From Bacteroidota bacterium (GTDB lineage: Bacteria; Bacteroidota; Bacteroidia; Flavobacteriales; Schleiferiaceae), in the NCBI GenBank assembly GCA_024742495.1, contig JANSYJ010000002.1:434001-498000 (forward strand): a stretch of 64,000 nucleotides of DNA, written 5' to 3'. The notes beneath the pieces were generated by a model. It saw only the letters and a program-made list of their open reading frames with translations. It did not search any database and had not been told where the DNA came from. Shown one piece after another: positions 1 to 64,000 of the stretch. A program made the translations under genes and the position numbers. Each line of letters opens with the position of its first letter. Position 1 is the first letter of the stretch.

Positions 1-114
1 AGGGTTTTGGAAAAAGAGAAAGAAGGAGCCCCAAAGCATTCCATAGGTAAGCAGTAGATTAAAAGCAAAGATTAATGCAAGAGCGAGGAATATAAATACC
101 TTCCTTCTCATCAT
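1..114 (-). CDS. Small membrane or exported protein, N-terminal part only
   Basis: The 5' end of a minus-strand gene that runs off the left edge of the window; 38 codons are visible. The start is an ATG-ATG pair (first ATG at 112-114) that overlaps the TGA stop of the rhomboid gene by 4 nt (ATGA), so the two are probably translationally coupled. The visible peptide begins MMRRKVFIFLALALIFAFN: two arginines followed by a long hydrophobic stretch, as in a signal peptide or membrane anchor. No family can be named from this fragment. Confidence 0.55.
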   Translation of the reverse strand, partial: MMRRKVFIFLALALIFAFNLLLTYGMLWGSFFLFFQNP

Positions 115-1640
115 GACAATTTCTTTTTGCTTAAGCGGATACTTAAAAAGGCTCCGATGAGAAAGCCTGCCAAAAGTCCACCCAAATGGGCGGCATTATC
201 GATGCCTCCGAAAAAACCATAAACCAAGCTTATGCCGGGGAATAGCGCCAGTAATAACCAATTCTGGTTTCGACTGTAGGCGGGGAAAACCTTAAAGAGG
301 TTAAAGGCTAATGCCAGGCCATAAAGCCCAAAAATTGCTCCAGAAGCTCCTACACTGATGGTGTTTAGATGCCAAAAAATACTGCTGATACTGGCTATTA
401 ATCCGCAAAGCAGATAGACGGTAATTAAGCTTAAAGGTTTTAAGAAATCTTGGAGCATTAAACCAGCGATGCTAAGTCCAAACAAATTCATAAAGAGGTG
501 AATAAGGCCAGCGTGAATAAAGAGGGAGCTGAAAAGACGCCAATAGTCACCCTCCAAAACCTCGCCTCGGCGATTGGCACCCCATTCCAGAAGCTCATGG
601 CCAGCGGGCGACATAATATTCATGCCTGCTAATACCATCACTATAAAAGTTCCAAGATTTAAAAGGAGCAGAATTGCAATTGCCTTGTTGGGTCCAAGGG
701 GATTTAAAAAGCCCAATACCATATTTAAATCATCGTCCTTCGCCTTAGTACCTTGCTTAAAAGTGTCTAATTCATCCTGATTAATATTAGGAATGCTAAC
801 CATCAATAATACCGCTAGGGCACTAATCGCCATGGAGCGGAAAATCCAAGGATAGCTTTCCCCCAGTCGTTCTTCGAATGAACTTTGATGAGGGATTAAA
901 ATAACTTGTTCTTCGGCTACTAAGTCGGGTTTCGCCTTGCGAGCGGCTTCTAAAAAACCATCGCGCTTATCGGAATAGCTCAGTTTTTCGAAATAGGAAT
1001 TGTGGTAAAAGTTATAATCCTTAAAACGCTGCTCCGATTGACGCAGGAACTGCTGGTAGGCCCGGTTCTTAGCTTCGTCCGATGCGCGATTAGTGGTACT
1101 TTCCTTGTAATCTATGCCATGCCAAATCTGCTGAGCCTCCGAAAAGGGCGAAACAAAATAAAGGTAGAAACTGAGGCTTTCATTATTGCGGCCGCTGGTC
1201 CTGGAAGTGGCAAAAGCTTGGCTACCTTGTTTTTCAATATTATAAGTGTTCAGCTTAAAATACCTTTCATTGGGATGTTGATGGACTTCCGCAATTCGAT
1301 GTAGAGGGATGAGATCAAATGCCGCTTTTTGGATGTATTGCTGGATGATCAGCAGCGGCGTTGCTATGGCCAGTGACATAAGTAAAAGATAGAGAAAGTG
1401 GCCATTTTCCCTTTTCCCGTTTACATTTAATATCCGATTGCGATGCCTTTGCCAAACTATAAGCGGGAGTGAAGGGAGTAGGAGCGGAAGCCAAAAGTTT
1501 AATAGGTTTTCCTTAAGTGGTATCAGTCCTAATTTTAAATCCAAATACCAGCGAAGTGCAGTGTATGTCACTATGGTCGCTCCGGCAATTAAGAGAAAGG
1601 GGAGGTAAACTTTTTTGATTTTTAAAATCAGGCTTTCCAA
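111..1640 (-). CDS. Rhomboid family intramembrane serine protease
   Basis: Predicted intramembrane serine protease that cleaves transmembrane segments of other membrane proteins. The rhomboid domain fills roughly residues 340-509. It shows WRLFSSLFIHAGLIHLFMN (membrane histidines), the nucleophile motif GASG with Ser433, and AAHLGG with catalytic His485, followed by a short basic tail. The N-terminal half has about three hydrophobic segments and a soluble charged region (about 105-265) that I do not recognise. The protein is long for a rhomboid because of this N-terminal part. The start is TTG at 1638-1640. No ATG lies near the front, and a TAnnTTTG element sits 23 nt upstream, which supports this start. 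The stop overlaps the next minus-strand gene by 4 nt. The substrate is unknown. Confidence 0.88.
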   Translation of the reverse strand: MESLILKIKKVYLPFLLIAGATIVTYTALRWYLDLKLGLIPLKENLLNFWLPLLLPSLPLIVWQRHRNRILNVNGKRENGHFLYLLLMSLAIATPLLIIQQYIQKAAFDLIPLHRIAEVHQHPNERYFKLNTYNIEKQGSQAFATSRTSGRNNESLSFYLYFVSPFSEAQQIWHGIDYKESTTNRASDEAKNRAYQQFLRQSEQRFKDYNFYHNSYFEKLSYSDKRDGFLEAARKAKPDLVAEEQVILIPHQSSFEERLGESYPWIFRSMAISALAVLLMVSIPNINQDELDTFKQGTKAKDDDLNMVLGFLNPLGPNKAIAILLLLNLGTFIVMVLAGMNIMSPAGHELLEWGANRRGEVLEGDYWRLFSSLFIHAGLIHLFMNLFGLSIAGLMLQDFLKPLSLITVYLLCGLIASISSIFWHLNTISVGASGAIFGLYGLALAFNLFKVFPAYSRNQNWLLLALFPGISLVYGFFGGIDNAAHLGGLLAGFLIGAFLSIRLSKKKLS

Positions 1641-1663
1641 TCAAATACAGATTAAGTGAAATC

Positions 1664-1671
1664 CAAAGATA
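1664..1671 (-). promoter_or_regulatory. Bacteroidota -7 promoter element for the rhomboid gene
   Basis: Minus-strand TATCTTTG matches the TAnnTTTG element of Bacteroidota housekeeping promoters. It lies 23 nt before the TTG start at 1640. Confidence 0.6.
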
Positions 1672-1687
1672 GTTTAGTGGGAGAGGA

Positions 1688-2005
1688 TCATACTTCTCCC
1701 CAAGTATCAAATTGCGACCTAGTGAGGCAATAGCGGTTTACCTCTTGCTCGAAGTTAAGGGTCCCGGGAATACAACGGTGTTTTTTCTCGAAACTAAAGC
1801 CAAGTTTTTGCAAGGTTTTATTGGGAGCTGGATTAAGAGCATAAGGTTCACAAATGATCCGCTTCAGTTTTAAATGCTTAAAGAAATGCTTCACCGATTT
1901 AAGCACCATCATACTGCCCAGCCCTTTTTGTCTATGGTCGGACTGCCTAAGATGTAAATGAATGCAATCCTGCGCATCGTAGTTTATGGGTGTAGGGTTT
2001 TGCAT
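1688..2005 (-). CDS. GNAT acetyltransferase, short (C-terminal half only)
   Basis: The 105-residue product matches the second half of a GNAT N-acetyltransferase. It has an acetyl-CoA loop-like segment (RQKGLGSMMVLKSVKHFF, about residues 26-43), then ICEPYALNPAPNKTLQKLGF, typical of the region where a neighbour-residue loop precedes the last strands. Complete members are about 170-180 residues, so the N-terminal substrate-binding half is missing. A TAA stop lies in frame at 2018-2020, just upstream of the ATG, and I see no convincing N-terminal half in the other minus-strand frames up to 2296. It may be a 5'-truncated pseudogene or a minimal acetyltransferase. I favour decay. Confidence 0.55.
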   Translation of the reverse strand: MQNPTPINYDAQDCIHLHLRQSDHRQKGLGSMMVLKSVKHFFKHLKLKRIICEPYALNPAPNKTLQKLGFSFEKKHRCIPGTLNFEQEVNRYCLTRSQFDTWGEV

Positions 2006-2296
2006 TCATGCTCTCCATCTTAATTAAAGCTAAGCTCCGTTGCTGGAACTGGAGTATCTATTCAAATTGGTCATTAAGACTTAACAATCACTTATAAATG
2101 GGTTTAAGCTAATCGTTCAATTTTGTTGATTGCTAGAAAAGGAAGGGTGTGAAAATGAATATCCGACCAAAGATGATAGAAGGCAAAATGCAGGATATTT
2201 CCTTTACTGCTGATGCGAAGGTTTGGATATAGCCTGAAATTTAAGGTGCTAATTTATTAGCCTTTTCATTGTAATTGATCAAAAGAAAGCTAGTGT

Positions 2297-4051
2297 ATGA
2301 GTCTCATCAAAACTGAAGATAGCCTTATTGACAGTAGCCCCACTGAAAGTGGAAGGGAAGGAGGAAGTAATCTCGAACTTTCACTAAATAGATTGGAGTC
2401 GGAACTGAAGGGAAGCGATGAGCTCGATGCTTATATCGCTGAGCTCTTAGAGCGCTTAAATATTCAAGTTTCCATCCCCGAGAATGAGTTGGCACGAATT
2501 CCAAAATCTGGCCCCTTCCTTAGTGTCTCCAATCATCCTTTCGGTGGTTTAGATGCTATTATTCTCTTAAAGCTCATTCGGCAAGTTCGCCCCGATTTTA
2601 AAGTGATGACCAATACATCGGTCCAAAGTCTTGCTAAGTTTATTAATCCACTAGGGGCTGCGAAAATGAAGGAATTCATGCTGGAAGCTAATAGTCCGGC
2701 AGCAATTCAATATTTGGAAGGAGCAGGTGGATTAGGGGTTTTTCCCGCGGCGGGGCATTCTAACCTGGGAATTAGACCAGCACTAAATCGAGATGGCGCC
2801 TGGGCAAAAAGTGCTTTAAGTCTCATCCGAAAGGCGAAAGTGCCAATTGTACCTATTTATTTTCATGGTGCTGATAGTCTTAGGTCGCTGCTCTTTAATT
2901 TGCTATACGATAAGCCCATCAGCGCCAAGCTGCCCAAGGAACTAAAGAGCAGAAAGCCCTTTAAAATAGCAATTAGAATTGGTAAGCCCATTTCTGTTGC
3001 CAAGCAATTTGAATTTTCGGATAGCAGGGAACTGGGCCGTTATTTAAAGGCTAAAAGCTATTACCTCGGTCAGCCCTTAAAGGTGAACCGCTTTTTTAGC
3101 CCAAAGGCAAAGTCGAACGAGAAGGTCGAAAGTTTTATTGAGCCCATTTCGAGCCTCGATTTAAAGCAAGAAATCGCCGCCCTACCGAAAGAGGATCGAT
3201 TGTTTGATTTCAAGGGTTTTGAAATATTTTGTTGTTCTGCCCAGCGTATTCCCAATATCTTAACTGAAATCGGTCGTCTTCGCGAATTTACCTTTCGCGC
3301 GGTAGGTGAAGGAACCAATAAGGCGGTTGATTTAGATGAATACGACCTCTATTACAAGCACCTCTTTATTTGGGATGCTAAAGCGGCTAAAATTGTGGGC
3401 GCTTATCGCCTTGGTAATGGCGCGGAAATTTTTCAAGAATTTGGCAAACACGGCTTTTATATACATTCCTTATTTAGACTTAAAGATGAGTTTAGTAGCT
3501 TTTTGAAATCCTCAGTGGAGTTGGGACGGTCCTTTGTGGTGCCCGATTATCAAAGGAATCCTTATGCGCTTTTTATTCTGTGGAAGGGCATTCTCTATTA
3601 TTTATTGAAGCATGAGGAACTCAAATACATCATTGGCCCGGTGAGCATCAGCAATCGCTATAGGAGTTTTTCCAAGTCGCTCATTATTGAGTTTATTAGT
3701 CAGCATCATTTTGACCATGAAAAGGCCCAATATATAAAACCTCGCAAGTCCTTCCGTTATCGGAAATCCAGGAAAGAGCAGGCTTTATATCCATTGAATC
3801 CCCAAAGCATGAAGGATTTAGAGTCTATTATTGAAGAAATGGAGCTCGCTCATTTTAAGCTCCCGGTTTTACTTAAGAAGTACTTAAAACAAAATGCCAA
3901 GATTATAGGATTTAATGTAGATCCTAAATTTAACAATGCCTTGGATGGATTAATTTACTTAGATATTGATCAGCTAAATCGCGACACCATCCGCATGCTA
4001 AGTAAGGAGGTAGATGATCCATCTATATTAAAGCGATTTACTGAGAAGTAG
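2297..4051 (+). CDS. olsF: Bifunctional acyltransferase, OlsF-like (ornithine/glycine aminolipid synthesis)
   Basis: Fusion of two acyltransferases. Residues about 55-260 form a PlsC/LPLAT-type O-acyltransferase domain with NHPFGGLD (His80, Asp86), followed by GGLGVFPAAGHSN and PIVPIYFHG motifs. Residues about 310-500 match the GNAT-like hemolysin/OlsB N-acyltransferase family, with RLREFTFRAVGEGTNKAVDLD and LFIWDAKAAKIVGAYRLG, then a serine/arginine-rich segment near ISNRYRSFSKSLIIEF. In OlsF proteins of Serratia and Flavobacterium the C-terminal domain makes the lyso-lipid by N-acylating an amino acid and the N-terminal domain adds the second acyl chain. Whether the head group here is ornithine, glycine or another amino acid cannot be read from the sequence. 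The gene appears monocistronic and starts at ATG 2297. Confidence 0.82.
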   Translation: MSLIKTEDSLIDSSPTESGREGGSNLELSLNRLESELKGSDELDAYIAELLERLNIQVSIPENELARIPKSGPFLSVSNHPFGGLDAIILLKLIRQVRPDFKVMTNTSVQSLAKFINPLGAAKMKEFMLEANSPAAIQYLEGAGGLGVFPAAGHSNLGIRPALNRDGAWAKSALSLIRKAKVPIVPIYFHGADSLRSLLFNLLYDKPISAKLPKELKSRKPFKIAIRIGKPISVAKQFEFSDSRELGRYLKAKSYYLGQPLKVNRFFSPKAKSNEKVESFIEPISSLDLKQEIAALPKEDRLFDFKGFEIFCCSAQRIPNILTEIGRLREFTFRAVGEGTNKAVDLDEYDLYYKHLFIWDAKAAKIVGAYRLGNGAEIFQEFGKHGFYIHSLFRLKDEFSSFLKSSVELGRSFVVPDYQRNPYALFILWKGILYYLLKHEELKYIIGPVSISNRYRSFSKSLIIEFISQHHFDHEKAQYIKPRKSFRYRKSRKEQALYPLNPQSMKDLESIIEEMELAHFKLPVLLKKYLKQNAKIIGFNVDPKFNNALDGLIYLDIDQLNRDTIRMLSKEVDDPSILKRFTEK

Positions 4052-4124
4052 GAGGGAGTAAAAGTCTTAATTCGCCTTGTGGAAACTCTTCGAAAGGTCC
4101 CGCCACAATTTTTGTCCTTCTAAA

Positions 4125-4347
4125 TTGGCAGGGCTTTTAGCTTCCAATAAGACATATGTACGATACGGTAAATACGGCTTCGCGAATCGAGTCTCATGGA
4201 GCGAGCGGCGAAGTGAATATAAGCACCCTTAGGCATGCGATTTTACAAGGCGATTCCGATTTTGTTTTCCAAGAACGCCAGGAGCTAGAGGTAAAAGGCA
4301 AAGGCTTAATGAAAATGTACTTTGTGTCCTTAAAGCAAAAAGCTTAA
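4125..4347 (+). pseudogene. Adenylate/guanylate cyclase catalytic domain remnant (frameshifted)
   Basis: The reading frame from 4156 encodes DTVNTASRIESHGASGEVNIS, then a segment ending EVKGKGLMKMYFV. That is the last third of a class III nucleotide cyclase catalytic domain, which normally reads GDTVNTASRMES...GKVNIS...VKGKG...YFV. Immediately upstream, a different frame (4125-4155) encodes LAGLLASNKTYV, matching the preceding AGVVGxxKFxYD segment, so a frameshift separates the two pieces. The metal-binding aspartates and everything further N-terminal are absent; the upstream DNA is olsF. This is the tail of a lost cyclase gene. Confidence 0.7.
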
Positions 4348-4522
4348 CGACTTTGAATCCTTTCCAATGGCCCGTCAAATAAAGCGCGTATTTTTGGGGA
4401 GATTCAACTTCATTTGATCAATCGAGGAGATTCTATCGCAATTCTTTTGTAATTTTTTCCCACATTTTTCGTCTGTATGATATACTCAAATATGGCCCAG
4501 GCCTTAAATTAAATTAACACCC

Positions 4523-4960
4523 ATGAAAAACACATCGATACTTACCTTGATATTCGCCTTGGTCCTAAGCCTGCCCTCCTTTGCCCAAACTTGGGAAACG
4601 GATTACGATGCGGCGCTAGCGAAAGCCAAAGCCGAGAATAAAACCATCTTACTCAACTTTACCGGATCGGATTGGTGCGGCTGGTGCGTACGCTTAAAAG
4701 GTGAAGTATTCTCTAAAGCCCAATTCATCGAGTACGCCGAGGCAAACCTCGTGTTAGTGAGCCTCGACTTTCCTAAGCGCAAGCAATTATCTGCCGAGGA
4801 AAAAGCCCAAAACCAAGCCCTGGCCCAAAAGCATGGCATTCGCGGTTTCCCCACCATACTCCTACTTAATTCGGATGAGGAAATAGTCCTCAAAACCGGT
4901 TATAAAGCCGGTGGCCCAGAGGAATATGTAAAGCATTTAAAGGAAGCGATTGAAGGCTAA
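4523..4960 (+). CDS. Exported thioredoxin-family protein
   Basis: A 145-residue periplasmic thioredoxin-fold protein. A signal peptide spans about residues 1-21 (MKNTSILTLIFALVLSLPSFAQ). The fold begins with AENKTILLNFTGSDWCGWC, giving the redox motif CGWC at about residues 51-54, and the cis-proline region GIRGFPTILLL follows near residue 110. The CGWC centre and the SDWCGWC context are typical of small Bacteroidota thioredoxin/DUF255-like proteins that reduce or isomerise periplasmic disulfides; the partner is unknown. It stands alone and is followed by a strong terminator. Confidence 0.85.
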   Translation: MKNTSILTLIFALVLSLPSFAQTWETDYDAALAKAKAENKTILLNFTGSDWCGWCVRLKGEVFSKAQFIEYAEANLVLVSLDFPKRKQLSAEEKAQNQALAQKHGIRGFPTILLLNSDEEIVLKTGYKAGGPEEYVKHLKEAIEG

Positions 4961-4980
4961 TTATAAAGCCAATGATATTT

Positions 4981-5009
4981 AAAAACCCCGCTGTTTAGTG
5001 GGGTTTTTT
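4981..5009 (+). terminator. Rho-independent terminator after the thioredoxin gene
   Basis: The AAAAACCCC arm (4981-4989) pairs with GGGGTTTTTT (5000-5009) around a 10-nt loop that can pair further, 21 nt after the stop codon. The T-run completes the terminator on the plus strand. Confidence 0.85.
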
Positions 5010-5460
5010 GTGGGCCGCTTGGGCGTTTTTACCAGGGCGCTCTAGAATCGGTTAGCGCTATACTTATTTGGTTTTTTAGTAGTCTTTATTTCGGATAATT
5101 CAAAAAGAGAAGCACCACAAGCGTAGCTCAGAGCCTAAGGAAGAGAGATCTTTGATTAGTGATTCTGTCTGTCAATATTGATAAGCGGGAAGAATACAAT
5201 CTTTCCGAAGATGAGTGTTTATACTTAGAAATAGTGCCTTGAATAGGCCGTATGATTTTCTAGTTGCTTTTCAAATCTATGGGAGAAACTTCACAGAAGT
5301 GGTGGTCGCGGTGGGCAACGACTTTTAATTTTGCCTTGGCGGAAAGCCATTCTAGCTAAACATCTTTTTTCCCATGTTAGGGCTTGAGCCTTATTATTTT
5401 GAATGGCTTAACTTCCCTCAATAATCTTTTATCTTTCCAAGCAAATACTTTCTTGTCCAA
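5010..5460. other. Gene-free stretch
   Basis: About 450 bp without a supportable gene. The only protein-like stretch is a 27-codon plus-strand frame near 5158-5241 without an ATG, which I do not call. A near-consensus promoter element (TATCTTTC) lies around 5428, upstream of the hydrolase gene. Confidence 0.5.
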
Positions 5461-7353
5461 ATGAAAATCAAAATTTTTGCCCTCATTGCCCTTTTGGCTT
5501 TTGCCAGCAAGGGCCTTAAAGCCCAAGATGAAATCCTTGAAAAGCTGAAGGAAATTGCCATTATCGACCAAAAAGTAATGATGCCCATGCGCGATGGGAT
5601 TCGCTTGGCAACGGATATTTATAGACCCAAAACTGACGAACTTGTTCCGATAATATTTTCAAGAACGCCCTATAATTTCAATTCATGGGGAGATGGTAAA
5701 CAACGCAATTACACCGCTCGTAGGGCTTATGAGGCGGTTAAACGCGGCTATGCTTATGTGGTGCAAAATGAAAGAGGTCGTTACTTTTCGGAAGGAGAAT
5801 GGGATATTCTTGGTCTGCCGCTTACAGATGGATATGATGCTTTTACTTGGATGAAGAATCAATCTTGGTCGAACGGAAAAATCGCCACCTTGGGTTGTTC
5901 ATCTACCGCAGAATGGCAAATGGCGGTAGCGGCTCTTGATCATCCTTCCCATGCGGCGATGGTTCCCCAGGGTTATGGTGCGGGTGTTGGTACGGTTGGA
6001 CCGTATTTCGAACAAGGGAATTGGTATCGCGGCGGTGTAGAGCAAATGCTATTTTTCGCTTGGCTTTACAGTGTGGAGCATGATAAATTTAAGCCGCGTA
6101 TTCCGGCTGGTGCCAGTCAGGAAGACCTAATTCGCATTTCGCGTTTTTACGACCTGGCGCCAGAAAATCCTCCCGTGGATATGGCAGCGGCCCTGCAACA
6201 CCTTCCTATTCAAGACATCATCCAAAATATGGATGGCAAAAGGGAGATTTTCGATAAAATGGTGCGCCGCAAACCAAACGATAGTGCTTGGTTTCAAGGT
6301 GGTTTATACCATCAGGATATGAAGATTAACGTTCCTAGTTTTTGGTTTGCATCCTGGTATGATGTTTCCATTGGACCCAATTTGGCCCTTTTTAATCATG
6401 TGCGTAATCCCGAAAACTCAAGCGCTTATGATGATCAGTATTTGGTAATCGCACCCACCTTGCACTGCAGCTATACCAGGGCAAAAGAAAATACCATCGT
6501 TGGGGAGCGCAGTGTTGGCGATGCGCGCCTAAATTATGATGAGCAGATTTACGCCTGGTTAGACCTTTGGTTGAAAGGTGTAGACAATGATTTTAAAGCC
6601 AAAACACCGCGGGTGCAATACTATACCATGGGCCTCAACAAATGGCAGGCGGCTGAAACTTGGCCTCCAGAGGCAGCGGTAATGACAAGCTTTTATTTGA
6701 ACAGCAATGGTGAGGCCAATACCGCTAATGGAGATGGAACATTGGGCCTAGGAATGCCCGAAGAAGATGAGCCCGATACTTTCACCTATGACCCTATGGA
6801 TCCTGTTCCCTCTTATGGTGGCAATGTTTGCTGTACGGGCAATGCCGTTAAAGGTGGTGCCTTTGATCAGCAGGAAATGGAGGAACGAGAAGATATTTTG
6901 GTTTACACCAGCGAGCCTTTAGAAGAAGGGGTGGAGCTCAGCGGATTTATTGAAGCTACGCTTTATGTTTCTTCCGATGCCAAGGATACCGACTTTAGCT
7001 TAAAGCTGATTGATGTTTATCCGGATGGTCGCGCCTTTAATTTAGATGAAACCATACAAAGAGCCCGCTATCGCGAAGGCTATGACAAGGAGGTTTTTAT
7101 GGAAGAAGGAGAGGTGTACAAATTAGAATTATCGCCCATGGCAACCAGCAATTACTTTGAAAAAGGACATCGGATTCGCATCGAAATCTCGAGCAGTAAT
7201 TTTCCGCGTTTTGCGCGTAACCTAAACACTGGTGGAGATAATTATAATGAGTCTGTAGGCATAGTGGCGAAAAATAAAATACACCACTCTAAAACCTATC
7301 CTTCTCAAATTAGACTACCCTTAATGAAGACATTTAAGGCAAATACTTTTTAG
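5461..7353 (+). CDS. CocE/NonD family (peptidase S15-like) hydrolase, exported
   Basis: A 630-residue serine hydrolase of the cocaine-esterase/X-Pro dipeptidyl-peptidase group. A signal peptide occupies residues 1-22 (ending GLKAQ). The alpha/beta-hydrolase domain opens with [18 protein letters not shown]. The likely catalytic triad is Ser147 (in LGCSSTAEW), Asp301 (SWYDVSIGP) and His335 (APTLHC). The nucleophile elbow GCSST departs from the usual GxSYGG. The C-terminal jelly-roll (about 400-620) ends with the family signature [12 protein letters not shown]. Members cleave acyl esters, beta-lactam ester-like bonds or N-terminal dipeptides; the substrate here is unknown. Its 3' end overlaps the convergent gene by 20 nt. 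Confidence 0.9.
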
Positions 7354-7876
7354 GGATGGGATTTCCCTCCGTTTCGGCGGTCCAGTAAATATTGATAATC
7401 CACCAGCGTTCACCATCATACAAAAGTTGAATGCTATTAATACCGCGAGCAAAAGGAGTGGTATCGCTTTCGCTATGGTAGGATTCGTAGGTGCTAAATA
7501 CTTGGGTGATGCCACCAAAAGAATCACTAATGCGATGGATCTCTTTTTCGAAAAATCCCTTTTCTACGAGGTAGTCCCTCGCTTTCGCGATATAGTCTTC
7601 GACTGTCCAAAATTGAGCACCTACAGCACCAGACTTGCCCTTGCCTGTTGGGATTAGCTTAGCATTAGAATGGAAGAGGTAGCGAAAATGATCCCAGTCT
7701 CGCGCTTCGCCTTTTTCCCCGGAAATAACCGCGTATAATGTTTCTAGGATTTGGTCCTGACTATTAACCGATTCACGGTATTTCTCAGGAACATTTCCTT
7801 CGGGCTCTTGCGCCTGCATCATTGAAGAACTTAAAATTAGAAAGCTAAGAAGGCTTAGTCGGAGGTAAGAATGCAT
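7334..7876 (-). CDS. SnoaL/NTF2-like exported protein
   Basis: A 180-residue exported protein. The signal peptide ends near SSSMMQAQ (about residue 23). The rest has the pattern of a SnoaL/NTF2-like alpha+beta cone: [26 protein letters not shown] (helices), AKLIPTG, the [12 protein letters not shown] helix, and paired strands [12 protein letters not shown] and [21 protein letters not shown]. Such domains often act as small-molecule binding or isomerase-like modules, but no catalytic residues can be assigned. It is convergent with the CocE-like hydrolase and overlaps it by 20 nt at the 3' end. Confidence 0.75.
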
Positions 7877-8154
7877 GATAAAACTTTGGAGGAAGCTACG
7901 AAAAATAGGACAGGTATATAGTTTCCCTGAATGCTGTAAAAGTGGAAAGCTAAGTTTAACTATTTAGTGTTGAGGGATTTTAATGATTATTTGAAAAGAG
8001 ATTACTGAAGATTAATAATACGGATCAATAGTGATTGCTGATTTTTTTCCGGAGAAGCTTCAAGCTTATAAATTTGGCAATAGTGCAGAAGACCTTTAGC
8101 AGGTCAGGATTTTAAGATCAAATGCTTAGCTTCGATTAAACAAAACCTCTGCTT

Positions 8155-8757
8155 ATGGAAGCCTTATCTATCTCTCCTATGTCCGTTTTTCGGAATAAGA
8201 CTCGCACTTATAGTATTTTAGTTTTTTTCTTCATCTTATATGTGGCTTGTGATAAAGATGATGAGTTTGAAGATGAGGTATTTAAGGTAGGGACTTATGA
8301 TAGATTTGATACCTATCACAGTTTTGATCCTGCCAATCGAATTTCGGGATCTAGTGTTATCAAAATAGATCTTGAAGGGGATGAGTTGCGGATTGGGCTG
8401 CACTACTATGCAGGTGCGGGCTATTATGACTTCTCGGTGTACACCAATTCCGATAATTGGGAAATAGCCATGAATGGAAAGGAACCATACATTTTTTCAA
8501 AAGGAGATCAGGTATATCAAGTGACCGAATGGGAAGGTGATATTGTAAATTTAACTGGCTCCAGCTGGTTATTTACAGGATCAAGTAGCGTCTATGGGCC
8601 ATATTGGGATTATAATGCTCCTCACTACCTCTGTTTTCGAAAGAAGGAGCGTGGAGAGTATCGGCACCTTTGGGTGCATTTAAAAGTAGAGCTGACCGGG
8701 GTAGATCAATACTTGGAAATCTATAGTTACGCCTTAAGAGGCGAGGGGAGGAATTGA
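8155..8757 (+). CDS. Putative lipoprotein of unknown function
   Basis: A 200-residue protein not recognised as a named family. A hydrophobic stretch (SILVFFFILYVAC) followed by an acidic CDKDDEFEDE segment looks like a lipobox with the lipidated cysteine at residue 32, or residue 24 if translation starts at the second ATG (8179). The later ATG would give a more normal signal length. The mature part is rich in aromatic and acidic residues and is predicted to be beta-rich. It is followed by about 160 bp with a short frame (8849-8920, MALNKIYNKPEFNSAFEVTL...) that resembles a protein C-terminus and may be debris. Confidence 0.6.
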   Translation: MEALSISPMSVFRNKTRTYSILVFFFILYVACDKDDEFEDEVFKVGTYDRFDTYHSFDPANRISGSSVIKIDLEGDELRIGLHYYAGAGYYDFSVYTNSDNWEIAMNGKEPYIFSKGDQVYQVTEWEGDIVNLTGSSWLFTGSSSVYGPYWDYNAPHYLCFRKKERGEYRHLWVHLKVELTGVDQYLEIYSYALRGEGRN

Positions 8758-8920
8758 AATAAGCTAAAGTTCATTAAAGCCTAAATTTATTTGGTCGGTT
8801 TTAGGGGAGGCTACTTTCGGTTTTTTCACCATCAAAGGGATAAAGCGTAATGGCGCTCAACAAGATTTATAACAAGCCGGAGTTTAATAGTGCTTTCGAG
8901 GTGACTTTGGAATATTAAGA

Positions 8921-9439
8921 CTATTGAGAACTAGGAAAGTCCTCCCAAGAAGGATTAGCCAGGAAAACTTGCCAGATTTTTTCGTTTTGGGAGCCAAAGG
9001 ATTTTTCTTGCAAAACCAAGATGAGATCGAGCTCTAGAGTGGGGCTTAAATTGGTAGAAACGAGATGGCTCAGGTACTCGGAACTATTTAGAGCCTTAAA
9101 CTCCACCGCGGTGGCACCCGGCGCTAATTGAAAGCGCGGTAGCAAGGCGAATAATGAATCAACTTGCAAGGAATCAGCCCTTCCATGCTGAAAGGAGCGG
9201 GGTAAAGTACTTTGTATATAGGCTTGGTTAGCGGGCTTATGTTGATTGGACAGATACAGCGCATTGCCTCGCAGAAAAAGGGATCTTGCCTTTTGAATCC
9301 CTTGCCTGGTAAAGGCTAAACTATCCTCCTTAGTTAGCTCTTGCTTCACAAAGCGTTTTTCTAAAACTTCATAAGATTGAGCCTCGGCCGGTAGCCATGT
9401 GAATAAGGTTAAGCCTACAAGGAATTTTAGGGTCTTCAT
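8921..9439 (-). CDS. Small exported protein, second gene of a membrane/secreted pair
   Basis: A 172-residue exported protein. The start is the ATG at 9437-9439, which begins a clear signal peptide (MKTLKFLVGLTLFTWLPAEAQ). A longer frame upstream would add unrelated residues overlapping the preceding gene. The mature protein is mostly helical and polar. No family is recognised. It begins 1 nt after the stop codon of the membrane protein gene (stop at 9441-9443), so the two are almost certainly one operon and possibly translationally coupled. The mature segment FALLPRFQLAPGATAVEF has no obvious enzymatic motif. Confidence 0.7.
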   Translation of the reverse strand: MKTLKFLVGLTLFTWLPAEAQSYEVLEKRFVKQELTKEDSLAFTRQGIQKARSLFLRGNALYLSNQHKPANQAYIQSTLPRSFQHGRADSLQVDSLFALLPRFQLAPGATAVEFKALNSSEYLSHLVSTNLSPTLELDLILVLQEKSFGSQNEKIWQVFLANPSWEDFPSSQ

Positions 9440-9440
9440 T

Positions 9441-10313
9441 TTAGTCGTTTTTTTGAACAAATCGCAAGCGGTAAATACTGCCTTCACGGTATATAATATC
9501 TTGAATCTCCAAATTTCTAAGCGGGTCTATTGGTAAAAGCAGTCGCTCGATAAACTCTTCACGGTTCAGTAGTTCTATGCCTTGAAACTGGGGGTGACTC
9601 TGAAAAATTTTGGCATCAGGATGGATGGCCTCCAATAATTGTTCTTGTCGTTTCTTCAAGTCTTGGACATCGCTGCGACTAAAGTAATTGAGCATTAGTG
9701 CATAGTCGTCCGGGTATAGGTTGATCTCCATGGTATCCATTTTCGGTACGAACACCTGCTGGATTTTATAATAGGCACCCTTTATCTCTAAACTGTCTTC
9801 ATATTTGGCTTCCGCTTTTTGTAGACTATGAGCTTTCTTTTCATCTGAAATCAAAGTAATATTCAAGTCCTTAAAAGGAATTTCTTTTTGAGTATAAGCA
9901 TCCATAAATCGCAAATTTACCTTCTGACTATGGGGCCAAAAGAGAAAAAACAATACCGCTGCAAGTATGAGTAGTAGCGGAAGCAGCCAAAGTTTGGCCT
10001 TCTTGGGTGCAGGTCCTGCTTTCTCGGTTTTTTGCCTTTGACAAAATTCTTCCCAAGAGGCGTAATCACAGTAGCGAGCCAGCAGTTGCAGAACATCAAT
10101 TCGCGGCAGCTTTGGATGATGGTTTTTAAGGTGGGTATAAAACCATTTTTCACTAACGCTGCTTTGGCACACAGCCATTAAATCTTCCTGAAACAAGCTA
10201 ATATCCTGACCGCTATAATCGCCAAAGTCCTTGTAAATAGACAAGCGTTTAGCAGCCTGATCTTGCAGTTCCTTTTTTAAGGCTTCCAGACATTGTGCTG
10301 GATTCTCATGCAT
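9441..10313 (-). CDS. Single-pass membrane protein with cytoplasmic N-terminal domain, function unknown
   Basis: A 290-residue protein. Start chosen at the ATG 10311-10313, 6 nt after a TAACTTTG element; the longer frame begins with a TTG inside that element. An N-terminal cytoplasmic helical domain of about 95 residues (with HPKLPRIDVLQLLARYCDY and WEEFC) has the look of a small helix-bundle of the kind Bacteroidota place in front of membrane anchors. A lysine-rich stretch (PAPKKAK) and a single membrane helix (about 108-128, LWLLPLLLILAAVLFFLFW) follow. The C-terminal half is periplasmic. This topology suggests a signal relay or anchor between cytoplasm and periplasm, but no family is known to me. 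It is co-transcribed with the secreted protein downstream. Confidence 0.72.
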   Translation of the reverse strand: MHENPAQCLEALKKELQDQAAKRLSIYKDFGDYSGQDISLFQEDLMAVCQSSVSEKWFYTHLKNHHPKLPRIDVLQLLARYCDYASWEEFCQRQKTEKAGPAPKKAKLWLLPLLLILAAVLFFLFWPHSQKVNLRFMDAYTQKEIPFKDLNITLISDEKKAHSLQKAEAKYEDSLEIKGAYYKIQQVFVPKMDTMEINLYPDDYALMLNYFSRSDVQDLKKRQEQLLEAIHPDAKIFQSHPQFQGIELLNREEFIERLLLPIDPLRNLEIQDIIYREGSIYRLRFVQKND

Positions 10314-10319
10314 GCACTT

Positions 10320-10327
10320 CAAAGTTA
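10320..10327 (-). promoter_or_regulatory. Bacteroidota -7 promoter element for the membrane/secreted pair
   Basis: Minus-strand TAACTTTG matches TAnnTTTG. It ends 6 nt before the ATG at 10313, so the 5' leader would be almost absent. Confidence 0.6.
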
Positions 10328-10343
10328 AATAAACGACTCTCTT

Positions 10344-10405
10344 CTGCCTTTGTAAAGGGCTTGTAAAATATTTTACAAGTATAAGACAAGGAATCTACAA
10401 GGCAG
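10344..10405. promoter_or_regulatory. Nested inverted repeats with a perfect 20-bp palindrome (candidate operator)
   Basis: The divergent region between the membrane/secreted pair and the SIMPL-like gene contains CTTGTAAAATATTTTACAAG at 10360-10379, a perfect palindrome. It is flanked by a second inverted repeat, CTGCCTTTGTA (10344-10354) and TACAAGGCAG (10396-10405). The palindrome lies just upstream of the -7 element at 10320-10327. A dimeric regulator could bind here and control both directions. No regulator gene is adjacent. Confidence 0.5.
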
Positions 10406-10454
10406 AGTATTCCCCTTCATTGACTTTTGAACTCGAAATAAAAAATCAAATCAG

Positions 10455-11456
10455 ATGCAAGTATTTAGAATTCTCATTTTAGTGATCTTCGGCTTCAGTG
10501 GCACCTTAGCCTACGGCCAGGCAAAAGGTAATTATGATTACCGTTCGGTTCAAAACACTTTTATCCATAATCAGTCTCAGCTAATTCAAAGCTCATACTT
10601 AGCCAGCTTAGAAGCACATGGCACCAATACCCTCAGAGTACGAGGATTGATGAACTGCGAGCCGAGCAGTTATCTAGCGATTTTTAGTCTTACCCAAGTC
10701 GGTAAAGACCAGGAAGAAACAAGTGCTCTGGTGCAGGCAAAGACGGATAGCATTTTGGCTAAGCTCGCTGCGCAGGGAATTGAGACGGAGATGTATGTCG
10801 ATATGATTTCTTTCATCCCCATTTTTGAAATGGAGCTTTCTCGAAAGCTTTTCAGTAAGAACACCTATAATGAAATCCCCAAGGGTTTTGAATTAAAGAA
10901 GAACCTGCATTTTAGATACTCCGATCCGGCCGTGCTCAATGAAATTTTGAGTCTTTGTGCCCAGCATGAAATTTATGACCTGGTGCGGGTAGATTATTTT
11001 ATTGAAGATTTAGAAAGTCTTAAAAGCAAAATGGTGGCTAAGGCAGAAACCTTGCTCCAATCTAAAATAGGTCGATATGAAAGACTTTTGGGGGCAGATT
11101 TTAAGAACCAACGCAGACGGATGGCCGAGGGTTTTAATCTCCATTATCCCATTGAGCAGTATCAAACATACACCGCCTATGTGAGTAATAAGTTCAATGT
11201 GAAAGCAGGAGCAGGGGTGAATGAAGTACCCAAAACCACCAGTGAATTTTACATGCCTAAAATGGCAAAGGGTTATGACTTTGTAGAAAACCCCAGCATT
11301 TTGGCCCCAGTGGTGCAAATGGAGTACGAATTGGTTTTACAACTCGATCCGCGCCCCCAAGCTCCTCAAGCTCCCAAGGAAATCACTAAAGAGGTAATTA
11401 AAAAAGAAGTTTTTATCATTGATGGAAATGGGCAATTGAAGAAGATTGAGTTTTGA
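10455..11456 (+). CDS. SIMPL (DUF541)-like exported protein
   Basis: A 333-residue exported protein with a signal peptide ending LAYGQ (about residue 22). The body follows the SIMPL-domain pattern. It opens with NTLRVRGLMNCEPSSYLAIFSLTQ, then a helix containing ALVQAKTDSILAKLAAQGIE. A later ILSLCAQHEIYDLVRVDYFIEDLESLK is followed by the AKAETLLQSKIGRYERLLG helix. The match is by eye and moderately divergent. SIMPL proteins are periplasmic or outer-membrane oligomers of unclear function. The C-terminus (about 290-333) is proline- and lysine-rich. It is divergently transcribed from the membrane/secreted pair across the palindrome. Confidence 0.6.
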   Translation: MQVFRILILVIFGFSGTLAYGQAKGNYDYRSVQNTFIHNQSQLIQSSYLASLEAHGTNTLRVRGLMNCEPSSYLAIFSLTQVGKDQEETSALVQAKTDSILAKLAAQGIETEMYVDMISFIPIFEMELSRKLFSKNTYNEIPKGFELKKNLHFRYSDPAVLNEILSLCAQHEIYDLVRVDYFIEDLESLKSKMVAKAETLLQSKIGRYERLLGADFKNQRRRMAEGFNLHYPIEQYQTYTAYVSNKFNVKAGAGVNEVPKTTSEFYMPKMAKGYDFVENPSILAPVVQMEYELVLQLDPRPQAPQAPKEITKEVIKKEVFIIDGNGQLKKIEF

Positions 11457-12090
11457 TGAGGGGTGGGCTCGGGGCCTATGGGTATTTGGCTTTTTGAAAT
11501 TTTTAGCGGTCTAAATTAGTGAAAGGAAAAGGACTCTGGGTTGGAGAATGGCACGCGCTTTTCAAAGTGATAGCGGCTGCCACTGCCAAAATCCAGGAAT
11601 AATTTGGAAGTGTAGAATCAGTACTATTAGAATTTACACGCTAAACTTTTGTTGAGCTCGGGCAATAAGTTGACACCGGGCATAGCCCTTCCTCAGCCAT
11701 TGCGAACCTAAGATCAACGCTCAGTGGAATAGGACTGCTTTATATCCGAGCGAAGCTTTCAGACAGGAGCTGAAAGCCAAGCTTCGCGAATAAGTAATTA
11801 TACGGATAGAAGTCGTTGAAGAGCTTGGAATGCTTCCAGCGAATACTTCTCGCGTTCTTGCTCTATGCACTTTTGTACAATTACCGCTGTTGCAGGACTT
11901 GTTATTGGAATTGAATTTGACCTATAGATTCAAATGAGCTCCAATGCATCTTGCCTATATGCCAGGTATACCCCACAAAGCTTAAGGAAACCCTCCAGCG
12001 AATGGATGCCCGCCATGGAAGCGGGCTTCCAATTCCTTTTTAAGTTTTCTGTTGTCCTGCATTTTGGGTCTAAGATTCCTAAGCAGGTGC
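11457..12090. other. Gene-free stretch with hairpins
   Basis: More than 600 bp without a supportable gene. It contains the inverted repeat listed at 11750-11787 and a smaller hairpin around 12008-12026 (GCCCGC / GCGGGC). Short frames at 11797-11937 and 11934-12122 lack recognisable homology, promoters or signals and are not called. Confidence 0.5.
11750..11787. repeat. Imperfect inverted repeat (bulged hairpin)
   Basis: GCGAAGCTTTCAG (11750-11762) pairs with CTGAAAG...GCTTCGC (11770-11787) with a five-base bulge and a seven-base loop. No T-run follows, so it is not a standard terminator. It could be part of a structured RNA or a decayed repeat. Confidence 0.45.
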
Positions 12091-12120
12091 AAAAAAGAAC
12101 CCGACAGAAATATGTCGGGT
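12091..12120 (-). terminator. Rho-independent terminator for the gene at 12189-12644
   Basis: The ACCCGACA / TGTCGGGT stem (12099-12120) has a six-base loop. On the minus strand it is followed by TTC and a run of six T (12091-12096). Confidence 0.75.
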
Positions 12121-12188
12121 AGCTTAAAAAATTGGTGCTAAATAATGTTCAAATTGTAGGTGGAGAGAGGGCAATTAATGAGCACTGC

Positions 12189-12644
12189 TTATTGGTACAA
12201 TTCTTCCCAAGTCATGGTCATTTTCTCCGTTCCCTCACCAGTGATTATCTGTATTTGAATCCCGTTTTTAGCCATTATAAATTTAATTGTGATGTCGGCA
12301 TCACCAATTAATTCATCTATACTTTTTATATCTATTTGATCTATTGTTGCCCCAGCCTCCTCAAGCATTGCAATAAGAAACATCGTACCAAGAGTTTGAT
12401 GTATGGCGACGAATTGATCTCGACTGATGAATTCAGCAGAACCTTCCGCTTCATATCTAACTTGGATATTGTTACCTTGGAAATTAACAATCATGTTCTC
12501 TGCAGCCTTAAATTGACCGTTTTGAACTTCAACTAAGTCCTTCTTGATTTCGGCTCTCCAATCGACTTGGCCAAATGTATTTGCTGGAATAGCGAAAACG
12601 CCAATTAGGAGAATGACAAATCGATAGGCATGTTTGTTAAGCAT
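12189..12644 (-). CDS. Small exported protein of unknown function
   Basis: A 151-residue protein with a signal peptide (about 1-25, ending NTFGQ). The mature part has a repeated alternation of short strands and helices, with NMIVNFQGNNIQVRYEAEGSAEF followed by a helix (VAIHQTLGTMFLIAMLEEAG). I recognise no family. It is flanked on both sides by long gene-free stretches and has its own terminator at 12091-12120, so it is probably monocistronic. Confidence 0.65.
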   Translation of the reverse strand: MLNKHAYRFVILLIGVFAIPANTFGQVDWRAEIKKDLVEVQNGQFKAAENMIVNFQGNNIQVRYEAEGSAEFISRDQFVAIHQTLGTMFLIAMLEEAGATIDQIDIKSIDELIGDADITIKFIMAKNGIQIQIITGEGTEKMTMTWEELYQ

Positions 12645-12847
12645 TTGATAAGATTTAAAATTAACGATCCTTAAAGATAATTTTTTCTATTTGATCTTGC
12701 TGGCTGACAGGGCCCTAATTGAAAACATTAATTTTGCTTATAACTAAAGTTTGTAGAGAGGCATAGTAAAATTACCGACCACTTTTTGAGGTGAAGGATT
12801 CCTTTATTGCAAAAAGAATTGATTTAAACTCTTTATTCGAAAGGTCC

Positions 12848-12949
12848 TTACAACTCCTCAATCGACTCACCAAAGTCATTTTCAATTAGCTCGCGATGCG
12901 CTTGCAAGACGATTGCTTTCTTTTCAGGGAGGTCACTTATTTTAAACAA
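12848..12949 (-). pseudogene. Possible gene remnant (C-terminal fragment)
   Basis: A 33-residue minus-strand frame (LFKISDLPEKKAIVLQAHRE then LIENDFGESIEEL) has protein-like composition and ends in TAA, but it has no ATG and is closed upstream by a stop codon. It may be the tail of a lost gene. The surrounding 12645-13081 stretch holds nothing else that I can support. Confidence 0.25.
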
Positions 12950-13081
12950 AGGTTATTTTGAATCGAGGTGCTCTGCCTATTTGCCATTTTTACTCGACTG
13001 CTTTTCAAATCAATAGAGGGTAAAAACAGCACGATGCTTCTTTTAAATGTTTTGAATAACTGTTTTGGTCAATCGAAAATT

Positions 13082-13735
13082 CTACCACACATAACTAACA
13101 TAGACTTTAAAAGCAACATCGCCGCCGGCATCCAATGTGAAAGTTGAAGGGAACTTGTTGTTACTACTATACGGTGTGAAAAGTATACCTCCCATAAAAT
13201 CATCATTATCAAAGTCATCATAGTCGTATAAGGATATGGCATATTGATCATTCGGCGATTCCAAATCAAATACAGGATTTACATCAAAACTATGGTTCGT
13301 TGAAGGGTCGGCGTTCTGAATGAAACTCGGGTACTCCCACAGGAGATTATTATTTTTAGCAATTATGGGGTAGATATCTGGGCCACTCGTAAAGTCCCAT
13401 CCTGCACCATTATCCGTAGCTGGAAAGCGCGTTACTTCTATGCGACTAATACGGATTTTACTAGGAGTAATTTGTTGACTACAGTCTGCTCCAGTATAAC
13501 CTTCAGGGCAAACACATGCGCCGTTCACACAATCTCCGCCGTTTAAACATACAACGTTAAAGCAGGCATCAAAGGTTTCACATTGCGCCCCGCTATAACC
13601 CTCAGGACAATTACAACTCCCATCAATGCATGCCCCGCCATTTAAGCATGTTATATCATCGCATGGATCTTTTTTACAGCTTGCAAGACTTAGAACAGCG
13701 GAGAGTAGAATTAAGGTTAAGGATAAATTTCTCAT
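13082..13735 (-). CDS. Lipoprotein with two EGF-like domains and a C2-like C-terminal domain
   Basis: A 217-residue outer-membrane or periplasmic lipoprotein. The lipobox SLASC places the lipidated cysteine at residue 20. Two adjacent EGF-like modules follow (about 25-53 and 57-85), each with six cysteines and the CPEGYSGAQC / CPEGYTGADC ending. Residues about 90-217 form a beta-rich domain with the acidic run LYDYDDFDNDDFMGG, resembling the calcium-binding loop of a C2 domain. The C2 call is inference from pattern only. EGF-like modules are uncommon in bacteria but recur in Bacteroidota surface proteins. A function in adhesion or calcium-dependent binding is plausible but unproven. Confidence 0.78.
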   Translation of the reverse strand: MRNLSLTLILLSAVLSLASCKKDPCDDITCLNGGACIDGSCNCPEGYSGAQCETFDACFNVVCLNGGDCVNGACVCPEGYTGADCSQQITPSKIRISRIEVTRFPATDNGAGWDFTSGPDIYPIIAKNNNLLWEYPSFIQNADPSTNHSFDVNPVFDLESPNDQYAISLYDYDDFDNDDFMGGILFTPYSSNNKFPSTFTLDAGGDVAFKVYVSYVW

Positions 13736-14157
13736 TTGTTGGTTTTTGGTTTAATATTAATGTCCTTTATTCGTCAATTGCCAATTCCCTACTTTGCTAT
13801 ATAGAAGCATAGGAATGGCTGCAAAGCGCTAAGCATTATGATACGGACCTATAAATTCTCAGGAATGCGAAGGAAAATCATTTGTCTGGCCTTTGTTTGA
13901 TAAAGGTAAAATATTTCGATTATTTCAGTGTGCATTAAGCAAGGATAATGAGGCTCGCCCAGTCTTTAATTCTTAAGCCCAAGGTTTTTTTCGCCTAGTC
14001 CGTGAATTAATGGTTTCCAAATAGCTTTAGATCAGTAAGCTTTCCGATTAACAAAAATGCTGGAGGGGACACTGAAAGTCTAACTATTAATTCAAGCAAA
14101 ACCTTCTTAATTGGCTCTTTCAATTGCTTGAATGAAAATCCGCCAAAATGGAGAACC
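13736..14157. other. Gene-free stretch
   Basis: About 420 bp in which I see no gene, RNA or clear repeat. It lies just downstream of the truncated HEPN gene and may contain the scar of whatever removed that gene's 3' end. Confidence 0.4.
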
Positions 14158-14373
14158 TTAGTTAAAGGCAGTCCAATATGGGTTCTTAAATTTGAAATCG
14201 GCTAACACGCGAGTAGAAGCTTCTCCCAAAACTTCGAAGTTTCGGATGACAGCATCAAGTGTCTTCTGGTCACTGCTAAAGCCGTCGAAGTCAAGTTCTT
14301 CTGTATAGGTCTTAATTCTTTGGGCAGATTCCAGCATGTCCGAAATCAGAAGATGATTATCCCTTTTAGACAT
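14158..14373 (-). CDS. hepT: HEPN-domain (DUF86/HepT-like) protein, C-terminally truncated
   Basis: A 71-residue product starting at the ATG 14371-14373 (MSKRDNHLLISDMLESAQRI), the normal beginning of DUF86/HepT toxins. An upstream extension of the frame overlaps mntA and is rejected. The conserved segment TLDAVIRNFEVLGEAS is intact. Family members continue for about 40 more residues after the NPxxxW position, through the RX4-6H ribonuclease motif. Here the protein stops at NPYWTAFN, before that motif. The catalytic arginine and histidine, and the tyrosine that MntA modifies, are therefore absent, and no continuation is visible downstream in any frame. It is probably an inactive remnant. It overlaps mntA by 8 nt. 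Confidence 0.75.
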   Translation of the reverse strand: MSKRDNHLLISDMLESAQRIKTYTEELDFDGFSSDQKTLDAVIRNFEVLGEASTRVLADFKFKNPYWTAFN

Positions 14374-14656
14374 AAACCAAGTCAGATTCAATTGACTTAA
14401 GGTAGCGGGGTTTAATACCATTCTTAGAAACGAGGTCAACTTTTTGTCCTAATGATGTCTCTAGTTCCTCCGCTAAATCAATAAACTTGGAACCGATTTG
14501 ACCATTAAGTTCCACAAGTATGTCAATATCACTCTGTGGAGTTTGCTCTGAACGAGCAAATGATCCAAATAAAGCGATGGAAGCTATTGGGTAGCTATTT
14601 AGCAAGCCTGCCTTAAGCACTTTTAATTTACTAAGAATCTCTTCCCTTGAACTCAT
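14366..14656 (-). CDS. mntA: MntA-like nucleotidyltransferase antitoxin
   Basis: A 96-residue minimal nucleotidyltransferase. GSFARSEQ (Gly31-Ser32) and SDIDILVEL (Asp43, Asp45) form the pol-beta-type active site. Family knowledge: MntA antitoxins neutralise HepT by adding AMP groups to a conserved tyrosine near the HEPN active site. Its partner gene follows directly with an 8-nt overlap, the usual order, but the toxin is truncated. The ATG at 14654-14656 lies exactly 4 nt after a TAnnTTTG element, predicting a leaderless transcript. The active-site residues look intact. Confidence 0.85.
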   Translation of the reverse strand: MSSREEILSKLKVLKAGLLNSYPIASIALFGSFARSEQTPQSDIDILVELNGQIGSKFIDLAEELETSLGQKVDLVSKNGIKPRYLKSIESDLVYV

Positions 14657-14660
14657 ATTG

Positions 14661-14668
14661 CAAATATA
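14661..14668 (-). promoter_or_regulatory. Bacteroidota -7 promoter element for mntA
   Basis: Minus-strand TATATTTG matches TAnnTTTG and ends 4 nt before the mntA start codon. Transcription would begin at or within a base or two of the ATG. Confidence 0.65.
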
Positions 14669-14734
14669 GATAATGCCCCATTTCCAAAAGCAATCATAAA
14701 TTCAAAAGCATTTGAAGACGGATACCCAAAGGTC

Positions 14735-14778
14735 AAAAAATGGAAAACCCTCGTTAATCATAGACTAACAAGGGTTTT
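14735..14778 (-). terminator. Terminator downstream of tRNA-Arg
   Basis: AAAACCCT...GTTA (14744-14756) pairs with TAAC...AGGGTTTT (14766-14778) with one mismatch. On the minus strand a T-rich tail follows, ending in six T (14735-14740). Confidence 0.7.
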
Positions 14779-14792
14779 CAGGAGTTTGGCAG

Positions 14793-14866
<74 letters not shown>

Positions 14867-14968
14867 ATAATTTTAGAGGTATTTTTGTCCGAGTTCCAAA
14901 TTCTCGTATTAACTCTGGCAACCTTTTGGTAAAGCCTTGGAGCCAATTGCCTGTCCGCCTCTGGAGGA

Positions 14969-14985
14969 AGCTACAAGGCCATAAT
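14969..14985. repeat. 17-bp repeat of the tRNA-Arg 5' end (second copy)
   Basis: An exact second copy of AGCTACAAGGCCATAAT, outside any gene. It may be a duplication or integration scar at the tRNA locus. Confidence 0.7.
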
Positions 14986-15064
14986 GTTTCGCAACATTAA
15001 TCCGTTTCGTTAACGGGGCTGCAAATATAAATACTAATTCAAACTCCGCAAGGGAAAATTTCAA

Positions 15065-15346
15065 TTAGTTTATTTCGGCACTCAAACCTCTTTCCAGTAA
15101 GGTGCTACAGCGGGGTTCGAGCTCAGAATAAGAACCCGATTTTACCGTGCACTTGCCCTTATAATGCGTTATTACCGCACATTGCTCCGCTTGCTCCGGA
15201 CTGTGCTCGCAGATTTCAATCAGGCAATGTATTACCCAGTCAAAGGAGTTTACCTCGTCATTGTATAAAACGATTTCATGCCAAGAGTCCTGCTGCTCTA
15301 AAACAGTGGTCTCTTCTTGCCCTTTCCATTGTTCTTCAAACTTCAT
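15065..15346 (-). CDS. clpS: ATP-dependent Clp protease adaptor ClpS
   Basis: A 93-residue ClpS. It delivers N-degron substrates to the ClpAP or ClpCP protease in the cytoplasm. The family core is clear: LYNDEVNSFDWVIHCLIEIC (the N-degron pocket Asn-Asp region), then HSPEQAEQCAVITHYKGKCTVKSG. Length and order are normal. The ATG overlaps the plsY stop codon by one base (TAATG), so it is the second gene of a plsY-clpS operon. Confidence 0.95.
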   Translation of the reverse strand: MKFEEQWKGQEETTVLEQQDSWHEIVLYNDEVNSFDWVIHCLIEICEHSPEQAEQCAVITHYKGKCTVKSGSYSELEPRCSTLLERGLSAEIN

Positions 15347-15963
15347 TAATCATTCACTCTTTTTCGTTTGAGCTTTACTTTTCGCTCTTCTCCATGTATT
15401 AGTCGAACTATATTTTTCCGATGGGTTACCAATACCAAAAGCGCTATAGCACAACTAAATATAATCAATACTTCCGAAGGTTCCTTGAACTTATAAATCA
15501 ACCAAAAGGGAAGACTTAAGGCCGCGGCCATACTGGAAACACTTACAATTCGAGTACTCAATAAAAAGGCTACAAATACCGCCATAGACAATAAAGCAGC
15601 GCCGCTGTGCAAGGCAATCACTACGCCCAAAAGTGTAGCAATTCCTTTGCCTCCTCTAAAACCAACGTAAATAGGGAAGAGGTGACCTAATACCGACATA
15701 AAGCCTAAACCCAACATCATTATTACCGAGGCCTCTGATTCGGGTAATAAATAAACGAGCTTCACCGCCGCAAAACCCTTTAAGGTATCCAGCAGTAAAA
15801 CCAAGGTCCCGGCTTGCTTGCCTAGCACCCTAAATGCATTGGTCGCTCCGGCGTTTCCGCTTCCGTGTTCCCGGAGGTCAACACCTTGCAGCCACTGGCC
15901 TATCCAAACGGACCAAGCCAAAGAACCAATCAAATAAGCAAATAGAAAGAGTAGAATTTGCAC
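15346..15963 (-). CDS. plsY: Glycerol-3-phosphate acyltransferase PlsY
   Basis: A 205-residue integral inner-membrane acyltransferase that uses acyl-phosphate to acylate glycerol-3-phosphate, the first step of phospholipid synthesis. Conserved motifs are GSGNAGATNAFRVLG (about 34-48) and GFRGGKGIAT (101-110), with several membrane helices. The frame is open 40 codons further upstream, but that extension reads through the repeat array and looks non-coding. I place the start at GTG 15961-15963, which begins VQILLFLFAYLIGS like other PlsY proteins and lies exactly 4 nt after a TAnnTTTG element. The transcript is therefore probably leaderless. clpS follows with a one-base overlap. Confidence 0.93.
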   Translation of the reverse strand: MQILLFLFAYLIGSLAWSVWIGQWLQGVDLREHGSGNAGATNAFRVLGKQAGTLVLLLDTLKGFAAVKLVYLLPESEASVIMMLGLGFMSVLGHLFPIYVGFRGGKGIATLLGVVIALHSGAALLSMAVFVAFLLSTRIVSVSSMAAALSLPFWLIYKFKEPSEVLIIFSCAIALLVLVTHRKNIVRLIHGEERKVKLKRKRVND

Positions 15964-15967
15964 GGCG

Positions 15968-15975
15968 CAAAGATA
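15968..15975 (-). promoter_or_regulatory. Bacteroidota -7 promoter element for plsY-clpS
   Basis: Minus-strand TATCTTTG ends 4 nt before the GTG start of plsY and helps decide that start. Confidence 0.65.
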
Positions 15976-15989
15976 AGCAATATGGAATT

Positions 15990-16380
15990 TAGATCGCTCG
16001 CTTCGCTCGCTGTGAGATATGAGATCGCTCGCTTTGCTCGCTGAGAGACTTATTAGCGGAAACAATATCCTAACTTTTAACAAGGCTCATATCTAAGAAG
16101 AAATGAGATCGTTCGATACGCTCGCTGTGAGAGCTTAGACCGCTCGCTGTGAGATCGTTCGCTCTGCTCACTGTGAGATATTAGACCGCTCGCTTTGCTC
16201 GCTATGAGACTTATTAGCGGAAACAATATCCTAAGTTCTAACAAGGCTCATATCTAACGTCTCCCATCTAAGAAGAACCGAGACCGCTCGCTCTGCTCGC
16301 TGAGAGACTTATTAGCGGAAACAATATCCTAACTTCTAACAAGTCTCAAATCTCAAATCTCACGTCTCATATCTATAAAG
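15990..16380. repeat. Repeat array between plsY and purL (family A)
   Basis: The whole plsY-purL gap is filled with variants of two motifs: CGCTCGCT(T/C)(T/C)GCTCGCTG followed by GAGA, and a 28-bp core (GAGACTTATTAGCGGAAACA then ATATCCTA) identical at 16045-16072, 16206-16233 and 16304-16331. Each core is followed by TTCTAACAAG(G/T)CTCA and copies of CATATCTA. Unit spacing is irregular (161 and 98 bp). A 12-mer, AGATATTAGACC (16176-16187), is also found in the repeat island at 45.8-46.5 kb. No coding potential is evident. Confidence 0.85.
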
Positions 16381-16384
16381 AAAT

Positions 16385-18625
16385 CTACCCCTCCATTATC
16401 TCCCCCAAAGCATTGTCGTACAAGCTGCGGTAATCCTCTACATGACCCCAGTCGATATCATCAATGCGAATGCTGCCTTTGGTAACATGTCCTAGTAAAT
16501 CGAACTCTACGCCGTTTAACATCATGAGGTCAATGAATTCATTTTCATGATCGGGATTAACGCTAACTACAATGCGACTCTGACTTTCGCCGAAAAGATA
16601 AGCATCACGACGAATGGCAGAATCGGAGGTGATATCGAAACCTAAATCACCAGCCATGGAGCTTTCCATTAGAGCTACAAACAATCCCCCTTCGGATACA
16701 TCATGGGCCGAGGCCAATACCCCTTTGCGAATGAGCATCTTCACCTGCTCCTGTTGAGCGTATTCCTCCTCTAAACTGAAGAAGGGTGTGCTGCTTTCTT
16801 GCACGCCATGGTATTCTACTAAATACTGACTGGAAGAAATATCATTGCGGTTTTCACCGATCATAAAGATGAGGTCGCCCTTTTGATTAAAGCTCATTGG
16901 AGTGATGAACTTTTTATCTTCTACCACGCCAATCATGCCTATGGTAGGAGTGGGGAATACCGGTTCTGTTTTGCCTTTGCTTACGGTTTGGTTGTAGAAA
17001 CTCACATTGCCACCCGTAACCGGAGTTTGGAATTTCTCACAGGCTTTACCCATGCCTTTGATGGCATTTACAAACTGCCAGTATACTTCCGGACTGTAAG
17101 GATTTCCGAAGTTCAAACAATTGGTGATGGCCGATGGCACACCACCGCTAATCACAATATTTCTTGCGGCTTCCGATACTGCGATCATGGCACCTACTTC
17201 TGGATTGGCATTCACATAACGGGCATTACAATCTACCGTCATGGCTAAAGCGCGATTGGTACCTTTTAAGTTTACAATGGCCGCATCGGTTTTGGTATTG
17301 GTACTCATGTTTATGGTACCTACCATGGAGTCGTATTGCTCGTAAATAAAGCGCTTAGAGGCAATATTTGGGTGGGCAATTAATTGCTTGGCTACCGCCT
17401 GAAGGTCTTCGGGAACAGTAATGCTGTTGATGTCAAACTCTTGATATTGCTTGAAATAAGCGGGCTCTTTATGCTCGCGATAATACACCGGAGCACCGCC
17501 ACCTAAAACGAGCGGATCGGCAGGAGTTTCAGCAATCAACTCGCCATTCCAATAATAGGATAGGCGATCTTCATCAATCACATGACCGATTTGCGCACAG
17601 GGTAAATCCCATTTTTCGAAAATGGCTAAAACTTCCGCTTCACGGCCTTTATCAATAACCGCTAACATGCGCTCTTGACTTTCAGAAAGTAGGATCTCCC
17701 AGGCTTTCATATCATCTTGGCGAGTGGGAACTTTATCCAAATGAATTTCCATACCCACGCCACCGGCTGCACTCATCTCAGAAGTAGAGCAGGTAATTCC
17801 TGCTGCTCCCATATCCTGCATACCTACAATGGCACCGGTTTGGGCTAGCTCCATGGTGGCTTCCAGTAATTTCTTCTCTTGAAAGGGATCGCCCACTTGT
17901 ACCGATGGAATATCATCAGCGGAAGCGTCGGTTAAATCTTTAGAGGCAAAAGCTGCGCCTGCGATACCATCTTTACCGGTGTAAGAACCAATGATGAAAA
18001 CGGGATTCCCCGGTCCACCGCTATTGGCGCTTATCATTTTATCTTTTTCAATATTTAAGATTCCCGCTGAAAAAGCATTCACCAATGGGTTTTGCTCGTA
18101 ACAAGGATCAAAATAAACTTCACCACCCACAATGGGAACACCAAAGGAATTGCCATAATCGCCAATACCCTTGGTAACTCCTTTTACCAGCCATTTGGTT
18201 CGCTCGGTATCCGCTTTGCCAAAACGCAGGGAATTTAATTGGGCAATAGGACGAGCGCCCATGGTGAAGATATCGCGATTAATACCGCCAACCCCGGTTG
18301 CAGCCCCTTGATATGGCTCTAAGGCCGATGGGTGATTATGAGATTCAATCTTAAAAGCACAGGCTAAACCATCACCAATATCTACTAAACCAGCATTCTC
18401 TTCGCCAGCTTTCACCAACATATGCGGGCCATCCTTGGGTAAGGTTTTTAGCCAAACAATAGAGTTTTTATAAGAGCAGTGCTCACTCCACATTACCGAG
18501 TAAATGCTTAATTCATTGAAATTCGGAACACGTCCCAGGATTTCTTTGATTTTGTCAAACTCTTCTGGAAGAAGACCTAATTCCTTGGCGGTTTCTACGC
18601 TGGTTGCTTCTAAGCTTTGATCCAT
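16385..18625 (-). CDS. purL: Phosphoribosylformylglycinamidine synthase subunit PurL
   Basis: A 746-residue PurL, the synthetase subunit for purine biosynthesis step 4 (FGAR to FGAM, using ATP and ammonia from PurQ). This short form works with separate PurQ and PurS, which are not in the window. Signatures include SVMWSEHCSYKNS (catalytic His49), ESHNHPSALEPYQGAATGVG, GGEVYFD and VQVGDPFQEKKLLEA, with the second half repeating the AIRS fold (VTGGNVSFYNQ; SAHDVSEGGLFVALMES). The start is the ATG at 18623-18625; a longer frame begins with TTG inside the promoter element. It appears monocistronic and ends just before the repeat array. Confidence 0.96.
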   Translation of the reverse strand: MDQSLEATSVETAKELGLLPEEFDKIKEILGRVPNFNELSIYSVMWSEHCSYKNSIVWLKTLPKDGPHMLVKAGEENAGLVDIGDGLACAFKIESHNHPSALEPYQGAATGVGGINRDIFTMGARPIAQLNSLRFGKADTERTKWLVKGVTKGIGDYGNSFGVPIVGGEVYFDPCYEQNPLVNAFSAGILNIEKDKMISANSGGPGNPVFIIGSYTGKDGIAGAAFASKDLTDASADDIPSVQVGDPFQEKKLLEATMELAQTGAIVGMQDMGAAGITCSTSEMSAAGGVGMEIHLDKVPTRQDDMKAWEILLSESQERMLAVIDKGREAEVLAIFEKWDLPCAQIGHVIDEDRLSYYWNGELIAETPADPLVLGGGAPVYYREHKEPAYFKQYQEFDINSITVPEDLQAVAKQLIAHPNIASKRFIYEQYDSMVGTINMSTNTKTDAAIVNLKGTNRALAMTVDCNARYVNANPEVGAMIAVSEAARNIVISGGVPSAITNCLNFGNPYSPEVYWQFVNAIKGMGKACEKFQTPVTGGNVSFYNQTVSKGKTEPVFPTPTIGMIGVVEDKKFITPMSFNQKGDLIFMIGENRNDISSSQYLVEYHGVQESSTPFFSLEEEYAQQEQVKMLIRKGVLASAHDVSEGGLFVALMESSMAGDLGFDITSDSAIRRDAYLFGESQSRIVVSVNPDHENEFIDLMMLNGVEFDLLGHVTKGSIRIDDIDWGHVEDYRSLYDNALGEIMEG

Positions 18626-18649
18626 GTTTCTAAGGCAATAAATGTGGCG

Positions 18650-18657
18650 CAAAGATA
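18650..18657 (-). promoter_or_regulatory. Bacteroidota -7 promoter element for purL
   Basis: Minus-strand TATCTTTG lies 24 nt before the purL ATG and rules out the longer TTG-started frame. Confidence 0.65.
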
Positions 18658-18695
18658 GGCTTATATCTGTTCTAGCGATTTGAAGATATCCACAA

Positions 18696-19433
18696 ATGCC
18701 CCCTTTTTACTTACTTCGCAAAATGTGGTGGCGAAAGAAGAAAGATTGGGAAATTGTGGTTTTAGGGGCCGGGAGAGGAGGAACCTCACTGTTGGCTACA
18801 CTTTTAGATGCCCATCCACAACTGGAAGTGCATATGGAGGAGTTTGTGCCCGAATTTTTAGTGCAAGCCCAGCGAAGCCAATTCCCCACTATTGCTCATC
18901 AGCTGCAAGCCTTTAAAGCGGCTAATTTAAAATTGGCCCGGAAAAGTCCCCTGCGCTACGGGAATAAAATCACTACCGAACAGCTGGGTTTTATCGAAGG
19001 ATTTGGCAAGGATCTAGATGCGCGACAATTGTTGATTAGTGAATTATGGAAAGGACGAAAAATCCTTTTCATAGTGCGGGATGGTCGAACCTGCATTAGT
19101 TCTAAAATGGAGCGCACCGGAGCCGATTATCCCACCGCCTTAAATTATTGGAAACACTCCATCGCCTACCTTAAATATCTTCAAGAAGCCCAGCTCGATA
19201 TCCACCTCTTGAAGTTTGAAGATTTACTGCGTGAACCCCGCGAAGAATTGCAGAAAGTTTGTGATTTTTTAGACCTAAGCTATTCCGAAAGTATGCTAGC
19301 TGGAACCGCTTCCGATCGTATTCTAATTGATTACCGCCGAGCGGGTTTGGAGCAAGAAAGAGCGGAACGAAGTATTCACCCGGCAATCAATATGGAGGAC
19401 CTCAATGAGGAAATGATCTTTTTAGACTATTAA
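18696..19433 (+). CDS. Sulfotransferase-like protein
   Basis: A 245-residue protein with the PAPS-binding signatures of the sulfotransferase superfamily: a 5'-phosphosulfate loop VVLGAGRGGTSLLATLLDAHP (about 21-41) and a 3'-phosphate loop IVRDGRTCISSKM (about 128-140), followed by LLKFEDLLREPREELQKVCDFL, also typical. It should transfer sulfuryl groups to a carbohydrate, lipid or protein acceptor; the acceptor is unknown. Translation may start at the second Met (18723, MWWRKKKDWEI), which fits the fold start better. It is divergent from purL, and the large surface protein follows on the same strand with its own promoter. Confidence 0.82.
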   Translation: MPPFYLLRKMWWRKKKDWEIVVLGAGRGGTSLLATLLDAHPQLEVHMEEFVPEFLVQAQRSQFPTIAHQLQAFKAANLKLARKSPLRYGNKITTEQLGFIEGFGKDLDARQLLISELWKGRKILFIVRDGRTCISSKMERTGADYPTALNYWKHSIAYLKYLQEAQLDIHLLKFEDLLREPREELQKVCDFLDLSYSESMLAGTASDRILIDYRRAGLEQERAERSIHPAINMEDLNEEMIFLDY

Positions 19434-19482
19434 TCAGTCCGTTAAATTTAGTTTAAGTGAAAGCATTCGGCGCGCTATGTCG

Positions 19483-19490
19483 TACTTTTG
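19483..19490 (+). promoter_or_regulatory. Bacteroidota -7 promoter element for the large surface protein
   Basis: TACTTTTG matches TAnnTTTG and lies 23 nt before the ATG at 19514. It sits inside a longer upstream extension of the frame, which argues against the earlier start. Confidence 0.65.
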
Positions 19491-19513
19491 CACTCTCTAA
19501 AACTCTGAATAAT

Positions 19514-22500
19514 ATGAAGAATCTTACGCTCTGTCTTCTTGTATTAATTAGCTCCTTCGCTAGTGCGCAGACCTACAATATGATCCGCAATAGCTCGGAC
19601 ACCGCAACCGATTGTAATGGAACCCTTTATGATCATGGCGGTCCAACGGGCTCTTATTTCAACAGTTCAAGCGACAATTTTTATATAATCCCAGCTGGTG
19701 GCAGTTCCATTGATATCACCTTCACGGCTTTTAGCTTAGAGTCATGCTGCGACCGGGTGCGTATTTACGATAATGTTAATGGTACCCTTTTGGGAACTTA
19801 TGGCGGAACAAGCATGCCCAATGGCGGTGCTCCTATAAATGTTCCCAGTGGTGAGGCCAGGATTTGGTTTACCTCCGATTATTCGGTAACCCGCTCGGGT
19901 TTTGCTCTTACCTGGACTGCAGGTGGAACAACCGCTCCAGTCGCTTCTTTCAGTCCTAGTACGCCAACACCGGCTTTAAACCAACCCGTTCTTTTTAGCA
20001 ATACTTCCTCTGGGGGTGGTGGTTCTAATCTTTGGACATTTGGTGATGGCGACTCTTCTACGGCAGTTAGTCCTAGTCATGCTTATTCAAGTCCAGGAAC
20101 TTATACAGTTACCTTATTCCACAATAACTGCTATGGCGCCGATACCATTACGGGAACCGTTACGGTTCAGGCTGCTTCGGTAGTATCTTTTACACCCGAT
20201 AGCTTAAGTGGAACGGTAGTATGTGGCGGAATTTACCAAGACACGCTAAACTACCAATACATTTCTGGTGGCGATGCCTTTTACGATGTGAGTGTGCGTT
20301 CAATAAGCGACCAAAGCTATGTGAATGCCAATTTCGAATCGAGCTTAGCGCCCTTCTTAAGATCAGCAACTGCTTCAAGCAGCTTTAACTCTAGCATTGT
20401 GCTGGGTAATGCTGGTCAGGGTAGTGCCTTTTTGCAACTTAGCGGTTATGCCGCTTTGGGCGATGGAGTTTATGTAGATCCTAATGGCAGCGATGGAAAC
20501 TACCTTTCCTATCAGGTTTATTCCAGCACCTCCTCACGTTCATACATGCGCTTGGGCGATGATATTAATGGTGCTTACTATACCGTTTTAGGTATTGAAG
20601 TTTATTTCAGCAGCTTAAGGGTACATGGTTATTTTGGAACTTATACCGCCACGCTTCCAAGTGGAACTTGGAATACCATCGAAGTGCGTAATATCGATTA
20701 CACCGCTCGTACCGCAGATGTTTATTTAAATGGCAGTCCGGTAATGACGGGTGTTGTCTTCGATAGTTTTAACGCTATGGAGATCGATCGCATTGATATT
20801 GCCAATTTTAGCAGCTCGGCCTCTGTGGCCTATGATGCGATTGAGTTTAAAAAATTAGGAGACATTTCGGAAGTTACCCTTACCGATACCATCGGTGTTA
20901 CCAGTGGTACCCAAGCGATTCCAGTATCTATTGACTTTACCAATTCTACCGTTGGCCTACGCCAATACATGTTAGAAATTAGAACCAGCGCAGTAGGTGC
21001 CGACACTTTAATAGAAGTTCCAATAAATGTTCAAGTAACGGGAGCGCCTAATTTTGTAGCTACCAGTGCTTGCTTAAATTACGATACCACCTACATTGGC
21101 TTAAGCAGTTCCGATTCCCTTTATATTTATAATACGGGTTGTGATAGTTTAAATCTTAGCAGCTTAAGTACCTCCAATAGTGATTTTAGCATTGCTAATA
21201 CCAGCTATAATTTAGCACCTGGCGATTCGGCTCTAGTTTTTGTGAGCTTTACCCCATCGGCCAGTGGAATTGTAAATGATACCCTTTTCCTCAATGGAAA
21301 TTTAGATACCACTATTTGCCTTTCAGCAGAAGCTTTTACTGCACCATCCATTGCCTTTGATAGCGCTTCTTACACCTTGAACTCTTATGGCTGTAATGAC
21401 AGTATTCCAATGTCATTCTACCTTTATAATAATGGCTCCGGGGCTAATTTAAATTGGAATCTTACCACTGGCGTTTCCCTATTAGACGATTTCGAGAATG
21501 GTTTTAATTCGGCTATTTGGACCACTCAAGGATCTAACTCGATTTTTAATGGTTGTTATGAGCGTTCGGGTACCAATGCCCTCTCCATGATGGGAACCAA
21601 CCGCACCGCGGAAACCGTATTAATGAATCTTTCGCAAGGAGATTCTGTAGGCCTTTGGGCCTTCCCAGGAAATAGCGGCGGTACAGGCTGTGAAAATCCG
21701 GATAACGGAGAAGACCTATTGGTACAATATCGCTTAAGCGGAACTTTCTCCTGGATTACCATTGGCACCATTTATAATTATAACACCGCTGCGGCTTATT
21801 ACTCTTTCCCTATTCCGGTGAATGGATTAATGCAAGTACGCTTGTATCAGCAAAGTTATACAGGCTCTGGTTTTGATCATTATCGCGTAGATGATTTCCG
21901 CATTGTGAGCATTTCCTCTTCTACAAGCTTTAGTCCTAATACAGGGCAAACTGCCGCTGGCGATTCCGTTCAGGTTAGTGGTTATTTTCAAGTGGGAGAT
22001 TTAAACAGTGGTACTTACAACCGTAGCTTAAGAGTACAGAGCAATGACCCTGCTTTCCCCGATACGGTTATTACAGTGAGCATCAACGTTTTTGGTGAAC
22101 CCGATTTATGGGCTGCAAGCGCTTGTGCTAATTTCGATACCCTCTATACCGGAGCGGTAAAAACTGACTCGGTATTAGTTATTAATCAGGGTTGTGATGA
22201 TCTTACCTTAAGTTCTTACAGCTTAGGGACCAATCAGTTTAGCGAAAACTTGATCGCTCAAACCATCAGTCCAGATGATTCAACTTGGATAGTGGTTGAT
22301 TTTACTCCTGATGGATCCGTACTCGGTCTTATTCGCGATACCCTTACGGTAAGCAATAATGATAGTATCTGGCATTTATGTCTGGAAGGTTTCGCTCAAG
22401 GTGCGCCGCAAGCTAGCTTTAACCCCGATTCTTTATCGGTTACGGTTACCAATTGTGGTGATTCCTTAAGTGTTCCCGTTTACTTGCGCAATACCGGCTT

Positions 22501-25339
22501 AAGTGCCCTTGATTATGTGTACCAGCAAGGTAATCGCCAAAGTGGAAATATTAATGTAGCGGTAATGGGTACTAGTACCTATACCACGGAGCGCATCAAC
22601 CTTTACAATATTGCAGCGGGAATGTCGGATGTGAATGTGGCGCTTATTTACCCAAGCACAGCGGCCGACGTTACGGCAGAATTAGATACCATGGATGTTT
22701 TAATTCTTCCAGAAGGAAGCTCCACTTTTACTAGTACTACTTTTGCTCCTTCCTATCAAGCATTTGTAAACAATGGTGGCGTGGTGATTTTCGGTTATCA
22801 GAGTTATAGCCAGTCTATCGCTTACAATATCATGCCTATTATCAGTAGCTTTAGCTCGGGCTCACCTATTCCGATTAGCATGCCTAATCACCCTATTGCT
22901 CAAGGTTTACCAGCTACAGGTTTATCGTATTTAAGTGCAACCCAAAGAGTTTCCTTCTCTAATACCGCTAACCTCGATCGTATTGTTGGTGCCGTGGGTA
23001 CTAATGAGGCAGTTGTGGCGGCTCAGCCTTATGGCGATGGTATGGCTATCCACTTGGGATATGACTACTTCCAAACCAATGCCGACATTGACTTAATGCT
23101 CGAAAATGCAATTCGTTGGGGAGCAAGCAGTACTGGTGCACCGGCCTTTATTACCGCTACTCCAGATTCTGGTCAGGTTGCTGTTAATGATTCGGTACTC
23201 ATTAATATTGGCATTAATACCGCTGGTGTTGCCAATGGTACTTACGATTACGATCTGTACTTTGAAACCAATGATCCTGCTAATAATCCACTGCGATTAC
23301 CACTTCACCTAATTGTAAACGGTACAGCGGAGGCCGATGTGGTGGATAGTACCTGTATTAGTTTTGCTGCCACCTTACAAGGAGGAGTTAAGCGCGATAC
23401 TTTTGAAATTTACAATCGCGGCTGCGATACCTTAGACCTTAGTTCTTACATCGCCAACAATGCCGACTTTAGCATCGATAACCTCCCCATGAATGTGGCT
23501 CCCGGTGATACGGCCAAGGTATCGGTTCGTTTCTCTCCATTTAGTGTAGGCTTAAGCACCGATACTATGGAGGTGAGTACTAACGATACTACCGTGTTTA
23601 TCTGCGTAAGCGGAACCGGCGTAGGTGCGGCTCTACCTCAGGTAGATGGCGATACCATTAGCTATACCCTTCAAAAGTGTAAGGTTATTGGCCAAAAACA
23701 AATTAAGGTGAAGAACATTGGTCAAGGCCAAATGAACTTTGATATTGAGTTCGGACGCTTTTCTGATAGCTCCTATGTTCCTTATAACACCTTTGGTGCT
23801 ACTACCAATCACAACTTTAGCGGTTTGCCAAATGCGGCAGATAGTATCAAGCTTCAGATTATAGTAAACGGCGATTACAATTCATTTTCAGAGCGCGCTA
23901 CCCTTTATCTGGATGGCAGCTATTGGCAGATTATGTATGATAATAATTTGTTTTATCAAGCTGATACCATGTATGTAAATATTGTTGGTCCACAAGTGGC
24001 TACTCTGTTAGCTGATGGTATTTTAGACGTTGGCTTGTACAATAGCTCTAGTGTGGATGGTAATGCCGGATCTTACCACAAGGTAAATGTAGAAGTAGTG
24101 CAAACCGTAAACTGGGTATCTGTAGTAGGGGCCAATGCGGGCACTATTCCCGCTACCGATTCGGTAAACCGGAACTTACTCTTTAATGCAGCCTTACTTC
24201 CTTTAGGAACGCATTACACCACTATGATTGTTAATAATAACAGTCCTAGTCAGCCGAGTTATCGCAAGCCGGTTAAGTTTAATGTAATCTCAGAACCAGA
24301 AATGTTGGTGAGTGATACTTGTGCTTACTTTACCCTAACGCCATTAGGCGATACCACTTCTCGTTCGGTAACCATTTATAATGATGGCTGTGATCCTTTG
24401 GTGATTAGCAGCATGACTTCTACTTCCAGCCAGTTTAAGATTTACCAGAGTGCAGCTACGGTTCAAGTAGGGGATAGCTTGGTTTTAGATATCGATTTCA
24501 TTCCAACTACGGTGAACAATTTTGCCGCCTCCATTTTCATCATTAGTAATGATACCAACCGTACAATATGCCTAAACGGTCAGTCGGGGGCTATGCCTGT
24601 ATCTGACTTTAGCTTTAGCGATGAGAATATCTGTATTGGGGAAGTATCTTTTGACAATAGTAACTCCCAGTATTTCAATACCCTTTTCTGGGACTTTGGT
24701 GATGGCATTACTTCAAATCAAAGTAATCCAACGCATATATTCCCGGCACCGGGTACCTATCGCGTTAGCTTACGCACCACGAATAGCATTGGCTTTGATA
24801 CCATTAGTAAGTTGGTAACGGTAAATCCTTTGGTGGTGAACTTTGCTATGAGCAATGATACCATTCAATTGAGCGATACCGCTTATTTCAATGATAGTAC
24901 ACCCAATGCAACTACTTGGATTTGGGATTTTGGTGATGGTAGTTCAAGTACGCAACAGAATCCTAGTCATCAATATGCGGCCCAAGGACTTTACAATGTA
25001 AAGCTTACCGTTATTGATAACCGATCTTGTAGTAATACTTTGACCCAGCAAATTCTGGTAGAAAACCAGATTGGTTTATTAGAATGGCAGTTGAGCAATA
25101 GCTGGGCCTTATACCCTAATCCATCCAATGGGCGAATAATCCTGAGCAAGGAAAATGGCGATTGGGAAAATTATAATTTCCAAATTGTAGATGCTCAAGG
25201 ACGTAAAGTAGCGCAGATTGCTGGTGCAAACCAAAACAGCATTGAGGTACAAACCAATTTAGCAGATGGTTTTTACCAATTGCAAGTCTTAAAACAAGGA
25301 CAATTATTAGATCAACGTAGGTTGATAATTAAAAGATAA
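19514..25339 (+). CDS. Giant modular surface protein (CUB, PKD, HYDIN-like, T9SS type A sorting domain)
   Basis: A 1941-residue secreted protein; the start is chosen at the ATG opening a clean signal peptide (MKNLTLCLLVLISSFASAQ). Approximate domains: CUB 33-136 (CNGTLYDHGG...SCCDRVRIYD); PKD 140-221 (WTFGDGDSS); a LamG-like segment 273-453; four Cys-patterned HYDIN/ASPM-like repeats near 510-606, 860-963, 1268-1370 and 1593-1693, each with a central GCD-x-L and flanking cysteines; a reelin-like segment 658-800 (NSIFNGCYERSGTNAL); a glutamine-amidotransferase/ThuA-like Rossmann segment 1011-1203 (NVAVMGT...DVLILPEG...IHLGYDYF); two more PKD domains 1695-1852; and a T9SS sorting domain 1858-1941 (LYPNPSNGRI...). 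It is exported by the Sec and type IX pathways, probably to the cell surface, for adhesion or glycan binding. A terminator follows. Confidence 0.88.
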   Translation: MKNLTLCLLVLISSFASAQTYNMIRNSSDTATDCNGTLYDHGGPTGSYFNSSSDNFYIIPAGGSSIDITFTAFSLESCCDRVRIYDNVNGTLLGTYGGTSMPNGGAPINVPSGEARIWFTSDYSVTRSGFALTWTAGGTTAPVASFSPSTPTPALNQPVLFSNTSSGGGGSNLWTFGDGDSSTAVSPSHAYSSPGTYTVTLFHNNCYGADTITGTVTVQAASVVSFTPDSLSGTVVCGGIYQDTLNYQYISGGDAFYDVSVRSISDQSYVNANFESSLAPFLRSATASSSFNSSIVLGNAGQGSAFLQLSGYAALGDGVYVDPNGSDGNYLSYQVYSSTSSRSYMRLGDDINGAYYTVLGIEVYFSSLRVHGYFGTYTATLPSGTWNTIEVRNIDYTARTADVYLNGSPVMTGVVFDSFNAMEIDRIDIANFSSSASVAYDAIEFKKLGDISEVTLTDTIGVTSGTQAIPVSIDFTNSTVGLRQYMLEIRTSAVGADTLIEVPINVQVTGAPNFVATSACLNYDTTYIGLSSSDSLYIYNTGCDSLNLSSLSTSNSDFSIANTSYNLAPGDSALVFVSFTPSASGIVNDTLFLNGNLDTTICLSAEAFTAPSIAFDSASYTLNSYGCNDSIPMSFYLYNNGSGANLNWNLTTGVSLLDDFENGFNSAIWTTQGSNSIFNGCYERSGTNALSMMGTNRTAETVLMNLSQGDSVGLWAFPGNSGGTGCENPDNGEDLLVQYRLSGTFSWITIGTIYNYNTAAAYYSFPIPVNGLMQVRLYQQSYTGSGFDHYRVDDFRIVSISSSTSFSPNTGQTAAGDSVQVSGYFQVGDLNSGTYNRSLRVQSNDPAFPDTVITVSINVFGEPDLWAASACANFDTLYTGAVKTDSVLVINQGCDDLTLSSYSLGTNQFSENLIAQTISPDDSTWIVVDFTPDGSVLGLIRDTLTVSNNDSIWHLCLEGFAQGAPQASFNPDSLSVTVTNCGDSLSVPVYLRNTGLSALDYVYQQGNRQSGNINVAVMGTSTYTTERINLYNIAAGMSDVNVALIYPSTAADVTAELDTMDVLILPEGSSTFTSTTFAPSYQAFVNNGGVVIFGYQSYSQSIAYNIMPIISSFSSGSPIPISMPNHPIAQGLPATGLSYLSATQRVSFSNTANLDRIVGAVGTNEAVVAAQPYGDGMAIHLGYDYFQTNADIDLMLENAIRWGASSTGAPAFITATPDSGQVAVNDSVLINIGINTAGVANGTYDYDLYFETNDPANNPLRLPLHLIVNGTAEADVVDSTCISFAATLQGGVKRDTFEIYNRGCDTLDLSSYIANNADFSIDNLPMNVAPGDTAKVSVRFSPFSVGLSTDTMEVSTNDTTVFICVSGTGVGAALPQVDGDTISYTLQKCKVIGQKQIKVKNIGQGQMNFDIEFGRFSDSSYVPYNTFGATTNHNFSGLPNAADSIKLQIIVNGDYNSFSERATLYLDGSYWQIMYDNNLFYQADTMYVNIVGPQVATLLADGILDVGLYNSSSVDGNAGSYHKVNVEVVQTVNWVSVVGANAGTIPATDSVNRNLLFNAALLPLGTHYTTMIVNNNSPSQPSYRKPVKFNVISEPEMLVSDTCAYFTLTPLGDTTSRSVTIYNDGCDPLVISSMTSTSSQFKIYQSAATVQVGDSLVLDIDFIPTTVNNFAASIFIISNDTNRTICLNGQSGAMPVSDFSFSDENICIGEVSFDNSNSQYFNTLFWDFGDGITSNQSNPTHIFPAPGTYRVSLRTTNSIGFDTISKLVTVNPLVVNFAMSNDTIQLSDTAYFNDSTPNATTWIWDFGDGSSSTQQNPSHQYAAQGLYNVKLTVIDNRSCSNTLTQQILVENQIGLLEWQLSNSWALYPNPSNGRIILSKENGDWENYNFQIVDAQGRKVAQIAGANQNSIEVQTNLADGFYQLQVLKQGQLLDQRRLIIKR

Positions 25340-25360
25340 TTTCTGGGTATAGAATAGAAA

Positions 25361-25389
25361 GGCCGCCTCCATTACGAGGCGGTTTTTTT
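25361..25389 (+). terminator. Rho-independent terminator after the large surface protein
   Basis: CCGCCTC (25363-25369) pairs with GAGGCGG (25376-25382) around a six-base loop, followed by seven T. The same stem sequence recurs in the aconitase terminator at 30302-30333. Confidence 0.9.
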
Positions 25390-25613
25390 ATTTAATAAAG
25401 GAAGGCTCGTGTTTCCAACCCATTTATGCTGAGGGTTTTTATAGATCAGATTGGTCTAGCTCATGATAAGCTCCTTGGTCTAAACCATGCTTAGTTGCAC
25501 CCATAAGAGGCTAAGCTTGATGAATGAGCCCCACATAATGCATTTAAACTTAAGGCGCTGTTAATCGCTAAACTTCAGCGAAAGCGAGAAGGATGACGAA
25601 GCGAAAAGATGAA
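25390..25613. other. Convergent spacer
   Basis: About 220 bp between the convergent surface-protein and outer-membrane-protein genes. Apart from the terminator at its left edge I see no feature. A plus-strand frame at 25593-25793 is a shadow of the minus-strand gene. Confidence 0.4.
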
Positions 25614-26444
25614 CTACTTGAAGTGGCGACCAATATTGTAAACAGCACCAAGCACAACATTTATCTGGGCAAAGTAGAAATGCTGACTGGCGCGGTCAAT
25701 AGCGGCAGGAGTGGTGCGGATATCAGGCATGTCGATAAAGCCACCTTTAAATTCGGTTTGGATAAAAAAACGATTGTAAAAATTGAAGTTTAATCCAACA
25801 ACTGTCGCCAGGCCATAACCCGATATATGAAAGGCATCATAGCGAGGCTTGCCCAATAAGGAGCTATTGGTTTTTGGAATTAGCAAACCGCCTCCAAAGC
25901 CTTTTACTAAGCTGAGTCGCATTTGCTTTATTTCATACAACTTGTTCGTATGCCTTATTTCGAAATTGGCATAGTTCAGTCCGTCAGTATGTTCAAATTG
26001 TAAAAAGTCTTTGGTGATGGTGATTAGGTCATTATCGTAAACCCCATCATAGCGGCCTAAGGTCCCGTTAATCTCCCCATCAATACGCACATCTTGCTCC
26101 TGCTGAACCACATATTTCATATGATCCATGCCAATGGATAGATCCCAGTTTTCATTTATGAAATAGCCCAATCGATAGTTGTATTGGGGAATGGTCATAT
26201 TGCTTAAGCTGAGGTAGTTTTCGGAATTAAAATCCACCTGACGATCTCTGGCTTTTACATCGCGAAGACTAAAGTTATAATCCTCTCCCTTAAAGTGAAT
26301 GTCGGAATCGGTAAAGGCATCCCAATTCCAACCCCAATAAATATAGAATCTTCCTCGGTTAAAATCTTTTTGAAGCCTGTGATCTTGCGCTTTGCAAAAG
26401 CCAAGTAAACTTAGAAAGCAAAGTGTGCTGAGCAATTTTGACAT
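25614..26444 (-). CDS. Outer-membrane beta-barrel protein
   Basis: A 276-residue exported protein. The start is the ATG at 26442-26444, which begins the signal peptide MSKLLSTLCFLSLLGFCKAQ. The longer frame starts with TTG inside the promoter element. The mature part alternates amphipathic strands rich in aromatics (GRFYIYWGWNWDAF, YNYRLGYFINENWDLSIGMDH, RMSLVKGFGGGLLIP-like, FFIQTEFKGGFIDMP) and ends with YFAQINVVLGAVYNIGRHFK, a plausible last barrel strand. No specific transport role can be assigned. The neighbouring ATP-grasp gene is upstream on the same strand but has a separate gap of about 60 bp. Confidence 0.72.
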   Translation of the reverse strand: MSKLLSTLCFLSLLGFCKAQDHRLQKDFNRGRFYIYWGWNWDAFTDSDIHFKGEDYNFSLRDVKARDRQVDFNSENYLSLSNMTIPQYNYRLGYFINENWDLSIGMDHMKYVVQQEQDVRIDGEINGTLGRYDGVYDNDLITITKDFLQFEHTDGLNYANFEIRHTNKLYEIKQMRLSLVKGFGGGLLIPKTNSSLLGKPRYDAFHISGYGLATVVGLNFNFYNRFFIQTEFKGGFIDMPDIRTTPAAIDRASQHFYFAQINVVLGAVYNIGRHFK

Positions 26445-26471
26445 AAAAACAGCCTGGATTTGAAGGGCGCG

Positions 26472-26479
26472 CAAATCTA
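26472..26479 (-). promoter_or_regulatory. Bacteroidota -7 promoter element for the outer-membrane protein
   Basis: Minus-strand TAGATTTG matches TAnnTTTG and lies 27 nt before the ATG at 26444. Confidence 0.55.
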
Positions 26480-26505
26480 TACAATGTGAGCGAAAAGCCT
26501 ATTAA

Positions 26506-27411
26506 TTAATGCGCTTTTCGCTGGGCTAATGCGAGCAGGGCTTTACCGATATTTTGCAAGGCCTTTTCACCGTCTTCCTTAGAGGTATTGGCCGGTGGAC
26601 CTTGCGGGGTGTTATTGACATCTACCACATAAATTCTGCCATCGTTTTTATTTCGAAGTACATCCAATTCACCGTATTCCAATTTCAAAGCGCGGCAATA
26701 ATTATTCAGCTGCTCAATTTCCTCGGCACTAAAAATGGCTTTGGTTTCCACCACTTCGGTATTAGTGGTGGTGTTTAAGAAGCGTTCATTTATAGCGCGG
26801 TATTTTAAATAGGTGAAATCTAAAACTTGTCCCACCACCACTACGCGCAAGTCTAACACTAAATCCTCCGAAAATTGATTATCGATAAGAATTTGATAGA
26901 TATAATCATCTCCTAAGGATGGAACTGGCCCCTCTAATATCTTTCCATCATGCAGGGCATTCACATCGCTCTTTTGCACAATTTTGCCTTGATAGGTGCT
27001 CGGATCCACTTGAGTGGAATAACTAAAAATTTCTTGGTGAACTTTATCGATGTAGATTTTACTAATATCCCGACTGTGGAGGTTAACAACCTTTTTTTTG
27101 GGGGCCAGTTTTTCCAAATAGTGGTATTCTTCACGAAAGGTGAGGTATTCCCAATACACCGCAAATTTAGTATCGGGCTTTAGCTTATTACTGATGTTAT
27201 AGCCCATGGCCTTAGCTACTTTGTAAATGGTAGATCCTCGACTTGGGTAATGCGGATAAACTAAGATGGTTCTACTTTTAAAACCGTTATTAATGAAATT
27301 CTTTAGCCAAAGTAGGATATAGCCCAGGTCTTTGGTAAAGGTTTCGAAAAGGGGAATACCTTTTCGGTACTTATTAAAATAGCCGCGGTATCCGGTAACA
27401 AATAGTTTCAT
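26506..27411 (-). CDS. ATP-grasp-like protein of unknown substrate
   Basis: A 301-residue cytoplasmic protein. The C-terminal third carries the ATP-grasp metal/ATP site: LEYGELDVLRNKNDGRIYVV followed by DVNNTPQGP (Asp264, Asn266, Asn267 region). Earlier, GKIVQKSDVNALHDGKILEGP and YIYQILIDNQ fit the substrate lid and nucleotide pocket. The N-terminal part contains a Rossmann-like region (FAVYWEYLTF). ATP-grasp enzymes ligate a carboxylate to an amine or thiol. There is no biosynthetic cluster next to it to suggest the substrate, although such proteins are often encoded near cell-envelope or polysaccharide genes. Confidence 0.7.
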   Translation of the reverse strand: MKLFVTGYRGYFNKYRKGIPLFETFTKDLGYILLWLKNFINNGFKSRTILVYPHYPSRGSTIYKVAKAMGYNISNKLKPDTKFAVYWEYLTFREEYHYLEKLAPKKKVVNLHSRDISKIYIDKVHQEIFSYSTQVDPSTYQGKIVQKSDVNALHDGKILEGPVPSLGDDYIYQILIDNQFSEDLVLDLRVVVVGQVLDFTYLKYRAINERFLNTTTNTEVVETKAIFSAEEIEQLNNYCRALKLEYGELDVLRNKNDGRIYVVDVNNTPQGPPANTSKEDGEKALQNIGKALLALAQRKAH

Positions 27412-27601
27412 GCTTAAGCGAATGTGCGCACAAATATCGGTTTTGTTTGTGGGAATTTGGACGAGACTATTTTTTCAAATGGCAATTGGTAGTCGCTATA
27501 AAACGGCTTAGGCTTATCGGCTTTTTTTGGCAGTTTTTTAATCCATCTGTAAATGGGCAATTAATCTAAATAAGCAAGCCGCTTAAGGCTTGATGCGAAT
27601 G

Positions 27602-29122
27602 CTACTTCACTACCTGCAATTTCCCGCGGTACACTCTGTCCTCTTGAATTAAGCGAGCGATATATAAGCCCGGCTCCAAGTTAATATACAGCTGGGCGCG
27701 CGGGTAGTATTTCGTTTGGTGGCTGAATACCCTTTCTCCATTTTGATTGAAAATATCCATGCTATAATGAATCCCCGATTTAATGGGGCTCAGCTTGATG
27801 AAATCCCGGGCGGGGTTTGGGAAAATTTCCAAATTAAGATTAGCATAGTTGGCTTCGGCAAATGGGCTCTTGCCATTTTCATCAGTTCCAAACATCATCT
27901 GTCCGGACCAACCGGGATCGGAATATTTGAAAAATCCCAGCGCGCTATTATCTTCAAATAAATGAGTGGGATGATTTAGATAGTAGCTATTGAGAGTACC
28001 GGTATAAATGTCGTGAGGCCAATGATTGCTGCGGTAGATTAATTGGTTGTTTTTATCGAATAAGCATAGCTGAAAACCAGTGGAATAGTCAATTTCCGAA
28101 TGTATATAACTTGTTTTCCTTTGGATGGAGTAGCTGATAAGCAAGTTCTGATTTTCAAAATCCTGAAAATGGAGATTAGGGATCCGATAGCTGCTATCAG
28201 AACTGCGGAAATTTCCTTTTACAACAAGATTAAAGTTTCTGAGATTTAGCCCTTCAAAATTGTAAACCTGGAATTTCAAATTAAGGTGACCGTCTTCTTT
28301 TAGGCCAAGATTTTCGATGCTGTATTGTCGAAATTCGTTTTTATAATTGCTGCCTATCACACTTAGATTTGACCGCCGAGTTTGATTCATGGCGGTAAAC
28401 CGGTTTTCCTGTAAATCGTATTTCAAGAAAACAGATTCCGTTTCCCCTTGCCGGTAATAAAGGAAATTAAGGACTTCATGCTGCTGGTCTCCGTTAGAAC
28501 GCCAGATGCTTTCTACTGAATCAACCGGAACAAATCTATTGAGGCTATCCCTTAATGCGTTTAAACTCCACTGCCTTTCGATCTCACCGCTATGAATATC
28601 CAGGTAGGCATAGTTATCAGCATCGACCTTTAAAAGGAGATTACCGTACTTAAAACTGTTTTCACTTAGCAGATTGAAGTTGGAAAACATCCATGGTGCA
28701 AAAGGCCTAGACTCATAATACCGCCACTTGAGTTGATGATCTTTCGTGTAGTGGGCAAAATGTAAGTTTGGCTCATTCTGGTAGTGAATGATATAATCGC
28801 CATTTTCATCCCAAACTACCTTTGAGAAATATTGACTAGCTACATGTGCGCTATCATTTGGCAGATATTCATCATAAAGTAAATCGCCTTGGTAATTATA
28901 TACCTGATGTAAAAACCTTTGATCTATAGCATTTTCGCTATAGTAAACAGCATAACAGGCATGTACCTCGTTTTTTAAAAACTGATGGTTGATTAGGCGC
29001 TGATACTCACTGGAAAAAAAAGATGCTTTATCGTTTTCCGGTACATACTTAAACCAAGCCTGGTTGCCTTGGGCGAAGAGGCCAATTGGCAGTAAGGATA
29101 AAAGGAGGGAACGAAACAGCAT
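27602..29122 (-). CDS. Exported protein with T9SS type A sorting domain
   Basis: A 506-residue secreted protein with a signal peptide (MLFRSLLLSLLPIGLFAQ). The middle is a long beta-rich region without a recognised family, rich in Tyr, Asn and Phe, in which repeated phrases such as YLDIHSGEIERQW suggest a propeller or beta-sandwich. Residues about 430-506 form a type IX secretion sorting domain (LEIFPNPARDFIKLSP...VYRGKLQVVK), so the protein should be secreted or anchored at the cell surface. It lies 80 bp downstream of another T9SS cargo gene, with a terminator and a near-consensus promoter between them. Confidence 0.8.
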   Translation of the reverse strand: MLFRSLLLSLLPIGLFAQGNQAWFKYVPENDKASFFSSEYQRLINHQFLKNEVHACYAVYYSENAIDQRFLHQVYNYQGDLLYDEYLPNDSAHVASQYFSKVVWDENGDYIIHYQNEPNLHFAHYTKDHQLKWRYYESRPFAPWMFSNFNLLSENSFKYGNLLLKVDADNYAYLDIHSGEIERQWSLNALRDSLNRFVPVDSVESIWRSNGDQQHEVLNFLYYRQGETESVFLKYDLQENRFTAMNQTRRSNLSVIGSNYKNEFRQYSIENLGLKEDGHLNLKFQVYNFEGLNLRNFNLVVKGNFRSSDSSYRIPNLHFQDFENQNLLISYSIQRKTSYIHSEIDYSTGFQLCLFDKNNQLIYRSNHWPHDIYTGTLNSYYLNHPTHLFEDNSALGFFKYSDPGWSGQMMFGTDENGKSPFAEANYANLNLEIFPNPARDFIKLSPIKSGIHYSMDIFNQNGERVFSHQTKYYPRAQLYINLEPGLYIARLIQEDRVYRGKLQVVK

Positions 29123-29147
29123 AAATAAAGCATCAGGATTAGCAAGA

Positions 29148-29182
29148 TAAAAAAAAGCCCCAAGCCAAAGGGCTGAGGCTTT
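29148..29182 (-). terminator. Terminator of the T9SS cargo gene at 29203-30237
   Basis: On the minus strand, AAAGCC...AGCC pairs with GGCT...GGCTTT and a run of eight T follows. The T-run continues directly into TATCTTGC (29141-29148), one mismatch from the -7 element, which could start the next gene. Confidence 0.75.
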
Positions 29183-29202
29183 AATGCTTTATAGATGGCC
29201 AA

Positions 29203-30237
29203 TTAATGTTTTACCACAAAACGCTGGCTGCTTGTTGTTCCGTCTTGTAACTCCAAATTCATTACATAAACACCTTCGGCTAAATCTTCAATATTTATGC
29301 GCTGTCCGGTGTATTCACCTTCTGCCATTAAGGTTCCGCTCAGGTGAAAAATACGGTAGCTTGCTTTTTCGGCCAAGTCCAGTTGAATTTCATTCTGACT
29401 GGGATTAGGGTAAAGTTTAAAGTCAAAGGAATGAGCATTTTCTACCACATTAAAGAAGGTCTCGGTGCTTAGGATATAAGTATCATAAACACTCCACTCA
29501 TCATTATTATCTAACTCATAAATGCTAAACTCGTACACCTTACCATTGGCATCGCTTTTGGCACGCACTTGCTCTTCTACCTCGCCGGTTAAATTGTTGA
29601 AGAGGTTAATGCTATCCAAGCTACCATTTACATTTTCGAAGTAAATTAAGGTTTGAATTGGGTAGGCCGCACCAGCAAAGGTGATGGCCGCAATTAAGGA
29701 ATCTAGCTTGCCTACAGCGTTTCTGCGGAAGTTGTAGTAAACTTCATTACCTATACCGCCGCCGCCATCAACAATGGCAGCACTGTCTAAACCGAAGTTA
29801 TTGTAGAATAATTTAAAATCTTGAGCCTTGGCTAGGTTGCCCATGCCAGTGGTATCCAAATACACTTCAATGAGGGTATCACGACCATTCGCATCAAAAT
29901 AAATATTCTCTCTTTGAATTACTGTTCCGCTGCTTACTTGGGTGATGTCAACAGTATTTTTGTTTCCAAGGCTAGTACAAGTCCATTGCGAACGAAGGGT
30001 GTCGTTAACAAATTCTCGTCCTTCCGTAAAATGATTCATCCCATTTCGCAATACTTCAACCAAACCGATCGTATCGTTATTGGCGGTATTCGGATCAATA
30101 TTAATTAGGCGGTTGTAGTCGATAAGGTAATTATCGAAAAGCATTTCTAAATTTCGGTTTATCGCCGGCGAATAGTCATAGTCTTGAGCTACTAAAGCCA
30201 AAGGTACTAGAAATAGGAGCGTAATTACTTTTTTCAT
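29203..30237 (-). CDS. Exported protein with T9SS type A sorting domain
   Basis: A 344-residue secreted protein with a signal peptide (MKKVITLLFLVPLALVAQ). Residues about 20-260 contain many acidic and asparagine residues and short strands of the type seen in YD/RHS-poor beta-propeller-like Bacteroidota proteins (NGKVYEFSIYELDNND); no named family is recognised. The C-terminus (about 272-344) is a T9SS sorting domain: FKLYPNPSQNEIQLDL, FHLSGTLMAEG, LAEGVYVMNLEL, then a basic end. The N-terminal half carries no catalytic motif. Its promoter element overlaps the T-run of the aconitase terminator. Confidence 0.8.
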   Translation of the reverse strand: MKKVITLLFLVPLALVAQDYDYSPAINRNLEMLFDNYLIDYNRLINIDPNTANNDTIGLVEVLRNGMNHFTEGREFVNDTLRSQWTCTSLGNKNTVDITQVSSGTVIQRENIYFDANGRDTLIEVYLDTTGMGNLAKAQDFKLFYNNFGLDSAAIVDGGGGIGNEVYYNFRRNAVGKLDSLIAAITFAGAAYPIQTLIYFENVNGSLDSINLFNNLTGEVEEQVRAKSDANGKVYEFSIYELDNNDEWSVYDTYILSTETFFNVVENAHSFDFKLYPNPSQNEIQLDLAEKASYRIFHLSGTLMAEGEYTGQRINIEDLAEGVYVMNLELQDGTTSSQRFVVKH

Positions 30238-30294
30238 TTTCGAATGGGTTTCTAATGTACTGACGATTTAGTGCTCCTTTAGGTTGGAGCCCTG

Positions 30295-30302
30295 CAAAAA
30301 TA
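30295..30302 (-). promoter_or_regulatory. Bacteroidota -7 promoter element for the T9SS cargo gene
   Basis: Minus-strand TATTTTTG matches TAnnTTTG, 57 nt before the ATG at 30237. Its first base lies at the end of the T-tract of the aconitase terminator. Confidence 0.55.
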
Positions 30303-30333
30303 AAAAAACCGCCTCGGCTAAGCAGAGGCGGTT
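30302..30333 (-). terminator. Rho-independent terminator of aconitase
   Basis: AACCGCCTC pairs with GAGGCGGTT (30307-30333) around a nine-base loop. Seven T follow on the minus strand, running directly into the next gene's promoter element. Confidence 0.85.
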
Positions 30334-30354
30334 CAATATAAAGTGTTGAAAATC

Positions 30355-32622
30355 TTAGGCTTTGTTGTCGGCCTTGATTTTATTTAAAGCACTTCCGGCG
30401 CGGAACCATGCAATCTGACCATCATTATAAGTATGATTACAAGCAATAATGTCCTCGCTGCCATCAGCATGACTTAATTTAAGGTGAATAGGCTTGCCTT
30501 CGGCAAAGTCATTCAAGTCAAGGGTGCTAATGGTATCATCTTCTTGGAATTTGTCGTAATCCGCTTCATCAACGAAAGTTAAACCAAGCATACCTTGCTT
30601 CTTTAAATTCGTTTCGTGAATACGTGCGAAAGACTTTACCAATACAATGCGCATTCCTAAAAAGCGTGGCTGCATAGCGGCATGCTCGCGCGAAGATCCT
30701 TCACCATAGTTGTGATCTCCTACTACGATACTTGGAATACCTTCGGCTTTGTAAGCACGTTGCACATCTGGCACCGAGCCATAGGCACCAGTTAATTGGT
30801 TTTTAACCAAACCAGGCTCTTCATTAAAGTAGTTGATAGCTCCAGTGAGGGTGTTATTGGCGATATTATCCAGGTGACCACGGAAACGCAACCAAGGTCC
30901 AGCCATAGAGATGTGGTCGGTGGTACATTTGCCTTTAGCCTTTATAATAAGTTTCATGCCTTCGATGTTCCCACCATCCCAGGGCTTAAATGGCTCTAGG
31001 ATTTGTAAACGCTCGGAACCTTCTGCTACCACTACATTTACGCCGCTACCATCGGCAGCAGGAGCGTGGTAACCATTGTTTTCCACCGCATATCCTGCAG
31101 GGGGAGCATCAATACCCATTGGCTCATCCAATTTCACTTGCTCACCATTTTCATTGGTAAGGGTATCGGTCATTGGGTTAAAGCTCAATTTCCCAGCAAT
31201 GGCCATAGCGGTTACAATTTCCGGACTAGCTACAAAGCTGTGAGTATTCGGATTACCATCGTTACGCTTAGCAAAGTTGCGGTTGAACGAAGTGATAATA
31301 GAGTTTGCACGATCGGGATCGTCAGTATGACGCGCCCATTGGCCAATACATGGTCCACAAGCATTTGCTAAAACGACACCGCCCATGGCATCAAATTTAT
31401 CGAGTAAGCCATCGCGAGCAGCGGTATAACGCACCTGCTCCGAACCTGGAGTTACGGTAAACTCGGCTTGGGCTTTTAAATTTTTATCGATAGCCTGTTG
31501 GGCAATGGATGCCGAACGAGTTAAATCTTCGTAAGAGGAGTTGGTACAAGAACCAATTAAACCTACTTCTAAGGTCTCCGGCCATCCTTCTTCTTTTACC
31601 ACTTTAGCGAACTCACTTAGAGGAGTCGCACGATCCGGAGTATAAGGTCCGTTAATATGCGGTTCTAAGGTGCTAAGGTCGATTTCAATTACTTCGTCGA
31701 AATATTGCTCTGGATTGGCGTAAACCGCATCATCACCGGTAAGGTGTTCGGCAATCTTATCCGCAGCATCTGCTACATCCGCTCTTCCCGTTCCTCTTAG
31801 GTATTCACCCATTTTGGCATCATAACCAAAGGTTGAGGTAGTAGCACCGATTTCGGCGCCCATATTACAAATGGTTCCTTTGCCGGTGCAGCTTAAAGAC
31901 TGGGCACCAGGGCCGAAATATTCTACAATGGCACCGGTTCCACCTTTAACGGTGAGGATACCAGCCACCTTAAGGATAACATCTTTGGAGGCCGTCCAAC
32001 CGCTAAGTTTTCCAGTTAATTTAACTCCAATAAGTTTCGGGAATTTCAATTCCCAAGGCATACCTGCCATTACATCTACCGCATCGGCGCCGCCAACACC
32101 AATAGCAACCATACCAAGGCCGCCAGCATTTACAGTGTGCGAGTCGGTTCCAATCATCATTCCACCGGGGAAAGCATAATTTTCCAATACTACTTGGTGA
32201 ATGATACCTGCTCCTGGTTCCCAAAAGCCGATTCCGTATTTATTGGATACCGATTGTAGGAAGTCAAAAACCTCGGAGCTTTTTTGCTTAGCATTTGCTA
32301 AATCTTTTTGCGCTCCAACTTCTGCCTGAATTAGGTGATCACAATGCACCGTACTTGGCACTGCTGCTTGCTTACGACCACTTTGCATAAACTGCAATAA
32401 GGCCATTTGTGCAGTAGCATCTTGCATGGCTACCCGGTCGGGGGCAAAGTCAACGTAGCTTTTACCACGGCTATAAGCTGCACTAGGATTGGCATCCCAA
32501 AGGTGTGCGTAAAGAATTTTTTCGGCTAGGGTAAGAGGTTTGCCGGTAAGCTCACGAGCTGCATTTACGCGCTCTGGAAACTTAGCGTACACCTCTTTGA
32601 TCATTTCAATGTCAAAAATCAT
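30355..32622 (-). CDS. acnA: Aconitate hydratase
   Basis: A 755-residue aconitase of the mitochondrial/AcnA-like type, interconverting citrate and isocitrate in the TCA cycle. The [4Fe-4S] cluster ligands are visible as Cys359 (GSCTNSS), Cys422 and Cys425 (ANACGPCIG). Other signatures are [26 protein letters not shown] (about 158-183), [11 protein letters not shown]-like [17 protein letters not shown], and the C-terminal swivel domain motif [19 protein letters not shown]. Length is normal for this class. It has its own promoter and terminator, so it appears monocistronic. It lies between purB and the T9SS cargo genes. Confidence 0.96.
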
Positions 32623-32647
32623 GTGTTCGGATTTTTCGGAAGGGTCA

Positions 32648-32655
32648 CAAAAATA
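32648..32655 (-). promoter_or_regulatory. Bacteroidota -7 promoter element for aconitase
   Basis: Minus-strand TATTTTTG matches TAnnTTTG and lies 25 nt before the ATG at 32622. Confidence 0.6.
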
Positions 32656-32717
32656 TAAAAGAGTGAATGGTTTTTAGACCTTAATAGGACTCAATTATAT
32701 TTATACTGCCTCTAAAT

Positions 32718-34058
32718 TTATATTCCAGTGTAATTCTGAGGGCTAATGGCTCGCATTTCGGCTTTCACCGATTCGTCAATTGCTAAGCCCTCAATAAAGT
32801 TAGCAATGCTTTCTGCGTTTATTTTTTCGTTGGTACGGGTAAGTGCTTTAAGTGCTTCATAAGGCTTAGGATAGGCCTCGCGACGCAAAATGTTTTGAAT
32901 CGCTTCCGCCACTACCGCCCAATTAGCTTCTAAGTCGGCATTTAAGGCAGCCGGATTAAGCAATACTTTTCCAAGCCCGCGCATGGTGGAGTTTAAAGCA
33001 ATAACGGTATGCGCCAATGGCACCCCAATATTTCGTAAAACCGTGCTATCGGTAAGATCGCGCTGCAATCGCGATACTGGGAGCTTACTGGAAAGGTGTT
33101 CAAACAAGGCATTGGCAATGCCTAAATTCCCCTCACTATTTTCAAAGTCAATAGGGTTTACCTTATGAGGCATGGCCGAAGATCCTACTTCACCCTCTTT
33201 AATTCTTTGCTTAAAGTAATCCATGGAGATGTAGGTCCACATGTCTTTATTCAAATCCAGGATGATGGTATTGATTCGCTTTAAACAATCGAACAAGGCG
33301 GCCATGTGATCGTAATGCTCAATTTGAGTCGTTGGCCAGGAATGTTGTAAGTCTAAAATGTCGCTTACAAACTGTCCGCCGAACTCCTGCCAATCGATAT
33401 TGGGATAAGCCACATGATGGGCATTGAAGTTGCCGGTAGCACCGCCAAATTTCGCCGCAAAGGGAATATGGCGAAGCAAGCGCATTTGTTGATCGAGGCG
33501 TTCCACAAAAACCTGGATTTCCTTACCCAATCGCGTGGGAGAAGCAGGCTGGCCATGGGTTCGTGCCAGCATCGGAATGTCCGCCCAATCGTTACTCAAC
33601 TCGGAGAGTGTTACCACTAAATCGCCTAAAAGACTTAGATAGTCTTGTTCAATGTATTCCTTCAGCGAAAGCGGCACCGCTGTATTATTGATGTCTTGAG
33701 AGGTTAATCCAAAGTGGATAAACTCCTGATACTTTTGGAGTTCCAATTTCTCGAAATGCTCCTTTATAAAATATTCCACCGCCTTAACATCGTGGTTGGT
33801 GGTGCGCTCAATTTCTTTAATGCGTTGCGCATCTTCCAAACTAAAATCGAGGTAGATGTCACGCAGCTCTATAAATCGCGCTCTATTAAAGTTCTGTAAT
33901 TGTGGTAATGGGATTTCACAAAGCGCAATGAAGTACTCTATTTCTACCCGAACACGATACTGAATGAGGGCGAATTCTGAAAAGTAATTCCCCAGCTTTT
34001 TACTTACTTTGTGATACCGTCCATCTACGGGAGATATAGCACGTAATTGCTCTTCCAT
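32718..34058 (-). CDS. purB: Adenylosuccinate lyase
   Basis: A 446-residue PurB. It cleaves SAICAR to AICAR and adenylosuccinate to AMP in purine synthesis. The start is the ATG 34056-34058, which gives the conserved beginning MEEQLRAISPVDGRYHKV; a longer frame runs through the promoter. Signatures are TTNHDVKAVEYFIKE, FGLTSQDINNTA, ARTHGQPASPTRLGKE, and the fumarase/lyase loop GSSAMPHKVNPIDFENSEGN. Of the PurB types, this has the E. coli-like length and PHKVNPIDFEN form. It is divergent from the EI24 membrane gene, with 35 bp between them. Confidence 0.96.
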   Translation of the reverse strand: MEEQLRAISPVDGRYHKVSKKLGNYFSEFALIQYRVRVEIEYFIALCEIPLPQLQNFNRARFIELRDIYLDFSLEDAQRIKEIERTTNHDVKAVEYFIKEHFEKLELQKYQEFIHFGLTSQDINNTAVPLSLKEYIEQDYLSLLGDLVVTLSELSNDWADIPMLARTHGQPASPTRLGKEIQVFVERLDQQMRLLRHIPFAAKFGGATGNFNAHHVAYPNIDWQEFGGQFVSDILDLQHSWPTTQIEHYDHMAALFDCLKRINTIILDLNKDMWTYISMDYFKQRIKEGEVGSSAMPHKVNPIDFENSEGNLGIANALFEHLSSKLPVSRLQRDLTDSTVLRNIGVPLAHTVIALNSTMRGLGKVLLNPAALNADLEANWAVVAEAIQNILRREAYPKPYEALKALTRTNEKINAESIANFIEGLAIDESVKAEMRAISPQNYTGI

Positions 34059-34075
34059 ATCCAAATTTAAGGCTG

Positions 34076-34083
34076 CAAAAGTA
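34076..34083 (-). promoter_or_regulatory. Bacteroidota -7 promoter element for purB
   Basis: Minus-strand TACTTTTG matches TAnnTTTG and lies 17 nt before the purB ATG. Confidence 0.6.
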
Positions 34084-34093
34084 AGGATTCTAA

Positions 34094-34843
34094 ATGTTGA
34101 AATTATTTCAAAATCTGGCAATAACGATGCGCGCTTATGGTGAAGCGCTTCCTCAAATGTTTAAGAAGGGTTATCGTCGTTATCTCGCCCTGCCAATTGT
34201 AGTGTATTTAGCATTGTTAGTAGGGCTTATCTGGCTGATGCACAACAATATGAATCGCTGGCTAAATTTAATTTTAGGCTGGTTTGGCTACGATATGGGA
34301 GAGCTGGAAGCCTGGGGTTTTGTGGTGGCAATTATCCTCCAGATCTTGATGCTCTTCTTTATGAGTAGCCTTTTCAAGTACACGGTTTTAATTCTACTGG
34401 CGCCCTTTTTAGCTTTTCTTTCCGAGAAAGTGGAAAAGGATAGCTTGGGAACCAATTACGATTTTTCCATTGCTCAGGTATTAAAGGATATCGTTCGGGC
34501 GGTGCGGATTAATCTGCTTAATTTTATCAAGGAAATGGTCATTACCATTATTCTGGCCCTCTTGGCTTTTATTCCGGTTGTAGGTTTACTAAGTCCGGTG
34601 CTCCTCTTTGTAGTGCAATCTTATTTTTTAGGCTATGGCCTGATGGATTACAATGCCGAGCGCTGGCGATGGTCCTTTAAAGAAACGGAGACCTGGATGC
34701 GCAAGAATAAATCGGCAGTCACCGCGGTTGGCCTCGCTTTCCATGGATTGTTTCTCATTCCCTTTTTAGGATGGATTTTCGCCCCCAGCTGGTCGGTGAT
34801 AGCCGGTACTAAAGTGGCCTTAGATTTAAAGAGCCGCCGATAA
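34094..34843 (+). CDS. EI24/CysZ-like membrane protein
   Basis: A 249-residue inner-membrane protein with about five hydrophobic segments, resembling the EI24/CysZ family: YRRYLALPIVVYLALLVGLIWL, a segment around ILQILMLFFMSSLFKYTVLILLAPFLAFLSEKVE, then MVITIILALLAFIPVVGLLSPVLLFVVQSYFLGYGLMDY and a final helix before PSWSVIAGTKVALDL. The phrase LLAPFLAFLSEKVE is typical of the family. CysZ proteins admit sulfate; in Bacteroidota the role is unproven. Its 3' end overlaps the convergent HsdR_N gene by 18 nt. Confidence 0.78.
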   Translation: MLKLFQNLAITMRAYGEALPQMFKKGYRRYLALPIVVYLALLVGLIWLMHNNMNRWLNLILGWFGYDMGELEAWGFVVAIILQILMLFFMSSLFKYTVLILLAPFLAFLSEKVEKDSLGTNYDFSIAQVLKDIVRAVRINLLNFIKEMVITIILALLAFIPVVGLLSPVLLFVVQSYFLGYGLMDYNAERWRWSFKETETWMRKNKSAVTAVGLAFHGLFLIPFLGWIFAPSWSVIAGTKVALDLKSRR

Positions 34844-35293
34844 GGCTTTATAATCGAGGGCTTCGGATAGGAAGCTTAATCGTTGCTCTTCCACATTTAC
34901 TTTAGCCCAATAGGTTTCTAGGCCATTGGAGATTAGTAGATAAGGCACCTTATAATGCAGGTTGTAGCGACAAGCCTGATCGAAGGTATCCTGACTGATT
35001 TTTACTTGTGGGGCTTTGCATTCGCCGATCAATAAAGCTTCACCCTTATGATAAGCCAGGAGGTCCGTACGCTGATTTCGTCCTAAAAGTTTAAAGCCAC
35101 CTTCGAGAGCCAGGGCAGTAGGAGGGTAATTTAATTCGCTAAGGAGATAGTGAATAAGATGTTGACGAACCCATTCCTCTGGGGTGAGGACCAGGTACTT
35201 TTTACGCAAGTCATCCCAAACCAGCACTTGTTCACCCTTACGCCGGAGCTTTAAAGGGGCTTTAGGAAGGTTTAAGGGAACGAGGTTTTTCAC
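34826..35293 (-). CDS. Stand-alone HsdR N-terminal (PD-(D/E)xK) domain protein
   Basis: A 155-residue protein matching the HSDR_N_2 domain of type I restriction enzymes. A helical front (TPEEWVRQHLIHYLLSEL) precedes a PD-(D/E)xK-type core: RTDLLAYHKGEALLIGECKAP, with Asp77, Glu91 and Lys93 at the expected places, then FDQACRYNLHYKVPYLLISNG and a closing YWAKVN strand. No helicase, methylase or specificity subunit is nearby, so this is not a classical restriction system. The start is GTG at 35291-35293, exactly 4 nt after TATATTTG, predicting a leaderless mRNA. It is divergent from holA. A nuclease activity is inferred, not shown. Confidence 0.82.
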   Translation of the reverse strand: MKNLVPLNLPKAPLKLRRKGEQVLVWDDLRKKYLVLTPEEWVRQHLIHYLLSELNYPPTALALEGGFKLLGRNQRTDLLAYHKGEALLIGECKAPQVKISQDTFDQACRYNLHYKVPYLLISNGLETYWAKVNVEEQRLSFLSEALDYKALSAAL

Positions 35294-35297
35294 TCCG

Positions 35298-35305
35298 CAA
35301 ATATA
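35298..35305 (-). promoter_or_regulatory. Bacteroidota -7 promoter element for the HsdR_N gene
   Basis: Minus-strand TATATTTG ends 4 nt before the GTG start and supports this non-ATG start. Confidence 0.65.
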
Positions 35306-35384
35306 GAGGCAACCAATAGCATTGTTTTACGTCAAAGGCAAAAGATAAATTTTATCTTGCGTCGCCCTATTTTCATGCCCGGCA

Positions 35385-36392
35385 ATGGACTACAACGCCC
35401 TGTTGACTGAATTAAAGAAAAAGCAATTTCGCCCCATTTATTTTCTAATGGGGGAGGAGCCCTTTTTTGTTGATCAAGTGACCAAGCTGATTGAGGAAAG
35501 TGCTTTATCTGAAGAAGAGAAAAGCTTTAATCAGAGCGTTTTATACGGTTCGGATGTCAATATCAGCCAAGTTGTTTCAGAGGCCAAACGCTATCCCATG
35601 ATGGCGGAAAGGGTGGTGATTATAGTTAAGGAGGCTCAGCATTTAAGAGACCTTGATAAGCTGGAATCCTATGCCGAAAATCCACAGCCAAGTACGGTTT
35701 TGGTTTTCGCTTACAAGCATAAAAAGCTCGACAAAAGAAAAAAGATCGCTAAAATTCTAGCCAAGAATCACGTTCTTTTTGAGTCGAAGCGGGTTTATGA
35801 TAATCAAGTACCAAACTGGGTGGAACGCCTTTTAAAATTGAAAGGATATACGGCCAGCCCTAAGGCGATTCAAATGATGGCCGAAAGCTTGGGTACCGAT
35901 ATTGGTCGCATTAATAGCGAAATTGAAAAGCTCTCTCTCATTGTACCGCAAGGTCAAAGTATTGATGAGGAAGTAATCGAAACCAATATTGGCATCAGTA
36001 AGGATTTTAACAACTTCGAGCTTTGTAATGCTATAAACCGTAAGGATTTCACCAAGGCCATTCGCATACAGAAATACTTTTCTTCCAATCCCAAGGATAA
36101 TCCCTTAGTAGTAACCACGGGTATTCTCTATCGGAATTTTCGCATACTCATGTTATTGGCTCAGGCTAAAAAAGGAGGTATATCCGAAAATGCTTTAGCC
36201 AAAGAAGCGGGCATTTCTCCTTGGCAGGCCAAAGATTATTTTCCGGCCTTAAATTTCTTTGATGTAAGAAGAATTGCGCGAATAATGTCATATTTGCGCG
36301 AAATGGATTTAAAATCTAAAGGAGTGAATAATCAAGGCACCAGTGATGGTGATTTGTTAAAAGAAACTCTGTTTAAAATATTCTATCAATAG
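35385..36392 (+). CDS. holA: DNA polymerase III subunit delta
   Basis: A 335-residue HolA, the clamp-loader subunit that opens the beta sliding clamp. It begins MDYNALLTELKKKQFRPIYFLMGEEPFFVDQVTKLIEESAL, the typical HolA opening in which FLxGEEPF leads into the degenerate AAA+ fold. Further conserved pieces are SQVVSEAKRYPMMAERVVIIVKEAQ, the region AESLGTDIGRINSEIEKLSL, and the helical C-terminal collar (LLAQAKKGGISENALAKEAGISPWQAKDYFPAL). Length is normal. A TonB-dependent receptor gene follows 16 nt downstream on the same strand; this may be read-through, as the functions are unrelated. Confidence 0.93.
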   Translation: MDYNALLTELKKKQFRPIYFLMGEEPFFVDQVTKLIEESALSEEEKSFNQSVLYGSDVNISQVVSEAKRYPMMAERVVIIVKEAQHLRDLDKLESYAENPQPSTVLVFAYKHKKLDKRKKIAKILAKNHVLFESKRVYDNQVPNWVERLLKLKGYTASPKAIQMMAESLGTDIGRINSEIEKLSLIVPQGQSIDEEVIETNIGISKDFNNFELCNAINRKDFTKAIRIQKYFSSNPKDNPLVVTTGILYRNFRILMLLAQAKKGGISENALAKEAGISPWQAKDYFPALNFFDVRRIARIMSYLREMDLKSKGVNNQGTSDGDLLKETLFKIFYQ

Positions 36393-36408
36393 ACTCTATA
36401 CTCTGCAA

Positions 36409-38739
36409 ATGAAAAAGTTCTATCCACTTTTACTCATTGTTTTCACCTTATCCGGATTTACTTCTTTTGGCCAATCTGGAACTATTAGGGGTTTTGTTTA
36501 CGACTTAAAAACGCAGCAACCTATTCCTTTTGCCAATGTGGTAGTAGAGGGCAGGAAGCAAGGAGCCACGGCAGATGATAATGGCTATTATCAGATCAAT
36601 GATGTGAATCCCGGAAATTTAAAACTTACCGCCAGCTTTATTGGCTTTGAGTCTAAAACGGAAAGAGTAGTACTAGCAGCAGGCAGAATTGAAGCCCAAA
36701 ACTTTTACCTCAAAGAGTCAAGCGAAATTTTGGATGAGGTGGAGGTTTCCGCGGAGCGAAAAATGCGCGATAAGAAAGTTTTAACCTCAGTGGTAAGTTT
36801 AGACCCCAAGGAGATTACCCGTTTTTCGGTGGGTGGCGATGCAGACGTAATTAAAGCGGTACAAGTATTACCAGGGGTAATTACTACTGGTGACCAAGGT
36901 GGTCAACTCTATATCCGTGGTGGTGCTCCTATCCAGAATTTAATCCTCCTGGATGGAATGATTATTTACAATCCCTTCCACAGTATTGGTTTCTTCTCTG
37001 TTTTCGATAATGATATTATTCGCTCTGCCGATGTATATACCGGTGGTTTTAGCGCCGAGTATGGCAGTAGAAATTCCGCGGTAATGGATATTCGCACCCG
37101 CTCTGGAAATCGCGAAAAACTATCGGCCAAGGTGAGCGCTAGTACCTATACTTCTAAACTTCTGCTAGAAGCGCCTTTGGGGAAAAAGGATAAAAACGGA
37201 TTTTCCAGCAGCTCCTTCTTAATTTCGGCAAAAACCTCCTACCTCGATCAGAGTTCCCAACTTTTTTACCCTTATGTAGAAACGGAATTCGATGGATTGC
37301 CTTTTACTTTCACCGACATTTATGGGAAGTTCACCTCGCAATCAGAGAACGGTTCGCAGTTTAATGCTTTTGGATTTAGCTTTGATGATGGGGTGCGCTA
37401 TGGCGAGAATAACAGTATAGATTGGGACTCTCAGGGAGCAGGATTTAACTTCGTTGTATTACCTGCCGCTTCTAAAGTGCTTATTTCTGGTGATGTAAGT
37501 TATTCGGTTTACGACATTACTTCTATTGAGACCGATCTGTTCCGCGAATCTTCAATCACCGGTTTTAATGGTGGTTTAGATCTAACTTATTTCCTGCGCA
37601 AGAATGATGAGTTTAAGATTGGCGTTGAAGCCATTACCTATTCCACCTTTTTTGATGTTGATGCGCCACTGGGACTATCAACCGAGCAAATTGAGAACAC
37701 AACCGAACTGGGAACTTTTGCGCGTTACCGTTACAGTTCTACCCGTTTGGTTGCCGAACCTAGCATACGTTTTCATTATTATGGCAGTCAGGCTGAGTTA
37801 AGCGTTGAACCGCGTTTGGGAATAAAGTATAATATTAATGATTGGCTTAGGTTAAAGGCCAGCGGTGGTTTTTACTCACAGAATTTAGTGGCCGGTAATT
37901 CTGATCGCGATATCGTAAACCTCTTTTATGGATTTTTAAGTGGAATTCCTGAGGGTGACTTGCCATCAACCTTTAGAGGGAATGATATTACCACCACCTT
38001 ACAGAAATCGCAGCATGCGGTTTTAGGTGTGGAAATAGAATTAAGCCGTAAAATCACCTTAAATGTGGAGGCCTATTTAAAGGACTTCAATCAAATTACC
38101 AATCTTAACCGGAATCAGATTTACGAGGATGGAAGCTTTAGCGCGATTGGCAAACCCGAAATTTTAGTAAAGGATTTTGTGGTGGAGCAGGGCATAGCCC
38201 GAGGACTTGATTTCTTAATGAAGTACACCGATAAAAACCTCTATCTCTGGTTGGCATACTCTATTGGTGAGGTAACACGTGATGATGGTATCCGCGTTTA
38301 CAATCCAAACTTTGATCGTCGCCATAACTTGAATTTTGTTGGAAACTACAGTTTCGGTAAAGACAAAGATTGGGTGGTGAGCCTTCGCTATAATTTCGGA
38401 ACTGGCTTTCCATTTACACCTACGCAGCTATTCTACAGCGAACAACCTTTTGTGGATGATCGCGGTCAAGCGTCCTTGGATTACGACTACACTACTGAAA
38501 ATGGCGATCCAGGGATTTTATTTGGTGAGCTCAATACCCGTCGTTTACCAAATTATCATCGAGTGGATATGAGTATTGCTAAGACCATTAAGATTGGAAA
38601 ATCGCAAGTCTTGGAAATTAGTGCTGGTGCCACTAATATGCTCAATTATCAAAACATCTTTTACTACGATCGCAATGCCAACCGTCGTGTAGATCAGCTG
38701 CCGATAATGCCTACTGTTTCTTTTAGCTACTCCTTTTAG
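36409..38739 (+). CDS. TonB-dependent receptor with carboxypeptidase-like N-terminal domain
   Basis: A 776-residue outer-membrane receptor that imports a ligand using energy from TonB. A signal peptide (ending TSFGQ, about 22) is followed by a carboxypeptidase-regulatory-like domain (about 24-105, GTIRGFVYDLKTQQPIPFANV). A plug domain follows (about 115-230), with LPGVITTGDQGGQLYIRGGAP and LDGMIIYNPFHSIGFFSVF. The rest is a 22-strand-type beta-barrel ending VSFSYSF with the expected aromatic terminus. No SusD partner is present, so it is not a SusCD pair. A small membrane protein gene starts with GTG inside its stop codon. Confidence 0.92.
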   Translation: MKKFYPLLLIVFTLSGFTSFGQSGTIRGFVYDLKTQQPIPFANVVVEGRKQGATADDNGYYQINDVNPGNLKLTASFIGFESKTERVVLAAGRIEAQNFYLKESSEILDEVEVSAERKMRDKKVLTSVVSLDPKEITRFSVGGDADVIKAVQVLPGVITTGDQGGQLYIRGGAPIQNLILLDGMIIYNPFHSIGFFSVFDNDIIRSADVYTGGFSAEYGSRNSAVMDIRTRSGNREKLSAKVSASTYTSKLLLEAPLGKKDKNGFSSSSFLISAKTSYLDQSSQLFYPYVETEFDGLPFTFTDIYGKFTSQSENGSQFNAFGFSFDDGVRYGENNSIDWDSQGAGFNFVVLPAASKVLISGDVSYSVYDITSIETDLFRESSITGFNGGLDLTYFLRKNDEFKIGVEAITYSTFFDVDAPLGLSTEQIENTTELGTFARYRYSSTRLVAEPSIRFHYYGSQAELSVEPRLGIKYNINDWLRLKASGGFYSQNLVAGNSDRDIVNLFYGFLSGIPEGDLPSTFRGNDITTTLQKSQHAVLGVEIELSRKITLNVEAYLKDFNQITNLNRNQIYEDGSFSAIGKPEILVKDFVVEQGIARGLDFLMKYTDKNLYLWLAYSIGEVTRDDGIRVYNPNFDRRHNLNFVGNYSFGKDKDWVVSLRYNFGTGFPFTPTQLFYSEQPFVDDRGQASLDYDYTTENGDPGILFGELNTRRLPNYHRVDMSIAKTIKIGKSQVLEISAGATNMLNYQNIFYYDRNANRRVDQLPIMPTVSFSYSF

Positions 38740-39158
38740 TGGAGCTAAAGCCAATTGCCTGGAACGAATCTCGAATTACACGCTGGTGCCATAGTATCGC
38801 CTTAGTGCTGCTGGTACTTAGCTTAATTTTCGGTTCTGGCTTGCGGTCAACATTTTATAATCTAGTGCCCTATTACGTCTTCTTTTACGGGGTGAGTTGG
38901 GGCATCCCGTGGATCTTGAAAAAAAATATTGCTCGTAATAGGGGCGCTTACAAAGGGATTTTGCTAATAATGGCAAAGTTGCTCGCTTGGCTTTTTAGTT
39001 TGGCGGCGCTATATTTTGTGCTAAGTGGTCTTTATTACAGCCTTCGCTATCTGCACTTTTACCGAATGACGCCCATATTTATTGGGATTGCCATTTTTTT
39101 CGGTGCCCAAATGGCCCTTAAGAAAATAGATGAGATGAAAAGCTCAGGGGCAATTTAA
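38739..39158 (+). CDS. Small membrane protein of unknown function
   Basis: A 139-residue protein with about four hydrophobic segments: IALVLLVLSLIFGSGL, YYVFFYGVSWGIPWIL, AKLLAWLFSLAALYFVLSGLYY and TPIFIGIAIFFGAQMAL. No family is recognised. The start codon is GTG at 38739, which overlaps the receptor gene's TAG stop by one base (TAGTG). This argues for translational coupling and a functional link to the receptor. Its 3' end overlaps the convergent glycosyltransferase by 4 nt. Confidence 0.6.
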   Translation: MELKPIAWNESRITRWCHSIALVLLVLSLIFGSGLRSTFYNLVPYYVFFYGVSWGIPWILKKNIARNRGAYKGILLIMAKLLAWLFSLAALYFVLSGLYYSLRYLHFYRMTPIFIGIAIFFGAQMALKKIDEMKSSGAI

Positions 39159-39877
39159 CGGGAAAACAAATTGTATTTAAGGATGCAGTAGATGGCGCGG
39201 AAACCATCCTTCCAACTAATTTTTTTCCCTTCTTCAAAGGTTCTTCCATAATAGCTGATGCCCACTTCGTAGATTCTAATTTTGGGGATACGAGCAACCT
39301 TAGCGGTTACTTCGGGCTCGAAGCCAAATCGCTTTTCTTTTAAATCCAGCGATTTAATAACATCGGTACGGAAGAGTTTATAGCAGGTTTCCATATCCGT
39401 TAGGTTTAAATTGGTAAACATGTTGGATAGGAAGGTGAGGAATTTATTTCCGATGCTATGCCAGAAAAACAAAATTCGGTGGGCATTACCGCCCATAAAT
39501 CGGGAACCATATACTACGTCGGCTACCCCTTTAATGGCGGGAGCAAGAAGGATGTTAAATTCCTCTGGATCGTACTCTAAGTCGGCATCCTGTACAATGG
39601 TAAAATCGCCGGTAGCAGCCTGGAATCCAGTGTGAAGTGCCGCACCTTTTCCCTTGTTTACTTCGTGTTTGAGGTAATTAATTGGGAAGTCGGGATGCGC
39701 CGCCTGATAATCAAAAACCGCCTGCTCGGTATTGTCCGTTGAAGCATCATTCACTACTACAATCTCCTTCTCAATATTGTTAATCAACTTAACTTCTAAA
39801 AGATGATTGAGGATGTGATGTATGGTCGGCCCCTCATTATAAGCAGGAACAATAATTGAAAGTTTGTGGATCTCCAT
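39155..39877 (-). CDS. Glycosyltransferase family 2 (dolichol-phosphate mannosyltransferase-like)
   Basis: A 240-residue cytoplasmic or membrane-associated GT2 enzyme that transfers a sugar from a nucleotide donor, probably to a polyprenyl phosphate. The GT-A fold is clear: LSIIVPAYNEGPTIHHIL (donor pocket), VVNDASTDNT, KGKGAALHTGFQAATGDFTIVQDADLEYDP (the DxD motif, about residues 90-110) and MVYGSRFMG-like VVYGSRFMGGNAHR. There is no C-terminal membrane anchor pair, unlike GtrB. Such enzymes typically feed surface glycan or protein glycosylation. It is monocistronic with its own promoter. Confidence 0.87.
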   Translation of the reverse strand: MEIHKLSIIVPAYNEGPTIHHILNHLLEVKLINNIEKEIVVVNDASTDNTEQAVFDYQAAHPDFPINYLKHEVNKGKGAALHTGFQAATGDFTIVQDADLEYDPEEFNILLAPAIKGVADVVYGSRFMGGNAHRILFFWHSIGNKFLTFLSNMFTNLNLTDMETCYKLFRTDVIKSLDLKEKRFGFEPEVTAKVARIPKIRIYEVGISYYGRTFEEGKKISWKDGFRAIYCILKYNLFSR

Positions 39878-39893
39878 AGTGTTGATTGATCTT

Positions 39894-39901
39894 CAAAAAT
39901 A
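39894..39901 (-). promoter_or_regulatory. Bacteroidota -7 promoter element for the GT2 gene
   Basis: Minus-strand TATTTTTG matches TAnnTTTG and lies 16 nt before the ATG at 39877. It sits just past the T-run of the upstream gene's terminator. Confidence 0.55.
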
Positions 39902-39905
39902 GGCA

Positions 39906-39940
39906 TAAAAAAAACCGCCATTTCATTTAAAATGACGGTT
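39906..39940 (-). terminator. Rho-independent terminator of the T9SS gene at 39963-40379
   Basis: AACCGTCATTT pairs with AAATGGCGGTT (39913-39940) with one mismatch and a short loop. A run of eight T follows on the minus strand, close to the next gene's promoter element. Confidence 0.8.
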
Positions 39941-39962
39941 TTAATAAGATTGAATTGTGAAC

Positions 39963-40379
39963 TTAAATTTTACGATACTTTTTGGTATGCTTTCCAATTC
40001 GTACTACGTAAACCCCATCGGGTAAATGACGAAGATCAACAGTTGGATCTACTTTGGCCAAGGGATCAATTTCCGAGTCGAAATACACACGGCCGGTAAG
40101 GTCATATACTTGAATTCTTCCACTGGATTCTTGATTTCCGAGCTTTATTCGCATTAATCCATCACCGGGATTGGGGTAAAGACTTACTTCATCAATTTTG
40201 GTTTCATCGCCTCCACCAAGCAACCCTAAGGGTGGGGGAGAGTCTAAGTCAACAGGATCTTTAATGGGCACCGCAAGCTCCACAGCTTCGGGCTTAATTT
40301 CCTGGGTGTTCTGGGCCTGAGCCACATTACTTAGTCCTGCAAAAAGACCGAGAGCTAAAATGTACTTTAAGTTTTTCAT
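39963..40379 (-). CDS. Short exported protein with T9SS type A sorting domain
   Basis: A 138-residue protein. A signal peptide (MKNLKYILALGLFAGLSNVAQAQ) leads to a short acidic and proline-rich linker (about 24-60, VDLDSPPPLGLLGGG). A complete T9SS sorting domain follows: VSLYPNPGDGLMRIKLGNQE, then IQVYDLTGRVYF, LPDGVYVVRIGKHTKKYRKI. Almost the entire mature protein is sorting domain, with no obvious cargo. It may be a minimal surface protein or the surviving end of a larger gene. The promoter is unclear; a near-match lies about 40 nt upstream. Confidence 0.78.
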   Translation of the reverse strand: MKNLKYILALGLFAGLSNVAQAQNTQEIKPEAVELAVPIKDPVDLDSPPPLGLLGGGDETKIDEVSLYPNPGDGLMRIKLGNQESSGRIQVYDLTGRVYFDSEIDPLAKVDPTVDLRHLPDGVYVVRIGKHTKKYRKI

Positions 40380-40507
40380 GATTGAGCGTTTTTATGTTTT
40401 CGTTTTCGTGAACAAAGTTCATAGGTATGACCCCCTAGGCCTTGTGCATAGTTGCCTCTCTTTTGTTAAAGAAGCGTTAAAGACTAATTTCCAAGCATTA
40501 AGCACTT

Positions 40508-40515
40508 TATTTTTG
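40508..40515 (+). promoter_or_regulatory. Bacteroidota -7 promoter element for the histidine kinase
   Basis: TATTTTTG matches TAnnTTTG and ends exactly 4 nt before the kinase ATG at 40520, predicting a leaderless mRNA. Confidence 0.65.
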
Positions 40516-40519
40516 AGGC

Positions 40520-42037
40520 ATGTCGAGATTTAAACAAAGGGCAGCCAAACGATTAAATTGGTTGATTCTTTTAATGACCCTTTCGCTTTTAGGTGTAACT
40601 GGAATTCAGGCCTATTGGCTCAAAAATGCCTACGATTTAAAGGAGGAGAAATTTGAAAGTGAAGTAGGTCAGGCCTTATCAGATATTACTGAGCGCGTTG
40701 ATAATATGGCTTCTTTGCGCTTTCTCTTTAACAATTTCGGCATCAAGCCCTTCTTTAGCGAAAACCTGGCACCGCATTTAGGCTTCCCAGCACGCGATAG
40801 CTCTTCCGGAAATTTAAGGCTCACCATGAACCTGGGTGAAGATACCGTGGTGCTTTATAATGCCGACCCCAGCGATAGCATTATAAACGCCATTGATGAG
40901 CGCAAAGGCCTGGTCTTAAAAACGCGGCCCGATCAAATGATGAAAAAAGGAGCACAGTTGGATATGCTTTTACGTAAAATGGTGCGTTATGAGCTAAGCC
41001 GCAGACGAAATGATAGCTCCTGGATGGATCGCCAAACCTTAGACTCCCTAATAAACTTCGAATTAAAATCGAGGGGAATTGATGTTCCTTATGAGTTTGC
41101 CGTCGCAAATGATAAGGAGATAATTATCAGCTCCCGAGCTTGGGACCCTACCTATCACCAGCATACAGCAACCCTCTTTCCCAACGATATCTTAACCAAT
41201 GAAATTTTGTCTCTGTCCTTTCCCTCAAAGGCTGATTATATTTTTCGCTCCCTCTGGGTGATGTTGGTAGTATCCTTGCTCTTCACGGTTGCCATCGTAT
41301 ATACCTTTTACCGCACCTTAAATTTCTCTTTAAAGCAAAAGCGGATTTCGGATATTAAAACTGACTTCATCAATAATATGACGCATGAGTTTAAAACCCC
41401 TATTGCGACTATTAATTTGGCGATAGATGCTTTAAGAAACCCGAAGGTGAGGGGAGATAGCGCGCGGGTAGAGCATTACAGCAATATGATTAAGCAGGAG
41501 AATCAAAGGATGAACCTGCAAGTAGAAAGCGTATTGAGAATGGCGCTCCTGGATAAGCAAGAATTAGATCTTGACTTTAAGCGGGAGGATGTATTAAAAG
41601 TGGTGCAGGGTTGTCTTGATCACATCAGCTTACAGCTGGAAAGTAAAGGTGGACACTTGCAAAAATTCTTTAATGAAAAAAGCCTGGTATTGGATATCGA
41701 TACCAACCACCTATCAAATACGGTGATTAATATTTTAGATAATGCCATAAAATATTCGGTGGGTCCACCCGAAATTAAGGTAGTGGCAGAAAGCACTCAA
41801 AATCACTTTATTCTTATTATTAGCGATAAAGGCCTGGGCATGACCAAGGACGAGCAAAAGCACATTTTTGATCGCTTTTATAGAGTAAGTGCTGGCGATT
41901 TGCACAATATAAAAGGACATGGCCTCGGACTCAGTTATGCCAAAGGTATAGTGGAGTCGCATGGAGGCCGACTAGAAGTAGAAAGCGAAAAAGGGAAGGG
42001 GAGTAAGTTTTACATCTACCTGCCTATAAACAACTAA
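40520..42037 (+). CDS. Sensor histidine kinase (RprX-like)
   Basis: A 505-residue membrane sensor kinase. Two membrane helices (about 13-33 and 245-263) enclose a periplasmic sensor region of about 210 residues with no recognised domain. The cytoplasmic part has the H-box INNMTHEFKTPIATINL (phospho-acceptor His289). The ATPase part follows, with N-box NTVINILDNAIKYS, G1 DKGLGMTKDE and G2 GHGLGLSYAKGIVE. It pairs with the response regulator that starts 2 nt downstream. The arrangement resembles the Bacteroides RprX-RprY pair; the stimulus cannot be read from the sequence. The gene starts 4 nt after a promoter element. Confidence 0.93.
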   Translation: MSRFKQRAAKRLNWLILLMTLSLLGVTGIQAYWLKNAYDLKEEKFESEVGQALSDITERVDNMASLRFLFNNFGIKPFFSENLAPHLGFPARDSSSGNLRLTMNLGEDTVVLYNADPSDSIINAIDERKGLVLKTRPDQMMKKGAQLDMLLRKMVRYELSRRRNDSSWMDRQTLDSLINFELKSRGIDVPYEFAVANDKEIIISSRAWDPTYHQHTATLFPNDILTNEILSLSFPSKADYIFRSLWVMLVVSLLFTVAIVYTFYRTLNFSLKQKRISDIKTDFINNMTHEFKTPIATINLAIDALRNPKVRGDSARVEHYSNMIKQENQRMNLQVESVLRMALLDKQELDLDFKREDVLKVVQGCLDHISLQLESKGGHLQKFFNEKSLVLDIDTNHLSNTVINILDNAIKYSVGPPEIKVVAESTQNHFILIISDKGLGMTKDEQKHIFDRFYRVSAGDLHNIKGHGLGLSYAKGIVESHGGRLEVESEKGKGSKFYIYLPINN

Positions 42038-42039
42038 AA

Positions 42040-42729
42040 ATGAAGAAAACTAAAGTACTCTTAGCTGAAGACGATCCTAACTTCGGCGCCGTTTTAAGGG
42101 ATTATTTGGAGCTCAACGATTTCGATGTTCATTTGGCTACAGACGGACAGGCCGGCCTCCGACTATTTAAGGCTACCGATGAACTCGATTTGTGCATCCT
42201 AGATGTTATGATGCCCCTAAAAGACGGCTTTACCTTAGCGCAGGATATTCGCAAAATCGACCCCGATATTCCCTTGATCTTTTTAACTGCTAAGTCCATG
42301 AAAGAGGATATGCTTAAGGGTTTTCAGCTTGGCGCTGATGATTACCTCACTAAGCCATTCGATTCGGAGGTGCTCTTGTACAAGATTAAAGCGCTGCTAA
42401 ATCGCAAGCAGGATGATGTAACCGAAACCATCCACTATAAAGTGGGGCGTTACGAATATGATTCCGAAATGCGCATCCTTAAAATTGGCAAGGAAGAGCG
42501 AAAGTTAAGTCCAAAGGAAGGGGCTTTATTAAAGCTACTGGCTCAGAATAAAAACAATCTGGTTAAGCGAAGCACCGCCTTAAATAAGATTTGGAAGGAT
42601 GATAATTACTTCACCGGAAGAAGCATGGATGTTTACTTAGCCAAGGTTAGAAAGTATCTTAAAGATGACCCGAAGGTGGCCATTATAAATGTACATAGCG
42701 AAGGTTTCCGTTTGGTGGATGACCTTTAA
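42040..42729 (+). CDS. OmpR-family response regulator (RprY-like)
   Basis: A 229-residue DNA-binding response regulator. The receiver domain (1-118) has the acidic pocket Glu10-Asp11-Asp12, the phospho-acceptor Asp55 in LCILDVMMPLKDG, and Lys105 in YLTKPF. The C-terminal winged-helix domain (about 130-229) has LSPKEGALLKLLAQNKNNLVKRSTAL and the recognition region GRSMDVYLAKVRKYL. It is transcribed with the sensor kinase, 2 nt apart. It overlaps the convergent DUF2452 gene by 4 nt. Confidence 0.93.
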   Translation: MKKTKVLLAEDDPNFGAVLRDYLELNDFDVHLATDGQAGLRLFKATDELDLCILDVMMPLKDGFTLAQDIRKIDPDIPLIFLTAKSMKEDMLKGFQLGADDYLTKPFDSEVLLYKIKALLNRKQDDVTETIHYKVGRYEYDSEMRILKIGKEERKLSPKEGALLKLLAQNKNNLVKRSTALNKIWKDDNYFTGRSMDVYLAKVRKYLKDDPKVAIINVHSEGFRLVDDL

Positions 42730-43178
42730 TCTTCAGCGCTTTCTAATACTTCCCAGGTGTGATCGGCCAGAAGTTTAACCGTGTATAGAAACTGTTTAAA
42801 CTTGGGTTTCGACCATTCGTGGGGGCCAATCATGGAAAGAACATGCTCATCTTCCTCATTTAAATAAAGATGGTAAACGTGATTGATTTCTGGTTTGAAA
42901 CTAATTTTGGCGGCATAGATACGTGCGGCTAAATCTTTTCGATCCTGAATTGCTTTGGCCTGTTGGGCTAAAAGGTCGATTTGCTCCTTAATCTGCATAA
43001 GTTGCATATCGGTTTGCTCCTCCATGGCCATTAAAGATTTGCTTCTAATGACGCCTTGCTTGGTGGGCTTAATGACCGCTCCTCCCACCGTATGCGCGTA
43101 GGGAAGGGTAGATGGGTTCTCCGTAATTTTGTCCGGATCAATGGGATTCACAAATGGGCTTTCCTTTTTATCCTTCAT
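42726..43178 (-). CDS. DUF2452 protein, last gene of the photolyase operon
   Basis: A 150-residue cytoplasmic protein of the DUF2452 family. It starts KESPFVNPIDPDKITENPSTLPYAHTVGGAVIKP, followed by a coiled-coil-like helix (MQIKEQIDLLAQQAKAIQDR) and a C-terminal HVYHLYLNEEDEHVLSMIGPHEW segment. The function is unknown to me. The ATG overlaps the photolyase stop by 4 nt (ATGA), so it is coupled to the photolyase. In Bacteroidota such genes are often found with photolyase and SRPBCC genes; that statement is from general knowledge and not verified here. Confidence 0.75.
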   Translation of the reverse strand: MKDKKESPFVNPIDPDKITENPSTLPYAHTVGGAVIKPTKQGVIRSKSLMAMEEQTDMQLMQIKEQIDLLAQQAKAIQDRKDLAARIYAAKISFKPEINHVYHLYLNEEDEHVLSMIGPHEWSKPKFKQFLYTVKLLADHTWEVLESAED

Positions 43179-44692
43179 TTCGAGGCCTTCGGTTTCATTA
43201 TTATTTGACTGCGATGATGCACTTTTCGGTTGGCAACCGTATGTTTCTTCAAAATTCTTTTATTCTCAACAAGAACAAGGGGGTCTTGTTTCATTTTCCA
43301 TAATTCTTCTCGGGCAAAGTGGGCGGCACTATTCACATCTATCAGGGGAGCGGGGTAATCCCTACCCAGCTGAAAATTATAAAATTGCTGCTCCATCGCG
43401 CTAAGCTTCCAAGGCTCATGCTGAAAAGCTAGGGGCAGGTGACTTAACTCTGGTAGCCACTTTTGAAGGAATTTCCCTTCGGCATCCTTCTCTAAAGATT
43501 GTTTAACAGGATTGTAAACTCTTATCGCATTTATACCCGTAACTGAGCTTTGCATCTGAAATTGGGGATAGTGAATTCCTGGGATATAGTCCGAAAAACA
43601 TTGCGCCAAATAATGCACTGCATCCTGCCAAGGTTGCCAAAGTAAATGCGACCAAAAGCTAACTACCATTGCACGCATGCGAAAATTGAGGTAGCCTGTA
43701 GCCCGCACCGCTCTCATACAAGCATCTACCAAGGGGATGCCGGTTTCGCCTTTGGTCCAGGCCTCCAAATAATGTGGATTGCTCTTAGTGCGCAATGAAT
43801 TATAACCCCTGTTTAGGTTTTCAAACTCCATTCGCATTTCCATTTCAAATTTTTGGATGAAATGAGAATGCCAATGCAAGCGCGAAATAAAAGCCTTTAA
43901 ATCTGATTTTCGCTCGGCCATTTGTAAAGCATGCATACTACTTTGATAAACCTCTCTAAGGCTTAGGCTGCCCCAAGCGAGGGCTACCGATAATCGCGAA
44001 CAATGCTGCTTGCTGTAAAAGGGTTCTCCAATATGCTTTTGGTAGCCATGCGCCTCTTTCTGTAGGAAGGCCTCCAAACCGTTTATAGAATTATATCGGT
44101 TAAGGGATCGATTAGGATTAGAGTCTTCCTTGGCTTGCCAAAATTTGAAGTGCAACTGCAATTTATTCCTTAATGTCAAAAGATCCTTATCCTTCCACTG
44201 GGGCCAATCGTTAAGCTCAATTTTAGTGAGGGGCTTTTGCATGTAGGAGCGCCACGATTCGTCCCAGGCATTTCGATTCGATAGGCCTCGGACCACGCCA
44301 TTATGGGCGAACTCTTGCCAATTAATTTGATGCTTAATGCTAAGCTGCTTTACTTTTTTATCGCGCTGGTAGCTTGCTTGAACGCCATGTTCCTGATGAG
44401 AGAATAATCCTGCTAGCGGGAATTCATTGGCTAAAAAAGTCAGGACTTCATCCGCATTTGCTTCGAGAATGATAAGGTGCTTTTGCAGCGGTCCCAATTC
44501 CCTGAGCATCCCAATTAGGGCTTGTTCCTGCATTTTTCGATGCCTGGCTGATCCATCGTTATGCTTTTCCAGCAAGGGCTCAAAGCAGAATAATGCCAAG
44601 ACTGGCTTTTGCGATTTAAAGGCTGCGTATAGGGCATCATGATCTTGCCAACGCAGATCGCGTTTAAACCAAATAAGGTTAAAGGCTTGCAT
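43175..44692 (-). CDS. Cryptochrome/photolyase-family protein
   Basis: A 505-residue FAD-binding photolyase homologue. The N-terminal Rossmann (antenna) domain starts with LIWFKRDLRWQDHDAL. The C-terminal FAD domain has the core WTKGETGIPLVDACMRAVRA, TGYLNFRMRAMVVSFWSHLL and DYIPGIHYPQFQMQSSVTGI. The substrate-facing WQW motif of classical CPD photolyases is replaced by PQFQMQSS, and N-HNR by LNFRMRAM. This is not a textbook class I CPD photolyase and may belong to a photolyase subgroup of different substrate or a cryptochrome. It uses blue light and FADH to repair UV lesions or to signal. It lies in a four-gene operon with one- to four-base overlaps. Confidence 0.88.
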   Translation of the reverse strand: MQAFNLIWFKRDLRWQDHDALYAAFKSQKPVLALFCFEPLLEKHNDGSARHRKMQEQALIGMLRELGPLQKHLIILEANADEVLTFLANEFPLAGLFSHQEHGVQASYQRDKKVKQLSIKHQINWQEFAHNGVVRGLSNRNAWDESWRSYMQKPLTKIELNDWPQWKDKDLLTLRNKLQLHFKFWQAKEDSNPNRSLNRYNSINGLEAFLQKEAHGYQKHIGEPFYSKQHCSRLSVALAWGSLSLREVYQSSMHALQMAERKSDLKAFISRLHWHSHFIQKFEMEMRMEFENLNRGYNSLRTKSNPHYLEAWTKGETGIPLVDACMRAVRATGYLNFRMRAMVVSFWSHLLWQPWQDAVHYLAQCFSDYIPGIHYPQFQMQSSVTGINAIRVYNPVKQSLEKDAEGKFLQKWLPELSHLPLAFQHEPWKLSAMEQQFYNFQLGRDYPAPLIDVNSAAHFAREELWKMKQDPLVLVENKRILKKHTVANRKVHHRSQIIMKPKASK

Positions 44693-45285
44693 TAAACGTA
44701 TATCAATCCTTCAGCCGGATCGCCATAAGTTTTAAAATCACCGCAGTGGAAGGATAAGGCACTCATTAGCGCTAGTAGAGCATCTAGGTGATGCCAGGTT
44801 TTCACTTCTGCGGCATTAAACTCCAAAGGCTTTTTTATGCAGCCATTTACTCTTTTGGTGCATTCCTTCAAAGCGTTTTTATTGGTGCGATAACCGTGCT
44901 TTTTCAGGTCGAAGCGATTGGCCATTAGTTTTGGGTAGGTTTCGCGCACGTCAATGGATTGCTCTTTCATCCAAGCACTAAGGTCCATCGCTCTGGCCGC
45001 TAATCCTCCGAGGAACATTGGCGACATTGCTTGAGTTTCACGGTCTGCAACCCGGAAGTGATAATCCGAAAAGCTTTCCGGGTTTTTATAGACCCCCGGT
45101 AAGCTTAGGGGCGCATCAATAAATACCGTTTCCGGTTTAAAGTGCTCCACCGCATTGCGTATAAACTGGTCCGCGTCTACCTTGGCATCCACGTCCATGA
45201 AAAATATTTTGTTCTCTCGGAAAATAGCAATAACCGTATTTCCCGAAAGTTTACTTCCGTAATCTATTCCGAAAATTATTCCCAT
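44692..45285 (-). CDS. DUF429 protein (predicted RNase H-like fold)
   Basis: A 197-residue protein. The DUF429 family has a predicted RNase H-like fold. Conserved features are visible: GIDYGSKLSG at the N-terminus, FIDAPLSLPG at about 76-85, and the central ARAMDL / ETYPKLMANRF segments, then HHLDALLALMSAL. The acidic residues Asp8 and Asp78 are candidates for metal binding, so nuclease activity is possible but unproven. It starts 3 nt after the SRPBCC gene's stop, and its own stop overlaps the photolyase start by one base. That is a strong indication of one transcript. Confidence 0.75.
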   Translation of the reverse strand: MGIIFGIDYGSKLSGNTVIAIFRENKIFFMDVDAKVDADQFIRNAVEHFKPETVFIDAPLSLPGVYKNPESFSDYHFRVADRETQAMSPMFLGGLAARAMDLSAWMKEQSIDVRETYPKLMANRFDLKKHGYRTNKNALKECTKRVNGCIKKPLEFNAAEVKTWHHLDALLALMSALSFHCGDFKTYGDPAEGLIYV

Positions 45286-45288
45286 CTG

Positions 45289-45735
45289 TTAAAAAAGATC
45301 TTTTACAACTGTTTCTCTGTGTCGAAACATTTTTTCCAATTCTTTCTGTACTAAAAAAGGGTGAAAGGGCTTACTAATTGGGCTTAGTGGAATTTGATAA
45401 TGAAGATCATCAATAATCAGTGTTCCACCATTTTTGCTTTCAAATTGATGCATGTGATGCCAAATTTTAAAGGGCCCTTCCAGCATTTCATCCACAAAAT
45501 ACTCACCTTCCACAACAGCAGTAATCAGGGAAGTCCAATTTAGTCCAATTCCGAAAAGCGGCGCAACCTTATAGCGCAAAATCATCCCCGGATGCATTTC
45601 GCCTTGCGGTGCTTCCACGATTTGCATTTTCATTTCAGACGGCGTTATTTTCAAAAGATTAGCTGGCTTAGAGAAGAAAGCCCAAACTTGGTCCTTTGGA
45701 ACATCGATCCATTGTTCCTTTTTCATGTGGTACAT
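45289..45735 (-). CDS. SRPBCC (START-like) domain protein, first gene of the photolyase operon
   Basis: A 148-residue single-domain protein of the SRPBCC/START-like fold that binds hydrophobic ligands. Characteristic pieces are QWIDVPKDQVWAFFSKPANLLKITP, the central ILRYKVAPLFGIGLNWTSLI, VDEMLEGPFKIWHHMHQF and LIIDDLHYQIPLSPI. A second Met (MKKEQWIDV) three codons downstream is the more usual start. It lies at the head of the photolyase operon. A weak -7 match (CACTTTTG) is 20 nt upstream. The ligand is unknown. Confidence 0.82.
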   Translation of the reverse strand: MYHMKKEQWIDVPKDQVWAFFSKPANLLKITPSEMKMQIVEAPQGEMHPGMILRYKVAPLFGIGLNWTSLITAVVEGEYFVDEMLEGPFKIWHHMHQFESKNGGTLIIDDLHYQIPLSPISKPFHPFLVQKELEKMFRHRETVVKDLF

Positions 45736-45789
45736 AATTAATCAACGCAAAAGTGCCAATCGGGTTCAAAGGCATGCGGGAATTTGTTA

Positions 45790-46528
45790 GAGCTCAGACC
45801 GCTGCGCTGATTGAGCTCAGACCGCTTCGCTCTTAGATATTAGACCTGAGATCAGTCGCTTCGCTCCTTGAGAGAGGGATTGCGTGTTAAAGTAACGAGG
45901 ATTTTACTGTAACTAAATCTTGCCATGACAGCGCAAACCTTGTCACCCCGAGCTCGTCGAGGGGCCGTTGCGCATTAAAATGAGACCGCTGCGCTGTTAG
46001 ATATTAGACCTGAGATCAGTCGCTGCGCTCCTTGAGAGAGGAATTGCGTTTTAGAGTTACAAGAATTACTCTGAAGCTATATTACTTGTAAATAGTAAAT
46101 GGCATCACAACTAAAACACCTAAACCGAATAGTATTGCTTAGGTTTCGACCTTAGGGTGCTGCGCTTTTAAAATGGAAGTAGACGACTAGCTTCTTGGGA
46201 GCTCCGGCGAAACCCATTGATTCCTCTAAACGAAAACGATTAGTTCCTTCCGATACTTTTTTCATGATAAAAAAGTATCCAAAAAATCTAGGAAGCTTAA
46301 AGGCGATTCTCCCTTCGGTCGACCACCGACGTTCCGAGCTTCATGCTATTTCCGCCAGAGGCGGACGCAATTCCGCTCTGCACGCGGTTATCGCTGCAAG
46401 CTTCCCCCTAGCTCCGTAGTAGTAATTCTCTTAATAAGCTATAGTCGAGTTCCAAATAGCCTTTCTCTAACCTAACTCAATACTACTTAGAGCTCAGACC
46501 GCTTCGCCTTTAGATATTAGACCTGATG
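45790..46528. repeat. Dispersed repeat copies (family B, related to the purL array)
   Basis: Three variants of a unit built from AGCTCAGACCGCTTCGCT, TTAGATATTAGACCTGAG and ATCAGTCGCT(T/G)CGCTCCTTG lie at about 45790-45890, 45981-46060 and, truncated, 46489-46528. The 12-mer AGATATTAGACC occurs at 45835-45846, 45999-46010 and 46512-46523 and also once in the purL array 30 kb away. Copies are imperfect and not evenly spaced. Confidence 0.75.
46252..46279. repeat. Perfect 11-bp-stem inverted repeat
   Basis: GATACTTTTTT pairs with AAAAAAGTATC around a six-base loop (CATGAT). It is the most symmetric element of the island. The long T/A runs on both arms mean it could terminate transcription in either direction. 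Confidence 0.7.
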
Positions 46529-46628
46529 GTTCGGCGGGCTCACCATAAGACCAGTCGTAATAATCACTTATAGACTTTGCTCCTTTAATGCTATTCCTTT
46601 CTACAGCCTATGAAAATGCTATATGGAG

Positions 46629-46656
46629 CAAAAAAAAAGACTGGATAAACCAGCCT
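46629..46656 (-). terminator. Rho-independent terminator of the universal stress protein gene
   Basis: AGGCTGG pairs with CCAGTCT (46638-46656, one G-T pair) around a short loop, and a run of nine T follows on the minus strand. Confidence 0.8.
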
Positions 46657-46688
46657 TTCTAAAAAATATAAATTGCAAAGTGGTGATC

Positions 46689-47570
46689 CTAAAATGAATC
46701 CCACATTTGTTCGTATTTAACCGCCTTAGGTGTTACACACATCACCGGAATTTCACTGTGGTAAATAACCGACTGCATCTCATTCCCTAAGAAATAGTCA
46801 GTGATATCGGTTGGACCAGCTTCTTCGGTAATAATAACCAAGTCGCCTTCAGCTTCATAAGCGTGATGTAAAATAGGACGAACAACCCCGCGTCGCTTAG
46901 GGTTCTCGATAATTTTATGCTCACAAGGCACCCCGTGGTCACGGATAAAAGTTTCTACTTGATTAACATGACCGCGCAGTATATTCAACTGACTGTCTTC
47001 TTCTTTTACGGCAACCACCATTACCTTGGCTTTAAATAAGCGGGCATACTCTAAAGTCGGTCCCACCTTTTCTTTACTATGGCGATCCATAAGTAAAGGG
47101 AATACAATGGTGTCTATCTTAGTGATCAGGCGCTCTCCCTTAATTGTAATTACTGGAGGTTGCACCAAAGCAGCGGTGCGATAGGCATTTGAGCCAATAA
47201 AGCGCTTCTTTAAGTTTTGCGGCTTGCCATTGGTTCCCATAATTACCAACTTGGCGTCAATCATGCTGCTTACGCGGGCAATCTCTTCATAAACTACCCC
47301 TTCAGCAACCATGGTTTCCACATTAATATTGTGGTCGGCTTTAAAATTACGGGCAATTTCCTTAAGCTTTTTGCTTACTTCCGCATGTAAGGCATCATTG
47401 TTATTTGATGACGAAAATATTTTGGAGAAAAAGCCTCCTTCCTCAATTACCGAAAGTAGCGTTATGCTCGCGTTTTCAGTAGCTTTGGCGAAAATTGAGG
47501 CTTGGTTTAGTGCGGTCAAAGATTGCTCGGAGAATCCGATCGGCACCAGGATCTTGAATGAATCAGACAT
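46689..47570 (-). CDS. Universal stress protein, two UspA domains
   Basis: A 293-residue cytoplasmic protein made of two UspA folds (about 1-150 and 155-293). The first begins FKILVPIGFSEQSLTALNQASIFAKA and contains the nucleotide-loop-like VIMGTNGKPQNLKKRFIGSNAYRTA; the second contains VFPLLMDRHSKEKVGPTLEYARLFKAK and the region LVIITEEAGPTDITDYFLGNEMQSVIYHS. Tandem forms are common in Bacteroidota. They are induced by stress and may bind ATP, but the specific role here is unknown. It has its own promoter and terminator. Confidence 0.88.
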   Translation of the reverse strand: MSDSFKILVPIGFSEQSLTALNQASIFAKATENASITLLSVIEEGGFFSKIFSSSNNNDALHAEVSKKLKEIARNFKADHNINVETMVAEGVVYEEIARVSSMIDAKLVIMGTNGKPQNLKKRFIGSNAYRTAALVQPPVITIKGERLITKIDTIVFPLLMDRHSKEKVGPTLEYARLFKAKVMVVAVKEEDSQLNILRGHVNQVETFIRDHGVPCEHKIIENPKRRGVVRPILHHAYEAEGDLVIITEEAGPTDITDYFLGNEMQSVIYHSEIPVMCVTPKAVKYEQMWDSF

Positions 47571-47591
47571 AAGAGGAAAGAATTAGTGGTT

Positions 47592-47599
47592 CAAAGTTA
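47592..47599 (-). promoter_or_regulatory. Bacteroidota -7 promoter element for the universal stress protein
   Basis: Minus-strand TAACTTTG matches TAnnTTTG and lies 21 nt before the ATG at 47570. Confidence 0.6.
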
Positions 47600-47623
47600 A
47601 TCTATTAAGCTTATTGCACAATC

Positions 47624-48466
47624 ATGCCAGCATCGGAAATAATTTTAAATGCAGATCACAGTGTTTATCACCTTCATTTGAAAAATGGCGAGGTGCCTCA
47701 AAAGGTAATTACCGTGGGCGACCCCGATCGAATAGATTGGATATTACCTCATTTAGATCATATTGAATTCGACCGTTCTCAAAGGGAGTTTAGAACGGTA
47801 AAGGGACGCCTCGGGGCAGAAGAGATTCTTGTAATTTCCACCGGTATTGGCACCGATAATATTGACATTGTTTTAAATGAACTGCACCTGGCCTATTGCT
47901 GGGATTTACAGCAAAGGAAAAAGCTGAGCCGCAACTTACCTCCATTACAGGTCATTCGCTTAGGAACCAGCGGAACCTTGCGGCCAGAAATCCCGCTTGA
48001 CTCTATTTTAATGTCGGAAGGAGCATTGGGCTTCGACTACCTTATGTACTTCTACCATTGGACCGATTATGAAACTGTAGCTGGCTTAGATGCTTTTCCC
48101 AGGCCATATCGGGTAATGGGATCGGAAAACTTACGCAATCGCTTTCGTCCTATGGCCGATTTCAGTGGAATTACGGTAACCGCTAATGGCTTTTATGGGC
48201 CTCAAGGAAGAAGTTTGCCCTTAGCCGCTAAACAGCCGCAGTGGCTGGAAATATTAGCAGACCATTCTATTGGCTCCTATCCGGTGACTAACTTAGAAAT
48301 GGAAACAGCCGGCATCTATGCACTAGGCCGGCTGTTAAATATGGAATGTTTGTCTTTATCGGCTATACTGGCCAATCGTCGTCAGCAAATCTTTAGTACC
48401 CAAGCTGAGCAAACCGTGAAGCTGATGATTAAAAAGGCCTTAGAAATTTTTAGCGCGCAACATTAA
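47624..48466 (+). CDS. Nucleoside phosphorylase (uridine phosphorylase-like)
   Basis: A 280-residue protein of the PNP/UDP phosphorylase family, which cleaves nucleosides with phosphate in the salvage pathway. Characteristic pieces are [17 protein letters not shown] (phosphate-binding start), [39 protein letters not shown] and the nucleoside-binding [17 protein letters not shown]. The ExE-type M-E-T segment supports a uridine or broad nucleoside specificity, but I cannot settle it. It is convergent with rny and overlaps its 3' end by 17 nt. Confidence 0.88.
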
Positions 48467-49988
48467 CTGCTCTCGTTTCGCGAATCACAGTAATTTTTAC
48501 CTGACCAGGATAGGTCATTTCATTCTGTATCTTCTGGCTAATATCATAACTGATTTTTGCAGCATCGGCATCGTTTACCTTGTCGCAATCAACTATAACC
48601 CGTAGCTCACGACCAGCCTGAACCGCATAAGCCTGTGTTACCCCATTTTGTGAAAGCGCTAATTGCTCCAGGTCTTTTAACCTTTGCATATAGCTTTCCG
48701 CGATTTGGCGACGTGCCCCAGGACGAGCCCCAGAAATACCATCGCAAACCTGAATGATTGGCGATATTAAACTGGTCATTTCAATTTCATCGTGGTGGGC
48801 ACCAATGGCATTACACACTTCCGGCTTTTCACCGTATTTCTCGGCCATCTTCATGCCCAAAATAGCATGCGGTAGTTCACTTTCTTCCGAAGGTACTTTA
48901 CCTATATCATGCAGTAAACCTGCTCTTTTTGCAATTTTTGGATTTAAACCTAGCTCCGAAGCCATAATACCACATAGGTTGGCCACTTCTCGCGAGTGTT
49001 GTAAAAGGTTTTGGCCATAAGAAGAACGATATTTCATTCGTCCTACCATACGCACTAACTCCGGGTTTAATCCGTGAATACCTAAATCGATGGTGGTTCT
49101 TTTCCCTACTTCAAAGATCTCCTCTTCAATTTGCTTGCGGGTTTTCTGACAAACCTCTTCAATACGCGCTGGGTGAATACGACCATCCGATACTAATTTG
49201 TGTAAGGATAATCTAGCAATCTCGCGACGCACGGGATCAAAGCAGCTAAGTATAATCGCTTCTGGTGTGTCGTCAACAATAATCTCTACTCCCGTTGCCG
49301 CTTCTAGGGCGCGGATATTGCGACCTTCACGTCCAATGATACGACCTTTAACATCGTCGTTTTCAATATTAAATACCGAAACGGAGTTTTCTACGGCTTG
49401 CTCCGTAGCCACTCTTTGAATGGTTTGGATTACCACTTTGCGGGCTTCGCGAGCCGCCGAAAGCTGTGCTTCCTCCATGGTGGTTTGAATAAAGGCCGCC
49501 GCATCTGTTTTAGCTTCCTCTTTTAAGGCTTCTAAAAGTTGATTTTTAGCATCCTCAGGGCTTAAGCCTGAAATTACCTCCAACTGCTCCACCTGCTTGC
49601 GATGCATTTTTTCCAATTCCTTGCTTTTCGCATCATTGGCTTCCAGCTTTTTGGTGAGCTCTTCTCTTAGGCGCTGGTTCTCCTTGTATTCCTTTTTATT
49701 TTTTTCGGCATGTTCCCTTCCGCGCTGTTCTTTTTCCTTCACATTATTAAAGCGATCGGTGAGCTTTTGCTCTCTTTTATTGATCACTTTTTCATGTTCC
49801 GCTTTTAACTCGAGGAACTTCTCTTTGGCTTGAAGAATTTTTTCCTTTTTGATGGCTTCAGCTTCTTTCTGGGCTTCGGCCATTAGGTGTTTGTGTTTCT
49901 TTTTTAAAACGGTAGCATTTAAAATAAAGGCTAAGCCGATACCTGCTACAAGGGCGACAAGCGCCGCAATAATTGTTGTTGTTTCCAT
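48450..49988 (-). CDS. rny: Ribonuclease Y
   Basis: A 512-residue membrane-anchored endoribonuclease that starts mRNA decay. An N-terminal membrane helix (about 5-25, [18 protein letters not shown]) is followed by a long coiled coil (about 30-190, rich in Lys/Glu) that tethers the enzyme. A KH domain (about 200-270) has [21 protein letters not shown], which binds single-stranded RNA. The HD domain (about 335-430) has [23 protein letters not shown] and [11 protein letters not shown] metal-binding residues. The layout is complete and of normal length. It lies downstream of zapA and the candidate 6S RNA, and is convergent with the phosphorylase gene. Confidence 0.96.
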
Positions 49989-50011
49989 TTATAAATTCAG
50001 TTCATAAAAAA

Positions 50012-50171
50012 CCCGCACCCTTTTCGTGTTTCGTCTAAACTCCGTTTAGACAGGTTCGGAGCCCACCGGCTAATTTCGACCTTCCACTCTAAGGAGGCTT
50101 GATCTAGAAAAACCGAGCTAAACTCCTATTGAATTAGTGTTGAGTTTAGCAAATACAGGAAAGGATGCGGG
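50012..50171 (-). ncRNA. ssrS: Candidate 6S RNA (Flavo-1 type)
   Basis: A 160-nt structured segment between zapA and rny, read on the minus strand. Its ends pair: 5' CCCGCATCCTTT with 3' AAAAGGGTGCGGG (one mismatch), followed by six T as terminator. Between them lie two hairpins, CTAAACTC/GAGTTTAG and GTCTAAAC/GTTTAGAC, and a largely unpaired middle, as expected for a 6S-type central bubble. 6S RNA next to zapA is also the arrangement in Proteobacteria, and Flavobacteria carry a 6S-like RNA described as Flavo-1. A near-consensus -7 element (TATTTTTC) lies just upstream of the 5' end. 6S RNA binds RNA polymerase and mimics a promoter. The identification is by structure and location, not by a covariance search. 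Confidence 0.7.
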
Positions 50172-50194
50172 AAAAATAGTTAAAGAACGTTGCC

Positions 50195-50485
50195 TTAGTT
50201 CATTGCTTGCTGAATCTTTTCCGAGAGGCGATCTAAATGTGAGGCTACTTCATCTCCATTGACCAGGTTATTACCTTGGATTTTCTCGAGCCTGGAAGCA
50301 AGCTGCAAAGCGCACATGGCAAGTAAATCTTGCTTATCGCGCACCGCATAGCCATCCTCATACTTTTGGAGAATGGCCTCGATACTTTTTGCCGCCTTGC
50401 GAATATTTTCCTCTTCATCACGACGAATGGTTAAAGGATATACGCGGTCGGCAAGGGAGATTTTTATTTTCAGTAAATCTGACAT
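50195..50485 (-). CDS. zapA: Cell division protein ZapA
   Basis: A 96-residue ZapA, which crosslinks FtsZ filaments at the division site. The family start is clear (LLKIKISLADRVYPLTIRRDEEENIRKAAKSIEAIL), followed by the helical dimerisation region with DLLAMCALQLASRLEKIQGNN. It follows the coiled-coil gene by 18 nt and precedes the candidate 6S RNA, so the order is coiled-coil partner, zapA, 6S RNA, rny. Confidence 0.93.
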   Translation of the reverse strand: MSDLLKIKISLADRVYPLTIRRDEEENIRKAAKSIEAILQKYEDGYAVRDKQDLLAMCALQLASRLEKIQGNNLVNGDEVASHLDRLSEKIQQAMN

Positions 50486-50503
50486 TTCAACTTTCTCAGG
50501 GAA

Positions 50504-50794
50504 TTATTCATTCAGCATCGCAATGCAGCGATCTATTTCCCGCATTAAGGAACCTAATTTGGCTTTTGCGGCCTTGGCTTCTTCCGGGTCACCGGCAAGT
50601 CCTCGAGCTAAACGCATCCGTTCTAATTGCAGTTCCAATTTTTGGAAATCCTCCGAGCGCGATTGCAAATTGGCCTCTAAACTTGATCGCTCCGCTTTGA
50701 GTTGCTCATTTTCTTTTTGCAACACGATGTGATCACTGATCATTCGATGGACTAAATTTTCTAAGTCCCTAATCTTGGCTTCTATTGCTTTCAT
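50504..50794 (-). CDS. Coiled-coil protein (ZapB-like)
   Basis: A 96-residue cytoplasmic protein that is almost entirely a coiled coil: IEAKIRDLENLVHRMISDHIVLQKENEQLKAERSSLEANLQS... followed by a short helical end. Size and position directly before zapA suggest a division-associated partner similar to ZapB, but sequence alone does not prove this. Start chosen at ATG 50792-50794; the longer frame starts with TTG. A TAACTTTG element lies 22 nt upstream. Confidence 0.75.
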   Translation of the reverse strand: MKAIEAKIRDLENLVHRMISDHIVLQKENEQLKAERSSLEANLQSRSEDFQKLELQLERMRLARGLAGDPEEAKAAKAKLGSLMREIDRCIAMLNE

Positions 50795-50816
50795 GCTTCG
50801 GAAAAACTCCAATTGC

Positions 50817-50824
50817 CAAAGTTA
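50817..50824 (-). promoter_or_regulatory. Bacteroidota -7 promoter element for the coiled-coil/zapA operon
   Basis: Minus-strand TAACTTTG matches TAnnTTTG and lies 22 nt before the coiled-coil gene's ATG. Confidence 0.6.
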
Positions 50825-50896
50825 GCAAGCCCAATCGGGATTGCAAACTCCTTTTTAAGACTCTCTAAAATCAATTAAGGACCGTATTTTTACCGC

Positions 50897-52645
50897 ATGA
50901 AACAGGCTTGGAAATTCCCCTTTCTTATACTCACGCTACTTTTTAGCCTCAGCCCCAGCTTTGGACAAAAGCAGTATCCTCAAAATTATTTTAAATCACC
51001 ACTTAATATTAAGCTCTATTCTTCGGGAACTTTCGGCGAATTAAGGTCCAATCATTTTCACTCGGGATTGGATCTAAAAACCCAAGGTCGAATAGGTTTA
51101 GCAGTTTTAGCAGCAGCCGAAGGTACCGTGGTACGCATTAAGGTTTCGCCCTATGGTTTTGGTAAAGCCCTTTACCTTCGTCATCCCAATGGCTATACCA
51201 CGGTTTATGCGCATTTAAATGAGTTTGCTCCCGAGATTGAGGCCTATGTGATTTCTGAAATGAAGCGCAGCCAAAAGAATGAAGTCAACCTGTTCCCTCC
51301 GGCTGCTAAGTTTAGTTTTAAGCAGGGAGAAGAAATCGCGAAAAGCGGCAATAGCGGCGGTAGTGGTGGCCCACATTTGCATTTCGAAATTCGCGATACA
51401 CGAAGCGAGAAGATTATAAATCCACTGCTTTTTGGTTTGGAAGTGGATGATCATCTGCCACCGGAAATTGGTCCTTTACAGCTGTATTTTTTTAAAGATG
51501 GACAGCCAACAGGGCAAAAGGAGTACAGTCTTTTAAACCAAGGAGAGGGCAATTATGTGCTTAGCGGGAATGGGATCGTTGAAGGAAGTCACGAATTGTC
51601 CTTTGGTTTGTATGCCATCGATAAACAAGACAAAACGAAGAACCGCAATGGCATCTATAAATTAGAGCTTTTTGTAGCCGATAAATTGGTGCACAGTTTT
51701 GCGGTAGAAACATTTGCCTTTGCCGAATCAAGATACATCAACGCACATATCGATTATGGTTTAAAGGCCTGCTGTCGCAGAACCTCACATCGTCTCTATA
51801 TGGAGCCTGGTAATCGCTTAAGTACTTATGCCAATAAGGCAAGGGCCGGCCATTTGAGCTTTTCAAAAGATACCGTAATCCCGCTTCGAATAGTGGCCAG
51901 TGATGCCGCAGGAAATAAGAGTCGATTAGCATTTGATCTTCATTATACCTATAAAGCCCAAAAAGCCATCCAAGAATTAGCGCCATCAGATGTTTCCGCT
52001 AAAGCCCAGTTCGAGAATATCCGTTTTCAGCAAGCCGAAGTGCTGCATGGCCCCCAATACGAGTTGGGTTTTAAAAGCAATAGTTTTTACCGCGATTACC
52101 AGATTGAGATAAAACAAGAAAAACAGACTGGACTCTATAGCGATCTGTTTAGCTTCGGAGATCGTTCCATTCCGGTCCATCTGTATTATGATCTTAAGCT
52201 TAGAGTTAATCAATTGCCCAAAGGAGTTGATCCCTCGAAGCTATTTATCGCCAGCTTTAGAGATGGGAAGTACGACGATTATGAAGGTGGTTATTATCAA
52301 GACGGTTGGGTGCGCACCCGAACGCGTCAGCTGGGGCAATTTGCCATCATGGAAGATCATACCGCGCCGAGCATAAAGGCCAAAAACTTTAGCAATCAAA
52401 GTCGCCTAAAACAGAATAGCACCTTGATAGTTGACATTCGCGACGACCTTAGCGGTATTGAGCAGTACAATGTTTGGGTTGATGAAACTTGGGTTCCGGC
52501 CTATTACGATGCTAAAACAAAACGTCTTTTAATTAAGATGAAATACTGGCCCGCCGCAAAGGGTTCTAAACAAGTGTTAAAATTGCGGGTTGAAGACGAT
52601 AGAAAGAATCAAAGAGAAGAAATTTGGGAACTCTTTATTTCCTAG
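50897..52645 (+). CDS. M23 (LytM-type) metallopeptidase, exported
   Basis: A 582-residue periplasmic endopeptidase that probably cuts peptidoglycan peptide crosslinks. A signal peptide ends near SFGQ (about 24). The M23 domain (about 35-175) holds the zinc ligands His55 and Asp59 (NHFHSGLDLKT) and the HxH motif His160/His162 (GPHLHFEIRD), with His106 in TTVYAHLNEF. A long C-terminal region (about 190-582) has Ig-like/beta-sandwich character, including TAPSIKAKNFSNQSRLKQNSTLIVDIRDDLSGI. The ATG lies 4 nt after TATTTTTA, a near-consensus -7 element. The downstream regulatory-domain and receptor genes follow at 31 nt and 5 nt and probably form one operon. Confidence 0.9.
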   Translation: MKQAWKFPFLILTLLFSLSPSFGQKQYPQNYFKSPLNIKLYSSGTFGELRSNHFHSGLDLKTQGRIGLAVLAAAEGTVVRIKVSPYGFGKALYLRHPNGYTTVYAHLNEFAPEIEAYVISEMKRSQKNEVNLFPPAAKFSFKQGEEIAKSGNSGGSGGPHLHFEIRDTRSEKIINPLLFGLEVDDHLPPEIGPLQLYFFKDGQPTGQKEYSLLNQGEGNYVLSGNGIVEGSHELSFGLYAIDKQDKTKNRNGIYKLELFVADKLVHSFAVETFAFAESRYINAHIDYGLKACCRRTSHRLYMEPGNRLSTYANKARAGHLSFSKDTVIPLRIVASDAAGNKSRLAFDLHYTYKAQKAIQELAPSDVSAKAQFENIRFQQAEVLHGPQYELGFKSNSFYRDYQIEIKQEKQTGLYSDLFSFGDRSIPVHLYYDLKLRVNQLPKGVDPSKLFIASFRDGKYDDYEGGYYQDGWVRTRTRQLGQFAIMEDHTAPSIKAKNFSNQSRLKQNSTLIVDIRDDLSGIEQYNVWVDETWVPAYYDAKTKRLLIKMKYWPAAKGSKQVLKLRVEDDRKNQREEIWELFIS

Positions 52646-52676
52646 ATGCTATTTTCGCCAAAAGGACGTTTCGCTT

Positions 52677-53315
52677 ATGATGCGCAGCATATTAATAATT
52701 TTCATCACCCTAAGTCTCGGCTTTAAGGTGCAAGGGCAGGAAAGTAAGCCCGTGCAAATCAGTGGTTTGGTTTTGAGTGGTGATAGCATTCCCCGTCCAA
52801 TTCCCTTTGCTCACGTGTACATTGCAAATGGTAATAGCGGGACAATGACCGATAAGGATGGTTTCTTCTCCTTGGCCGCCAAGGTTGGCGATAGCTTAAG
52901 ATTTTCCTGTATAGGCTTTAGCCTAGAAGAATTGTTTGTTCCAGATACCCTTTCTCAAAAAGGCTATTTAGCACGGATAATGATGGAAAGAGATACCACT
53001 CTTTTAGAGGAAGTAACCCTATATCCTTGGCCTCGCCCGGAGCATTTTAAAGAAGCCTTTATGGCTACCAATATTCCCACGACCAAAAATGATATTGCCA
53101 TGCGAAATTTGGCGATTCAGGCCTTACAAGATCGGGCGGCAGCCATGAATCTCGATCCCGAAGAAGCCAAGGACCTCGCCATTATGATGCAAAACCAAAG
53201 TATTTATGACTATGGGCGCTATCAGCCTTTTGCGAACGGAGGAACCGCTATTTTAGGGGCTCTAACCAATCCCTTCGCTTGGCAAGAACTTTTTCAATCT
53301 TTCAAGAAAAAATAG
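52677..53315 (+). CDS. Exported carboxypeptidase-like regulatory-domain protein
   Basis: A 212-residue exported protein. The start is the ATG (52677) that opens the signal peptide MMRSILIIFITLSLGFKVQGQ; the longer frame overlaps the peptidase gene. The mature part is one carboxypeptidase D regulatory-like domain (VQISGLVLSGDSIPRPIPFAHVYI...TDKDGFFSLAAKVGDSLRFSCIGF, about 27-105). A helical C-terminus of unknown function follows. Such domains usually sit at the N-terminus of TonB-dependent receptors; here it is free-standing, directly upstream of a receptor gene, 5 nt apart. It may assist the receptor or the peptidase. Confidence 0.82.
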   Translation: MMRSILIIFITLSLGFKVQGQESKPVQISGLVLSGDSIPRPIPFAHVYIANGNSGTMTDKDGFFSLAAKVGDSLRFSCIGFSLEELFVPDTLSQKGYLARIMMERDTTLLEEVTLYPWPRPEHFKEAFMATNIPTTKNDIAMRNLAIQALQDRAAAMNLDPEEAKDLAIMMQNQSIYDYGRYQPFANGGTAILGALTNPFAWQELFQSFKKK

Positions 53316-53320
53316 GCTTA

Positions 53321-55807
53321 ATGCGCTTAGTGCTTTCGGCCTTGTGCCTTCTCTTTTTTAGTTTCAATAGCCTTGCCCAAACGCAAATTTTTGGAACCGT
53401 TACCGATGAAAATGGTAAGGCCATAGATGGCGTTAAAGTAAGCGTCGGTGATTATTATACCCTCACCGATGAAGATGGTAGCTATGAACTAGATCTGTCG
53501 CCCGGCAATGGAATGCTAGTGGCATTTTTAAATTATGGTTACGAACCCGACACCCTGAGCATCAGTCTTGAAAAAAACGAAAAACGAAAAATTGATCGCC
53601 AGCTCCTTTTAATGAGCAACCTCTTAATTGGAGTTGATATTGTGGATCGCAAGGGACGTTTCGACAATCAAATAGACGTTGATTTAAAATCTATCGAGAA
53701 TTTCGTGGGTCCCAACTCGGGGGTTGAAGGAATTATCAAAACCCTACCAGGTGTGAGTTCCTACAGTGAACTGTCTTCGCAATACTCGGTGCGCGGAGGG
53801 AATTTTGATGAGAATCTGGTTTATGTAAATGGCATTGAAGTATATCGGCCCTTTCTAGTGCGCAATGGTCAGCAAGAGGGAATGAGCTTCGTTAATTCGG
53901 CCATGGTCTCTAATGTGAAGTTTTCCGCCGGTGGATTCGAAGCCCGCTATGGCGATAAGATGGCCTCGGTTTTAGACATCACTTACCGCAAACCTACCGA
54001 GTTTGGATTGAGTTTAGAAGGAAGTTTACTCGGTGGGAATTTGGTGTACGAAGATCGTTTTGCTAAAGATCGAATGAGCGTTTTAGTGGGAGCTCGCTAT
54101 CGCACCAATCAATTATTAGTAGGTTCCTTGGATACAGAAGCCGATTTCCTACCCCAGTTTACCGATTTACAAGCTTACCTCGCTTACGACCTTACGGATG
54201 AATGGGAACTAAATTTCCTTGGGAATTATTCCCGCAATCTCTACCAAGTTATTCCTAGCAGCCGTACTACAGATTTTGGTACCATCCAGGAGAGCTTGCG
54301 CTTGAATGTGTTTTTCGATGGCCGCGAGGATTATGATTTCACCACCCGCTTTGCTGCAATTGGAGCGAAATACCGCCCTCAGAAAGGATTACAGCTCAAC
54401 TTCCAGTCTTCGGTATTTCAAACCACCGAACAGGAGTATTTCGACGTTATTGGCGCATATCGCTTAGGCGAACTCAATACCAATTTGGGTAGCGATCAAT
54501 TTGGCGAAATAAGCTTTACCCGCAGCATTGGCGGTTTTCAAAACTATGCACGTAACTACCTCGACGCCATAGTGGCTAATATTAGTCACAACGGTATTTA
54601 TGATAAAGATGAGGTTACCTGGCGCTGGGGCGTGAAATTCCAGATGGAAGATATTATTGATCGCTACAAGGAATGGGAACGCATTGATTCGGCGGGTTTC
54701 AATGTTCCTAATGGCAGTGGATTTACCTATGATTCTTTAATAGTTACCCGGGCTGATGATTTGGGAAATCCCTTGGCTGGAAATGTATATACCTCCGTTC
54801 TTGAAGAGGAAGAATTAGCCTTATTTGAAAGTTTTGCCAGTAAGGTTTCCTTAAACAGTTTCAGAGTAACTGCTTTTGCAGAGCGCAGTGAGATTATTCC
54901 GCTGGACTCCGCTGGTGACCTATTTTATAATTTGGGAATTCGAACTCACTACTGGACTTTTAATCAGCAAAATGTAATCAGTCCCAGAGCTAGCCTGAGT
55001 TACAAGCCTGCTTGGGAATCGGATATGGTTTTTAGACTTTCGGCAGGATTGTACTACCAACCGCCCTTTTACCGCGAGATGCGGAACCTGGAAGGAGGCG
55101 TAAATGAGGATATTGAAGCGCAGCGTTCCATCCATTTTGTATTGGGAAATGATTACAATCTTAAAATTTGGAATCGCCCCTTCAAGATGGTTACCGAGAT
55201 CTACTATAAGGATTTTGCACAATTAATTCCCTACGATATGGATAATGTGCGAATTCGATACCGGGCGGAGAATAATGCACGCGGTTATGCCACGGGAATA
55301 GATTATCGCATTAATGGTGAGTTTGTTCCAGGCATTGATTCTTGGGCCTCCTTATCAGTGATGACTATTCGTGAGGATATAGAAGGCGATAATGCTGGTT
55401 TTCTAGCGCGACCTACCGATCAACGATTGAATTTTAAAATTTTCTTCCAGGATTACCTGCCTAATGATCCGAGTTTTAGAGTTAGCTTAACTCTAGCTTA
55501 TGGTACCGGTTTGCCCTTCGGTCCACCACAAGCAACCGCAGCGGAGCGCGTATTTCGCCTTCCCGATTACCGAAGAGTGGATATCGGTTTTTCCAAGGTG
55601 CTTAAAAGCGAGTCGAAAAAATACGATTCTAAATTTCTTAATCAGTTTAGAAGTTTGTGGATAGGCGTGGAGGTATTTAACCTGCTCGATATTACCAATA
55701 CCATTAGTTACCTGTGGGTGAAAGATATAAGCACAGCACGGGAATACGCCGTGCCAAATTACCTAACGCCACGATTGCTAAATGTGAAATTAGTAGCGAA
55801 AATCTAG
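53321..55807 (+). CDS. TonB-dependent receptor
   Basis: An 828-residue outer-membrane receptor. A signal peptide (MRLVLSALCLLFFSFNSLAQ) is followed by a carboxypeptidase-like domain (about 22-100, TQIFGTVTDENGKAIDGVKV). A plug domain contains EGIIKTLPGVSSYSELSSQYSVRGGNFDENLVYVNGIEV (about 135-175). The beta-barrel starts near residue 210 and ends in RLLNVKLVAKI with a typical hydrophobic terminus. The start is the ATG at 53321, 5 nt after the upstream gene. No SusD gene is adjacent; the partner genes are an M23 peptidase and a free-standing regulatory domain. Ligand unknown. Confidence 0.9.
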   Translation: MRLVLSALCLLFFSFNSLAQTQIFGTVTDENGKAIDGVKVSVGDYYTLTDEDGSYELDLSPGNGMLVAFLNYGYEPDTLSISLEKNEKRKIDRQLLLMSNLLIGVDIVDRKGRFDNQIDVDLKSIENFVGPNSGVEGIIKTLPGVSSYSELSSQYSVRGGNFDENLVYVNGIEVYRPFLVRNGQQEGMSFVNSAMVSNVKFSAGGFEARYGDKMASVLDITYRKPTEFGLSLEGSLLGGNLVYEDRFAKDRMSVLVGARYRTNQLLVGSLDTEADFLPQFTDLQAYLAYDLTDEWELNFLGNYSRNLYQVIPSSRTTDFGTIQESLRLNVFFDGREDYDFTTRFAAIGAKYRPQKGLQLNFQSSVFQTTEQEYFDVIGAYRLGELNTNLGSDQFGEISFTRSIGGFQNYARNYLDAIVANISHNGIYDKDEVTWRWGVKFQMEDIIDRYKEWERIDSAGFNVPNGSGFTYDSLIVTRADDLGNPLAGNVYTSVLEEEELALFESFASKVSLNSFRVTAFAERSEIIPLDSAGDLFYNLGIRTHYWTFNQQNVISPRASLSYKPAWESDMVFRLSAGLYYQPPFYREMRNLEGGVNEDIEAQRSIHFVLGNDYNLKIWNRPFKMVTEIYYKDFAQLIPYDMDNVRIRYRAENNARGYATGIDYRINGEFVPGIDSWASLSVMTIREDIEGDNAGFLARPTDQRLNFKIFFQDYLPNDPSFRVSLTLAYGTGLPFGPPQATAAERVFRLPDYRRVDIGFSKVLKSESKKYDSKFLNQFRSLWIGVEVFNLLDITNTISYLWVKDISTAREYAVPNYLTPRLLNVKLVAKI

Positions 55808-55830
55808 CCCCCGCTTTATAGAATTAAGTC

Positions 55831-55838
55831 TATTTTTG
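55831..55838 (+). promoter_or_regulatory. Bacteroidota -7 promoter element for the TPR-like/PBP1A operon
   Basis: TATTTTTG matches TAnnTTTG and lies 19 nt before the ATG at 55858. Confidence 0.6.
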
Positions 55839-55857
55839 CGCCCCAAATCAGAATGCA

Positions 55858-56373
55858 ATGCTCAGTAAATATTTACGTCTAGGTATCACCGCTATTTTTT
55901 TAGGCCTATCAGTTTGGCAGTTTATTGAGGTGGAAATAGGCAATGGAATTATGTTTTTCCTTTTAGCCGGATTGGTGCTTTTCACCTATTTCCGAAATGA
56001 GCGCATTTTACAGGCATTTTGGTTTTTACGCAAAAATGAGATGCCCAAAGCGCAAAAAGCCTTGGATCGCATCAAGAAGCCAGAGGAGTCCTTAATTAAA
56101 GGCCAACTGGCCTATTATTATATGCTGCAAGGCATGATTCAATCTCAGAATGGTATCGGTAAAGCTGAATCCTTTTTAAGAAAAGCCTTAAAAACAGGAT
56201 TAAGACAAAAGCATGATCAAGCTATGGCGAAACTGCAATTGGCGGGAATCGCATTGGCTAAACGCAGAAAGCGCGAAGCTCAGGTTCTTCTAACTGAAGT
56301 TAAAAAATTGGATAGCCGCGGCATGTTGACCGACCAAGTTAAGATGCTGAAGCAACAAATGAAGCGCATCTAA
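55858..56373 (+). CDS. Membrane protein with TPR-like repeats
   Basis: A 171-residue protein with two N-terminal membrane helices (about 5-25 and 29-46) followed by helical repeats that resemble TPR units: KAQKALDRIKKPEESLIKGQLAYYYMLQGMIQ, GKAESFLRKALKTGLRQKHDQAMAKLQLAGIALA. The repeats are basic and face the cytoplasm by the positive-inside rule. The gene is followed by the penicillin-binding protein after 9 nt, suggesting a role in organising cell-wall synthesis. No named family was recognised. Confidence 0.7.
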   Translation: MLSKYLRLGITAIFLGLSVWQFIEVEIGNGIMFFLLAGLVLFTYFRNERILQAFWFLRKNEMPKAQKALDRIKKPEESLIKGQLAYYYMLQGMIQSQNGIGKAESFLRKALKTGLRQKHDQAMAKLQLAGIALAKRRKREAQVLLTEVKKLDSRGMLTDQVKMLKQQMKRI

Positions 56374-56382
56374 ATTTGAAAT

Positions 56383-58710
56383 TTGGTCGCTAAAAGAAAG
56401 ATCTCAAGGAAGCCCAAAAAGAAATCCAAATCCTGGTTTAAACGTTTGCTGCGTTTTGGCTTAGGCCTGATGCTATTTGGGCTATTGAGCCTTGGCGCCT
56501 TTGTTTTTTCAGTATATCTAGGCTTTTGGGGACCGCTACCCAGCTCCGAAGATCTCCAGTCTATTCCCCAATCCAAAGCCAGTTTGGTTTATGCTTCTGA
56601 GCAAAAACTCATCGGAAGCATCTATGCTATAAATCGGGATCCAGTTGACTATCAGAACATTCCCGATCATTTGCTAAATGCTTTAGTTGCCACTGAGGAT
56701 CAACGATTTTACGAGCATTCGGGAATCGACCTACGCAGCCTGGCCCGGGTGGCGGTAAAGAGTATTCTTTTACAGGATGATCGTGCCGGAGGGGGAAGTA
56801 CCTTAACCCAGCAATTGCTCAAAAATCTGTATGGCAGGCCCGATTATGGTTTGGCCACCTTGGCGGTGAACAAATGTCGAGAAATGATTTTGGCCTATCG
56901 CTTGGAGCAAATTTACAGCAAGAAGGAGATTCTGGCCTTATACCTAAATACCGTAAGTTTTTCTGAAAACACCTTTGGCATTTCTGCGGGAAGTAGGCGA
57001 TTTTTTAATCAAGCGCCTCGCAGTTTAAGGATTGAAGAAGGAGCAGTGCTGGTAGGTTTACTAAAGGCTAATACTTATTACAATCCGCGTTTAAATCCAG
57101 AGCCTGCCTTAGAAAGGCGGAATTTGGTTTTAGCCTTAATGAGCAAACAAGGCTATATTGAGGAAGGTAAATTAGATTCCCTGCAGAAAATCCCCCTAGC
57201 TATCGACTATCACAACCTCGATTTGGAGGGCCCTGCTCCCTATTTCCTTAGTCAGGTTAAGAAGGAACTAAATGAAATTTTAAGCGATAAAGTAAAGGCC
57301 AATGGCGAGAATTGGGATCCCAAGAAGGATGGCTTAAGGATTTATACCAGCTTGGATGCCAATGCGCAGCAGTCACTAAATAAAGCCTTTCAGGGTCATT
57401 TGGCTCAGTGGCAGCAAAAGTTCGATGCCCATTGGGCCAATCAACAGCCTTGGCATAAAAGCCCATCCTATTTCGACCGGCAAGTGCAGGCCAGCTCGAG
57501 CTATAAACGATTAGCAGCCCAAGGCTTATCCGAAGAGGCGATATATGTTCGCTTGGAAAAAAAGCGAAATAACCTGCTTTATCATCCCGCCGGCGATGTG
57601 GAAGGAAATTATTCCAGTCTCGATTCTATACAACACTTTTTAAAACTACTCCGGGGAGCAAGCCTTTTGATGGACCCTCAAACAGGCGCCATTCGTGCCT
57701 GGATTGGTGGCCCCGATTTTCGCTATTTACCTTTTGATGCTGCTCGAACGCCCCATACCATGGCTTCTACCGTAAAGCCCTTTGTGATGGCTGCCGCCTT
57801 AGAAGAAGGAGCCGACCCCTGTACTTTTGTATCCGCCGAAAGGCGAGTATATCCCGACTATGAAGACTGGAGTCCTCGGAATTACAACAATAAGTACCAA
57901 GGTTTTTACAGCATGCGCGGAACGCTTAAAAATTCAATTAATACCGCCACCATAGCTTGGTATTTTAATACCGGTCCCGATGCCTTTTATCGTTTAGCCC
58001 AGCGTATGGGAATCGCTAATAATTGGGCAGATGGTCCTAGTGTGGCCTTGGGAAGTTCTGCGGTTAGTCCTTTAGAGCTGGCCCAAGCCTATAGTGTTTT
58101 TGCGAATGGTGGAATGTCGGTAGAAGCCTATTTTATAGAACGGATTGAAACCGCTGAGGGCGAGCTACTATATCAGCATGAAGCGCCTGAACGGCAAAGG
58201 ATTATCGAGGAGCGCACCGCCCGCTATATCAACTACTTTTTACAGGCCACTGTTGAAGATGGCACGGCGGCGAAATTGCCTCGAAAGTATGGTGCTAAAT
58301 ATAGGTGGGCGGCCAAAACGGGCACTTCACAAAATTATTCAGATGCCTGGTTATTAGCTTACTCTCCAAATCTAGTATCGGTTAATTGGATGGGAGGGGC
58401 TAGCCCAATTATTCGTTTTAGAACAGGCAATTACGGTTCTGGCTCTGCCATGGCTTTACCTATTTTTGGTCGATTTTTAAGCTTGTATGAAGGGCAACTA
58501 AAGCCCTTTACTTGGCCAAACTTAAGCGAGGAAGACCAGCAGCTGCTCGACTGTCCAGACTTTAAAGAAGGCAATTTGCTTGATGAATTGCGGGATCTCC
58601 TAAAGGAAAAACCTGGTAAGGCCATTAAAGCAGAGGAAGAAGAAAGTGCCTCGGAGGCCGAGGAAGAAAGTTGGTTTAAGCGACTTTTTAAATCGAAAAA
58701 GAAGGATTAG
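56383..58710 (+). CDS. Class A penicillin-binding protein (PBP1A-like)
   Basis: A 775-residue bifunctional cell-wall synthase. A basic N-terminus and one membrane helix (about 25-47) precede the GT51 glycosyltransferase domain (about 60-240), with catalytic Glu105 in VATEDQRFYEHSGIDL and the following GGGSTLTQQLLKN. The transpeptidase domain (about 400-700) has Ser462-Thr-Val-Lys465 in the SxxK motif, an SIN-like SIN in KNSINTATIAWYF, and Lys645-Thr-Gly in KTGTS. The C-terminus is a charged Glu/Lys tail. The start codon is TTG at 56383-56385, since no ATG is in frame near the front and the spacing to the upstream gene is 9 nt. Confidence 0.93.
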   Translation: MVAKRKISRKPKKKSKSWFKRLLRFGLGLMLFGLLSLGAFVFSVYLGFWGPLPSSEDLQSIPQSKASLVYASEQKLIGSIYAINRDPVDYQNIPDHLLNALVATEDQRFYEHSGIDLRSLARVAVKSILLQDDRAGGGSTLTQQLLKNLYGRPDYGLATLAVNKCREMILAYRLEQIYSKKEILALYLNTVSFSENTFGISAGSRRFFNQAPRSLRIEEGAVLVGLLKANTYYNPRLNPEPALERRNLVLALMSKQGYIEEGKLDSLQKIPLAIDYHNLDLEGPAPYFLSQVKKELNEILSDKVKANGENWDPKKDGLRIYTSLDANAQQSLNKAFQGHLAQWQQKFDAHWANQQPWHKSPSYFDRQVQASSSYKRLAAQGLSEEAIYVRLEKKRNNLLYHPAGDVEGNYSSLDSIQHFLKLLRGASLLMDPQTGAIRAWIGGPDFRYLPFDAARTPHTMASTVKPFVMAAALEEGADPCTFVSAERRVYPDYEDWSPRNYNNKYQGFYSMRGTLKNSINTATIAWYFNTGPDAFYRLAQRMGIANNWADGPSVALGSSAVSPLELAQAYSVFANGGMSVEAYFIERIETAEGELLYQHEAPERQRIIEERTARYINYFLQATVEDGTAAKLPRKYGAKYRWAAKTGTSQNYSDAWLLAYSPNLVSVNWMGGASPIIRFRTGNYGSGSAMALPIFGRFLSLYEGQLKPFTWPNLSEEDQQLLDCPDFKEGNLLDELRDLLKEKPGKAIKAEEEESASEAEEESWFKRLFKSKKKD

Positions 58711-59411
58711 GAATCCCAGCCAAAAACCCTTTTCAATAGAGCGCTTACCCTAGCCGCAGGCTCTTCACGAATTTTAGCTTCCTCTTGAGCCAGTAAAGTG
58801 AATAAGCCATCTAAAGTTGCCTGCATAACATAATCGCTAAGATCCGGGTTAACCGGAGTTACAAAAGGAATCCGATTGTAATTATTAGCAATTGGCCCCC
58901 AATATTTTGTGATTTCAACCTCCTTTAAGCTTTGTTCAATAACCGGGCGAAAGGCCGCCTTAAGTTGATCATTGGTCTTTAATTTTAAGTATTGAGTAGC
59001 AGCGTCTTGTTCTCCTCGCCAAATACCATAAACGTCCTTTAGGCTCATGCTTGTAATAGCCTCAGCAAAAATTGGACTGGCTTTGGCCGATGCTTTCTCC
59101 GCCCCGTGATTTAAGGTTTCAATAAAGTCATCCACCACTTTCCCCATCCCCAAGTCGCGTAAGGTGCTTGCTGCTCGCTCCGCTTCAGGAGGAAAGGGGA
59201 TGCGAATGAGCGGATTGCCATAAAAGCCATTTTCCTGAGAGCTACGATTGATCGCATTGCTAATACCTACCCTTAAGGCCTCTTTTATTCCAGCCCCAAT
59301 TTCAGATTCGCTAGGCTCGCTCATGCTTTGGCCTTCTTGGGCAATTTGCATTAATGCATCACAGGAGCTGCTTATAATTAAGATGAATAGGAAGGGGAAC
59401 AGTTTACGCAT
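58707..59411 (-). CDS. DUF4197 lipoprotein
   Basis: A 234-residue lipoprotein of the DUF4197 family. The lipobox is in FILIISSSCDAL, with the lipidated Cys at residue 17. The mature protein is a helical bundle with the conserved core GIKEALRVGISNAINRSSQENGFYGNPLIRIPFPPEAERAASTLRDLG, then ASPIFAEAITSMSLKDVYGIWRGEQDAATQYLK. The function is unknown. Its 3' end overlaps the penicillin-binding protein gene by 4 nt (convergent). Confidence 0.88.
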   Translation of the reverse strand: MRKLFPFLFILIISSSCDALMQIAQEGQSMSEPSESEIGAGIKEALRVGISNAINRSSQENGFYGNPLIRIPFPPEAERAASTLRDLGMGKVVDDFIETLNHGAEKASAKASPIFAEAITSMSLKDVYGIWRGEQDAATQYLKLKTNDQLKAAFRPVIEQSLKEVEITKYWGPIANNYNRIPFVTPVNPDLSDYVMQATLDGLFTLLAQEEAKIREEPAARVSALLKRVFGWDS

Positions 59412-59480
59412 GATACAAATTTTTAGGGGTGCTTAAATGTAGCATTTGCTAAGATGCCCTCCAAGCTGCACTTTATAAAT

Positions 59481-59488
59481 TAACTTTG
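59481..59488 (+). promoter_or_regulatory. Bacteroidota -7 promoter element for cinA
   Basis: TAACTTTG matches TAnnTTTG and lies 24 nt before the ATG at 59513. The upstream extension of the cinA frame begins with TTG inside this element and is rejected. Confidence 0.65.
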
Positions 59489-59512
59489 CCGCAGTCGATT
59501 TTAAAACACTCC

Positions 59513-60760
59513 ATGCAAGCAGAAATCATAGCGATAGGCGATGAGATCCTTATAGGTCAAACCATAGACACAAACTCCTCATTTATAGCGGCTCAGCTAA
59601 ATGCAGAAGGCATTTTAGTTTGGCAAAAAAAGGTGGTAGCGGATACGGAAGAAGCCATACGTAGAGCTTTAGATGAAGTGCATCCCGATACGCGCTATGT
59701 TTTTATGACTGGCGGTTTGGGGCCTACCAAAGATGATATCACCAAAAAAACGCTTCTCGAGTACTTTGGGGGAGAGATGGTATTCGACGAGGCCATCTAC
59801 GAACATATTAAGGAACTCTTCAAAAGTTTTCAGCGCGAACCCAAGGAGGTACATCGCCAACAGGCTTATATCCCCAGTTCAAGTACAGCGATTCTCAATG
59901 AGCGTGGTACCGCTGCCGGTATGCGATTTGAAAGAAATAACTGCTTTTATTTTTCCACTCCGGGAGTGCCCTATGAAACCGAGCACCTGGTGGGCGATAA
60001 GATTATCCCTTGGATGATGGAGACCCAAATGGAAGGGAAGCTTTATCATAAAACCCTTATTACCCAAGGTCGCGGCGAAAGCGAATTGGCAGAAATATTA
60101 AAAGATTGGGAAGAGGGCTTAAGCGAAAGTTTAAAGCTAGCGTATTTACCCAGCCCTGGATTAGTGCGCTTGCGCTTGAGCGGAGCGGCTCAAACGAAGT
60201 CTGAAAGCAAGGCCTTAGTAGAGGAGGGCATAGCCATTATGCGATCTAAACTCGGCGATTTAGTGTTTGGAGAAGATGCTAATTCTCTAGAGGAAATTGT
60301 AGGTAAGTCCCTGGCCCAAAGAAATCTAAGCCTGGCAACTGCCGAAAGTTGCACTGGGGGCTATATCTCTCATCTGTTAACCAGCATAGCTGGCAGCTCA
60401 AAGTATTTTTTAGGCGGGGTAGTAGCTTATAGTAATGCGCTTAAAATTAATTTGCTCAAGGTAAATCCCAAAAGTATCGAGGAACATGGGGCCGTAAGTG
60501 AGAAGGTGGCTATTGAGATGGCTGAAGGCGTTCGTCAATGCACCGGATCTGATTTTGGATTGGCCACCACAGGAGTTGCTGGTCCGGAGGGTGGAAGCCC
60601 CGAAAAACCTGTTGGCACAGTGTGGATTGCCGTCGCTGGACCGCAGGGTAGCAAGGCCAAATGCTATCACTTTGGGAATCATCGACAAAGAAATATTCGC
60701 AGAAGTACCCTAATGGCTTTAGACCGATTGCGAAAAGAAGTGCAGAAAATTGATTGCTAG
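59513..60760 (+). CDS. cinA: CinA family protein (nicotinamide-nucleotide amidase)
   Basis: A 415-residue protein with a MoCF-like N-terminal domain (MQAEIIAIGDEILIGQTIDTNSSFIAAQLN..., with VFMTGGLGPTKDDITKKTLLEYF) and the C-terminal amidase domain. The latter has LATAESCTGGYISHLLTSIAGSSKYF with the active-site Ser-Cys region and VVAYSNALKI, then GVAGPEGGSPEKPVGTVWIAVAG. It hydrolyses nicotinamide mononucleotide (pyridine-nucleotide recycling). The start is the ATG at 59513, 24 nt after a promoter element. Confidence 0.93.
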   Translation: MQAEIIAIGDEILIGQTIDTNSSFIAAQLNAEGILVWQKKVVADTEEAIRRALDEVHPDTRYVFMTGGLGPTKDDITKKTLLEYFGGEMVFDEAIYEHIKELFKSFQREPKEVHRQQAYIPSSSTAILNERGTAAGMRFERNNCFYFSTPGVPYETEHLVGDKIIPWMMETQMEGKLYHKTLITQGRGESELAEILKDWEEGLSESLKLAYLPSPGLVRLRLSGAAQTKSESKALVEEGIAIMRSKLGDLVFGEDANSLEEIVGKSLAQRNLSLATAESCTGGYISHLLTSIAGSSKYFLGGVVAYSNALKINLLKVNPKSIEEHGAVSEKVAIEMAEGVRQCTGSDFGLATTGVAGPEGGSPEKPVGTVWIAVAGPQGSKAKCYHFGNHRQRNIRRSTLMALDRLRKEVQKIDC

Positions 60761-60784
60761 GTTTGTGCAGGAGTAAAAAATACC

Positions 60785-60792
60785 TACTTTTG
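60785..60792 (+). promoter_or_regulatory. Bacteroidota -7 promoter element for rpmB-rpmG-DUF4295
   Basis: TACTTTTG matches TAnnTTTG and lies 28 nt before the rpmB ATG. Confidence 0.6.
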
Positions 60793-60820
60793 CAGACCCA
60801 AAATTTAAGAAGCGAGAACC

Positions 60821-61060
60821 ATGTCAAGAGTATGTGAGCTTACCGGTAAAAAAGCTATGAGTGGAAACAATGTTTCCTTCTCAAATAAAAAGAATAAGCG
60901 TAAGTTCAATGTGAACTTAATGAGGAAGCGTTTTTATTTACCAGAAGAGGATCGTTGGATCACCCTTCGTGTATCCGCTTCCGCCTTAAAGAATATTAAC
61001 AAGAAAGGATTGGCTGCGGTTATTAAAGACGCGCGTGCCAATGGATATCTCACTAAATAA
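60821..61060 (+). CDS. rpmB: 50S ribosomal protein L28
   Basis: A 79-residue ribosomal protein with the L28 signatures MSRVCELTGKKAMSGNNVSFSNKKNKRKFNVNL and LPEEDRWITLRVSASALKNINKKG. It is the first gene of the rpmB-rpmG-DUF4295 block, which is conserved in Bacteroidota, and is followed by rpmG after 11 nt. Confidence 0.96.
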   Translation: MSRVCELTGKKAMSGNNVSFSNKKNKRKFNVNLMRKRFYLPEEDRWITLRVSASALKNINKKGLAAVIKDARANGYLTK

Positions 61061-61071
61061 GAAATTAGGCG

Positions 61072-61254
61072 ATGGCTAAGAAAGGTAACCGAGTTCAAGT
61101 AATTCTGGAGTGCACCGAGCATAAAGACAGCGGTATGGCCGGAACTTCCCGTTACGTGACTACCAAGAACAAGAAGAACACTCCCGATCGTATGGAGCTC
61201 AAGAAGTACAACCCTATCTTGAAGCGTCATACTTTACATAAAGAAATCAAGTAA
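61072..61254 (+). CDS. rpmG: 50S ribosomal protein L33
   Basis: A 60-residue L33: [58 protein letters not shown]. It lacks the four-cysteine zinc motif of C+ L33 forms (only one Cys), so this is the zinc-independent type. It lies between rpmB and the DUF4295 gene with short gaps of 11 and 10 nt. Confidence 0.96.
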
Positions 61255-61264
61255 TTATTAAGCA

Positions 61265-61414
61265 ATGGCAAAGAAAGTAGTAGCGACCCTAAAGAGCGGA
61301 GACTCTGCCCAGTTTACCAAAGTGATTAAAATGGTGAAGTCTGAAAAGACTGGCTCTTACACTTTTGAAGAAAAAGTGGTAAACAAGGAGCATATCAAGG
61401 ATTTCTTTGGCTAG
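61265..61414 (+). CDS. DUF4295 small basic protein
   Basis: A 49-residue basic protein (MAKKVVATLKSGDSAQFTKV..., ending EHIKDFFG) of the DUF4295 family, found in Bacteroidota next to rpmB-rpmG. It follows rpmG by 10 nt and is ended by the terminator at 61439-61470. It is probably a ribosome-associated or stability factor, but this is unproven. It is too short for many automatic gene finders. Confidence 0.88.
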   Translation: MAKKVVATLKSGDSAQFTKVIKMVKSEKTGSYTFEEKVVNKEHIKDFFG

Positions 61415-61438
61415 TGGTCGATAAAAAGATTTGAATTA

Positions 61439-61470
61439 CCCGCTTTCCTTCTGGGATAGCGGGTTTTTTT
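61439..61470 (+). terminator. Rho-independent terminator of the rpmB-rpmG-DUF4295 operon
   Basis: CCCGCT (61439-61444) pairs with AGCGGG (61458-61463) around a 13-base loop, and seven T follow. ftsY begins 67 nt further on and is therefore a separate transcript. Confidence 0.85.
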
Positions 61471-61536
61471 ATGGCGAATAGTGGCTAGGCGTTTATGCCG
61501 CTTTCATTTTTAGGATATTTGCCGATATTTTTTAGC

Positions 61537-62490
61537 ATGGGTCTATTTGGAAAACTTTTCTCCAAGGAGGAAAACAAAGAAGAGTTAGAGCAAGGACTGG
61601 AGAAAACCCGCGAAAGTGTTTTCTCAAAGCTCAGTCGTGCGGTAGCCGGTAAAAGTACGGTTGATGCTGAGGTTCTCGATGAACTGGAGGAGGTATTGAT
61701 TTCCTCGGATGTGGGAGTAGATACTACCGTAAAAATCATTGAACGCATTGAAGAACGCGTTGCTCAAGATAAATACCTCGGTACATCGGAGCTTAACCAG
61801 ATACTACGTACGGAAATTGCCGCTCTCTTAAAAGATAAAACCGACGGTCAGACTGGATTTGAGCTGCCCGAAAAACGCCCTTATGTGCTTATGGTAGTGG
61901 GGGTTAATGGGGTTGGCAAAACCACCACCATTGGTAAACTGGCCTATCAGTTTAAAAAAGCGGGCTTAAAAGTAGTGCTCGGCGCAGCAGACACCTTTAG
62001 AGCGGCGGCGGTAGATCAATTGGAGATTTGGAGTAAAAGGGTAGATGTTCCCATTGTTAAGCAAGCCATGGGCTCGGATCCCGCTTCAGTGGCTTTTGAT
62101 GCCGTACAATCCGGCCTATCCAAAGAAGCCGATATTGTAATTATAGATACTGCGGGTAGATTACACAATAAGGTGAACCTGATGAATGAACTCTCGAAGA
62201 TTAAGAGAGTGATGCAGAAATTGGTTCCAGAGGCACCCCATGAGGTTTTATTAGTATTGGATGCCTCTACTGGGCAAAATGCTTTAGAGCAAGCCAAACA
62301 GTTTAGCAAGGCCACCGAGGTGTCGGCCCTGGCACTAACCAAATTAGATGGAACGGCTAAAGGAGGCGTAGCGATTGGAATTTCCGATCAATTGCAAATC
62401 CCCGTAAAATATATAGGCGTAGGTGAAGGAATTGAAGACCTCCAGGTTTTTGATAAAGATGCTTTCGTAAAAAGTTTATTTGATAGATAA
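61537..62490 (+). CDS. ftsY: Signal recognition particle receptor FtsY
   Basis: A 317-residue SRP receptor GTPase that docks ribosomes to the Sec translocon. The start is the ATG at 61537 (MGLFGKLFSKEENKEELEQG); a longer frame begins before the non-coding linker. The N domain includes VDAEVLDELEEVLISSDVGVDTT. The G domain has GVNGVGKTTTIGKLA (P-loop), DTFRAAAVDQLE, VIIDTAGRLHNKVNLMNEL, and TKLDGTAKGG. It is the short form lacking an acidic A domain. It overlaps rimO by one base (TAATG). Confidence 0.95.
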   Translation: MGLFGKLFSKEENKEELEQGLEKTRESVFSKLSRAVAGKSTVDAEVLDELEEVLISSDVGVDTTVKIIERIEERVAQDKYLGTSELNQILRTEIAALLKDKTDGQTGFELPEKRPYVLMVVGVNGVGKTTTIGKLAYQFKKAGLKVVLGAADTFRAAAVDQLEIWSKRVDVPIVKQAMGSDPASVAFDAVQSGLSKEADIVIIDTAGRLHNKVNLMNELSKIKRVMQKLVPEAPHEVLLVLDASTGQNALEQAKQFSKATEVSALALTKLDGTAKGGVAIGISDQLQIPVKYIGVGEGIEDLQVFDKDAFVKSLFDR

Positions 62491-63788
62491 TGCGCACCAA
62501 ACACCGCAAGAAGAATAAGATCAACATTGTAACCCTTGGCTGCTCCAAAAATCTCTATGATAGTGAGGTTTTAATGGGGCAACTCAAAGCCAATGATAAA
62601 GATGTTGTACATGAAGAGGAAGGTAATATCGTGGTGATAAATACCTGTGGCTTTATTGAAAATGCCAAGGAAGAATCCATCAATACCATTCTAGATTTCG
62701 TAGAACGAAAGGAAGAAGGTGAAGTGGATCAGGTGTTTGTAACAGGCTGTCTTTCGGAACGCTATAAGCCCGATTTGGAGAAAGAGATCCCCAATGTGGA
62801 CCAATATTTTGGTACCCGGGAATTGCCGCTCTTGTTAAAAGCATTGGGTGCTGATTACAAAAAGGAGCTCCTCGGTGAGCGTTTAAGTACCACACCTCAG
62901 CATTTTGCCTATTTAAAGATTGCCGAAGGCTGTGATCGCCCCTGTTCCTTTTGTGCCATTCCTTTAATGCGAGGTGGACATCGATCTACTCCAATTGAAG
63001 ATTTGGTTGTAGAAGCAAAGAAACTGGCGGCTAAAGGGGTTAAAGAGCTATTGCTAATTGCACAAGACCTTACTTACTACGGTTTAGATTTATACAAACG
63101 CCGAGCCCTGGCCGATCTGCTAAAAGAATTGGTTAAGGTTGATGGTATTCAGTGGATTCGCTTGCACTACCTTTTTCCAACGGGCTTTCCCGAAGAGGTT
63201 TTGGATTTAATCCGCGAGGAACCTAAGATTTGTAATTATATAGATATCCCTCTACAGCATATTGCCGATCCTGTTTTAAAGTCGATGCGCCGCGGTACCA
63301 CCAAGGATCGCACCGATAGGCTATTGCGACTTATGCGGGAGAAGGTTCCAGGAATCGCGATAAGAACTACTCTTATTGTTGGCTATCCGGGAGAAACGGA
63401 AGCCGATTATGAAGTGCTCAAAGAATGGGTAAAAGAAATGCAATTTGAACGCTTGGGTGTATTCACCTATTCGCATGAAGAGAATACCCATGCCTTTAAT
63501 TTAGAGGACGACGTAGCGCCAGAAGTAAAACAAGAACGGGCCAATGGCATCATGGCCATTCAAAAGGATATCTCCGCGGCACATAATGCTGCTTTAGTGG
63601 GACGTAAATTGCCGGTTTTAATCGATCGCCAAGAAGGTGACTTCTTTATTGGGCGCACCGAATATGATTCGCCAGATGTTGACAATGAAGTGCTAGTAGA
63701 AGCAGAATATCTGCCTAAAGGCGAATTTGTTAATGTTGAAATTACCGGTGCCGACGATTATGATGTTTTCGCGGTTCCTTGCGATTAA
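62490..63788 (+). CDS. rimO: Ribosomal protein S12 methylthiotransferase RimO
   Basis: A 432-residue radical-SAM methylthiotransferase that adds a methylthio group to Asp of ribosomal protein S12. The N-terminal UPF0004 domain has cluster cysteines Cys18, Cys53 and Cys87. The radical-SAM motif is CxxxCxxC with Cys148, Cys152 and Cys155 (EGCDRPCSFCAIP). The TRAM domain lies at the C-terminus (GRKLPVLIDRQEGDFFIGRTEYDSPDVDNEV). The ATG overlaps the ftsY stop by one base, so ftsY and rimO are coupled. Confidence 0.94.
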   Translation: MRTKHRKKNKINIVTLGCSKNLYDSEVLMGQLKANDKDVVHEEEGNIVVINTCGFIENAKEESINTILDFVERKEEGEVDQVFVTGCLSERYKPDLEKEIPNVDQYFGTRELPLLLKALGADYKKELLGERLSTTPQHFAYLKIAEGCDRPCSFCAIPLMRGGHRSTPIEDLVVEAKKLAAKGVKELLLIAQDLTYYGLDLYKRRALADLLKELVKVDGIQWIRLHYLFPTGFPEEVLDLIREEPKICNYIDIPLQHIADPVLKSMRRGTTKDRTDRLLRLMREKVPGIAIRTTLIVGYPGETEADYEVLKEWVKEMQFERLGVFTYSHEENTHAFNLEDDVAPEVKQERANGIMAIQKDISAAHNAALVGRKLPVLIDRQEGDFFIGRTEYDSPDVDNEVLVEAEYLPKGEFVNVEITGADDYDVFAVPCD

Positions 63789-63794
63789 TAAGAT

Positions 63795-64000
63795 CTAGCG
63801 AATAATCTTTTTTAATCCCGCCATTTTTAAGGCTGCCACCGCGGCCTCTACTCCCTTGTTACCGTGAATACCGCCGGATCGTGCCCTGCTTTGTTCGATA
63901 TTATTATCGGTTAAAACGCAGAAGATAACTGGGGTTTGATGGCGTAGGTTTAACTCCGTAATGCCATGGGTGATGCTTTGGCAAACGTAGTCGAAGTGCT
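63795..64000 (-). CDS. ribH: 6,7-dimethyl-8-ribityllumazine synthase, C-terminal part
   Basis: The 3' part of a minus-strand ribH that runs off the right edge. The visible 67 residues include [20 protein letters not shown], then [40 protein letters not shown], which matches the lumazine synthase C-terminus: the VxFGVLTxxxxxQA-like segment and the NKGxEAAxxAL helix. The enzyme makes the riboflavin precursor. Convergent with rimO. Confidence 0.92.

Follow-up and report, generated by a model that had tools for sequence, protein, structure and literature searches.

The window, by which we mean the whole stretch of 64,000 nt that was analysed, carries a minus-strand pair of genes for a membrane protein (here MEM) and an exported partner protein (EXP), next to a gene for a SIMPL-like exported protein that runs in the opposite direction (Table 1). 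MEM ends at position 9441 and EXP starts at 9439, which confirms the gap of 1 nt described in an earlier, sequence-only reading of this DNA. The MEM reading frame is also open from a TTG at 10322, but this codon falls within a TAnnTTTG promoter element (TAACTTTG, 10327-10320), making the ATG at 10313 the better start. The window MEM appears to be nearly leaderless, with the putative -7 element ending 6 nt before this ATG. At the loci L030-L033 and L035-L037, a search for an ATG of MEM found none, and there the ORF opens with a TTG inside the TAnnTTTG element. Elsewhere in the window, the product of positions 13082-13735 has EGF-like repeats (EGF_2 and EGF of Pfam, both above the cut-off), and the 1960-aa product of positions 19457-25339 combines CUB, HYDIN/ASH-type Ig, and PKD domains with a Por_Secre_tail.

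Table 1. Genes, half-sites, and putative promoter elements at the MEM locus of the window (half-sites 3 to 5 are spelled as on the plus strand)
Feature	Position	Strand	Remarks
EXP, exported partner gene	8921..9439	-	172 aa, signal peptide
MEM, membrane protein gene	9441..10313	-	290 aa; ORF also open from TTG 10322
Putative MEM promoter -7 element TAACTTTG	10320..10327	-	6 nt before ATG 10313
Operator half-site 1, TTGTAAA	10350..10356	+	
Perfect 20-bp palindrome CTTGTAAAATATTTTACAAG	10360..10379		
Operator half-site 2, TTGTAAA	10361..10367	+	left palindrome arm
Operator half-site 3, TTTACAA	10372..10378	-	right palindrome arm
Operator half-site 4, AGACAA	10384..10389	-	weak
Operator half-site 5, TCTACAA	10394..10400	-	ends 21 bp before SIMPL -7 element
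Putative SIMPL promoter -7 element GACTTTTG	10422..10429	+	of the Bacteroidota TAnnTTTG type
SIMPL-like exported protein gene	10455..11456	+	divergent to MEM; clade-specific envelope gene here

MEM relatives occur in 18 of the 99 genomes searched, 14 of them from the family of the window (15 loci) and 4 from a second family, f6. Among the 88 genomes of the window's family that were searched, the same 14 carry MEM and 74 do not. Two pairs of the family loci are near-identical (L030 and L035, L032 and L037). With the window included, the SIMPL-like gene is adjacent and divergent at all 15 family MEM loci and EXP lies downstream at all 12 whose contig reaches that far, and of the 11 other window genes that were tested, not one is conserved at these loci. 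The SIMPL-like gene is present in 15 of the 88 family genomes, namely the 14 with MEM and, as a diverged copy (G006:C31:20345-21226), a same-genus genome without MEM.

For the phylum, we used the best 80 of 443 MEM relatives from a scan of genome contigs, with ORFs taken from stop to stop without gene calling. All 80 loci belong to Bacteroidota, with Flavobacteriales, Flammeovirgaceae, Bacteroidales, Chitinophagales, and Saprospiraceae among them (taxa as labelled in the records). A phylum survey scoring at most 13 candidates per genome matched 15 of 392 genomes, all from one order. Only 12 of the 80 loci have a match to the SIMPL-like gene, and a divergent ORF from one of eight recurrent clusters starts within 400 bp of MEM in 78. 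These clusters, whose names rest on one or two representatives each, are DUF4349 (22 loci), YfbK/vWA (17), SIMPL-like (11), TPR (11), an unnamed exported protein (7), a small membrane protein (5), TonB (3), and Fib_succ_major (2). Since MEM and the second gene are kept while the divergent clusters differ, the core is retained as its neighbour changes from clade to clade. At L038, from family f6, the divergent gene seems by reading to encode a small Ala-rich lipoprotein, with no match in Pfam. The divergent protein of the window scores 19.9 bits against SIMPL (PF04402) and its relative at L135 scores 22.2 bits, both below the curated cut-off of 25.2, and we therefore call the gene SIMPL-like instead of filing it as SIMPL. 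ECF-sigma genes are found in 14 of the 80 loci, about 1.7 to 5.2 kb from MEM and on either side, and the representative at L072 is Pfam-confirmed.

The perfect 20-bp palindrome reported earlier between the two divergent genes is present as CTTGTAAAATATTTTACAAG and is single-copy in the 3.6-Mb genome even when up to 3 mismatches are allowed. Judged from the arrangement of the motifs, it is the core of one predicted operator with five half-sites phased at 11 bp, placed between two divergent promoters. The nearest relative, L024, has CTTGTAAAACAATTTACAAG at the palindrome centre, showing that the perfect centre is local, and it is the set of 11-bp-phased half-sites that is the conserved feature of the predicted operator. 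The second inverted repeat of the sequence-only reading is explained by the outer half-sites 1 and 5; the majority of its additional matching bases are not kept in L024. The dual regulation proposed on these grounds stands insofar as one operator faces both divergent genes; the two repeats, however, make up a single operator of several half-sites and not two controls. The palindromic core pattern occurs at 2 places in the window's own genome, the second being inside a glycosyltransferase gene, and the direct-repeat operator pattern with 1 mismatch occurs at one other place.

Throughout the window's family, the operator reads TTGTAAA-N4-TTGTAAA, followed by an inverted TACAA and more phased half-sites. 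We trained a position matrix (PWM) on 12 distinct sites from this family and applied it to 70 held-out Bacteroidota loci (L070-L139), whose MEM is at most 38 percent identical, searching the whole locus of up to 13 kb on both strands. With the caveat that the loci are related to one another and the counts hence not independent, the best site of the locus lies within 250 bp upstream of MEM in 66/70 cases, against a mean of 3.2 and a maximum of 9 of 70 for 60 column-permuted matrices. The upstream site is among the top five of the locus in 69/70; the exceptions to the best rank are L072, L082, and L105, where the upstream site ranks second, and L104, where the best site lies 292 bp upstream. This conservation rules out a chance palindrome, and the comparison across relatives suggested by the sequence-only reading thus ends with a phased operator that is kept at distant loci around a centre that is perfect only locally. 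The spacings between half-sites peak at 11 and 22 bp for direct and at 12 and 23 bp for inverted pairs, and are nearly absent from 860 kb of flanking control.

Allowing at most 1 mismatch, the family operator is found at 10 places in 9 of the 88 family genomes, all of them at MEM loci, and is absent from all 74 family genomes without MEM; this strict pattern is seen in 9 of the 14 family genomes that carry MEM and not in the other 5. The scan was set to 1 mismatch, the counts at 3 mismatches being near the control among the matches listed. In 25 other genomes, the pattern with 3 mismatches gave 85 matches, of which about 32 fall at MEM loci and about 53 outside them, versus 39 for the reversed pattern, and this slight off-locus excess may reflect a small regulon beyond the MEM loci. 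Flexithrix has two matches to the operator pattern, with 1 and 2 mismatches, and in family f6 the operator is present in the 3 upstream regions inspected (L038, L039, and L041).

The consensus of the Bacteroidota -7 promoter element is TAnnTTTG. We counted the register of the half-sites only at loci with a consensus TAnnTTTG in reach, which are 37/80 on the divergent side and 19/80 on the MEM side. Measured from this element, half-sites on the divergent side start at -38 in 30/37 loci, at -49 in 24, at -61/-60 in 25, and at -27 in 9, and those on the MEM side start at -38 in 11/19, at -27 in 5, and at -50 in 8. At the loci of the window's family, the TTTG of the SIMPL side lies 64/65 bp from half-site 2 in 14/15 cases and that of the MEM side 31/32 bp from half-site 1 in 12/15. 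The fixed register to the -7 elements indicates that the operator shows a fixed face to both promoters. The proximal half-site occupies the place of the -33 element, a position that favours activation, and we lean towards activation rather than repression.

The MEM protein consists of an all-helical region (residues 5-98), a membrane helix at about 108-126, a transthyretin/carboxypeptidase-D-regulatory-like domain (130-202, structural Z up to 8.0), and an NTF2-like domain (202-290, structural Z up to 6.7), both Z scores being middling. One hydrophobic segment follows the N-terminal domain in 78/80 loci and a second in none, and the charge bias favours an N-side-in orientation in 61/80, in agreement with the earlier description of a single-pass membrane protein with a helical cytoplasmic domain. 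In family f6 (L038-L041), MEM is longer (about 390 aa), and its membrane helix is preceded by an extended linker of some 80-100 aa.

The model of the N-terminal domain, which is single-copy in the window's own genome, was built from 83 sequences and shows five helices and no strand (pLDDT 88). By their titles, 31/44 Foldseek rows (22/34 distinct entries) are lambda-repressor/XRE-like or POU DNA-binding structures, and the five-helix arrangement of the model resembles that of DdrO, SinR, C.Esp1396I, and lambda cI. The scores are weak, however, with a best Foldseek E of 0.55 and VIA Z scores of at most 5.5 for the HTH rows, the top VIA row being a DNA polymerase (Z 6.7), and there is no convincing match of the 83 N-terminal domains to a Pfam DNA-binding family among the 25 of 37 families listed. 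The modelled domain is consequently described here as a putative DNA-binding domain with weak resemblance to lambda-repressor-type domains. Its best conserved residues, located in SEKWFY.H.K and PRID.LNLL, would form and support a recognition helix. Matches to RloB (3/83 members, best E 0.00053) and DUF3473 (13/83 members, best E 0.0036) are scattered and were taken as chance. As the sequence-only reading had it, no known family fits either protein: neither MEM nor EXP has a Pfam or NCBIfam family, searches against PDB sequences yielded none that is convincing for MEM, and EXP has no convincing Pfam or PDB sequence match.

An ORF lies directly behind MEM in 77/80 loci, the other 3 being contig ends. 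The converged EXP profile, made without the leader, matches 54/80 loci, each time directly behind MEM, with no match elsewhere among 3868 ORFs and with 54/54 recovered when each was left out in turn. A hydrophobic leader is present in 55/56 aligned EXP sequences, and some relatives have a lipobox-like cysteine. Another 23 loci, mostly from Flavobacteriaceae (L072-L137), keep MEM and the operator together with a second gene that the strict profile does not match, usually a shorter ORF that, by reading, carries a leader or a lipoprotein signal. This gene may be a replaced partner or the product of fast evolution, its kinship to EXP being unproven. The conserved adjacency asked about earlier therefore holds for an exported-protein gene behind MEM at every locus with room for one, but homology to EXP itself is firm in only the 54. 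A first iterated profile, in which the leaders were kept and which had not converged after four rounds, matched 73/80 loci, a count that includes by drift a DUF4349 gene of L112; in family f6 this first profile matches the gene behind MEM in 4/4 loci. L031 has, about 2.5 kb away from its true EXP gene, a second short EXP-like match (L031:6259-6381, 41 aa, 44 percent). Kinship of EXP with the periplasmic domains of MEM is unsupported by profile comparison (E 0.24 and 0.72).

The layout of a small signal relay, as had been suspected, is supported. We think it fairly probable that MEM, EXP, the operator, and the divergent gene form a membrane-tethered regulator unit that senses the envelope with the help of a periplasmic partner. 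MEM is tied to the operator by linkage and co-occurrence, and we infer that its cytoplasmic N-terminal domain binds the 11-bp-phased array of half-sites cooperatively, between the promoters of its own and the divergent gene. The transthyretin-like and NTF2-like periplasmic domains, in contact with EXP, would sense the state of the envelope, and the signal would pass via the membrane helix to the operator-bound domain. Both promoters would respond, so that the unit would control its own operon and one exchangeable envelope gene, here the SIMPL-like gene.

The same arrangement could also act with the opposite sign, MEM repressing both promoters until an envelope signal releases it. This variant shares its probability with the regulator unit described above and is somewhat unlikely in our view. 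In its favour, half-sites reach into the region where the -33 element of each promoter would be expected, and autorepression is common among XRE-type regulators, but steric blocking alone would need no such exact 11-bp register to the two -7 elements. Moreover, by reading, the sequences of the window's family lack a TTG-type -33 element where one would normally stand, a situation that would fit a promoter dependent on a factor. A different explanation, improbable to a greater degree, is that a separate, unlinked factor binds the operator, MEM being a RodZ-like adaptor with a non-DNA-binding HTH-like domain and MEM, EXP, and the divergent gene being targets of that factor. RodZ has a cytoplasmic HTH-like domain, a single membrane helix, and a periplasmic beta domain, the same order of parts as in MEM; the N-terminal domain of MEM matches DNA-binding folds weakly, and the loose off-locus operator matches in the 25 other genomes could be further targets. 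The operator nevertheless tracks MEM across the phylum though the divergent gene changes, its palindromic core has a single further occurrence in the window's genome, inside a gene, and family genomes without MEM are also without the operator at the strict threshold. The RodZ profiles HTH_25 and DUF4115 gave no match to the full-length window MEM and 18 relatives at E 0.1, and MEM, unlike RodZ, comes with a conserved operator and is followed by an exported-protein gene.

The sequence-only reading had also likened the pair to an anti-sigma unit, with MEM as the anti-sigma factor and EXP as its periplasmic co-regulator, and a protein that crosses the membrane once and has a helical cytoplasmic domain, encoded beside an exported protein, would look the part. 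We consider this very improbable, as a scan of 17 window proteins found no sigma factor, the window protein and 18 relatives gave no match to an anti-sigma profile, and the operator architecture fits a DNA-binding regulator. The ECF-sigma genes mentioned above do place a potential partner somewhere in 14 loci, but they are scattered in distance and side.

The regulator unit thus favoured invites comparison with known membrane-bound regulators. The defining DNA-binding domain of ToxR/VtrA-type systems is an OmpR-type winged HTH. The excerpt available from one paper (PMC9214523) describes ToxR/ToxS, TcpP/TcpH, VtrA/VtrC, and PsaE/PsaF as co-component systems of enteric bacteria, in which the transcription factor has an N-terminal DNA-binding domain, one membrane helix, and a periplasmic domain, and the gene of its periplasmic partner lies directly behind; the partners are fast-evolving and lipocalin-like, and the target can be a neighbouring gene, as for MarT/FidL and MisL. 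MEM likewise has an N-terminal cytoplasmic domain, one membrane helix, and a C-terminal periplasmic domain, and the gene for an exported partner adjoins it downstream. In contrast, the model of its N-terminal domain is all-helical and strandless instead of winged, no Trans_reg_C match was found for the 83 MEM members among the 25 of 37 families listed, the periplasmic part is transthyretin-like and NTF2-like, and all 80 loci are from Bacteroidota. A further difference is that here the operator is conserved across the phylum with the divergent gene swapped. Given the non-winged N-terminal domain and the other phylum, we do not file the MEM unit as a member of the ToxR/VtrA co-component systems. 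Our best reading, by analogy, is that it would work like ToxR/ToxS or VtrA/VtrC and be built from different folds.

Transmembrane transcription regulators (TTRs) are described, in the part of PMC10269533 available, as one-component regulators that act from the membrane, with Bacteroidota enriched in them and those of Bacteroides mostly hybrid (about 72 percent). Because MEM has no convincing Pfam DNA-binding match, a profile-based survey of TTRs would probably miss the MEM family, and we found no description of this family among the literature matches listed.

We tentatively put forward, as a proposal that may or may not hold, that the MEM units are a second class of co-component envelope signalling, built independently of the first and spread across Bacteroidota. 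It would combine a non-winged, lambda-repressor-like DNA-binding domain, a transthyretin/NTF2 sensor, an exported partner, an operator of 11-bp-phased half-sites that is kept phylum-wide at a fixed register to both divergent promoters, and an envelope gene that plugs in, the core staying and the output changing. The routes by which Bacteroidota sense their envelope are mostly obscure, and DUF4349, YfbK-type vWA, and SIMPL-like proteins are without a clear role. If the proposal is true, one regulator family and its operator would tie these proteins to one shared signal and open their function to testing, the phylum-wide operator offering a ready handle for reporters, and signalling by a membrane-tethered regulator with a partner would have arisen outside the ToxR lineage.
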